This document shows positions 1 to 32,794 of a stretch of 32,794 nt of DNA, piece by piece; positions within the stretch are counted from its first letter, which is position 1, and each line of letters starts with the position of its first letter. Source of the DNA: Kiritimatiellia bacterium (GTDB lineage Bacteria > Verrucomicrobiota > Kiritimatiellia > RFP12 > UBA1067); assembly GCA_017613085.1 (NCBI GenBank), contig JAGAEL010000015.1, forward strand, positions 1 to 32,794, written 5' to 3'. The position numbers and the translations under genes are program-made. The notes below the pieces were generated by a model. That model did not search any database and had not been told where the DNA came from. It saw only the letters and a program-made list of their open reading frames with translations.

Positions 1-1
1 A

Positions 2-529
2 TGGGTGAAAGGCGGAAAGAAGGTTGCCCGTTATTGCGGCACGCCCCGTCCAATCCATTTCGACGAGACATATCCGCACGGGGTGGATGTCGTCGAAGTC
101 GCGGCGGGAAGGGAGGCTGAGGTCAGGCCGGCGGAATTCGAACTCCTTCGCAAACTCAAGACGTTTGGCGGCGAAACGGGGAAGCCGTTTGAAGACGCGC
201 TTGCCGACCTTGCGGCGAGCGAGGTCGCGGAGGGAACGTATGTGCGGCTCAACATGTTGATAAAAGCGGGGGAACTCGCCGGGTCAGACTGGGCGGAGCG
301 CGCGCGGAAGGTCGCTTCGGACAAGGGGCTTCGTTTCTGTTACCTGAAGTCCATTTCCCAGGAAGCGGAGGAAAAGGGCGAAAAAGAAAAGTTTGTCCTG
401 AGTGTGGACGAATTGAAGGAACTTTCGTCTGACAGCGTCGTGGATATTCTCGCGCAGAAGCATCCGCTTACCGACAGGCAGAGGCAACTCCTGAAAGGTC
501 TGTTGGAGGAGATTGAAGATGAAGATTAA
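2..529 (+). CDS. sbcD: Exonuclease SbcD, C-terminal part (cut by window edge)
   Basis: This is the 3' end of a gene whose start lies outside the window; the frame is already open at base 2. The segment begins with a stretch typical of the SbcD/Mre11 family just after the phosphoesterase domain (RYCGTPRPIHFDE, comparable to the YSGSPIPLSF region), followed by the C-terminal capping region. SbcD is the nuclease subunit of the SbcCD complex, which cleaves DNA hairpins and processes double-strand ends in the cytoplasm. The metal-binding motifs are not in view. The TAA stop at 527-529 lies inside the start of sbcC, so the two genes overlap and are probably translationally coupled. The identification rests on this similarity and on position directly before sbcC. 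Confidence 0.85.
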   Translation, partial: WVKGGKKVARYCGTPRPIHFDETYPHGVDVVEVAAGREAEVRPAEFELLRKLKTFGGETGKPFEDALADLAASEVAEGTYVRLNMLIKAGELAGSDWAERARKVASDKGLRFCYLKSISQEAEEKGEKEKFVLSVDELKELSSDSVVDILAQKHPLTDRQRQLLKGLLEEIEDED

Positions 530-3500
530 AAGGCTTTTCATCAAAAACCTTGCGTCCATTGCAGACGCGGAATTGGATTTTGCAGAAGGCCCGCTTCGGG
601 AGGAACCGCTTTTCCTGATCTGCGGCGATACGGGGGCCGGCAAGACGACCATTCTCGATGCGATCTGCCTTGCGCTCTACGGTCAGACACCCAGATATCC
701 GAAAGCGAACAGGACGGGGGAGACGGTAGGCGGTCTCAAAAGCGACGACCCGCGCCAGCTCGTCCGTCACGACTCGAAGAACGCCAGCGCAGTCCTTACG
801 CTTCAGGGGAATGACGGCAGGCAGTACGAGGCGGTCTGGTCTGTCGAGGCGATTGCCAAAGGAGTGAACAAGGGCGCGTTGAAGAAGTGTTCATGGACAT
901 GGAAGGATTGTTCGCCGAACGGATTGGTTTACACGTTAAAGGAGGATTGCGAAGCGGCCGTAGGTAGGGCGGTTGGACTGGATTTCGGACAGTTCTGCCG
1001 CACGACGCTCCTTGCGCAGGGGCAGTTCACGGAGTTCCTGCTCGGTACGGATGAAAAAAAAGCGAGTATACTTGAAAAACTGACGGACACCTCGAAATAT
1101 TCGAGTCTTGGAACGAAAATCAAGGAGTCATTCACTGACGCGAACAATGCGGTTACGGACATCGAAAGCAGGATTAGGGCGCTCGCCGGGTTGAGCGAGG
1201 AAGAGCGCAGCGGCATCGAGGCGAGTCGCGTGGAACTCTCCGCACGGATAACGGCGAAAGAGCAGGAGGCCGCCGCAGCCAAGTTGAAGGCGGATTGGCT
1301 GGAAAAGGAATCGATGCTTGCGGCGAAAGAACGCGACGCGGCGGAAGCGTTGAAGGTTTCCTACGCTTCGCTCAAGGATTCTGCCTGTCGCAAGGAGAGG
1401 GAACTTTGCGCCGTCAAGGAGGAATTTGTCTCCGTAAGGGAGTTCCTGGCGCGGGATGCCGACAATGCGGCGATGTATGAACGTGTCGAGGTAATCGTCT
1501 CCGATTTGCGGGATATCCGCTCTGCCTCCGCGAAGAGGCTGGGCAAGGAAAAAGAACTTGCGGAACTCGAAAAGGCGAAACCGGGACTGGAGGAAACGGC
1601 GCGGCGGGACAAAGATGCGAGGGATGAAGCCGCGCGCGCCGTCCGAGAGAAGAATGAACAGATCACATGCGCGGAGGCGGAAGTGGAGAATGTCGGGATG
1701 CGCGCCTTACGCCGGGAGAAAGAAGTACTGGATAACAGGGTAGGGGAACTCAAAGTCCTCAAGTCGCGGCTGGAGGAGATTAAACGCCGGCGAGCGGAAC
1801 TGGACGCGCGAGGCGGGAAAATGAAATCGCTCCAGTCTGAATATGATAGATTGGAAGCGGCTTTGCCGGAACTGGAGTCCGCCGCGAAGACCGCGAAAGA
1901 CGAATTTGAAAAGGCGAAATCCGAAAGGGACGTGCAGAAGTCGCTGATCGACGACGGTATCAAGAAAATCGTCGCCGAACTCCGCGTCGGCGATACGTGT
2001 CCGATCTGCGGAAATAAAATCGCAGAGTTGAGAGGCGAAGCGTATTTCACGGAGCTGATCGGGCGTTTGAACAAGGTCTGCAACGATGCGGAAAGGATTT
2101 TCCGCGAGAAGGAGTCGGAATTCAACAAGGTGTCGGCGCAAAAGGCCGAAAAGAAAAGGGCGGTGGAAGAAGAACGGATACAGAGCGCAAGAGAGGAAAA
2201 GGCGTTACGTAGCTTGGAGGAAACAGTGAAAAGTGTCGCGTTGTCGCTGGAAATCTCCGCCGGGGCGGATGGGGCGGTCGATGCGGCGCTTGAGGACTGC
2301 CGTTCCCGGATTGACGAAGTGTCGAAGAAAATCGGCGAGGGAGAGCAAAGGGAGAATCTCGTCAAGGAACTTCGCGCGGAAGCCGGGAAACTTGACAAGG
2401 CGTTGGGAAAGGCAGAGGAAAGGCGAGAGAAGTCTTCACAGGAGTACCGCGACTGCATCCAGAAAATCGAAACGGCGAAGGCGGCGGTAGAGGAAACTGC
2501 GGCGCAGGTAAAGGAGAAAACCGCAGCGGTAACGGAAAAGATTTCGCAGGAGGACTGGCGTAGACTGTGGCTCGCCGATGCGGAGAAATTCGAACGGGCG
2601 CTTAAAGGGCGGGCGGAAGAATATCGTGCGAAGAAGACGTCCGAGACAGAGCTTGAACACAAGGTGGAAAGGCTCGGCGAGGAATACCGGCAGGTTGTGG
2701 CGTGCCTCAAGCGCGTTGAGGACGTTATGCCCGAAGTGGCCGCCATAGCGGCGGACGGTTCCTCCAGGGGGGTGAGCGTTGCCGACATCGATGCCCGGCT
2801 TGGCGGGTTCGCCCAACTGAAAGAGGACATCTCCCGTCACGCGGCGGAACGTCCGGTGGCACTTTCCGATACGGACGGACTGGAAGCGCTTCGCGCGGCC
2901 GTTTCCGAACGAAAGAAGTCATGCGATGAAATGAGGACAGAGCTGGGCGCCCTTGAACAACGCCTCAAGGATGATGACGGGCGTGGCAGGGAACGCGCTG
3001 CATGTGAACAAGAACTGGAGACGGCGAAGAAAAAACGTGACGAATGGAAACCCCTCTACGATTGGTTTGGCAGCGATGACGGGTCGAAGGTTAGAAAGAC
3101 CATACAGGCATACGTCCTGAAGAACGTACTTGTGAAGGCGAACGCCGTGTTGGCGAGGTTGGCGGAACGGTACGAACTTTCGTGTGAAGGGCTTACGCTG
3201 ACAGTCCGCGACTCGTTCGAAGGCGGTGTGGAGCGTCCGGTCAACACGCTTTCGGGAGGCGAAGGTTTCCTCGTCTCGCTGGCGCTTGCGCTGGGACTTT
3301 CAGGCGTCAACGAAAGCGGGCTGGGGGTCGATATGCTCTTCATCGACGAAGGCTTCGGTTCGCTCAGCGGCGAGCACCTGGATAGGGCGATCGAGACATT
3401 GGAGAATCTAAACGCCATCTTTGGCAGCCGGAAAGTCGGCATCATCAGCCACATCGCGAGTCTTCGCGAAAAGGTCAAGACGCACATTGAAGTCAAACGC

Positions 3501-3551
3501 GAGGGACACGATCCAAGTACCGTCCGCGTCGCGGCTGTCGTGTGTCGATAG
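519..3551 (+). CDS. sbcC: Exonuclease SbcC, SMC-like ATPase
   Basis: SbcC is the ATPase and coiled-coil subunit of the SbcCD nuclease. The 1010-residue length fits the family. Visible motifs in order are a Walker A loop GDTGAGKT at about residues 36-43, long charged coiled coils, a zinc-hook CPIC at about residues 494-497 near the middle, an ABC signature LSGGE near the C-terminus and a Walker B segment MLFIDEGFGSL. The ATG at 519 is preferred over a TTG at 513, because GGAGGA at 505-510 is well placed and the protein then begins MKIKRLFIKNL, as expected for an ATPase head. The start overlaps the end of sbcD by 11 bases. The gene ends in TAG and converges with uvrB across about 60 bases. Nothing looks broken. 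Confidence 0.96.
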   Translation: MKIKRLFIKNLASIADAELDFAEGPLREEPLFLICGDTGAGKTTILDAICLALYGQTPRYPKANRTGETVGGLKSDDPRQLVRHDSKNASAVLTLQGNDGRQYEAVWSVEAIAKGVNKGALKKCSWTWKDCSPNGLVYTLKEDCEAAVGRAVGLDFGQFCRTTLLAQGQFTEFLLGTDEKKASILEKLTDTSKYSSLGTKIKESFTDANNAVTDIESRIRALAGLSEEERSGIEASRVELSARITAKEQEAAAAKLKADWLEKESMLAAKERDAAEALKVSYASLKDSACRKERELCAVKEEFVSVREFLARDADNAAMYERVEVIVSDLRDIRSASAKRLGKEKELAELEKAKPGLEETARRDKDARDEAARAVREKNEQITCAEAEVENVGMRALRREKEVLDNRVGELKVLKSRLEEIKRRRAELDARGGKMKSLQSEYDRLEAALPELESAAKTAKDEFEKAKSERDVQKSLIDDGIKKIVAELRVGDTCPICGNKIAELRGEAYFTELIGRLNKVCNDAERIFREKESEFNKVSAQKAEKKRAVEEERIQSAREEKALRSLEETVKSVALSLEISAGADGAVDAALEDCRSRIDEVSKKIGEGEQRENLVKELRAEAGKLDKALGKAEERREKSSQEYRDCIQKIETAKAAVEETAAQVKEKTAAVTEKISQEDWRRLWLADAEKFERALKGRAEEYRAKKTSETELEHKVERLGEEYRQVVACLKRVEDVMPEVAAIAADGSSRGVSVADIDARLGGFAQLKEDISRHAAERPVALSDTDGLEALRAAVSERKKSCDEMRTELGALEQRLKDDDGRGRERAACEQELETAKKKRDEWKPLYDWFGSDDGSKVRKTIQAYVLKNVLVKANAVLARLAERYELSCEGLTLTVRDSFEGGVERPVNTLSGGEGFLVSLALALGLSGVNESGLGVDMLFIDEGFGSLSGEHLDRAIETLENLNAIFGSRKVGIISHIASLREKVKTHIEVKREGHDPSTVRVAAVVCR

Positions 3552-3611
3552 CGGTCGATTCCATTCGCTGTGTTTCACGTGGTGGACGCCCGGTAGCACG
3601 TCCTTCCCCGT

Positions 3612-5639
3612 TTAACGTTTGGTGTATTTTTTATTTTTCTTTTCCGGGATTCCGCTCGCGGTTTTGAGTTGGCGGATTTCGTCGCGCAGCATGGCGGCGC
3701 GTTCGAATTCCAGCGCCTGGGCGGCTTCGACCATCTCCCGTTCCAAGTCGGCGAGGACGCGCTGCACGTCGTAGGCTTCGGGGGATTCGGCGACCATGCC
3801 GGTCTCGATCCGTTCCGCTTCGGTGTAGATGGCCTTGCTCTCGTTGAAGGCCCGCTTGACGCTTTGCGGGGTGATTCCGTGCTCGCGGTTGTAGGCTTCC
3901 TGTTTTTCCCGCCGGTGTTTCGTCACCTCGATCATCTGGCGCATCGCGTCGGTCTCGTGGTCGGCGTAGAGGATGACACGCCCGTGGACGTGGCGCGCGG
4001 TGCGTCCCGCCGTCTGGATGAGCGAGGTCGCGGAACGCAGGAAACCCTCTTTGTCCGCGTCCAGGACGGCGACGAGCGCGACTTCCGGAAGGTCCAGCCC
4101 TTCGCGCAGGAGATTGATGCCGACGAGGCAGTCGAAGTCGCCCTTGCGGAGACGTGAAAGGATGTCCACGCGGTCGAACGCCTTGACGTCGCTGTGCAGG
4201 TATTCGACGCGGATTCCCGTTTCATGCAGATAGGCGGTGAGGTCTTCCGCCGACCGCTTCGTGAGGGTGGTGACGAGGACGCGGTCGCCCTTTTCCGCGC
4301 AACGGCGGATTTCGTCCATCAGGTCGTCGATCTGGTGTTCCAGCGGACGGACTTCGACCGGCGGATCGAGAAGCCCGGTCGGGCGGATAACCTGTTCCGC
4401 CGTCAACTCGCTCTGCTGCCGCTCAAACGGTCCGGGTGTGGCGGAGGTGAACACGATCGGTCCGACCTTCCCGATGAATTCGTCGAACGTCAGCGGACGG
4501 TTGTCTTTCGCGGAGGGAAGCCGGAAGCCGTTGTCCACCAGCGTGTTCTTGCGCGCGCGGTCGCCGTTGAACATGGCGCGGAGCTGGGGCAGGGTGACGT
4601 GGGACTCGTCGATGAACGTCACGAAATCGTCCGGAAAGTAATCCAGCAGACAGGCGGGAGGAGAGCCGGCGGGGCGACCTTCGAGGGGACGTGAATAGTT
4701 CTCGATGCCGTTGCAGTAACCGAGTTCCAAGAGCATTTCGATGTCGAACTCCGTGCGCTGCCGGAGGCGTTGCGCCTCCAGCAGTTTCCCTTTGCTCTCG
4801 AAATAGGCAAGCTGCTCGTCAAGCTCTTCACGGATACGCCCGATCGCGGGTTTCAGCTGGTCTTCCGTCATCACGAACGGTTTTGCGGGGGAGAAGACGA
4901 CCTGATCCATCGCCTCGCCGGTGCGTCCGGTCACGGTGTCCAGCGGGCGGATGGAATCCACTTCGTCGCCGAAGAACTCGACGCGGAAACCGTTTGTGGA
5001 ATAACCGGGCACGACGTCCAGCGTGTCGCCCCTCACGCGGAAGGTGCCGGAGGAGAGATCGTAATCGTTGCGGGTGAACTGGATATCGACGAGCCGCCGC
5101 ATCAACGTGTCGCGCCCCAGCTCTTCGCCTTTGTTGACGACGAGGAGCATGTCGCGGAAGTTCTGTGGTTCGCCGAGACCGTAGATGCAGGAGACGCTGG
5201 CGACGACGATGACGTCGCGCCGGCTGACCAGTGCGTCGATCGCGCCGAGCCGGTAACGCTCGATCTCCTCGTTGATCGCGGCATCCTTCTCGATGTAGGT
5301 GTCGGTCGCGGGGATGTACGCCTCCGGCTGGTAGTAGTCGTAGTAGCTGATGAAGTATTCGACGGCGTTGTGCGGGAAGAACGCCTTGAACTCGGCGAAC
5401 AGTTGGGCGGCGAGCGTCTTGTTGTGGGAGATGACGAGGGTAGGGCGGCCGACGCGCTGGATCACGTTCGCCATCGTAAACGTCTTTCCGGAGCCGGTGA
5501 CGCCCTCCAGCGTCAACCGGCTCTTGCCGTGCAGCAGTCCGTCCGAGATGGCCTTGATCGCCTCCGGCTGGTCGCCCATCGGGTCGAAGGCGGATTCCAG
5601 CCGGAAGGGCGCGTTCCCGATCTTGAAAGGTGCGCCCAT
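3612..5639 (-). CDS. uvrB: Excinuclease ABC subunit B
   Basis: UvrB is the helicase-like damage-verification subunit of the UvrABC nucleotide excision repair complex. The 675-residue protein begins MGAPFKIGNAPF. It has Walker A GVTGSGKT at residues 46-53, the beta-hairpin segment YYDYYQPEAYIP, a DESH helicase box, a motif VI region reading QTAGRTARHVHGR that keeps both arginines, and a C-terminal UVR coiled coil (ALEFERAAMLRDEIRQL) that would contact UvrC. The frame is open further upstream, but that extension overlaps glgA and lacks family character, so the ATG at 5639 is chosen. It lies one base after the glgA stop codon, so the two genes probably share a transcript and translation may be coupled. 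The product ends in a lysine-rich tail. Confidence 0.97.
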   Translation of the reverse strand: MGAPFKIGNAPFRLESAFDPMGDQPEAIKAISDGLLHGKSRLTLEGVTGSGKTFTMANVIQRVGRPTLVISHNKTLAAQLFAEFKAFFPHNAVEYFISYYDYYQPEAYIPATDTYIEKDAAINEEIERYRLGAIDALVSRRDVIVVASVSCIYGLGEPQNFRDMLLVVNKGEELGRDTLMRRLVDIQFTRNDYDLSSGTFRVRGDTLDVVPGYSTNGFRVEFFGDEVDSIRPLDTVTGRTGEAMDQVVFSPAKPFVMTEDQLKPAIGRIREELDEQLAYFESKGKLLEAQRLRQRTEFDIEMLLELGYCNGIENYSRPLEGRPAGSPPACLLDYFPDDFVTFIDESHVTLPQLRAMFNGDRARKNTLVDNGFRLPSAKDNRPLTFDEFIGKVGPIVFTSATPGPFERQQSELTAEQVIRPTGLLDPPVEVRPLEHQIDDLMDEIRRCAEKGDRVLVTTLTKRSAEDLTAYLHETGIRVEYLHSDVKAFDRVDILSRLRKGDFDCLVGINLLREGLDLPEVALVAVLDADKEGFLRSATSLIQTAGRTARHVHGRVILYADHETDAMRQMIEVTKHRREKQEAYNREHGITPQSVKRAFNESKAIYTEAERIETGMVAESPEAYDVQRVLADLEREMVEAAQALEFERAAMLRDEIRQLKTASGIPEKKNKKYTKR

Positions 5640-5640
5640 G

Positions 5641-7194
5641 TCAATGGAAGGAGCGGACCAGCTGCCGGTGGAGCATTTTTTCGTAGATGTCGATATACGC
5701 CTTCGCGCAGGTCTGGTGGTTGAAGCGCGCGCCGGCCTCCCGCATGATCCGGAAAACCTGCGCCCTGCGGGTCTCCTGCGGAAGCCGCCAGAACTGCATC
5801 GCCTGTTCCAACGCCCAGAAGAGTCCCTGGCTGTCGTAGATTTTGAAGGAGAAGCCGTTGCCGGTGTTGGCGTCAACGTTCAGCGGCTCGACGGTGTCGT
5901 GCAGACCGCCCGTGTCGTGTACGACGGGGAGCGAGCCGTAGATCTGTCCGACCATCTGCGGAAGCCCGCACGGCTCGAAGAGCGAGGGGACGAGCGTGAA
6001 GTCGGACGCGGCGTAACCTTCCTGCGAGAGGTTCTGGTTGAAGTCGCAGACCGCGAGGCGTCCGTACAGGTCGTGGAAACGGAGGATGTCGCGGAACGGC
6101 TGCTGGTAGGCACCGTTCGCCACGATGGCGATTTGCACCTTGTCCTTCGCGTACTTCGCGAGGAAGCGGTAGAGGATGTGGGTGAGCAGCTGCGGCCCCT
6201 TCTGCGCGGGGTCAAGCCGCGATGGCCAGAAGAAGATGGGGGCGTCGGGGTTCTCTTCCAGCCCGACCTTGCGCTGGAAGAGGACCTTGTTCTGGCGTTT
6301 GCCCTCCCAGTGCGTGTCCGCGTTGTACTTGACTTCGACGCAGGGGTCGCGTTCCGGCGTGTCGTCGGGGTCGGGGGCGTTCAGGATACCCGACGCGCAG
6401 CCGGCGTAGTACTTGTTGCGCAGTTCCTGCCGGATGGAGTCGGGGATGAAATCGAACCAACCGTTGACGACCTCCTCCAGGAAGGTCGGCGAGACGGTGT
6501 TGATGAAGTGCGATCCGAAGATGCCGGACGCCTGGAGGTCGATCTCGTTCGTGTCCCGCGACTCCTCGTAGTTGTAGGGCATCCGCTTGAAATAGAGGTT
6601 GTTCCAGAACTCCGCCGCGTCGATGCCGGCGTCCTCGATCTGCGCGAGGGTGAGGCAGTGCGTGTGGATGTTGTGGACGGTGAACAGGCAGGGAATACCG
6701 AGACGGCGCGCGGCGGCGGGGATCAGCCCCGTCATCCAGTCGTTACAGTGGATGAGGTCCGGTTGCACGGAGGGAATGATGTTGTTGATCACCTCGCGCT
6801 GAAAGGCGAGGGCGAGCTTGGGGTTCTCGTTCTCGCCGGAATAGACCGACTGGCGGTAGTAGAAACAGCGGTCTTCCGCCAAGTGGATACGCGAGTCGGG
6901 AAGGTGGCTGCGGTACATCTCCAGCTCCTCGCTGACCAGCTGCGCGGATTCGATGTGGAACATCCGCCGGTAGTGGGGCAGGGCGACGTGGACGTCGGCG
7001 TGCAGGTCGAAGAGCGCCGAGACGAGCGACGCGGAGACGTCGGCCAGTCCGCCCGCCTTCGCGTGCAGCCTGTCCGCCATGTTCCCCATGCCGGAGGGCA
7101 GGTAGGTGATCTCCGGGGTGACGATCAAAATGCGCGGTTTGGCCCGTCCGCCGAGCGGGCGTTCCGCCTCGTTCTCTTCAATACGGTTCTTCAT
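5641..7194 (-). CDS. glgA: Glycogen synthase, GT5 family
   Basis: This 517-residue glycosyltransferase probably transfers glucose from a nucleotide sugar to growing glycogen in the cytoplasm. The N-terminal Rossmann half carries KAGGLADV at residues 46-53, the substrate-binding loop of bacterial starch/glycogen synthases. The C-terminal half carries SLFEPCGLPQ and a TGGLHDTV segment, which match the nucleotide-sugar-binding region. The N-terminus has a longer stretch before the KxGGL loop than the Escherichia coli enzyme, as in some relatives from other phyla. An upstream in-frame start exists, but the ATG at 7194 has a good GAGGAGA ribosome-binding site. Substrate choice (ADP- or UDP-glucose) cannot be read. 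The gene lies just downstream of the tRNA terminator and directly before uvrB. Confidence 0.9.
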   Translation of the reverse strand: MKNRIEENEAERPLGGRAKPRILIVTPEITYLPSGMGNMADRLHAKAGGLADVSASLVSALFDLHADVHVALPHYRRMFHIESAQLVSEELEMYRSHLPDSRIHLAEDRCFYYRQSVYSGENENPKLALAFQREVINNIIPSVQPDLIHCNDWMTGLIPAAARRLGIPCLFTVHNIHTHCLTLAQIEDAGIDAAEFWNNLYFKRMPYNYEESRDTNEIDLQASGIFGSHFINTVSPTFLEEVVNGWFDFIPDSIRQELRNKYYAGCASGILNAPDPDDTPERDPCVEVKYNADTHWEGKRQNKVLFQRKVGLEENPDAPIFFWPSRLDPAQKGPQLLTHILYRFLAKYAKDKVQIAIVANGAYQQPFRDILRFHDLYGRLAVCDFNQNLSQEGYAASDFTLVPSLFEPCGLPQMVGQIYGSLPVVHDTGGLHDTVEPLNVDANTGNGFSFKIYDSQGLFWALEQAMQFWRLPQETRRAQVFRIMREAGARFNHQTCAKAYIDIYEKMLHRQLVRSFH

Positions 7195-7264
7195 CGATTC
7201 TCCTCTGTCTCCTGTACCCAACGTTTCCTTCCCCGCCATCCGCGACTTGCGGCGTAGCAAATGC

Positions 7265-7295
7265 AAAAAAGCGTTCCGCCCGTCGGGCGAAACGC
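7265..7295 (-). terminator. Rho-independent terminator of the tRNA pair
   Basis: On the minus strand, just after the CCA end of tRNA-Met, bases 7295-7271 form a GC-rich stem-loop (GCGTTTCGCC paired with GGCGGAACGC around a 5-base loop, with one G-U pair). A run of six T residues follows at 7270-7265. This is a standard intrinsic terminator. It should separate the tRNA transcript from glgA, which starts about 70 bases further on. Confidence 0.9.
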
Positions 7296-7303
7296 TCTGA
7301 AGA

Positions 7304-7380
7304 TGGTAGCGGAGGTGGGATTTGAACCCACGACTTTCAGGTTATGAGCCTGACGAGCTACCAGACTGCTCCACCCCGCA
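7304..7380 (-). tRNA. Initiator tRNA-Met (CAT)
   Basis: A 77-base cloverleaf with an encoded CCA end and anticodon CAT. Bases 1 and 72 are T and T and cannot pair, which is the hallmark of an initiator that avoids elongation-factor binding. The D-arm (GGAGCAGTCTGGTAGCTC) is nearly identical to that of Escherichia coli tRNA-fMet. The anticodon stem reads TCAGG/CCTGA, so only two of the three classic G-C pairs next to the loop are kept and the third is A-T. An elongator tRNA-Met is unlikely given the open 1:72 position. Confidence 0.95.
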
Positions 7381-7392
7381 ATTCCGTTTAAG

Positions 7393-7469
7393 TGGCGCGC
7401 CACGCAGGAGTCGGACCTGCAACCTTCTGATCCGTAGTCAGATGCTCTATCCAATTGAGCTAGTGGCGC
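7393..7469 (-). tRNA. tRNA-Arg (ACG)
   Basis: A 77-base cloverleaf with a fully paired acceptor stem (GCGCCAC/GTGGCGC), G as discriminator base and an encoded CCA. The anticodon loop is CTACGGA, giving anticodon ACG, presumably edited to ICG by a TadA-type deaminase as in other bacteria. It lies 12 bases upstream of the initiator tRNA on the same strand, so both probably come from one precursor that stops at the terminator at 7265-7295. Confidence 0.95.
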
Positions 7470-7487
7470 TCACGGAAAACGGGCGTT

Positions 7488-7516
7488 ACGATACCAAATC
7501 CTCCGGGGGAAGGCAA
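7488..7516 (-). promoter_or_regulatory. Predicted promoter of the tRNA-Arg/tRNA-Met transcript
   Basis: On the minus strand, TTGCCT (7516-7511) and TATCGT (7493-7488) are separated by exactly 17 bases and lie 18 bases before the first tRNA-Arg base. The -10 hexamer is preceded by TGG, the extended -10 form seen at other promoters in this window. Confidence 0.7.
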
Positions 7517-7560
7517 GCACTTTTTTCAAATTTTTTCAAGCCCCGAAAATACGTTTCTTC

Positions 7561-7589
7561 TTCACCTTTCCTTCCCGTTTTGGTATACT
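7561..7589 (+). promoter_or_regulatory. Predicted promoter, leaderless arrangement, of the solute-binding protein gene
   Basis: TTCACC (7561-7566) is followed 17 bases later by TATACT (7584-7589), which is preceded by TGG to give an extended -10. Only 7 bases separate the -10 box from the ATG at 7597, so transcription should begin at or next to the start codon. No Shine-Dalgarno sequence is present. Confidence 0.65.
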
Positions 7590-7596
7590 GTTACGC

Positions 7597-9261
7597 ATGA
7601 AATGGGTCGTGGTCTTACTTTCGGCGGCGTTGATTGTCGCGTTACCGCTCCTCTTCCACCGGGAGGGGGGGCTTGTCCCGTCTTCGGGCGGGGCTGCGGA
7701 ACTGGTCGTCGTCACGCCGCACAACGAGGCGATCCGCGACGAGTTCGGCGCCGCGTTCTCCGCCTGGCACGAACGGCGTTTCGGGGAACCCGTCCGCCTG
7801 GACTGGCGCGTGATCGGCGGCACGACGGAAATCATGCGTTACCTGGAGAGCGAATACCAGGCTTCTGCAAAGGTCTGCTGTCGCGAGGCTGCGGCGCGCG
7901 GGGAGAGCCTTTCCCGCGAGGAGGCGATGGCGCTGGACGACCCGTCGAAGGTGACGTGCCGCATGGATGTCTTTTTCGGGGGCGGTGTCTTCGATCACGA
8001 AAAGGCCGAACGGTTGGGGTTGACCGTGTCGGCCTGGCCCGACGGGGAGGAGCCGTCCGGACTTTTCCGCGACGCTTCCGGCCGCGAGTCGATCCCCCGC
8101 ACGCTGAATGGCGAAGTCTGGCGCGGCAAGGCGTTTTACGGGAACGTCCTGAGCCTTTTCGGGATCTGTTACAACAAGGATCGTCTGCGCGATCTCGGCA
8201 TCGAACGCCCGCCCGCCTCTTGGCGCGACCTTGCGGATCCGCAGTATTTCGGCGCGGTCGGACTGTCCGATCCCACGAAGAGCGGAAGCGTGGCAAAGGC
8301 GTTCGACTTGATTCTGCAGACGCAGTGCGCGCGCGCCGTGAACGCGGCCGGTATCACGCGGGAACAGGTTGCCGCCTACGAGGCGGAACTGGCGCGCGCG
8401 AAAAGTGACCGGGTACAGGGCGGCGCCGTTCCGGAAGCCTACTACCGCGCGGTGGCGGACGGCTGGCTCGACGGCGTCCGCTTGATTCAGCGGATCGGCG
8501 CGAACGCGCTCTATTTCACCAGTTCCGCCGGCAAGGTGCCCGTCGATGTCGGGACCGGCGCGGTCGCGGCGGGGCTCGCCATCGATTTCTTCGGGCGGAT
8601 GCAGTCGGAACAGTCCACGCTTCCGGACGGCCGCGAGGTCATGGCCTACGTCACGCCTCTCGGCGAGTCCGGCGTCACGGCGGATCCGGTGAGCCTCCTG
8701 CGCGGCGCGCCCCACCGGAAACTGGGGGAGCGTTTCCTGGAGTTCGTGTTGAGCCGCGAAGGACAGAAACTCTGGTGCTTCAAGCCGGGGACGCCCGGAG
8801 GTCCCTTGCGCAAGTCGTTGCGCCGCCTTCCCATCCGGCGCGAGTTTTACCGCTCCGGGGATTCCGCTGCCGATACGTTCTGCGAATCGGTGCGGATGTA
8901 TTACGCCGATCCGCTCGACTGTCCCGAAGCGGATGCGTACCATCTGGGCGAGGCGTTTTTGAACGCGCCCCGCTGGACGGGGCGGCATTTTTCCATCCAG
9001 CGCGATTTGATCCGTGCGATGTGCATGGATTCGGGTGATGAATTGAAACGGGCATGGCGCAAGATTCTCCAGACCGGCGGGCCGGAGAAGAATCCCGATG
9101 CGATGCGCCTGTTGCAGGCGATGCCCGCAGATCCCGTCCCGCTGACATGGGAATCCGCCGTGCGCGAGCACGCGGGCGTCCCGCGTTTGGAACGGCTCGC
9201 CCGCTGGACGGCTTTCTTCCGCCGGCAGTACAACCTGGCTTACGAGGCGGCGGGACGGTGA
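7597..9261 (+). CDS. Extracellular solute-binding protein, ABC-transporter type
   Basis: The 554-residue protein begins with a hydrophobic signal sequence or anchor (MKWVVVLLSAALIVALPLLF). It then shows the pattern of the iron/polyamine-type periplasmic binding proteins: VVVTPHNEAIRDEF near the N-terminus, FFGGGVFDHEKA, a central ICYNKDRLRDLGIERPPASW segment, and REGQKLW. Such proteins capture a ligand in the periplasm and deliver it to an ABC permease. None is encoded next to it, so the transporter partner is elsewhere or the protein acts differently. The ligand cannot be inferred. The ATG at 7597 lies 7 bases after a TATACT box with no ribosome-binding site, suggesting a leaderless mRNA. 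An unknown gene follows after 28 bases. Confidence 0.8.
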   Translation: MKWVVVLLSAALIVALPLLFHREGGLVPSSGGAAELVVVTPHNEAIRDEFGAAFSAWHERRFGEPVRLDWRVIGGTTEIMRYLESEYQASAKVCCREAAARGESLSREEAMALDDPSKVTCRMDVFFGGGVFDHEKAERLGLTVSAWPDGEEPSGLFRDASGRESIPRTLNGEVWRGKAFYGNVLSLFGICYNKDRLRDLGIERPPASWRDLADPQYFGAVGLSDPTKSGSVAKAFDLILQTQCARAVNAAGITREQVAAYEAELARAKSDRVQGGAVPEAYYRAVADGWLDGVRLIQRIGANALYFTSSAGKVPVDVGTGAVAAGLAIDFFGRMQSEQSTLPDGREVMAYVTPLGESGVTADPVSLLRGAPHRKLGERFLEFVLSREGQKLWCFKPGTPGGPLRKSLRRLPIRREFYRSGDSAADTFCESVRMYYADPLDCPEADAYHLGEAFLNAPRWTGRHFSIQRDLIRAMCMDSGDELKRAWRKILQTGGPEKNPDAMRLLQAMPADPVPLTWESAVREHAGVPRLERLARWTAFFRRQYNLAYEAAGR

Positions 9262-9289
9262 TGCGGAATCGTAGACGAAAGGGGTGGAT

Positions 9290-11254
9290 ATGAAACTAGA
9301 ATTGATCGGCGCCATGCCTTTGGCGACGGGGCCGGACGGCAGGCTGCTCAGCCACATCGGGACGTATTTCGTGAAGACCCGGACGCTGGTCTCACTCCCG
9401 AAAATGCCCCATGCGTTCCAACAGATAAAGTACCGAGAAATCCTGAACGAGCGGCGCAAGGCGGCGCAAGAACCCCCTTTGACGGAAGCGGAGTGGTCGG
9501 CGATTTCGGAAAGTGCGGTCGATTTGATCATGCGTCTGCCGGACGTGTTGATCCGTCCCGTCCCGCAGCAGATGGATCTGGCGTTCATCGCCGACGAGGC
9601 TCTGCAGGAGATCGTCCCGAAACACCACATCCGTTTCCTGCGCGCACAGGATCCGCTCGTGCAGCAGGCGGTGCGCGAACGGGGCGAGTATTGGCGTATC
9701 AGTTTTGCGCCGACGAGCAGCACGATGATTGTCCGGGAAATCCAGAATTCGCTGGTGGCGATCGGCGGCCGCCCGATCTACTACTACAATCCCGCGAACG
9801 GAAGCCGTTACCTCACGGTTGAGAAGTTCACCGAACTGGGGAAGTTGCCGCCGGGCGCCCTCCGCCAGCATCTGTGCGAAATCAAGGAATACTCTGCGCG
9901 GCGCAATCGCGGTTTCTTCTGGGAAATCGACTTTTTCGCGGCGGACGGCGATAGCCTCCGGAAATCTCTGGCGGCGTTTGCGTTCGACACGTTGCCCGAT
10001 GATGCCCTTTTCGAGGCGTATCGCGAAATCCTCCGGTGTTTTGCCGAACAGGTTCCCGATGTGTTGCGGAAGGACGACCCGGAGAACCCCGAATGGCGTC
10101 GGCGGATGTTTTCCTGTATCGCCAACAGCCAGGCGGATGTCCTCTCCGATACGATGGTCAACGGACTCTCGCCGGAGTTCTTCCGACAGATCCTCTGGCA
10201 TCCCGGTGCGCGCGTGGAAAACGGCGTACTGGTCTTTGACTCGATTTTCGAGTATGCCAAGCAGCATCCGGAAGACACATCCCTTGCCGGTCTTTGCGAC
10301 GAGCGCGTGAAGGGATTCATCTGTAATTTCATGCGCGATCTGGGTACGTTGCAGTATGTGAACATCGGGGGGATTCTTCCCGGTATGCGGCGGAAGGCGC
10401 CTGTCGGCGGACATCGTTCCTATCTCGCGGAGGTCATGTATAAGGACGCGCCCGCGCCGGTCTTGCGCATCCTGCGTATCCAGCGCTGGGGCGTGTGCGA
10501 ACACCTGGACGAGGGGAAAGACCTTCTCCGGGCCTTGATGGAGACGCTGGACTACACGGAGTATACGAAGAACAGGCGGCTCGGCTGCTGGGAACTGGGA
10601 ATGCCGATTCCCGTCAACCAGACGCAACACATGCTCGGCGAATCCTACAGCGGGCGCCAGACCAAGTATCACACGACGCCGGTCTGGACAGTCTACTATA
10701 TGCGCGATTTTATCGAAGGCACCGCGACCGACAAAGTCCCGGACGCGGACTTGAAGAACCGTGCGTTCGCACTGCGTTTCGCAAAACTTCTCGGAGACGC
10801 CGCAGCACCGAACATCGTCGTGGGGCGTATCGATGGCGAGGGCGGCGTGACCTACGACTGCGGCGACGAAATCCTGGTTCCGGGACGCGACGGTTTGCCG
10901 GAAAAGCTTCTGGTCGCCGACCACACGGGAACGTTCGGCGATGTCGAGCATCCCTTTGAATTTTTCGTGGAAGGGTATGCGCGCCCCGTCGTTTCCCGCT
11001 GGGACAGGGTAGCCGATCCCGAAGCGTTTCTGGAGACGTATCTGGAATCGTTCGCTTCAAGGCTCTTTGCGATGAAAACGGCCCGGCGTCTCCATCCGCA
11101 TGTTTTCGATGCGCTGTTCCAGCATAGCCGGCAGGGCAAGGGGACATTCGCGGACAGGTGGAGCAAGGCGTTGAAGCGTTTGGAAGAAACCGACATTTCC
11201 AGCTTTATCGCTTCGCTTAGGACGTTCATCGGCGAGTATGTCAAAACTCGGTAA
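9290..11254 (+). CDS. Large protein of unknown function
   Basis: I do not recognise this 654-residue protein. It has no signal peptide or membrane segment and looks cytoplasmic and globular, with alternating helical and strand-rich stretches. Conspicuous segments are YYYNPANGSRYLTVEKFTEL near residue 170, VNIGGILPGMRRKAPVGGHR near 365, and IVVGRIDGEGG followed by VADHTGTFGD in the last third. The last two loosely recall nucleotide- or metal-binding loops, but no known motif is complete. The ATG at 9290 has AAAGGGG shortly upstream. The gene follows the solute-binding protein by 28 bases and its end is close to the DedA gene, so the three probably form one transcript. Its job might relate to transport or the envelope, but that is only context. 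Confidence 0.75.
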   Translation: MKLELIGAMPLATGPDGRLLSHIGTYFVKTRTLVSLPKMPHAFQQIKYREILNERRKAAQEPPLTEAEWSAISESAVDLIMRLPDVLIRPVPQQMDLAFIADEALQEIVPKHHIRFLRAQDPLVQQAVRERGEYWRISFAPTSSTMIVREIQNSLVAIGGRPIYYYNPANGSRYLTVEKFTELGKLPPGALRQHLCEIKEYSARRNRGFFWEIDFFAADGDSLRKSLAAFAFDTLPDDALFEAYREILRCFAEQVPDVLRKDDPENPEWRRRMFSCIANSQADVLSDTMVNGLSPEFFRQILWHPGARVENGVLVFDSIFEYAKQHPEDTSLAGLCDERVKGFICNFMRDLGTLQYVNIGGILPGMRRKAPVGGHRSYLAEVMYKDAPAPVLRILRIQRWGVCEHLDEGKDLLRALMETLDYTEYTKNRRLGCWELGMPIPVNQTQHMLGESYSGRQTKYHTTPVWTVYYMRDFIEGTATDKVPDADLKNRAFALRFAKLLGDAAAPNIVVGRIDGEGGVTYDCGDEILVPGRDGLPEKLLVADHTGTFGDVEHPFEFFVEGYARPVVSRWDRVADPEAFLETYLESFASRLFAMKTARRLHPHVFDALFQHSRQGKGTFADRWSKALKRLEETDISSFIASLRTFIGEYVKTR

Positions 11255-11279
11255 CACGAAAACGAAAGGATCATCAGGT

Positions 11280-11972
11280 ATGTTGGAAACACTGGTTGGA
11301 CACATTGAAACGATTGTCGCGCTTGCGCCGGTCTGGGGCTTTCTGTTCATTTTTCTTTTTATGACGGTTGAAAGTTCCTTCGTCCCGTTTCCGAGCGAGA
11401 TCGTTATGATCCCCGCCGGATTCCTCGCCGCACGGGGGGAATTGACCTGCGGGATTCCGGCGCTCGATCTCGCGATCGCCGTCGCCGTCGGCTTGGCGGG
11501 GTCGCTGGCGGGGGCGTTCTTCAATTACGTTGTCGCGCAGAAACTGGGGTTGCCGTTCTTGCAGAAATACGGAAAATATTTCTTCGTCAAACCGGAAGCG
11601 CTGGAACGCGCCTCCGAGATTTTCAACCGTTACGGAGACATGACGACGTTCGTCTGCCGGCTGATACCCGTCATCCGCCAGTTGATCTCGCTTCCGGCGG
11701 GTATCGCGAAAATGCCGGTTGGGCGTTTCGCGTTTTTTACCGGGTTGGGCGCGGGAATCTGGACGGCGGTTCTCGCCGCCGTCGGCTGGTCGTTGGGGCG
11801 TTCTTCCGTCGATCTCTCCTATGCGGACTTGATTACGAAAGGGAAGGAAGTCGTTGATCGCGACTTGATCTGGATTCTTCTGGCCTGTGCGGTCCTCGTG
11901 GCGGTTTACTGTCTTGTTACCCGACTCGTCATGCGCCGGAAATCGGCGGGGACGATGAAGGATGAGGGATGA
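11280..11972 (+). CDS. DedA/VTT-family inner-membrane protein
   Basis: A 230-residue multi-pass membrane protein with the DedA (SNARE-associated, VTT) signature: the acidic motif ESSFVPFPSE in the first third and the arginine motif FVCRLIPVIRQLISLPAG in the second half. DedA proteins are membrane transporters; some move undecaprenyl phosphate or phospholipids across the bilayer and affect envelope stress tolerance. Which substrate applies here cannot be told. Two starts are possible: the ATG at 11238, which overlaps the previous gene, and the ATG at 11280, which has AAAGGA nine bases upstream and a more normal N-terminus. The second is chosen. The last residues (MKDEG) are encoded by the start of a purine-rich repeat, so the original C-terminus may have been altered. 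Confidence 0.88.
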   Translation: MLETLVGHIETIVALAPVWGFLFIFLFMTVESSFVPFPSEIVMIPAGFLAARGELTCGIPALDLAIAVAVGLAGSLAGAFFNYVVAQKLGLPFLQKYGKYFFVKPEALERASEIFNRYGDMTTFVCRLIPVIRQLISLPAGIAKMPVGRFAFFTGLGAGIWTAVLAAVGWSLGRSSVDLSYADLITKGKEVVDRDLIWILLACAVLVAVYCLVTRLVMRRKSAGTMKDEG

Positions 11973-12110
11973 CAGAGATGAAAGGGATAGAAGGGATGAC
12001 AGGGATGAAAGGGATAGAAGGGATGGTGAGGGATGAAAGGGATAGAAGGGATGAAAGGGACGGTGCAATCCCTTTGCTCCCTTTAATCCCTTTACCCATC
12101 CTTCCCCATC
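11953..12110 (+). repeat. Purine-rich GGGAT repeat with hairpin, left copy
   Basis: This region consists of short degenerate units built on GGGAT and GAAAGGGATA. It ends in an imperfect inverted repeat: a 25-base purine arm at 12036-12060 faces a 25-base pyrimidine arm at 12069-12093 (21 of 25 positions pair) around the 8-base loop CGGTGCAA. A near-copy of about 80 bases (from about 12018) recurs at 12813-12897 on the other side of the four-helix-bundle gene. The repeat also encodes the last codons of the DedA gene. Confidence 0.9.
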
Positions 12111-12146
12111 CATGCCTCTGAGCGTCCTCATAAAGGAAGCCGCATT

Positions 12147-12824
12147 ATGTCTGACATCATTCTGCCACATTCGGGGTATCGAAAGCTGATCGCCTACAAG
12201 AAAAGCGATGTCATCTACCAAGGCACCGTGGTTTTCTGCCGACGCTTTCTGCCGTCGCACGGCGACCGCACCGTCGACCAGATGACACAGGCCGCACGTT
12301 CCTGTAAGCAGAACATTGCCGAGGGAAGTGCGGCTGCCGGAACGAGTCTTGAAACGCAACTGAAACTCACCAACGTAGCCCGTGCTACGCTCGACGAACT
12401 CCTTGAAGATTATCTTGACTACCTCAAGGTACACAACGCCGCAGAATGGGCGATGGAGGACGAAAAGAAGACCGCCGCCCGCAATTTTGCAAAAGAACAC
12501 GCCGACTGGGAAAGCTGGAAGGCGATTTTCGAGACCCGCCCGGCAGAGACAATCTGTAACCTGATGATTGTCTTGATCCAACAGACACGCTACCTTTTGG
12601 AAAAACTGCTCTCATGGCAAGAACAAGATTTCAAGGAGAAAGGCGGTGTCCGTGAACGTATGCACACCGCGCGTTCTGAAGTGCGCGCTGAATCATGGGA
12701 CAAGGCCATCTACTCGTATCTCGACCTTGCCACAGATGCCGCCGATCTTGAGCGGCGTACCGCCGAAATCGCCGACCGTGCCCGCCGCACGGCATACGGC
12801 ATCGCCAAGAGAAAGGGATGGTGA
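12147..12824 (+). CDS. Four-helix-bundle protein with suffix domain (S23/IVS-like)
   Basis: A 225-residue, mostly helical protein. The segment QAARSCKQNIAEGSAAAGTS matches the signature R-x5-NIAEG of the four-helix-bundle family related to proteins encoded in 23S rRNA intervening sequences. A second helical stretch follows, as in members with an extra C-terminal suffix domain. The cellular role of the family is not established. The ATG at 12147 has AAAGGA nine bases upstream. The gene stands between two copies of a hairpin-forming purine-rich repeat, and the right copy supplies its last codons (KGW and the stop). It looks like a mobile or duplicated cassette placed between the DedA and exosortase genes. 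Confidence 0.82.
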   Translation: MSDIILPHSGYRKLIAYKKSDVIYQGTVVFCRRFLPSHGDRTVDQMTQAARSCKQNIAEGSAAAGTSLETQLKLTNVARATLDELLEDYLDYLKVHNAAEWAMEDEKKTAARNFAKEHADWESWKAIFETRPAETICNLMIVLIQQTRYLLEKLLSWQEQDFKEKGGVRERMHTARSEVRAESWDKAIYSYLDLATDAADLERRTAEIADRARRTAYGIAKRKGW

Positions 12825-12897
12825 GGGATGAAAGGGATGAGGGATGAAAGGGATGAAAGGGACGGTGCAATCCCTTTGCTCCCTTCAATCCCTTCAC
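12811..12897 (+). repeat. Purine-rich GGGAT repeat with hairpin, right copy
   Basis: This is a near-copy of the left repeat, with the same tandem GGGAT/GAAAGGGAT units, the same CGGTGCAA loop and the same pyrimidine arm (TCCCTTTGCTCCCTT). It overlaps the stop codon of the four-helix-bundle gene and, on the other strand, the stop codon of the exosortase gene. The hairpin could act as a two-way transcription barrier between these converging genes, though it lacks a T-run. Confidence 0.9.
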
Positions 12898-14237
12898 GCT
12901 CTTTCCGCAACGGTGACAATCCACCAGGGACCGGGGGATTTCCCGAAGAGGGCGTTGAAGAACCAGGCGGGGACGTCGCTAAAGGTCTGACCGGAAGCGT
13001 CGCGCGCTTGTTCGCGTACGCGGAGCGTTTCGTTACCGCGTCTTGCGGTGAATGTTGACCACGCGCCGTCTCCCTTTGTCTCCACGGTGATTGGGTCAAT
13101 CTTCCATCCGGTCGCTCTCAGGCAATACGCCGCGCCGTGGACCCTGTGGGTCGTCTTGTCTGTCCAGCGAAGAATCACCATGCGCCGTCCCGCTTGAAAC
13201 CGGGCGATCCTTCCCGGAAAAGCTTCCGCAAATTTCCGTTCGTCATCTTCAAGCGGTTCTTCTTTCAGCACGTCGCCGTCAAAGGTGGCCGGCCATCCCG
13301 GAAAGGTTGCGGGCGTGAAATCGGCACGGCGTTCCTTTGGATTCAGGAGGCAGAGAATCGCCGTCGCGGCAAATATCGCGGATGCCGCCAACCGGACGAG
13401 TAGGGGACTCGGTGTTCTCCTGTCGGCTGGTAAAGGACATCGCTTGGGAACGGCAACGGTCACGAGAATCAGAGCGGGAAGAAAGGTAAAACAACCGACC
13501 AGTGCGTGTGCGGTCGTTCCAAGTGTCAAGCCGGCCACCGTCAGGAAGGTGAGAAGCGCCACACGTAGGATGTTGCCGAGGCATACGGCGGCGACCGTCA
13601 ACAGACAGGTCTTCGTCGTTCCCCACAACGTCTGTTTTCGCAGATACGCAAGAACCAGCGCGAACACGATACCCGTTCCGAGCATCCGCACCCCCGCACA
13701 GGGGGCGTCCACCCACGAAGTTACGCCGTTCACGGTCAGCTCCATCCCGTTTTGCACGACGGTCAATCCCGTCAGGCGCAGAAGCCAGGTCGCCGCCGTC
13801 GTTGAGACCACGCGCAACGGGAAACCGAGAAACATGTCGAGGATGAGTAACGAGGGCAGTCCGGCGAGCGCAAGCCCGGCGAGCGGGGCGGGGAAGGGAC
13901 GGTCTGCCGTCCCTTCGGGCAGGAGCAGCGGTACCCCGCCAACCAACCCGAACGCGCCGCAAAGCGTGATCGGAAGATGGGGACGTGTGAGGGAAAAGGC
14001 GAGAAGCCCGGAGACGGCCGCTACGTATTTCCATACGGGAAGTGCGACCGCCCCGCGTCCGGCGTGCCGCCATGACATCGCCGTGAAAACAACCAGTGCG
14101 ATCCACGCGACGCTCCCTGCGTCGAACGGTTCCTGCATCCGGGTGAAAAGCCAACGCCAGAGCGGCCACAGGACCCAACCCCAGAGGAAGACCGCGCCTC
14201 CGCGTTCGCCCCAAGCCGCAAGGTTATGCACACGCAT
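12894..14237 (-). CDS. Exosortase with C-terminal soluble domain
   Basis: An integral membrane cysteine transpeptidase of the exosortase/archaeosortase family, 447 residues. It has about eight hydrophobic segments in the first 290 residues. The expected catalytic residues are present: Cys180 in DAPCAG, Arg225 in GNILRV and His244 in TAHALVG. A soluble C-terminal region of about 150 residues follows and recalls the EpsI-like domain fused to some exosortases. Exosortases cut proteins at a PEP-like C-terminal signal and probably hand them to the envelope. The likely substrate is the VIT-domain protein encoded just upstream; the genes overlap by 14 bases. The ATG at 14237 is preferred over an adjacent GTG because GGAGG lies 10 bases before it. 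The stop lies inside the purine-rich repeat. Confidence 0.88.
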   Translation of the reverse strand: MRVHNLAAWGERGGAVFLWGWVLWPLWRWLFTRMQEPFDAGSVAWIALVVFTAMSWRHAGRGAVALPVWKYVAAVSGLLAFSLTRPHLPITLCGAFGLVGGVPLLLPEGTADRPFPAPLAGLALAGLPSLLILDMFLGFPLRVVSTTAATWLLRLTGLTVVQNGMELTVNGVTSWVDAPCAGVRMLGTGIVFALVLAYLRKQTLWGTTKTCLLTVAAVCLGNILRVALLTFLTVAGLTLGTTAHALVGCFTFLPALILVTVAVPKRCPLPADRRTPSPLLVRLAASAIFAATAILCLLNPKERRADFTPATFPGWPATFDGDVLKEEPLEDDERKFAEAFPGRIARFQAGRRMVILRWTDKTTHRVHGAAYCLRATGWKIDPITVETKGDGAWSTFTARRGNETLRVREQARDASGQTFSDVPAWFFNALFGKSPGPWWIVTVAERA

Positions 14238-16602
14238 CACGCTTGCGCCTCCGTGCGATCAGCGCAACGGACAGAACCATGCCGGCGACAAGCAGGCAGC
14301 AGACCATTTCCGGTTCCGGAATCGTGGGGACTTTTGACGCATTTACCGTCGGTACGGAATCCGCGTCCGCCTGTTTGAGGTTGTTCTCCTTATACTGCTC
14401 GGCGGTTTCCAACACAACCGCGCCGGTCACGGGCGTAACGATCTGCCAAGGGAGGGCGAGTTTTTGGGCCTTCTCCAGTGTTTTCGGATCGCCTACGCGG
14501 TAGACGCGGCAAACCTCTTCCGATGCCCAGAGCCGCCCGATATGCTTGCCGCAGGGGACGGCGTTGGACGGAATCTGCGCCTTGGGCGTGAAGGTGCGCG
14601 TGATACGCCACCCCTCCGCGCCCCATGCTTCAAAGACGCCCTTCAAGGCGCTGGTCCCGTTGTTGAGCGTTTCCGCCGTACAGGAGGATACGGAGGGGAG
14701 CGAGGCGAGAGAAGAGGTAATCGCGTCCCTGCCCGGCGCGACTTGGCAGAGGAACATGCGGATCTTCTCCGCCTTGGCGAGCTTCGAGGAAAGGAAGTCC
14801 GCCGTCTGCGAAACGAGCGGTTGCTCATGGTGGATCCATACGAGTGCGGAGGGTTTGTCCGAGGCGGCGAGCTTGCCTGTGGCCGAGACAAGCGTCGTGA
14901 GGTTACACCGTCCGCCGGCGAATCCGTGGGCGCGGATCGCCTTCTCGATCACGGCGTTCCGCTGCTTGTCGCCGGCGCGGGAAGTTACGGTCGGCTCGTG
15001 GATTGCTTCGTCACCGACAATCCAGAGTTCGAGGTCGATAGAGGCGGGGATGGAGGCAATCGCCTCGATTGTGTTTTGGGCGAATGGCGCCATTACGCCG
15101 GAGGCGTCCAGTACCACCGCGACACGTTCCGGCATCCATCCTTTTGCACGTTCCATGCGTTGCACGACGGCGGCATCGTTGAGCGGCGCGAATTTCTCGT
15201 CGGCGTACACCGTGATGGAGGCGGGCGGGGTGTCGAGCGTTTTTACCTCGTCGCAAGGAAGGCCGAGCAGATCGCCGGGGATGCTGAAGTTTTGGGCGAG
15301 GATTGCCGGGGCGCGTAGACGCGCCTTGCCGTCGGAGGTTACGGCAAGCGGCGTGGTGATGCCGATCCTCACCTTCATCTCGCCCTTCGGCGGCACAGGG
15401 AAGCATTGCATCTGTACCTGGTCGGGACCGGACACATTGACCAGCACGGGGTCGCGCCGGCGATGCACCACGCTTTCATAGGCGCGGCGCACCTGGCCCC
15501 TCGTGCCGAATGCGGCTTCCTGTTCCTCGCCGTTCACCCACAGCGTCAGACGTGAAACCACGCCGCCGGGCGGCAGGGCGATCCGTGCGCGCGCTTCGGC
15601 TTCTCCCCGTTCCTTCGTGTTCTCAAAGACGAGTGTCCATTCCGCATAACCTGTGCAACCGGGAAGGTCAAACGAAGTCTCGTAGTTCGACCCTTTGAGC
15701 GAAAGGTTCTCCAGAACACCGCCGATCTTCTCGCCGCCGGTGAAAAAGTCGAAACGTAGGGGATGGCGCCGCCCGCCCCAGTCTTCGAAATCGTCCGGGT
15801 TTTCGCCCGTCACCCGGTAGTGTATCACCCTGCATTTCTCCTGCGGAATGTCCATCCCTAAGTCTCCGAGGAGAAACCGGTGCGGCGCAAACCACCAAGG
15901 CAAGTTGCCCCGGTTGTTGTACGTCTTGAGGTCGGACAACGGGTTGGCGCGTAGCAATCGGACGCCTTTCGCCGATTTTGCGGAATCGTCGGAAGCCGCC
16001 ATCGACCAGGCGACCACATTCGTTAGGACACCGGTCAGGGCGATCAACCAGGCCGCGCCCGCCACCGCCATGCCCCATCCGAATCCGCGCATCGCCGGCT
16101 TTTGCTCCCCCGTTTCCGCCGCCAGCCTTTTCGCGGAGCCCCGCGCAAACCCGAACGAGGCGATGGCGGCGCAGGGCGGTGCGGCAGGCAACAGGCCCAG
16201 GAAGCCGATGCCGAAGTACCAGAATACCATGAGGCATCCCAGCAGTCCAAAGACCGTCAACGGGAGGAAGAAGACCGCGTAGACGACGGAGACGGCGAAC
16301 GAGAAACCGCACAGTGCCCGTGGAATGGGGCTGTGGACGTCCCATCCCTTCAGACGGCAAAGCCAGGCCACGAAATTGAACAGAGGCACGACGCTTATCA
16401 TCACCTTCAGCAAAAGATTCGGCATGGGGTCCCAGAACATCTCGCCGCACGCGCCGGTGCAAAGTTCCATACCCACGGCGCATACGGGAAGCAGTACCCC
16501 GAAAAACAAAGAGGTTACCGGATGTGCCAGAAATCTGCGGAAAAGATTCGGACGGCGTTCGCGCCGGTCGAATTGGACGGTCGTTTCTTCTTGTGGTTCC
16601 AT
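14224..16602 (-). CDS. VIT/vWA-domain membrane protein with PEP-CTERM sorting tail
   Basis: A 792-residue protein. The first 220 residues hold five or six hydrophobic segments. Next comes a VIT-like region at about residues 330-430 (VSRLTLWVNGEE, RAYESVVHRRRDPVLV), then a von Willebrand A-like region from about 488 (RVAVVLDASGVM). The MIDAS motif there is degenerate (DxSG rather than DxSxS). The C-terminus reads IPEPEM, a hydrophobic helix, then ARRRKR: a typical PEP-CTERM signal. Single VIT-domain targets encoded next to their own exosortase are known, for example in the XrtN system. The arrangement here matches that idea, though the subtype is not certain. The ATG at 16602 has AGGAG 7 bases upstream. 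Its role on the cell surface is unknown. Confidence 0.85.
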   Translation of the reverse strand: MEPQEETTVQFDRRERRPNLFRRFLAHPVTSLFFGVLLPVCAVGMELCTGACGEMFWDPMPNLLLKVMISVVPLFNFVAWLCRLKGWDVHSPIPRALCGFSFAVSVVYAVFFLPLTVFGLLGCLMVFWYFGIGFLGLLPAAPPCAAIASFGFARGSAKRLAAETGEQKPAMRGFGWGMAVAGAAWLIALTGVLTNVVAWSMAASDDSAKSAKGVRLLRANPLSDLKTYNNRGNLPWWFAPHRFLLGDLGMDIPQEKCRVIHYRVTGENPDDFEDWGGRRHPLRFDFFTGGEKIGGVLENLSLKGSNYETSFDLPGCTGYAEWTLVFENTKERGEAEARARIALPPGGVVSRLTLWVNGEEQEAAFGTRGQVRRAYESVVHRRRDPVLVNVSGPDQVQMQCFPVPPKGEMKVRIGITTPLAVTSDGKARLRAPAILAQNFSIPGDLLGLPCDEVKTLDTPPASITVYADEKFAPLNDAAVVQRMERAKGWMPERVAVVLDASGVMAPFAQNTIEAIASIPASIDLELWIVGDEAIHEPTVTSRAGDKQRNAVIEKAIRAHGFAGGRCNLTTLVSATGKLAASDKPSALVWIHHEQPLVSQTADFLSSKLAKAEKIRMFLCQVAPGRDAITSSLASLPSVSSCTAETLNNGTSALKGVFEAWGAEGWRITRTFTPKAQIPSNAVPCGKHIGRLWASEEVCRVYRVGDPKTLEKAQKLALPWQIVTPVTGAVVLETAEQYKENNLKQADADSVPTVNASKVPTIPEPEMVCCLLVAGMVLSVALIARRRKRDACA

Positions 16603-16624
16603 TGTTTAACTCCTAATTGCGTCT

Positions 16625-16654
16625 AGGTTACCACAATCAGACGGCAGGATACAA
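16625..16654 (-). promoter_or_regulatory. Predicted promoter of the VIT-exosortase operon
   Basis: On the minus strand TTGTAT (16654-16649) and TAACCT (16630-16625) are 18 bases apart, and the -10 is preceded by TGG (extended form). The -10 ends 22 bases before the ATG at 16602. That leaves a short leader of about 15 bases carrying the AGGAG ribosome-binding site. Confidence 0.55.
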
Positions 16655-16716
16655 GGAGAAAGCGAAAACGGTTTTAAACGAAATTCTTCGTTACGTAAAA
16701 TTTCGTAAGTTCATAC

Positions 16717-16746
16717 TTGATTTATCGTTTTTAGGGATGTTACACT
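16717..16746 (+). promoter_or_regulatory. Predicted leaderless-type promoter of the STAND ATPase gene
   Basis: TTGATT (16717-16722) and TACACT (16741-16746) are 18 bases apart. The -10 is preceded by TGT, giving an extended TGnTACACT. Seven bases separate it from the ATG at 16754, and no Shine-Dalgarno sequence is visible. A palindrome with arms CGAAATT (16679-16685) and AATTTCG (16699-16705) lies just upstream of the -35 and could be a regulator site. Confidence 0.55.
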
Positions 16747-16753
16747 TTCGGGC

Positions 16754-17881
16754 ATGGAAAACCCCTTTAATTATTTTCAGTTCGCCACAGGCGACCAGTT
16801 TTACGACCGGAAGGAGATCCGCGAGGATCTTCGTTCCCGCTTCCTAAGCGGGCAGACGAACGTCGTGCTGTACGGTCCCCGCCGCTATGGAAAGAGTTCG
16901 CTTGTCGCCGAGCTTGTCGGCGACCTTGAAAAAGCCGGCGTTCCGTGTGTGACACTTGATGTCGTCAAGCTGCCGTCCGTCGATCTGTTCGTCTCCGCCT
17001 ACGCGACAAAGGTGTACCATCGGCTCGCGCCTGTCAAATTTGAGTTTAAAAAACTGGGTACGTTCCTCAAGAGCCTCAGACCGAAGATGACGCTGGACCA
17101 GACGGGCGAGGCGGGGCTTTCCTTCGAGCCTTCGGATGCTCCGATCGGATCAGAGGCTTTGACGGAAGTGCTGGATCTTCCCCAGAAGCTGCTTTCCGGG
17201 AAGGGGAGGGCCGTTGTCGTGTTCGACGAATTCCAGGAGGTGAAGGATCTTTTACCCAACGACGGGTTTGAACGGGTTATGCGATCGGCAATTCAGTCGC
17301 ATCGCAATGTCTCGTATATTTTCCTCGGCAGCCGCTATCATATCCTTAGGCGGATGTTTACCGACCACAACCGCCCGTTCTACAAGTCTGCCGTGACGAT
17401 TCTCCTCGATAAGCCGCCGGTGGAGGAGAGCGTCCGTTTCGTGGTAGACCGTTTTGCGAGCGCGGGGAAATCGATTACGCGGGAAGCAGCCGAACATCTT
17501 GTCGCCAAGATAGACAACATACCCTATTTCATACAACAACTCGGTTTCGAGACCTTTCGTTTTGCCGACGATGCGCACCGGAGATCCGTTTCATCGGCTG
17601 ACGTGGATGCCGCCTACGCGAATCTTGCCGGCTTCAACCGTGACCAATACGAACAGCTGATGCTCACGCTATCCGTCTCGCAGAAGAAGCTGCTGATTGC
17701 CCTTGCGCACGAACGTGCGGACGACTTCGTCGATGCCTACCGCAGACGTTACGCGCTCGGTGTCTCGTCCACCGTAAATTCCGCCAAGGCGAAACTGATG
17801 GAGGACGGGCTTATCGAACGTTCAGACGGCCGGTATGTCGTCGCGGATCCGTTTTTCGCACAGTTCCTTCGCACGACGTGA
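16754..17881 (+). CDS. STAND-type ATPase (archaeal ATPase family)
   Basis: A 375-residue protein matching the archaeal-type ATPase family of STAND NTPases. It has Walker A GPRRYGKS at residues 41-48, Walker B VVVFDEFQEV at about 154-163, and a sensor-like FLGSR at about 193. The C-terminal third is helical, and VNSAKAKLMEDGLIERSDG looks like a winged-helix DNA-binding domain. No signal or membrane segment is present. Members are common in archaea and some bacteria; their function is mostly unknown, with regulatory or defence-like roles suggested. The gene is divergent from the exosortase operon and stands alone. The ATG directly follows a TACACT box at 7-base spacing, so the mRNA is probably leaderless. 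Confidence 0.85.
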   Translation: MENPFNYFQFATGDQFYDRKEIREDLRSRFLSGQTNVVLYGPRRYGKSSLVAELVGDLEKAGVPCVTLDVVKLPSVDLFVSAYATKVYHRLAPVKFEFKKLGTFLKSLRPKMTLDQTGEAGLSFEPSDAPIGSEALTEVLDLPQKLLSGKGRAVVVFDEFQEVKDLLPNDGFERVMRSAIQSHRNVSYIFLGSRYHILRRMFTDHNRPFYKSAVTILLDKPPVEESVRFVVDRFASAGKSITREAAEHLVAKIDNIPYFIQQLGFETFRFADDAHRRSVSSADVDAAYANLAGFNRDQYEQLMLTLSVSQKKLLIALAHERADDFVDAYRRRYALGVSSTVNSAKAKLMEDGLIERSDGRYVVADPFFAQFLRTT

Positions 17882-17932
17882 TGTGCGATGCCGTGTGTGG
17901 GCGGCTCCACGGGAAGGCGCGTAACACGGCCG

Positions 17933-19444
17933 TCAGGGGATTTCGACGAAAGGTCTGAAAAACGTGTCTTGGAAAAGACGATCCACCGCTTCTTTTTTCT
18001 GACCGATGCTCAGAAGCAGTTCGCAGAGGGCGAGCGTTTCTTCGGGCGTTTCGACGTTGCCGATCCAGTCGACTTTCTCTTTGATGCCGAGCCTCCCGAA
18101 CGGAAGGTCGATACTCCTTCCCCGCGCTTCCAGGGAAAGGGAATCCTCGTTCACGGAGACGATCTTGACATCGTATTTCTTTCCGCCGTACTGAAGGGGG
18201 AGTGTCTTGCCGATTTTGGGTTCCAGACGTTTCCGCAGAAGCTCCTTCTGTGACGGTGCCTGCCGGAATACGGCTTTGATGCGATCCGGCAGGGCGGGAT
18301 CGGACGCGGCCGCCTTCTGCGCTTCCAGAAGCCCTTGGTCAAGGAAGAGGGCGACCAGTTTGCGTTGCGCGGCGATGGCGGCGACATCCGGCTCGGATTT
18401 TTCGGGTTCCTCCGTCGTTGCGGCGGGAAGGGCTTCATCCGAGACGGCGGCCTGGCTACCCTTTTCGTCCGCCGATTCCCAGGCGGCCGGGAGTTTGGAG
18501 GAAATCACCTCCTGCACCTGTTCCTTTGCCTGGCGGACGGGCGCGAGGACGCGGTTCGTGAGAGCCGTCTTCGAGGGAGAGGAACGGAACCAGAAGAGCC
18601 CGGCGAACCAGGCGGCAAGCAGAAGCCAAAGGATCGCCTCGTGCCGGCGTCGGTCTTCCTGTCGCTGCCGTTCGTCTTCCGCGAAGATCCCGACCAGAGG
18701 TTTGGCGGTGTCTGCGGAACCCTGGACCGTCCGTTGCATCCGGTTCCGCTGGCGCGGTGTCCCGTCTGCGGCAAGCAAGCCCCGTAAACTTTCGAGGACG
18801 GCATCCCAGCCGAGAAACCGTGTTTGCGGATCTTGCGAGAGGAGCCGTTCCTTGACGGCGGCGATGTCCTCCGGCAACCTTCCGTCCGCACCGGCACAGA
18901 GGCGGTGGAGAAGGGAGCCTAGGCCGATCATGTCGTCGCAGGGCATCAGGCCGTCCGTTTCCTCCGACCGATCGGCCTGCTCGAACTCGGTGATTTTGAT
19001 CCCGCTGTTCACGTCGCGACGCAAACTGGCCGCCGAGAGGTTGTGCAGGACGAGGTTGAAGTGCGCCCAGAGGAATGCGACGCCTTCCGCCGTCTGCAGG
19101 ACGAGCGTGAGCGCCTCTTGCCGCGTGAAGGTCGCGCCGGCGTCCAGTTCCTCCTGCAAGGTCGTTTCCGTCGTCGCCTCCGTCACGATGCAATGGCATC
19201 CGGGGGTGCTGATGATGTCGAAAACCGAAATCACCTTGTCGCTTTTCGCATGGGCGAGGAGGCGCCCGATGTCGAGAAAATACGCAACCACGTCCGGGCG
19301 GTCTTCGTATTCCGGCTTCAGCAGACGCAGTTGGACATTCCGTCCCAGCGACTGTTGAAGCGCCTGGTACGTTACGGCGTAGCCGGTTTCCCGGATCTTC
19401 CCCTGAAGGGTAAAACCATGTTTTTCTAATTCATCGGTGTTCAC
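17933..19444 (-). CDS. Membrane-anchored pseudokinase-like protein
   Basis: A 503-residue protein. The N-terminal 240 residues resemble a serine/threonine kinase fold, but the catalytic sites are lost. The VAIK lysine position reads VQLR, the HRD loop reads HNLSAASL at residues 134-141, and the DFG motif is replaced by EFE at 153-155. One transmembrane helix lies at about 270-286 (ILWLLLAAWFAGLFWF). It is followed by an acidic linker and a C-terminal domain of about 160 residues, presumably outside the membrane. A signalling or scaffolding role is plausible but not shown. The start is taken as the GTG at 19444, because the in-frame codons upstream are the TATACT promoter box itself. The gene diverges from recD2 across 46 bases. 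Confidence 0.7.
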   Translation of the reverse strand: MNTDELEKHGFTLQGKIRETGYAVTYQALQQSLGRNVQLRLLKPEYEDRPDVVAYFLDIGRLLAHAKSDKVISVFDIISTPGCHCIVTEATTETTLQEELDAGATFTRQEALTLVLQTAEGVAFLWAHFNLVLHNLSAASLRRDVNSGIKITEFEQADRSEETDGLMPCDDMIGLGSLLHRLCAGADGRLPEDIAAVKERLLSQDPQTRFLGWDAVLESLRGLLAADGTPRQRNRMQRTVQGSADTAKPLVGIFAEDERQRQEDRRRHEAILWLLLAAWFAGLFWFRSSPSKTALTNRVLAPVRQAKEQVQEVISSKLPAAWESADEKGSQAAVSDEALPAATTEEPEKSEPDVAAIAAQRKLVALFLDQGLLEAQKAAASDPALPDRIKAVFRQAPSQKELLRKRLEPKIGKTLPLQYGGKKYDVKIVSVNEDSLSLEARGRSIDLPFGRLGIKEKVDWIGNVETPEETLALCELLLSIGQKKEAVDRLFQDTFFRPFVEIP

Positions 19445-19450
19445 GTCTTT

Positions 19451-19459
19451 AGTATAGCA
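19451..19459 (-). promoter_or_regulatory. Extended -10 box of the pseudokinase gene
   Basis: On the minus strand the sequence reads TGCTATACT (19459-19451), an extended -10 element. It is followed by only six bases (AAAGAC) before the GTG start codon. No convincing -35 is present, which is usual with a strong extended -10. The spacing implies a leaderless message. Confidence 0.65.
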
Positions 19460-19474
19460 CAAACGGAAGGGATG

Positions 19475-19483
19475 TGGTATACT
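19475..19483 (+). promoter_or_regulatory. Extended -10 box of recD2
   Basis: TGGTATACT at 19475-19483 is followed by seven bases and then the GTG start codon at 19491. There is no Shine-Dalgarno sequence. It lies back to back with the pseudokinase promoter, and the two -10 boxes are about 20 bases apart. Confidence 0.65.
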
Positions 19484-19490
19484 TTTCGTC

Positions 19491-21740
19491 GTGAGTTTTC
19501 AAGCGGACAAAATCTTGGATCGCGGGGCCCCGTTTTTGGAAACGGTGAACGGCACCGTGAAGTCGGTCGTCCATCACAATGATGAGACCGGGTATACCGT
19601 CTGCCGTGTCGCCTGCGAGGGAAGGCGCGGCGAGGACGGCGAGACGTTTGTCATCGTCGGGAATTGCGCCGTGATCTGGGAGGGGGAGGAATTGCACGCC
19701 GAAGGCGAATGGACTGTCCACCCCCAGTACGGCCGGCAGTTTCATGCGAAAACGCTCACGTGCGTGACGCCGACATCGTCGGAGGGGATCCGCCGGTACC
19801 TTTCGAGCGGGATGATCAAAGGGATCGGGCCGAAGTTCGCGGGACGCATCGTGGACAAGTTCGGCGAGGAGACGTTGAAGATCATCGAGACCGCGTCCGC
19901 CCGCCTCTGCGAAATCGACGGTATCGGCGAGGCCCGCCGCCGCCGCATCAAGGAGTCGTGGGTGGAACAGGCGGGTGTCCGCGAAATCATGATTTTCCTC
20001 CAGTCGCACGGTATCGGCGCGGCGAAGGCGTCGCGCATCTACCGCCGTTACGGCGCGGACGCGATCGCCGTCGTCAAACGGAATCCCTACCGCCTGTGCG
20101 CCGATGTCTGGGGGATCGGGTTCAAGACGGCGGACGCGATCGCGTTGTCCATCGGGATCCCCCGCGACAGCGAAATCCGTGCGAAGGCCGGTTTGTTTTT
20201 TACGTTGGAGTCGGAAGCGGAGGATGGCGGGCACTGCTTCGCGATCGACGCGGATCTGGTGCTTCATGCCCAGGAGTTGCTGGGCATCTCGGTCGAAATC
20301 CTTGGCGCGGCGCTTGCCTCCTCGTTGGAGCAGGGTTCGCTCGTGAAGGAGGAGAACCGCATCTACCTCCCTGCGCTCTATCACGCCGAGAAGCGTGTCG
20401 CCGAAAAGCTCAAACGGTTGATGGGAACGCCGGTTTCCTACAAGCCGATTCAGACGGACGCCGCCGTGAAATGGGCGGAGAAGAAGATGGGGCTTTCCCT
20501 CGCCGCGATGCAGTACAAGGCGCTTGTAAACGCATTGCGTTCCAAGGTCTCCATCATCACGGGCGGTCCCGGCGTGGGTAAGACGACCATTATCCGGGCG
20601 TTGACGGAGATCCTGGGCGCCCGCAAGCTCAAGTTCCACCTCGCCGCGCCGACGGGACGGGCCGCCAAGCGGATGAACGAGTCCACCGGTTTTACCGCGC
20701 AGACAATCCATCGTTTGCTCAAGTTCAATCCCCAGCAGAACGCCTTCACCTATTGCGCGGAAAACCCGCTCGACGGGGATTGCTTCATCCTGGATGAAAC
20801 CTCCATGATGGATATCCGCCTCTTCGACCAGTTCCTCCAGGCGCTCCCCGACACGGTCACGCTGATTCTCGTAGGCGACACCGACCAGCTCCCAAGCGTC
20901 GGCCCCGGCAACGTCCTGCGCGATTTGATTGATTCGGACGTCATCCCGTTCGCCCGTCTTAACACCATCTACCGGCAGGACAATTCCGGTTTGATTGTCC
21001 GCAACGCGCACCACGTCAACAACGGCGAGAAACTGGAACTCCGACAGGGCGATTCCGACTTCTACTTCATCGAAACCGGCCGCCCGGAGGATATCCTTTC
21101 CCGTACGGTGGAACTGATGGTACACCGCATCCCGCGCAAGTTCCACTTCGATCCTTTCGCGGACGTCCAGGTGCTGACCCCTATGCGCAAGAACACGCTC
21201 GGGTACGAGAACCTGAACGAGGCCATCCAGCGCGCCCTCAATCCAACCGGTCCCTCCCTCGTGCGCGGCGCAACCCATTTCCGCGAACGCGACCGTGTGA
21301 TGCAGTTGAAGAATAATTACGACAAGGATGTGTTCAACGGCGACATCGGATTTATCGAAAAGGTCGATGCCGAAGAGCGCGCGCTGGTCGTTTTGTTCGA
21401 CGGCCGCCCCGTGATCTACCAGCAGAACGAACTGGATGAACTTGCGCTGTCCTACGCCTGTTCCGTCCACAAGTCGCAGGGCAGCGAATATCCGGCGGTC
21501 ATCGTCCTGCTCCACACGCAGCATTACATGCTCTTGCAGCGGAACCTGCTCTACACCGCCATCACGCGGGGCCGCAAGCTTTGCCTTGTCGTCGGCAGTT
21601 CCAAGGCCGTCGCGATCGCCATCGCGACGAACCAGGTCCGCGAACGCCGGACTACGCTGCAGATGCGGTTGAATCCGGAACGCGCCGTTCCGACGGGAGA
21701 GGCGGCGGGGCCGCTGCCCGAATCGGGAGGCGACGCATGA
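19491..21740 (+). CDS. recD2: RecD2-type ATP-dependent DNA helicase
   Basis: RecD2 is a 5'-3' superfamily 1B DNA helicase of bacteria that may lack RecBC partners. This 749-residue protein has an N-terminal OB-like region, helix-hairpin-helix repeats at about residues 100-230 (GIGPKFAGRIV, IDGIGEARRRRIKE), Walker A GGPGVGKT at 358-365, motif II DETSMMD, motif III GDTDQLPSVGPGN, and the late motifs HKSQGSEY and LYTAITRGRKL. The start is the GTG at 19491, seven bases after a TATACT box, and the N-terminal sequence MSFQADKIL fits. It heads a chain of genes joined by ATGA overlaps: the next gene starts inside its stop codon. Confidence 0.94.
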   Translation: MSFQADKILDRGAPFLETVNGTVKSVVHHNDETGYTVCRVACEGRRGEDGETFVIVGNCAVIWEGEELHAEGEWTVHPQYGRQFHAKTLTCVTPTSSEGIRRYLSSGMIKGIGPKFAGRIVDKFGEETLKIIETASARLCEIDGIGEARRRRIKESWVEQAGVREIMIFLQSHGIGAAKASRIYRRYGADAIAVVKRNPYRLCADVWGIGFKTADAIALSIGIPRDSEIRAKAGLFFTLESEAEDGGHCFAIDADLVLHAQELLGISVEILGAALASSLEQGSLVKEENRIYLPALYHAEKRVAEKLKRLMGTPVSYKPIQTDAAVKWAEKKMGLSLAAMQYKALVNALRSKVSIITGGPGVGKTTIIRALTEILGARKLKFHLAAPTGRAAKRMNESTGFTAQTIHRLLKFNPQQNAFTYCAENPLDGDCFILDETSMMDIRLFDQFLQALPDTVTLILVGDTDQLPSVGPGNVLRDLIDSDVIPFARLNTIYRQDNSGLIVRNAHHVNNGEKLELRQGDSDFYFIETGRPEDILSRTVELMVHRIPRKFHFDPFADVQVLTPMRKNTLGYENLNEAIQRALNPTGPSLVRGATHFRERDRVMQLKNNYDKDVFNGDIGFIEKVDAEERALVVLFDGRPVIYQQNELDELALSYACSVHKSQGSEYPAVIVLLHTQHYMLLQRNLLYTAITRGRKLCLVVGSSKAVAIAIATNQVRERRTTLQMRLNPERAVPTGEAAGPLPESGGDA

Positions 21741-22798
21741 AAAAGGCCGTGTGGATTTGCGCCCTTCTGTTCCTCCTTGTGACGTTGGCCGCCTTTCAGA
21801 GTCGCCGGCTCGCCGCCCTCCGCCGCGCAGGGCTTCCCGAAGCATACGCCGGGTACACGGCCAATGAGCCGCCCGCGCTTTCCTTTATTCTGGCCGGCCT
21901 CGGCGGGTTTCGTGGAATCGCCTCCGAAGTCCTCTGGTTCCGCGCAGAACGTCTTCAGGACGAGGGCCGCTACATGGAGCTGGTCCAGCTCTCCGACTGG
22001 CTCACGCGCCTGGAACCGCACGCTTCGGAAACGTGGGTCTACATGGCGTAGAACCTCGCCTACAACATCAGCGCCATGTATACCCGCCCGGAAGACCGGC
22101 TCCGTTGGGTGAAGAACGGCGTCTTGCTTTTGCGGGACGACGCCATCCGTTTCAATCCGAAGGACGGAAAGCTTTTCCGCGAACTCGCCTGGATGTACCA
22201 GAACAAGATCGGCGAATCGCTCGACCTCTGCCACCTTGCCTACAAGCGGGAGTTGGCGAAAGCCCTCTCGCCCTGCCTCGCGCCGGACGGAACGGTTGTT
22301 GCCTCGGAGGCGAACCGTGAACGCCTCAAGGAACGGAAACTCGACCTCGACCGGATGGTCGAACTCCAGCGGCGTTACGGCCCGCTCGACTGGCGGTTGG
22401 GCGAGTCCCACGCGATCTATTGGGCTTCCTACGGTCTGCCGTTCACCACGGGGCCGGAACGCCTGATGACGCGGCGTCTCATCTATCAGTCCCTGATGTT
22501 CCTGGTGCTGCGGGGAAAACTCAATGCGGAATATGAAACGGAGTGGAAACCGGAACAGAACCTCGCTTTCGCGATTTCGGCGGCGGATGAACTCGCCGAA
22601 ACCTACCGCGAATTCCCCTCCCGCAATATGCAGAAGGTCTTCTTGCGGTTTCTTGGAAAACTGACCGCTTTGGAACAGCTGGCCGGAAACGAATGGATGG
22701 CCCACTTTTTCTACGAACGCCTTGTCAAGGCGTTGCCGGAAGGGATGAGTGTCCCTTCGTTTGAAGAGGTCGTCCGGGAGGCGTCCGCCCATCTATGA
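21737..22798 (+). pseudogene. TPR-like secreted or anchored protein, interrupted by an in-frame amber codon
   Basis: The reading frame runs from the ATG at 21737 (GGAGG six bases upstream, overlapping the recD2 stop as ATGA) to the TGA at 22796-22798. A TAG at 22049-22051 breaks it after 104 residues. Both halves lie in the same frame and read on smoothly (ETWVYMA, stop, NLAYNISAMY). TAG differs from TGG (tryptophan) by one base. The intact product would be 353 residues with an N-terminal membrane anchor (AVWICALLFLLVTLAAF) and helical TPR-like repeats. TAG also ends sbcC and the tilS fusion, so general recoding is unlikely. It may be a true nonsense mutation, a strain variant or a sequencing error. 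The function is unknown. Confidence 0.75.
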
Positions 22799-25278
22799 AC
22801 AACAACCGGATAGATTGCCGAACCCTTTCCCAACGGGTTGAACAGACGCTCGACCGGTATGGGCTTCTGACAGGTGTCCGAAAACTCGGCGTCGCGGTTT
22901 CCGGCGGCGCGGATTCGCTCGCCTTGCTCGTGTTGCTGGCCCCGGTCTGCAAGTCGCGTGACGTCGCCCTTGTCGTGTTGACGCTCGACCACGGACGTCC
23001 CGGCGAATCGGAGGCGGCGGAACGTGTCCGCGCCGAAGCGGAAACGCTCGGTCTCCCGTTCGTCACGAAGCGTGTTGCGCTTGAATCCGTGCCCGGCTCG
23101 TCCCTGGAAGCCCGTGCGCGCGCCGCCCGCCTCGCGTTCCTGGACGAGTGCCGCGAAAAATTTTCACTGGATGCAATTGCCACGGGGCATCATGCGGACG
23201 ACGTGGCGGAGACGGTTTTCCTCCGCCTTTGCCGGGGATCCGGCACGACGGGGCTTGCGGGGATCCGCCCGCTTTCGCGGTGCGGGAAAATACGGTTCAT
23301 CCGACCGCTCTTCCATATTCTGCACGGGGAACTTTGTGAATGGCTCGCGGGGCAGGGGAAGGGCTGGTTTGAAGATCCCGACAACCAGTCGCCCGACGCT
23401 TCCCGTAACCGGATTCGCCACCGCGTCCTGCCGGAACTTAAGGCAACGTTCGATCCCGCCTTGACGCGGCACCTTTGCACGACGGCGCAACTCCTTGCCG
23501 CCGAGGATGACGTGTTGGAGACCTTGACCGAGACGGCGTTTCCGTCATGCGTGGCCGGCGACGCGCTTTCCATCGCGTCCCTTTGTTCATACCCGCCCGC
23601 GATCCGCCGCCGTCTCTTGCGCCGCTGGTTCTACGGGCATGACGCGGCGGAGGCGTTCGATTTTGAACGGACGGAAGCGATTCTTGGCTTGTGCGGGTCG
23701 TGCGACACGTGGCGGCAGTCGCTTCCGGGAGGACGCCGGCTTGAAGCGCGCGACGGGCGGCTTGCGTTTGTTGTGGACAAACCGGAGCCGCCGACTCTCC
23801 TGCCCGTGGAGCTTCCGGTGTCCGGTGGTGTTGTGTGGGGTGGATGGCGGATCACCGCTGCGCGGGTGGATGCCGTCTCGTGCCGGGCGGAAGGCGCGGG
23901 GAGCTCGCCCGCCTGGTGTACTGTCGGCTTCCGCGAGGGGATGCGCCTGTATGTGCGTTCCCGTTGTGCGGGCGACCGGTTGTCGCCGTTCGGGATGCAG
24001 GGAAGCCGTAAACTTCAAGACCTTTTTGTGGATGCCAAGATCCCGGCGGACGAGCGTCCGCAGATCCCGGTTGTCGTCTGTGACGACGAAGTGGTCTGGA
24101 TTCCGGGATGCCGGGTTTCGCGTTTTTATGCCGTTCCCGACGGGGACGGCCCGATGGTACGCCTGTCTGCCGAACGTTGCGAGGCGGACGGAACGTTATG
24201 TGTGAAGGATGAATCAGTGGAAACGGAACAAGGAACGGACGAGATGAATCAAACGGCAAAAGGATGGATGGCGCTGGCGTTGACGGGGATGTGCATGGCG
24301 AATCCGGTCGAAGCGGCGAAACGGGGAAATCCGACACCTCCCGAAATTCAGGTCAAGAGTACGATTGACGGCGCGTTGCGTCCCTCGTATTTTTATGTCC
24401 CGGAAGGAAAGGCGGAGACAAAGATCCCCCTGCTGGTGGCGCTTCATACATGGAGTTACGATTACAAGGCGCGGAATCCACTGGATTGGGCGTATGCGCA
24501 GTGCCGTAAACGCGGATGGGCGCTCCTGTACCCCGATTTCCGGGGACCGAATTGGACGCCGCAGGCTTGCGGTTCCGATCTTGCCGTGCAGGACATTCTG
24601 GATGCCGTCGAATATGCGAAGACGAAGGCGCCGATCGATCCCGACCGCGTGTACGTGATCGGTGCGTCGGGCGGCGGCATGATGTCGCTGTTGCTGGCGG
24701 GACGCGCCCCGACCGTCTGGGCAGGCGTGTATTCGGCCTGTCCGATCACCGATCTCGCCCGCTGGCACGCGGATTCGACGGTGCGGCGGAACCGGTATCG
24801 GCAGCACATGGAACGCGCCTGTGGCGGTACGCCCGCCACCCGTGCGGAAGAGTACGCGCACCGTTCGCCGTTGACCCACCTTGCGGCGGCTTGCGCGGCG
24901 AAGGTCCACGTGCAGATCGCCACGGGGATACACGATGGACATACCGGCTCGGTCCCGATCGGTCACGCCATCCGTGGGTTTAATGTGTTGGCGGACGCGG
25001 CTGACCGGATTTCCGAAGACCTCATCGCCGGTATGGAACAGACCCAGCGCGTGCCGGAAGAACTCGTTTTCAAAGGACGCGATCCGTTCTTCAACGAAAA
25101 GAACCGGATTCATCTGCGCCGGACAAGCGCGAATGTGCGGTTGACGATTTTTGAAGGTGGACACGGCGGTAATTTCGAAGCCGGAATCGATTGGCTCGCC
25201 CGTCAAAAACGCGGGGCGAACGTCGATTGGACGCTCCCCGAAACCGGCAAGGGCGGCGAGATGAAAGCGTCGAAGTAG
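22795..25278 (+). CDS. tilS: tRNA(Ile)-lysidine synthase fused in frame to a secreted hydrolase
   Basis: Residues 1-483 form a complete TilS: the PP-loop SGGADS at residues 36-41, GHHADDVAET at about 130, and a C-terminal domain ending near VSRFYAVPDGDGPMVRL. TilS modifies cytidine 34 of tRNA-Ile(CAU) to lysidine, an essential decoding step. No stop codon follows. The frame continues through a charged linker into an alpha/beta hydrolase with its own signal peptide (see the entry at 24244). TilS alone is normally 430-480 residues, so the extra 344 are foreign to the family. Either the stop codon was lost, or the annotation should be two genes, with the hydrolase translated from its internal ATG. 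The start overlaps the upstream stop as ATGA. Confidence 0.88.
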   Translation: MNNNRIDCRTLSQRVEQTLDRYGLLTGVRKLGVAVSGGADSLALLVLLAPVCKSRDVALVVLTLDHGRPGESEAAERVRAEAETLGLPFVTKRVALESVPGSSLEARARAARLAFLDECREKFSLDAIATGHHADDVAETVFLRLCRGSGTTGLAGIRPLSRCGKIRFIRPLFHILHGELCEWLAGQGKGWFEDPDNQSPDASRNRIRHRVLPELKATFDPALTRHLCTTAQLLAAEDDVLETLTETAFPSCVAGDALSIASLCSYPPAIRRRLLRRWFYGHDAAEAFDFERTEAILGLCGSCDTWRQSLPGGRRLEARDGRLAFVVDKPEPPTLLPVELPVSGGVVWGGWRITAARVDAVSCRAEGAGSSPAWCTVGFREGMRLYVRSRCAGDRLSPFGMQGSRKLQDLFVDAKIPADERPQIPVVVCDDEVVWIPGCRVSRFYAVPDGDGPMVRLSAERCEADGTLCVKDESVETEQGTDEMNQTAKGWMALALTGMCMANPVEAAKRGNPTPPEIQVKSTIDGALRPSYFYVPEGKAETKIPLLVALHTWSYDYKARNPLDWAYAQCRKRGWALLYPDFRGPNWTPQACGSDLAVQDILDAVEYAKTKAPIDPDRVYVIGASGGGMMSLLLAGRAPTVWAGVYSACPITDLARWHADSTVRRNRYRQHMERACGGTPATRAEEYAHRSPLTHLAAACAAKVHVQIATGIHDGHTGSVPIGHAIRGFNVLADAADRISEDLIAGMEQTQRVPEELVFKGRDPFFNEKNRIHLRRTSANVRLTIFEGGHGGNFEAGIDWLARQKRGANVDWTLPETGKGGEMKASK
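24244..25278 (+). CDS. Secreted alpha/beta hydrolase (S9-like), probable internal start within the tilS frame
   Basis: The ATG at 24244 is preceded by AAGGA nine bases upstream and opens with a signal peptide (MNQTAKGWMALALTGMCMAN, then PVEAA). The mature 320-residue domain shows the serine-hydrolase pattern of the S9/prolyl-oligopeptidase or acetylesterase type: IDPDRVYVIGASGGGMMS with nucleophile Ser in GASGG, a probable acid in the GIHDGHTG loop, and His in FEGGHGGNFE. It would act in the periplasm or outside the cell on a peptide or acetylated polysaccharide; the substrate is unknown. A signal peptide makes no sense in the middle of a tRNA-modifying enzyme, so independent translation from this start is the more likely reading. 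The gene ends in TAG. Confidence 0.75.
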   Translation: MNQTAKGWMALALTGMCMANPVEAAKRGNPTPPEIQVKSTIDGALRPSYFYVPEGKAETKIPLLVALHTWSYDYKARNPLDWAYAQCRKRGWALLYPDFRGPNWTPQACGSDLAVQDILDAVEYAKTKAPIDPDRVYVIGASGGGMMSLLLAGRAPTVWAGVYSACPITDLARWHADSTVRRNRYRQHMERACGGTPATRAEEYAHRSPLTHLAAACAAKVHVQIATGIHDGHTGSVPIGHAIRGFNVLADAADRISEDLIAGMEQTQRVPEELVFKGRDPFFNEKNRIHLRRTSANVRLTIFEGGHGGNFEAGIDWLARQKRGANVDWTLPETGKGGEMKASK

Positions 25279-25295
25279 AGTAAATAACTCGGTTC

Positions 25296-25324
25296 TTGTC
25301 TCTGTCGGGGAGGTGTGGTAGACT
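25296..25324 (+). promoter_or_regulatory. Predicted promoter upstream of the cobalamin riboswitch
   Basis: TTGTCT (25296-25301) and TAGACT (25319-25324) are separated by 17 bases, and the -10 is preceded by TGG. Transcription would start near 25331, immediately before the first helix of the riboswitch. Confidence 0.6.
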
Positions 25325-25331
25325 TTCCGCC

Positions 25332-25468
25332 GTTGACAAACGGAATCCCGTGAAAATCGGGAACGGTCGTGCCGAGGTGACCAGATACGAGCCGCCGGTT
25401 TTGCCATTGCCCGGGTGGGTGAGAAGGTTGGCGGCAAGGTCAAGCTGGAAGTCCTAAGACGTGTCAAC
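25332..25468 (+). promoter_or_regulatory. Divergent cobalamin riboswitch
   Basis: GTTGACA at 25332-25338 pairs perfectly with TGTCAAC at 25462-25468 to close a structure of about 137 bases. Inside it lie, in the order of the cobalamin riboswitch, AACGGAATCCCGTGAAAATC (compare the GGGAA and GGTGAAAATCC core), ACGGTCGTGCC (compare GGTCCCGCCACTGT), and near the 3' end AGTCCTAAGACGTG (compare AGTCAGGAGACCTG). The layout fits well, but several normally constant bases differ. Downstream, TCCT at 25484-25487 could pair with the AGGA ribosome-binding site at 25495-25498, giving a possible translational switch for the gene at 25508. Confidence 0.75.
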
Positions 25469-25507
25469 GTGTACTCGGTTTGATCCTCACGTCAAGGAAA
25501 GAACGAA

Positions 25508-27655
25508 ATGAAAAAATGTCTGTCTCGGTGGACGGCCTGCGCCGCCCTTTTTGCGGCGTCGAATGTCGCCGCGTTCACGTTCGATGATATCCACTTCTGG
25601 GTCGGCTCCGGCACAAACCGCGTCGGTCTGGTCATCGACTGGTCTACGAAACATGGCGACGGCGCCGCGCGCGCCTGGGGCTACCGTTGGAACGGGGACT
25701 GCACAAACCTCGCCGAAGTCGTCAACCGCATCGTCCGCGCCGACAACCGGCTCCACATTGGAGCCTCGAAGACGACATGGGGTATGTTCTATTCATTCTT
25801 CGGATATGACGTGGCGGATGTCGCCGCGACGTTCGACCCAACCTATCCCGGTTCTTCCTCCGATCCTGCGGCATTCGCCGCGTCCCAAGATGAAAGTGAC
25901 TGGGATCCCTACTGGAATCTCCTTGAACAGCATGGGTCGGAAACGTACATGAAGGACACGAATCATGTTGCGGAGGCGGGGGCCGGCGCAGACGGTATTA
26001 CGCCCGTTGACGGCGACTGGTTCACCTTCCGGATAGACAGTTGGGGCGGCTGGCAGGCGACCGGCGTTGCCGAACCTACCGCCGCCGAGTCGCCCTATGG
26101 GTATTCCCTCGTGAGTTATGAGACGGACGAGACGAACGTTTGGTACAACGATCCCTACTCCGCACTGGGGGAACCGACGCGCTACATGGCAGGTGAGTGG
26201 GGTGGGACAATCAATCCGTTCAACGCGGCATGGATGGCCGAGTCCCTTTTCACCGTTAAAAAGGATTCGGATAAAGACGCGCACCTTACGATCGCGTTCG
26301 ACCACGATGTCGTCGATGACGCGAACAATCCCTACGGTATCGATTTCATCGTGTTCGGGAATTCGTTCTGTGTCGGTCAGTCGGGTGATTATTACTATGA
26401 CGGCGCGGATATCGACACGATCTATTCGACGGGGGAAGGTTCAACGGAACCCGGACTTGTCGAAGTAAGCCAGGACGGCACAACGTGGTACTCCTTCAAG
26501 AACGGGCCGTTCGCGGACGACGCGATGCCGACGCTCGGTTACGTCTACGACAAGGCGAATCCCGATGCGGAACTCTTCGCCGGTAACGCCTGGTTCGGAC
26601 TTCCGACGGATGCGACCTTCCCGGTCGATCCGACGATGACGTTTGCGTGGTGCGCGGGCAGGACGCTCGGCGAAATCTGCCAGGCTTACAAAGGTTCCGC
26701 CGGAGGTACCGGCTTTGACCTTTCCAAGCTCGACCTTCCGGTGAACGCCGCCGGACAGAAGTGGATCCGCTACGTCCGCGTCAAGCCGATCTACCTTGAA
26801 GACGATGACGTTGGGAATCCCGTCTATACGACCCCCGAAGTGGATGCCATTTCGGATGTCGCGCCTGTGGCCGGTTTTGATCCCGATCCGCTCCCCGGCC
26901 TTGTCCCCGTCCCCGATCCCGTCCCCGAACCCGATCCGGCACCGGTACATTCCGCTTGGACGGCGACGAAGGCGGCGACGCTGGCGGGCGCCGTGTATGC
27001 GGGCGGCAATGTCGTCGGTGTGATCCAGTTGAAGGTCGCGAAACCCAATGCGAAGAAACGCACGGCGAAGCTTTCGGGCAGCGTGACCCTTCTGGATGGC
27101 AAGAAAAAGACGCTCAAATCCACGACCGTGCCCGTCCCCCAGGACGGCCCGATCCAGGCAAACGTTGCCGTCAAGGGAATCGGTACGCTTTCCGTCGCCA
27201 TCGGCGCGGACGGGTTCGACGGGACGCTCGCCGCGTACACCGTCAAGGCGGTTTCCGTCGGCGGCAAGTGGACGAACGCGGCGGCGGCCGTGACGGTCGA
27301 TTTCGCGGGCGGCGGCGCGTTGCCGCAGGGTACGCTTGAATCGCTGCTGCCGGACGGCGAGCCGGTGCGCGTCAAAGGCGGCAAGTGGGCGTTCGACAAG
27401 GCGGCGTCGATCAAGTGGAAGAAGGGGGCTCTCTCCGGCGACAACGACCCGAAGAAGCCGAATCGCTCCGCGATGAAGTTGACCTACACGCCGGGGACCG
27501 GCTTGTTCAAGGGGTCGTTCAAAATCTACGCCGTGCAGGGCGGCAAGCTGAAGAAGTTCACGGTGAACGTCACGGGCGTTGTCGTGGACGGCGTGGGTAC
27601 GGGTGTCGCGAAGCTCTCGAAGTCTTCCGCGACGTGGAACGTCACCGTGCAGTAA
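25508..27655 (+). CDS. Secreted B12-associated-type surface protein under a cobalamin riboswitch
   Basis: A 715-residue secreted protein with a signal peptide (KKCLSRWTACAALFAASNVA). Residues 23 to about 230 (DDIHFWVGSGTNRVGLVIDW, RAWGYRWNG, DWFTFRIDSWGGW) resemble the surface proteins often found under cobalamin riboswitches, some of which are linked to vitamin B12 capture in Bacteroidetes. A second region to about 440 (YNDPYSALGEPTRY, IDFIVFGNSF, GLVEVSQDGTTWYSF) is also found in such proteins. A proline/aspartate-rich linker at about 456-482 leads to a lysine-rich beta-type module to the end. The ATG has AGGA nine bases upstream. Binding or uptake of cobalamin is inferred from the riboswitch and similarity. 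No TonB receptor or other B12 gene is adjacent. Confidence 0.72.
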   Translation: MKKCLSRWTACAALFAASNVAAFTFDDIHFWVGSGTNRVGLVIDWSTKHGDGAARAWGYRWNGDCTNLAEVVNRIVRADNRLHIGASKTTWGMFYSFFGYDVADVAATFDPTYPGSSSDPAAFAASQDESDWDPYWNLLEQHGSETYMKDTNHVAEAGAGADGITPVDGDWFTFRIDSWGGWQATGVAEPTAAESPYGYSLVSYETDETNVWYNDPYSALGEPTRYMAGEWGGTINPFNAAWMAESLFTVKKDSDKDAHLTIAFDHDVVDDANNPYGIDFIVFGNSFCVGQSGDYYYDGADIDTIYSTGEGSTEPGLVEVSQDGTTWYSFKNGPFADDAMPTLGYVYDKANPDAELFAGNAWFGLPTDATFPVDPTMTFAWCAGRTLGEICQAYKGSAGGTGFDLSKLDLPVNAAGQKWIRYVRVKPIYLEDDDVGNPVYTTPEVDAISDVAPVAGFDPDPLPGLVPVPDPVPEPDPAPVHSAWTATKAATLAGAVYAGGNVVGVIQLKVAKPNAKKRTAKLSGSVTLLDGKKKTLKSTTVPVPQDGPIQANVAVKGIGTLSVAIGADGFDGTLAAYTVKAVSVGGKWTNAAAAVTVDFAGGGALPQGTLESLLPDGEPVRVKGGKWAFDKAASIKWKKGALSGDNDPKKPNRSAMKLTYTPGTGLFKGSFKIYAVQGGKLKKFTVNVTGVVVDGVGTGVAKLSKSSATWNVTVQ

Positions 27656-27675
27656 CGTTGTAGACCGTTTGCAGA

Positions 27676-28569
27676 ATGTTTTTTTCAAAACGCAGAGTCG
27701 CAGAGAATCCTGTATCGGGTAACTTCGAAACGAACCATTCCCGGCGCAGAAGGTGTTCGAACTTTCCGCGTCTCTGCGTCTCTGCGTTTTTGGTAACGTC
27801 CGGTGCGGGGGGGGCGTCAAGGGCGGGGTTCTCGCTGATTGAACTCTGCACGGTTATCGTGGTCGTCGGCTTGCTGATGGCCAGCCTGGTCACCGTGACC
27901 GAGAACTGCCGCGAGTCCTCCGTTTCCCTCCAGTGCCGTTCCAATCTCCGCCAGCTCGCACAGACGTGCCTCATGTATACGCTGGAACGGGGCGAGTTCC
28001 CGTGGGGAATGAAGAACACGGACGGGTACGAAAGCGACTGCTGGGATTTCAAGCGGCAGAGCGGCGCGAAAGAATGGCTGCCCGGCGATATGTGGGGCGG
28101 GTACGGGACGGGCGACATCGTGCGCTGCCCGAAATGCGTCGGCTCGTCCGACAACTGGGACGGCAACGCCTCCACCGGGTACAACTACAACTGCGCGTAC
28201 CTTGGCAAGGTCGAGGGCGACTCCGCTGTGCGGACGAGGCCGTTGAAATGGCGCGACCTTCGGAACGCCGCCGAGGTCGTCCTCTTCGGCGACGGCGGAT
28301 ACGTGGGCGGCGTGAACAAGTTCATGCGCGCGCCGAAGGCTTCCAAGGAGTATGACAACTCCCCCGCCGCGACGCGCAAGGCGGGGACGCAGGCGTTCCG
28401 GCACGGGCGCGGCTGGAACCGCCATTGCAACATGGCGTTCGTTGACGGGCACGTCAAGTCGTTCCGTCAGCCGTATACCGCATCGGGTTCGGAAGGGTGG
28501 GAGGACGACGCGACGCGGACGGGTTTCATTGGACAGGATAACCGTCTCTATGGTAAAATAGGTCTGTGA
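27676..28569 (+). CDS. Type II secretion/type IV pilus-like pseudopilin
   Basis: The prepilin motif GFSLIELCTVIVVVGLL marks a type IV pilin-like N-terminus that a prepilin peptidase would cut after the glycine. The remaining 240 residues have a CPKC pair, WGYRW-free globular sequence and a NMAFVDGHVKSF ending typical of the large pseudopilin families in Planctomycetes and Verrucomicrobia. The start is doubtful. From the ATG at 27676 the leader is 51 residues long and is largely encoded by an inverted repeat (27687-27790). A TTG shortly before the motif, in VTSGAGGASRAGF, would give a normal short leader but has no clear ribosome-binding site. The stop TGA at 28567-28569 overlaps the GTG start of comEC, so the pair is probably co-translated and may work in DNA uptake. 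Confidence 0.8.
   Translation: MFFSKRRVAENPVSGNFETNHSRRRRCSNFPRLCVSAFLVTSGAGGASRAGFSLIELCTVIVVVGLLMASLVTVTENCRESSVSLQCRSNLRQLAQTCLMYTLERGEFPWGMKNTDGYESDCWDFKRQSGAKEWLPGDMWGGYGTGDIVRCPKCVGSSDNWDGNASTGYNYNCAYLGKVEGDSAVRTRPLKWRDLRNAAEVVLFGDGGYVGGVNKFMRAPKASKEYDNSPAATRKAGTQAFRHGRGWNRHCNMAFVDGHVKSFRQPYTASGSEGWEDDATRTGFIGQDNRLYGKIGL
27687..27790 (+). repeat. Inverted repeat element with CGCAGAG arms
   Basis: The arm AAAACGCAGAGTCGCAGAGA at 27687-27706 is repeated in inverted form at 27771-27790 with one mismatch in 20, and 64 bases lie between. GCAGAGNCGCAGAG motifs of this kind are widespread dispersed repeats in bacteria. Here the element lies over the 5' end of the pseudopilin gene and could have been inserted there. 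It could also form a hairpin between the B12 gene and the pseudopilin. Confidence 0.8.
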
Positions 28570-30203
28570 AGCTTTTCCGGGGACAGATTTTTTTCGATGC
28601 GTTGCGCGCGTTTCACGCCCGCCAGCCGTTGGCGGGCGTCGCGGTCTCCCTTGTCGTGGGAATCTATCTCGGATATCGTTTCCCCGATGCCCTGGTGCTG
28701 TTGCTGGTGCTTGCCGTCGGCGGCGCGGCGCTCTCCCGCGTCTCCGGAGATTGGAAGCGTCCCTGCGCCCTCTTTTTCGGCGTGTGCCTGACGGGAATCC
28801 TCCTTTCGTTTGTCAACCTCCTGCACCGCGATTCCGAGTGCGCCGCGCTCTTGACGCTTCCGTCCGGCGAGAAGTTCACGTGCCGTGTCGATCCCGACAT
28901 CCGTATCCGGAATCTGAAAGGGATGGCCGCCCGCTACACCTTTTCAGCGGCGGAACTTGAAAGTGAATCCGGTGTGCGGATACGCCGCCTCCCCGTCCGT
29001 ATCAACTGGTACGGGATTCGGCCGGAAAAAGACAAGGACGCCGCCGCGCCGCATGGCAACGAACGATGGCGGTTCACCGGCACGTTCCGTCCGGTGACAG
29101 ACCGTTTCGGGTTGATCTACGTCGAATGTAATGTTTCGGAACGTGCGTCGGAACGGATCGCGGCGATCGACCTGACCACATGGCGGGGGCGTGTCGAGGC
29201 GGCTAGGCGACAGGCCGCCCGCCGTGTCGCGATCGGGATTGAGGACTGGCCCGTTGTCCCGGATCTGGCGCGGGCGATCCTCCTCGGCGCGCGGCGCGAG
29301 ATCCCGTCCGGTGTCCGGCAGATGTTCGCGGACTCCGGGACGGTCCACATCTTCGCGATTTCCGGTATGCACATCGCGCTGATCGCGGGCATTCTCGGAT
29401 TCGCCGTCTCCCTGTTGCGGATTCCGCGCCCCTATTGGTTTTTCGCCCTCGCCCCGTTGATTGTCTTTTACACCGTTGTGACGGGGGCGAGGCCGAGCGC
29501 GGTCCGCGCCTGTCTGATGACCTTGTTCTTTTTCTTGGGGCCGTCGGTCGGGCGGCGTCCAAACGCGCTTGCGTCGCTCGCCGCGACGGCGATCCTCGTT
29601 TTTGTTTTCCAGCCTTGGCTCGTGTTCGACATCGGTTGCCGGCTTTCGTTCGCGGTGATGCTCGGACTGGTCGTCTTCTACAAACCCTTCCGCGAAATCG
29701 CCCTGCGTCTTTTCCGCGTCGAAACGCTGGAAGAACGGATCCCGGTGCTCCGTGCGGCGGGGAACACCCGGCTCGCTTGGTGGTGCGGGGTAGGGTGTTC
29801 CATCCTACGGAACGAGTGCGGCGTCTTTGCCGTCTCGCTCGCGGCCTGGCTCGCCTCGATTCCGTTGACGGCAATGTATTTCGGGCGGTTTACGCCCGTC
29901 TCCCTCCTGGCGAACCTCGTTATCGCCCCCGTGTCGTTTCTCGTCGTCCTCTCCGGCTGTCTGGGGCTGTTGGCGGGGCGGTTGAGCGAAACGATTGCCG
30001 CCTGTTTCAACAACGCGGCCGGTTTCTTTATCGAGATCCTGGTCGAAGTGTCGCGAATCTCCGTCTCCATTCCCGGCGGTTCCTTCCAGATCCGGAAATG
30101 GAACACTCCGATGGTCTACGCCTGGTTGTTCCTGCTCATTCTTTTGGCTGCCTACCTCCGTTACCGGAATCGAAACCGCGTCATCGCCCGTTTCGATCGA
30201 TAA
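28566..30203 (+). CDS. comEC: ComEC/Rec2-type DNA uptake channel protein
   Basis: ComEC forms the inner-membrane channel that carries single-stranded DNA into the cytoplasm during natural transformation. The 545-residue protein has N-terminal hydrophobic segments, a DUF4131-like soluble region at about residues 90-200 and the competence core, with the family hallmark ISGMHIALIAG near residue 265 followed by many transmembrane helices. It ends with a last membrane segment and a basic tail, without the C-terminal metallo-beta-lactamase domain of Bacillus ComEC; shorter forms of this kind are common. The start is the GTG overlapping the pseudopilin stop codon. A TGGTAAAAT box six bases upstream may provide an additional, leaderless promoter. 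Confidence 0.9.
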   Translation: MKLFRGQIFFDALRAFHARQPLAGVAVSLVVGIYLGYRFPDALVLLLVLAVGGAALSRVSGDWKRPCALFFGVCLTGILLSFVNLLHRDSECAALLTLPSGEKFTCRVDPDIRIRNLKGMAARYTFSAAELESESGVRIRRLPVRINWYGIRPEKDKDAAAPHGNERWRFTGTFRPVTDRFGLIYVECNVSERASERIAAIDLTTWRGRVEAARRQAARRVAIGIEDWPVVPDLARAILLGARREIPSGVRQMFADSGTVHIFAISGMHIALIAGILGFAVSLLRIPRPYWFFALAPLIVFYTVVTGARPSAVRACLMTLFFFLGPSVGRRPNALASLAATAILVFVFQPWLVFDIGCRLSFAVMLGLVVFYKPFREIALRLFRVETLEERIPVLRAAGNTRLAWWCGVGCSILRNECGVFAVSLAAWLASIPLTAMYFGRFTPVSLLANLVIAPVSFLVVLSGCLGLLAGRLSETIAACFNNAAGFFIEILVEVSRISVSIPGGSFQIRKWNTPMVYAWLFLLILLAAYLRYRNRNRVIARFDR

Positions 30204-30239
30204 TAACCACCAAATTGGCGAACGGGACAGGGGGGATGG

Positions 30240-30542
30240 TCAGATGTCGCTGACGCTCTGGACATTCTGGCGACAGTGGAGTATAGAGATAATGCGACAT
30301 TCGTCCTCGCGTACGATGTAGAATACGCGATAATTCTCGAATACGATTTCATGTATACCCACGGTCGCAAGCCGCCGGATGGAAGAAAGCGGGAACAGGG
30401 AAGGGAACGTCTCGATCAACCCGATTGTCCCTTCTAGCCGTTCAAGCCATCGGGACGCCGTTTCCCTGTCGCTGTTTTCCGCTATGTATCGGACATGTCC
30501 GTGAAGTCTTATCAGCGCATTGTCAGACCATGCCACTTTCAT
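30240..30542 (-). CDS. RelE/ParE-family toxin
   Basis: A 100-residue protein of the RelE/ParE toxin superfamily. It begins MKVAWSDNALIRLHGHVRYI, shows the helical pair ENSDRETASRWLERL, and ends with the strand-rich core EIVFENYRVFYIVREDECRIISILHCRQ. Such toxins cut mRNA on ribosomes or poison gyrase; which applies cannot be told from the sequence. The ATG at 30542 overlaps the antitoxin's stop codon (ATGA), so its translation depends on antitoxin synthesis. An upstream in-frame extension is ignored because it lies inside the antitoxin gene. The gene converges with comEC. Confidence 0.88.
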   Translation of the reverse strand: MKVAWSDNALIRLHGHVRYIAENSDRETASRWLERLEGTIGLIETFPSLFPLSSIRRLATVGIHEIVFENYRVFYIVREDECRIISILHCRQNVQSVSDI

Positions 30543-30928
30543 AATCCGAACTCCTTGCGAACCATGGAGAACGCATCCTTGTTGGAATGACATTCACCGT
30601 TTGCAAATTGTCCTTCGGCTATGCGCATATCGTCAAGGACTTGCTCTGCTATGCGCTGTTCCTCTTCCCAGTTAGGAGAAGATGCCTCCCAGTCGATGAC
30701 GCTGACTAGGACGGATGTGGGTTTTCCGTTCTGGGTGACGATGATGGGGCGGTGCGTCCGGCGGGTCTTCTCGATGTACTCGCCGAGTTTCCCGCGACAC
30801 TCGGTGAAGGAAATAATGTCCTCCGAGAGGATGGGGCGGCGGATGCCGGGGCGGTCGGCGGACGGAACCGCCGTCTGGGTGGCCTTGCGGGGGGATTTCT
30901 TCGTTTTCGTGCGCGTGGATGAGGACAT
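30539..30928 (-). CDS. Phd/YefM-family antitoxin
   Basis: A 129-residue protein whose central part has the Phd/YefM fold pattern: ILSEDIISFTECRGKLGEYI, then RTHRPIIVTQNGKPTSVLVS, which forms the DNA-binding dimer domain. The C-terminal acidic helix (EEEQRIAEQVLDDMRIAEG) would wrap around the toxin. The basic, low-complexity N-terminal extension of about 35 residues is unusual for the family. The ATG at 30928 with AAAGGA upstream is preferred; an in-frame ATG at 30946 is possible. It precedes the toxin gene with a 4-base overlap and should neutralise the toxin and repress the shared promoter. Confidence 0.88.
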   Translation of the reverse strand: MSSSTRTKTKKSPRKATQTAVPSADRPGIRRPILSEDIISFTECRGKLGEYIEKTRRTHRPIIVTQNGKPTSVLVSVIDWEASSPNWEEEQRIAEQVLDDMRIAEGQFANGECHSNKDAFSMVRKEFGL

Positions 30929-30956
30929 GTTTTCTGTTCCTTTCATTGACGTGCAT

Positions 30957-30965
30957 AGTGTACCA
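30957..30965 (-). promoter_or_regulatory. Extended -10 box of the toxin-antitoxin operon
   Basis: On the minus strand TGGTACACT (30965-30957) matches the extended -10 pattern of this window. It lies 28 bases before the antitoxin ATG at 30928. The resulting leader of about 20 bases holds the AAAGGA ribosome-binding site, so this is a normal leadered transcript. Confidence 0.55.
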
Positions 30966-31061
30966 TATTCCCGCCGTTTTGAAAACGGCAAAAGTGAAAA
31001 ATTTCCAAGATGGTCTCCCACCCTCTCACTCCTCCACCCCAAAAAACACCCCAAAAAACAT

Positions 31062-31085
31062 CCTTGCGAACCGTAAGGCTTTTTT
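31062..31085 (+). terminator. Bidirectional rho-independent terminator
   Basis: CCTTGCG at 31062-31068 pairs with CGTAAGG at 31072-31078 (one G-T pair) around a 3-base loop, and T residues run from 31080 to 31085. An A-run at 31053-31058 makes the structure work in the other direction too. Just upstream, the 12-base unit CCCCAAAAAACA occurs twice in tandem (31037-31060). No plus-strand gene lies between comEC and this site. Confidence 0.65.
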
Positions 31086-31182
31086 GTTACCCTCTTCCCG
31101 TTCTGGCGGGCGGCGGGGCGACGTGTTGTACAGCCGCCGTATATGTCGGATTACGATTTGAAACCGAAAGGATAAACGAACG

Positions 31183-32658
31183 ATGAGTATGAAGCGAATG
31201 ATGATGGTTGCCGCGATAGCGGCGATGCTGGGAGGGACGCGCCCCGTCGCGACCGCCGCAATGGAAAAGAACGATTTGAAGCGAAACAGAAAGGGTGACA
31301 TGAAAATGATGATGAAACTACTGGTTGCGGGACTGCTTGCTACGGTCACGGCGAATGTGTTTTCGGTTACGCTTTACACGAACGAGGTGGATGGCGTGAA
31401 GTGGGTCTATTCCGTCAGCGACGGTAAGGCCACGCTGGGTGGCGGAGATGCCGCATCGTCAGCGATTGTCGGTAATCATTCTGGCAAGGTTGAAATACCA
31501 TCCTTTCTCGGCGAAACGCCGGTTGTCGCCATCGCAAACTATGCGTTCAACGGGAATGTTGGAATCAAAGACTTAATCGTACCAGAGGGCATAACCAGCA
31601 TCGGCGACTACGCTTTCCAAGGGTGCGGTGGGTTGACAGAACTTATTCTTCCGGAGGGGCTTGTCACAATAGGAAGCTATGCATTTGCCAACTGTGGAAA
31701 TCTTGTCTCTGTGACGGTTCCAACGACTTTAGTGCAGATTGACGGTTTTGCGTTTTCAGGTTGTAACGACATGGAACGGGTCAACGCCAAAAGCCTATCC
31801 GCTTGGTGCAGGATTGCGTTCGGGAATGGCAGAGCGAATCCGCTTTATATTGACACTAATCCACAGAATGGTGTCTTGTTCTTCGTCAATGGTGTGGAAG
31901 TCCATGATCTGGTGATCCCCGAAGATGTGACGACCCTTAAACGATGGGCGTTCTTCTTCTGCCAAAGTATCACGAGCGTCACCATGCATGACGGCGTGAC
32001 GGATATCGAAAAATCGGCCTTCAACAATTGCTGGAATTTGACTAACGTCACCTTCTCCGCCAACCTGAAGACCATTGCCTCATATGCATTTTCATGTTCC
32101 AAGATGACGGATATCTATATTCCAGGAAGTGTGGATTCCATTGGTTACAGGGCGTTTGACGTTTCGCAATCGCTGACGAACCTTGTTATTGGTGGCGGAG
32201 TGAAGTCCATTGAATCATGCGCTTTCATCGATGCAAAACAACTATTACGCGTGGTTCTTCCTACCTCGCTCACGTCATTCTCTACGAATGCTTTTTCCGG
32301 CTGTACGGTCATAAATGAGGTCACAGTACCTACAGATCATTGGACGATGCGACAGTTCTTCCCGGATGCTTACGCGGACATCGTGTCAGCATCCGTTTCT
32401 CCAGGATCAGTGTCAATCCGAGATTCTGCGTTTGAGAAATGTGGCAAGCTTCGGTCAGTTTTGATCGCCGATACAGTCTCCACCATTGGCGGTAACGCTT
32501 TCCGCGACTGTACCGCTATTGAAAGTCTTGACATTCCAGCCTTGGTTTCAGAAATAGCGGAGGATGCCTTCCGTGGATGTTCCAGTATTCTGGCGATTAC
32601 TGTGGACGACGACAATCTGGCGTTCAAGTCCATTGATGGTGTTTTATTCACAACCTGA
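31183..32658 (+). CDS. BspA-like leucine-rich repeat surface protein, truncated
   Basis: A 491-residue secreted protein built from BspA/LRR_5 repeats of about 23 residues, such as ITSIGDYAFQGCGGLTELIL and LVTIGSYAFANCGNLVSVTV. Such proteins are found on host-associated bacteria and protists and are thought to bind surfaces; the partner is unknown. The N-terminus holds two signal-peptide-like segments in a row. One starts at the ATG at 31183 (AAAGGA nine bases upstream). The other starts at the ATG at 31300 (MKMMMKLLVAGLLATVTANV), with AAAGGG just before it; the second may be the real start. The protein ends abruptly at SIDGVLFTT, where relatives usually continue with more repeats, so the 3' end seems to have been lost. 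Confidence 0.82.
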   Translation: MSMKRMMMVAAIAAMLGGTRPVATAAMEKNDLKRNRKGDMKMMMKLLVAGLLATVTANVFSVTLYTNEVDGVKWVYSVSDGKATLGGGDAASSAIVGNHSGKVEIPSFLGETPVVAIANYAFNGNVGIKDLIVPEGITSIGDYAFQGCGGLTELILPEGLVTIGSYAFANCGNLVSVTVPTTLVQIDGFAFSGCNDMERVNAKSLSAWCRIAFGNGRANPLYIDTNPQNGVLFFVNGVEVHDLVIPEDVTTLKRWAFFFCQSITSVTMHDGVTDIEKSAFNNCWNLTNVTFSANLKTIASYAFSCSKMTDIYIPGSVDSIGYRAFDVSQSLTNLVIGGGVKSIESCAFIDAKQLLRVVLPTSLTSFSTNAFSGCTVINEVTVPTDHWTMRQFFPDAYADIVSASVSPGSVSIRDSAFEKCGKLRSVLIADTVSTIGGNAFRDCTAIESLDIPALVSEIAEDAFRGCSSILAITVDDDNLAFKSIDGVLFTT

Positions 32659-32689
32659 AATCCGCCGCGTCTGCAACTATGCGGGCGGC

Positions 32690-32721
32690 CTGACGCGCAC
32701 GCCGTGTTCGCGGCGCGTCAG
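32690..32721. repeat. Perfect 9-base inverted repeat near the truncated gene
   Basis: CTGACGCGC at 32690-32698 and GCGCGTCAG at 32713-32721 are exact inverted copies separated by 14 bases. There is no T-run on either side, so it is not a typical intrinsic terminator. It covers the stop codon of the minus-strand gene that follows and may be the end hairpin of an inserted element. Confidence 0.6.
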
Positions 32722-32794
32722 CTTTCGGGCAGTTTCACTCCGAAAACGTCGACTATCCGCCGCTGGATCTTGTTCATCTCGGTCAGCAGCTGCC
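32718..32794 (-). CDS. C-terminal end of an unidentified protein (cut by window edge)
   Basis: An open frame enters from the right edge on the minus strand and ends at the TGA at 32720-32718. The visible tail is about 25 residues and reads ...TEMNKIQRRIVDVFGVKLPES. It has the amphipathic look of a real C-terminus. The position beside a truncated gene and an inverted repeat suggests an inserted element such as a transposase gene. The tail is too short to name the family. Confidence 0.45.
   Translation of the reverse strand, partial: QLLTEMNKIQRRIVDVFGVKLPES

What the first reader, a model, noticed from the sequence alone, without database searches (positions are those of the whole stretch)
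12894..16602. Dedicated exosortase and VIT/vWA target as a two-gene surface system
The exosortase keeps its Cys-Arg-His residues and overlaps the gene of a VIT/vWA protein with a clear PEP-CTERM tail. No other PEP-CTERM protein appears in the window, so this may be a one-enzyme, one-substrate pair like the XrtN type. The exosortase has a fused C-terminal soluble domain and the vWA MIDAS site is degenerate. Together these suggest a distinct subtype in this lineage.
Basis: partly seen in the sequence, partly recalled or inferred. Interest (0 to 1): 0.55.

Follow-up and report, generated by a model that had tools for sequence, protein, structure and literature searches.

The report
Dedicated exosortase with one VIT substrate
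Two overlapping genes encode a membrane-embedded protein-cutting enzyme and the single membrane protein it most likely trims; the same pair recurs in several bacterial phyla and is close to, but outside, the named pairs of this kind.

Summary
The pair is real. An exosortase (12897-14240, minus) with intact Cys181-Arg226-His245 overlaps the 3' end of a VIT/vWA protein (14227-16602, minus) with five N-terminal membrane helices and a PEP-CTERM tail. It recurs: 12 of 60 related genomes carry it, always adjacent, as do 37 of 79 named loci holding the VIT relative, in about seven phyla by record title.

Other genomes still favour one enzyme, one substrate. Of nine genomes with no clear exosortase besides the VIT-paired one, one (MAG G028) has a PEP-CTERM match over the Pfam cut-off, against 43 of 44 genomes with another exosortase.

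No NCBIfam exosortase subtype is met (best XrtQ, 92.6 of 270 bits). A genuine XrtQ sits beside a different VIT/vWA protein. The two 'distinct' traits are not lineage-specific: EpsH also has a soluble domain, and the altered MIDAS is family-wide. Verdict: unnamed, widespread variant of a known kind.

The parts
14227..16602 (-). VIT/vWA PEP-CTERM substrate gene, 792 aa (stop codon 14224-14226)
15997..16545 (-). N-terminal region with five membrane helices (residues about 20-202)
   Evidence: model secondary structure; sequence hydrophobicity
15364..15642 (-). VIT domain (residues 321-413)
   Evidence: PF08487 39.0 bits; TIGR04477 best stretch 318-423
14629..15126 (-). vWA-like domain (residues about 493-658): D499/S501 kept, Thr and third Asp of the MIDAS lost, H591 conserved
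14227..14331 (-). PEP-CTERM tail: IPEP, membrane helix, RRRKR (residues 758-792)
   Evidence: sequence; P762-E763-P764 invariant in 58 of 58
12897..14240 (-). Exosortase gene, 448 aa (stop codon 12894-12896), overlapping the VIT gene
13455..14189 (-). Exosortase membrane core (PF09721), with C181 (13698-13700), R226 (13563-13565), H245 (13506-13508)
12897..13304 (-). Soluble C-terminal domain, EpsI/DUF3485-like (residues about 313-448)
   Evidence: relative L103 matches PF11984 at 20.3 bits (cut-off 26.1), window piece not reported; hhalign to EpsH C-termini weak, E 0.002, probability 13.8%

Best explanation
A self-contained two-gene cassette: an inner-membrane exosortase, translationally coupled to its single substrate. 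The VIT protein inserts with its N-terminus inside, five N-terminal TM helices, a periplasmic VIT-vWA body and a C-terminal PEP-CTERM helix (topology inferred from the model and the basic ends). The exosortase, with its Cys/Arg/His site at the periplasmic face, cuts near PEP and joins the new C-terminus to an unknown acceptor (inferred from the exosortase family, not shown). The product stays anchored by its N-terminal helices, so the enzyme more likely modifies or tethers the C-terminus of a membrane-held VIT-vWA scaffold than releases a surface protein. The genome's ordinary PEP-CTERM proteins are probably served by the separate EpsH-type enzyme. The cassette belongs to an unnamed exosortase subtype related to XrtQ, with a substrate nearer to XrtN's.
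For: Adjacency: all 12 strong relatives of this exosortase in 60 related genomes lie directly 3' of the VIT gene. Of 79 named loci, 37 have an exosortase 3' of the VIT; with the window 38 of 38 are on the same strand, mostly overlapping. No other gene family is conserved around the pair in 12 loci, except a kinase-like gene in 3. Exclusivity: VIT genes without an adjacent exosortase lie in genomes with an exosortase elsewhere in 32 of 33 cases. G073 and G074 (Pla86 and Poly30, complete chromosomes by title), G078, G081, G082, G084 and G088 have only the paired enzyme, and G083 the paired one plus a fragment; none of these eight has a PEP-CTERM match over cut-off, while 43 of 44 genomes with another exosortase do. 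Counting G028 as the ninth: 1 of 9 vs 43 of 44, Fisher p 9e-8, uncorrected for kinship. A search with the own EpsH protein found nothing in G028, G073, G074, G082, G084. Placement: XrtQ 92.6/270, XrtT 85.2/250, XrtN 58.8/200; all paired enzymes plus XrtQ split from EpsH at 100/99. Fold.
Against: G028 (92% complete MAG) has only the paired exosortase detected, yet 8 PEP-CTERM matches: either its EpsH gene is missing from the assembly or the paired enzyme serves them. The window's own genome has at least three other PEP-CTERM proteins and is only 67% complete. The PEP-CTERM model misses many VIT tails, so other substrates with unusual tails could be missed. Paired tails differ from unpaired ones (median span from PEP to basic cluster 18 vs 16, fewer glycines), but that cannot be told apart from phylogeny (3 supported independent pairs, median sign-test p 1). 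Related VITs do without a neighbouring exosortase: 42 of 79 loci, 36 of them with at least 1 kb of downstream DNA. No experiment shows cleavage.
Confidence: 0.7

Rival explanations
1. The paired exosortase is a second general enzyme that shares the genome's PEP-CTERM pool with EpsH; adjacency to the VIT gene is only operon history.
For: The own genome has at least three ordinary PEP-CTERM proteins; G028 has 8 PEP-CTERM matches with only the paired enzyme detected.
Against: 0 of 8 other genomes without a clear second exosortase have a PEP-CTERM match over cut-off, two complete chromosomes among them; adjacency is kept across phyla while other neighbours change.
Confidence: 0.15
2. It is simply a divergent member of XrtN or XrtQ, that is, a described subtype with its described partner.
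For: Best NCBIfam models are XrtQ for the enzyme and TIGR04477 (XrtN system) for the VIT; 9 of 10 paired relatives tested score best on XrtQ, 145.6-190.8 bits.
Against: All are below the curated cut-offs (270 for XrtQ, 250 for TIGR04477, 200 for XrtN). The one XrtQ over cut-off (324.3 bits) has a TIGR03788-type partner with signal peptide and intact MIDAS. XrtN sequences could not be fetched, so XrtN is not excluded by a tree.
Confidence: 0.3
3. The exosortase homologue acts as a regulated intramembrane protease or chaperone for the VIT protein, without transfer to an acceptor.
For: The substrate stays anchored by five N-terminal helices, so sorting to the surface is not an obvious outcome.
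Against: Cys, Arg and His are invariant in 29 of 29, as in the EpsH family, for which a transpeptidase function was proposed (PMC1569441, passages read).
Confidence: 0.2

Closest known systems
Exosortase Q (XrtQ, NF012182)
   Same: Closest named enzyme model; the XrtQ found here also has a soluble C-terminal domain and lies directly 3' of a VIT/vWA protein with a PEP-CTERM tail.
   Different: Window enzyme 92.6 bits of 270. The XrtQ partner is a signal-peptide VIT/vWA protein of TIGR03788 type with an intact MIDAS; the window's partner has five N-terminal TM helices and an altered MIDAS.
Exosortase N with its VIT target (XrtN TIGR04476, TIGR04477)
   Same: Nearest named substrate model (107.5 bits in 3 stretches); dedicated one-to-one design (recalled, not from a call).
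   Different: Both below cut-off (58.8 of 200; 107.5 of 250). XrtN sequences themselves were not available for a tree.
Exosortase K / MSEP-CTERM (TIGR04287, TIGR04286)
   Same: Another exosortase next to a VIT protein, present in the same family of genomes (L073, L074: MSEP-CTERM 233.3 and 334 bits of 150).
   Different: Short exosortase (about 180 aa); tails seen there lack PEP; the window VIT scores 36.1 of 150.
EpsH-type exosortase with EpsI domain (own genome C67, L001)
   Same: Same enzyme superfamily and a C-terminal EpsI/DUF3485 domain.
   Different: Separate branch at 100/99; its type goes with PEP-CTERM proteins in other genomes.
[quoted passage not shown]
   Same: Same VIT plus vWA fold over 595 columns; also trimmed at its C-terminus (recalled).
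   Different: Animal plasma protein; no PEP-CTERM, no exosortase.

Membership tests
Exosortase superfamily | PF09721 / TIGR04178 match over cut-off | tested here: met
   66.6 of 25.7 bits; 37.9 of 23 bits
Exosortase superfamily | Cys, Arg, His active-site residues | tested here: met
   C181, R226, H245 invariant in 29 of 29
EpsH exosortase (TIGR02602) | model over cut-off | tested here: not met
   48.4 of 105.55 bits
XrtQ | NF012182 over cut-off | tested here: not met
   92.6 of 270 bits
XrtQ | partner of TIGR03788 type (known to me from one XrtQ locus only) | tested here: not met
   XrtQ partner 405.5 bits on TIGR03788; window VIT 18.7 bits
XrtN system | TIGR04476 enzyme and TIGR04477 target over cut-off | tested here: not met
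   58.8 of 200 and 107.5 of 250 bits
XrtN system | enzyme falls in the XrtN clade of a tree | not tested
XrtT / XrtO | NF033770 / TIGR04489 over cut-off | tested here: not met
   85.2 of 250; 47.4 of 250 bits
XrtK / MSEP-CTERM | TIGR04286 target over cut-off | tested here: not met
   36.1 of 150 bits
PEP-CTERM substrate | PEP motif, one TM helix, basic C-terminus | tested here: met
   sequence, PEP invariant in 58 of 58, helix 764-791
PEP-CTERM substrate | PF07589 or TIGR02595 match | tested here: not met
   not reported for the window protein
One enzyme, one substrate | no other substrate processed by the enzyme | tested here: inconclusive
   8 of 9 genomes without a clear second exosortase lack PEP-CTERM matches over cut-off, G028 does not

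The most novel reading that the evidence does not exclude
This exosortase does not export its substrate at all: it modifies or covalently tethers the C-terminus of a membrane-held VIT-vWA scaffold whose metal site is non-canonical (Asp-x-Ser with a conserved His in place of the third MIDAS Asp). It would be a site-specific C-terminal ligase for one inner-membrane protein, similar in outcome to the C-terminal esterification of inter-alpha-inhibitor heavy chains to polysaccharide (recalled).
Probability: 0.3. Interest if true: 0.65.

Novelty: new variant of a known kind. Interest (0 to 1): 0.42.

Why it matters
Exosortase genomes commonly hold many PEP-CTERM proteins. A cassette with one enzyme and one substrate, present as the only exosortase in two complete planctomycete chromosomes, gives a very simple setting in which to identify the cleavage site, the acceptor and the specificity rule. 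It also raises the question why an exosortase would act on a protein that stays membrane-anchored.

Tried and rejected
Rejected: the fused soluble domain as a subtype mark (also in own EpsH; separate ORF in L089, L090, L095, L103, L121 and others). Rejected: the altered MIDAS as lineage trait. Rejected: an undetected exosortase beside the solitary VIT genes, for the 8 loci whose neighbours I read and by profile for all 42; one such genome (G065) does hold a second, paired VIT elsewhere (L188). Not shown: that the tail type depends on pairing. No exosortase structure was found by sequence, and the structural second look gave no match over Z 8. hhalign of the soluble domain to EpsH C-termini was weak. 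Promoter and terminator scans gave no more than shuffles. Literature: the searches listed no paper on an exosortase with a VIT partner (listings and starts of abstracts seen); the 2012 exosortase classification paper was seen only as a reference. PMC1569441, PMC12188702, PMC10936215 and PMC7468200 were read in passages only. That library lacks most subscription papers, so absence in print is not shown.

Rows dropped: VITs L140, L149 and L153 (truncated or masked) from the tail counts and the VIT tree, and 4 rows with little downstream DNA from the paired/solitary comparison; 8 of 17 EpsH rows from the exosortase tree, because a motif filter of mine failed on them; G106, with no exosortase detected, from the PEP-CTERM comparison. 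Alignment A3 held 58 of the 80 VITs at hand and A4 29 of the 38 exosortases at hand. NCBIfam labels were obtained for 10 of the 37 named paired exosortases.
Full report
What is there. The exosortase (448 aa, minus strand, 12897-14240 plus stop) starts inside the last codons of the VIT gene (792 aa, 14227-16602 plus stop), a 17-nt overlap counting the stop. PF09721 and TIGR04178 pass their cut-offs. The VIT domain passes PF08487. AlphaFold models are confident (exosortase pLDDT 89.5, VIT 90.8), and the VIT model's best solved match is inter-alpha-inhibitor heavy chain 1 over 595 columns, which supports the vWA part that no sequence model reported. The N-terminus has five membrane helices, the tail a sixth after IPEP, and both ends are basic, so both ends are probably cytoplasmic and the VIT-vWA body periplasmic (inference).

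Where it lies. The nearest named relatives are Kiritimatiellae MAGs, several from ruminant guts by their titles. The genome is a 2.43-Mb, 67%-complete assembly.

The pair is conserved as a pair. In 60 related genomes, the window enzyme finds strong relatives (best E below 1e-50) in 12, each next to the TIGR04477-type VIT. A VIT-profile scan of the species genome collection kept 79 loci: 37 have an exosortase directly 3', on the same strand; 42 have none nearby, 36 of these with at least 1 kb of downstream DNA. By record title the paired loci span Kiritimatiellae/Lentisphaerae/Verrucomicrobia, Planctomycetes, Acidobacteria, Proteobacteria, Desulfomonile, Sumerlaeaceae and Melainabacteria. Among 12 loci of the window's group no other gene is conserved, except a kinase-like gene in 3. 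The pairing label needs at least 10 changes on the VIT tree, 3 of them forced by starred branches, so the neighbouring exosortase has been gained or lost more than once.

One enzyme, one substrate? The literal refuter is partly met: the own genome has a second exosortase of EpsH type (564 aa, C67) and three PEP-CTERM proteins at E up to 0.05. Genomes with other inventories separate the two readings. Genomes whose VIT has no adjacent exosortase hold one elsewhere in 32 of 33 cases (13 of 13, 19 of 20). Seven genomes have the paired enzyme as their only PF09721 match (G073 Pla86, G074 Poly30, G078, G081, G082, G084, G088), and G083 has it plus a fragment. PF07589 at E up to 0.05 gives 0, 0, 0, 1, 1, 1, 0 and 0 matches in these eight, none over cut-off. 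G028, a 92%-complete MAG with only the paired enzyme detected, has 8 matches and is the exception. Of 44 searched genomes with another exosortase, 43 have a match over cut-off, the window's own genome being the one without (19.5 bits of 20.7). Fisher p is 9e-8, uncorrected for kinship. The PEP-CTERM model does not report the VIT tails of Pla86, Poly30 or G078 either, so it can also miss unusual second substrates.

Which subtype? No NCBIfam subtype is met. Of 10 paired relatives, 9 score best on XrtQ and one (L079) on XrtT, none over cut-off. One of 369 genomes of the class around an Accumulibacter has an XrtQ over cut-off; its 5' neighbour is a VIT/vWA protein with signal peptide, intact MIDAS and PEP-CTERM tail, of TIGR03788 type. 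So that XrtQ too is VIT-linked, with a different VIT. In a 49-row core tree all paired enzymes and XrtQ split from EpsH at 100/99, and the window's 15-row branch is monophyletic at 99/100; XrtQ's place among the paired enzymes is unresolved. In the window's own family of genomes there is also an MSEP-CTERM VIT beside a short XrtK-like exosortase (L074; L073 by genome coordinates).

The two traits offered as distinctive are not. The soluble domain: own EpsH has DUF3485 at 57 bits; in 17 of 38 paired loci it is fused by a motif filter (L093 appears fused too by its length and alignment), elsewhere it is a separate ORF, cut off or unresolved. Its kinship to EpsI is weak by profile (20.3 bits in one relative; hhalign probability 13.8%), though the H-x(4)-C-x(4)-G pattern is shared. 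The MIDAS: D499 58 of 58, S501 57 of 58, S503 14 of 58, H591 57 of 58 where Asp is usual, across paired and solitary members alike.

Tail specificity. Paired tails have a longer hydrophobic span (median 18 vs 16) and fewer glycines (1 vs 2) than solitary ones (38 vs 35 rows). This would suit an enzyme-specific signal, but the tree leaves only 3 supported independent comparisons and gives no support. It is a lead, not a result.

Mechanism. Shown: co-location, conservation of the catalytic triad, predicted membrane architecture of both partners, and lack of other PEP-CTERM matches where this is the only enzyme (one exception). Inferred: cleavage at PEP, an acceptor, translational coupling from the overlap, and continued anchoring of the product by the N-terminal helices.

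Noticed in passing
window 12009-12095 and 12813-12897, around the gene 12147-12821 (+): A four-helix-bundle gene (TIGR04258 68.4 bits of 40) is bracketed by GGGAT-rich direct repeats (93% over 58 nt). A 21-nt core of the repeat occurs only at these two places in the own genome and in none of 20 relatives.
   Followed up: partly
window 17936-19462 (-); L086 1580-2725; L091 163-3120: A kinase-like gene lies upstream of the VIT gene in 3 of 12 loci compared; it may be chance, as kinases are common.
   Followed up: no
L089 4985-6324, L090 2322-3631: In two Kiritimatiellae-group genomes the exosortase core and its soluble domain are separate overlapping ORFs, a split of a gene fused in their relatives.
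   Followed up: partly
L188 (G065:C34) and L108: One Verrucomicrobia genome has both a solitary VIT and a second VIT paired with an exosortase, with different tails.
   Followed up: partly
L073, L074, L194: MSEP-CTERM VIT proteins beside short XrtK-like exosortases in the window's family (L073, L074), and an XrtK (138 bits of 55) beside a TIGR03788-type VIT in L194: several exosortase types each have a VIT partner.
   Followed up: partly
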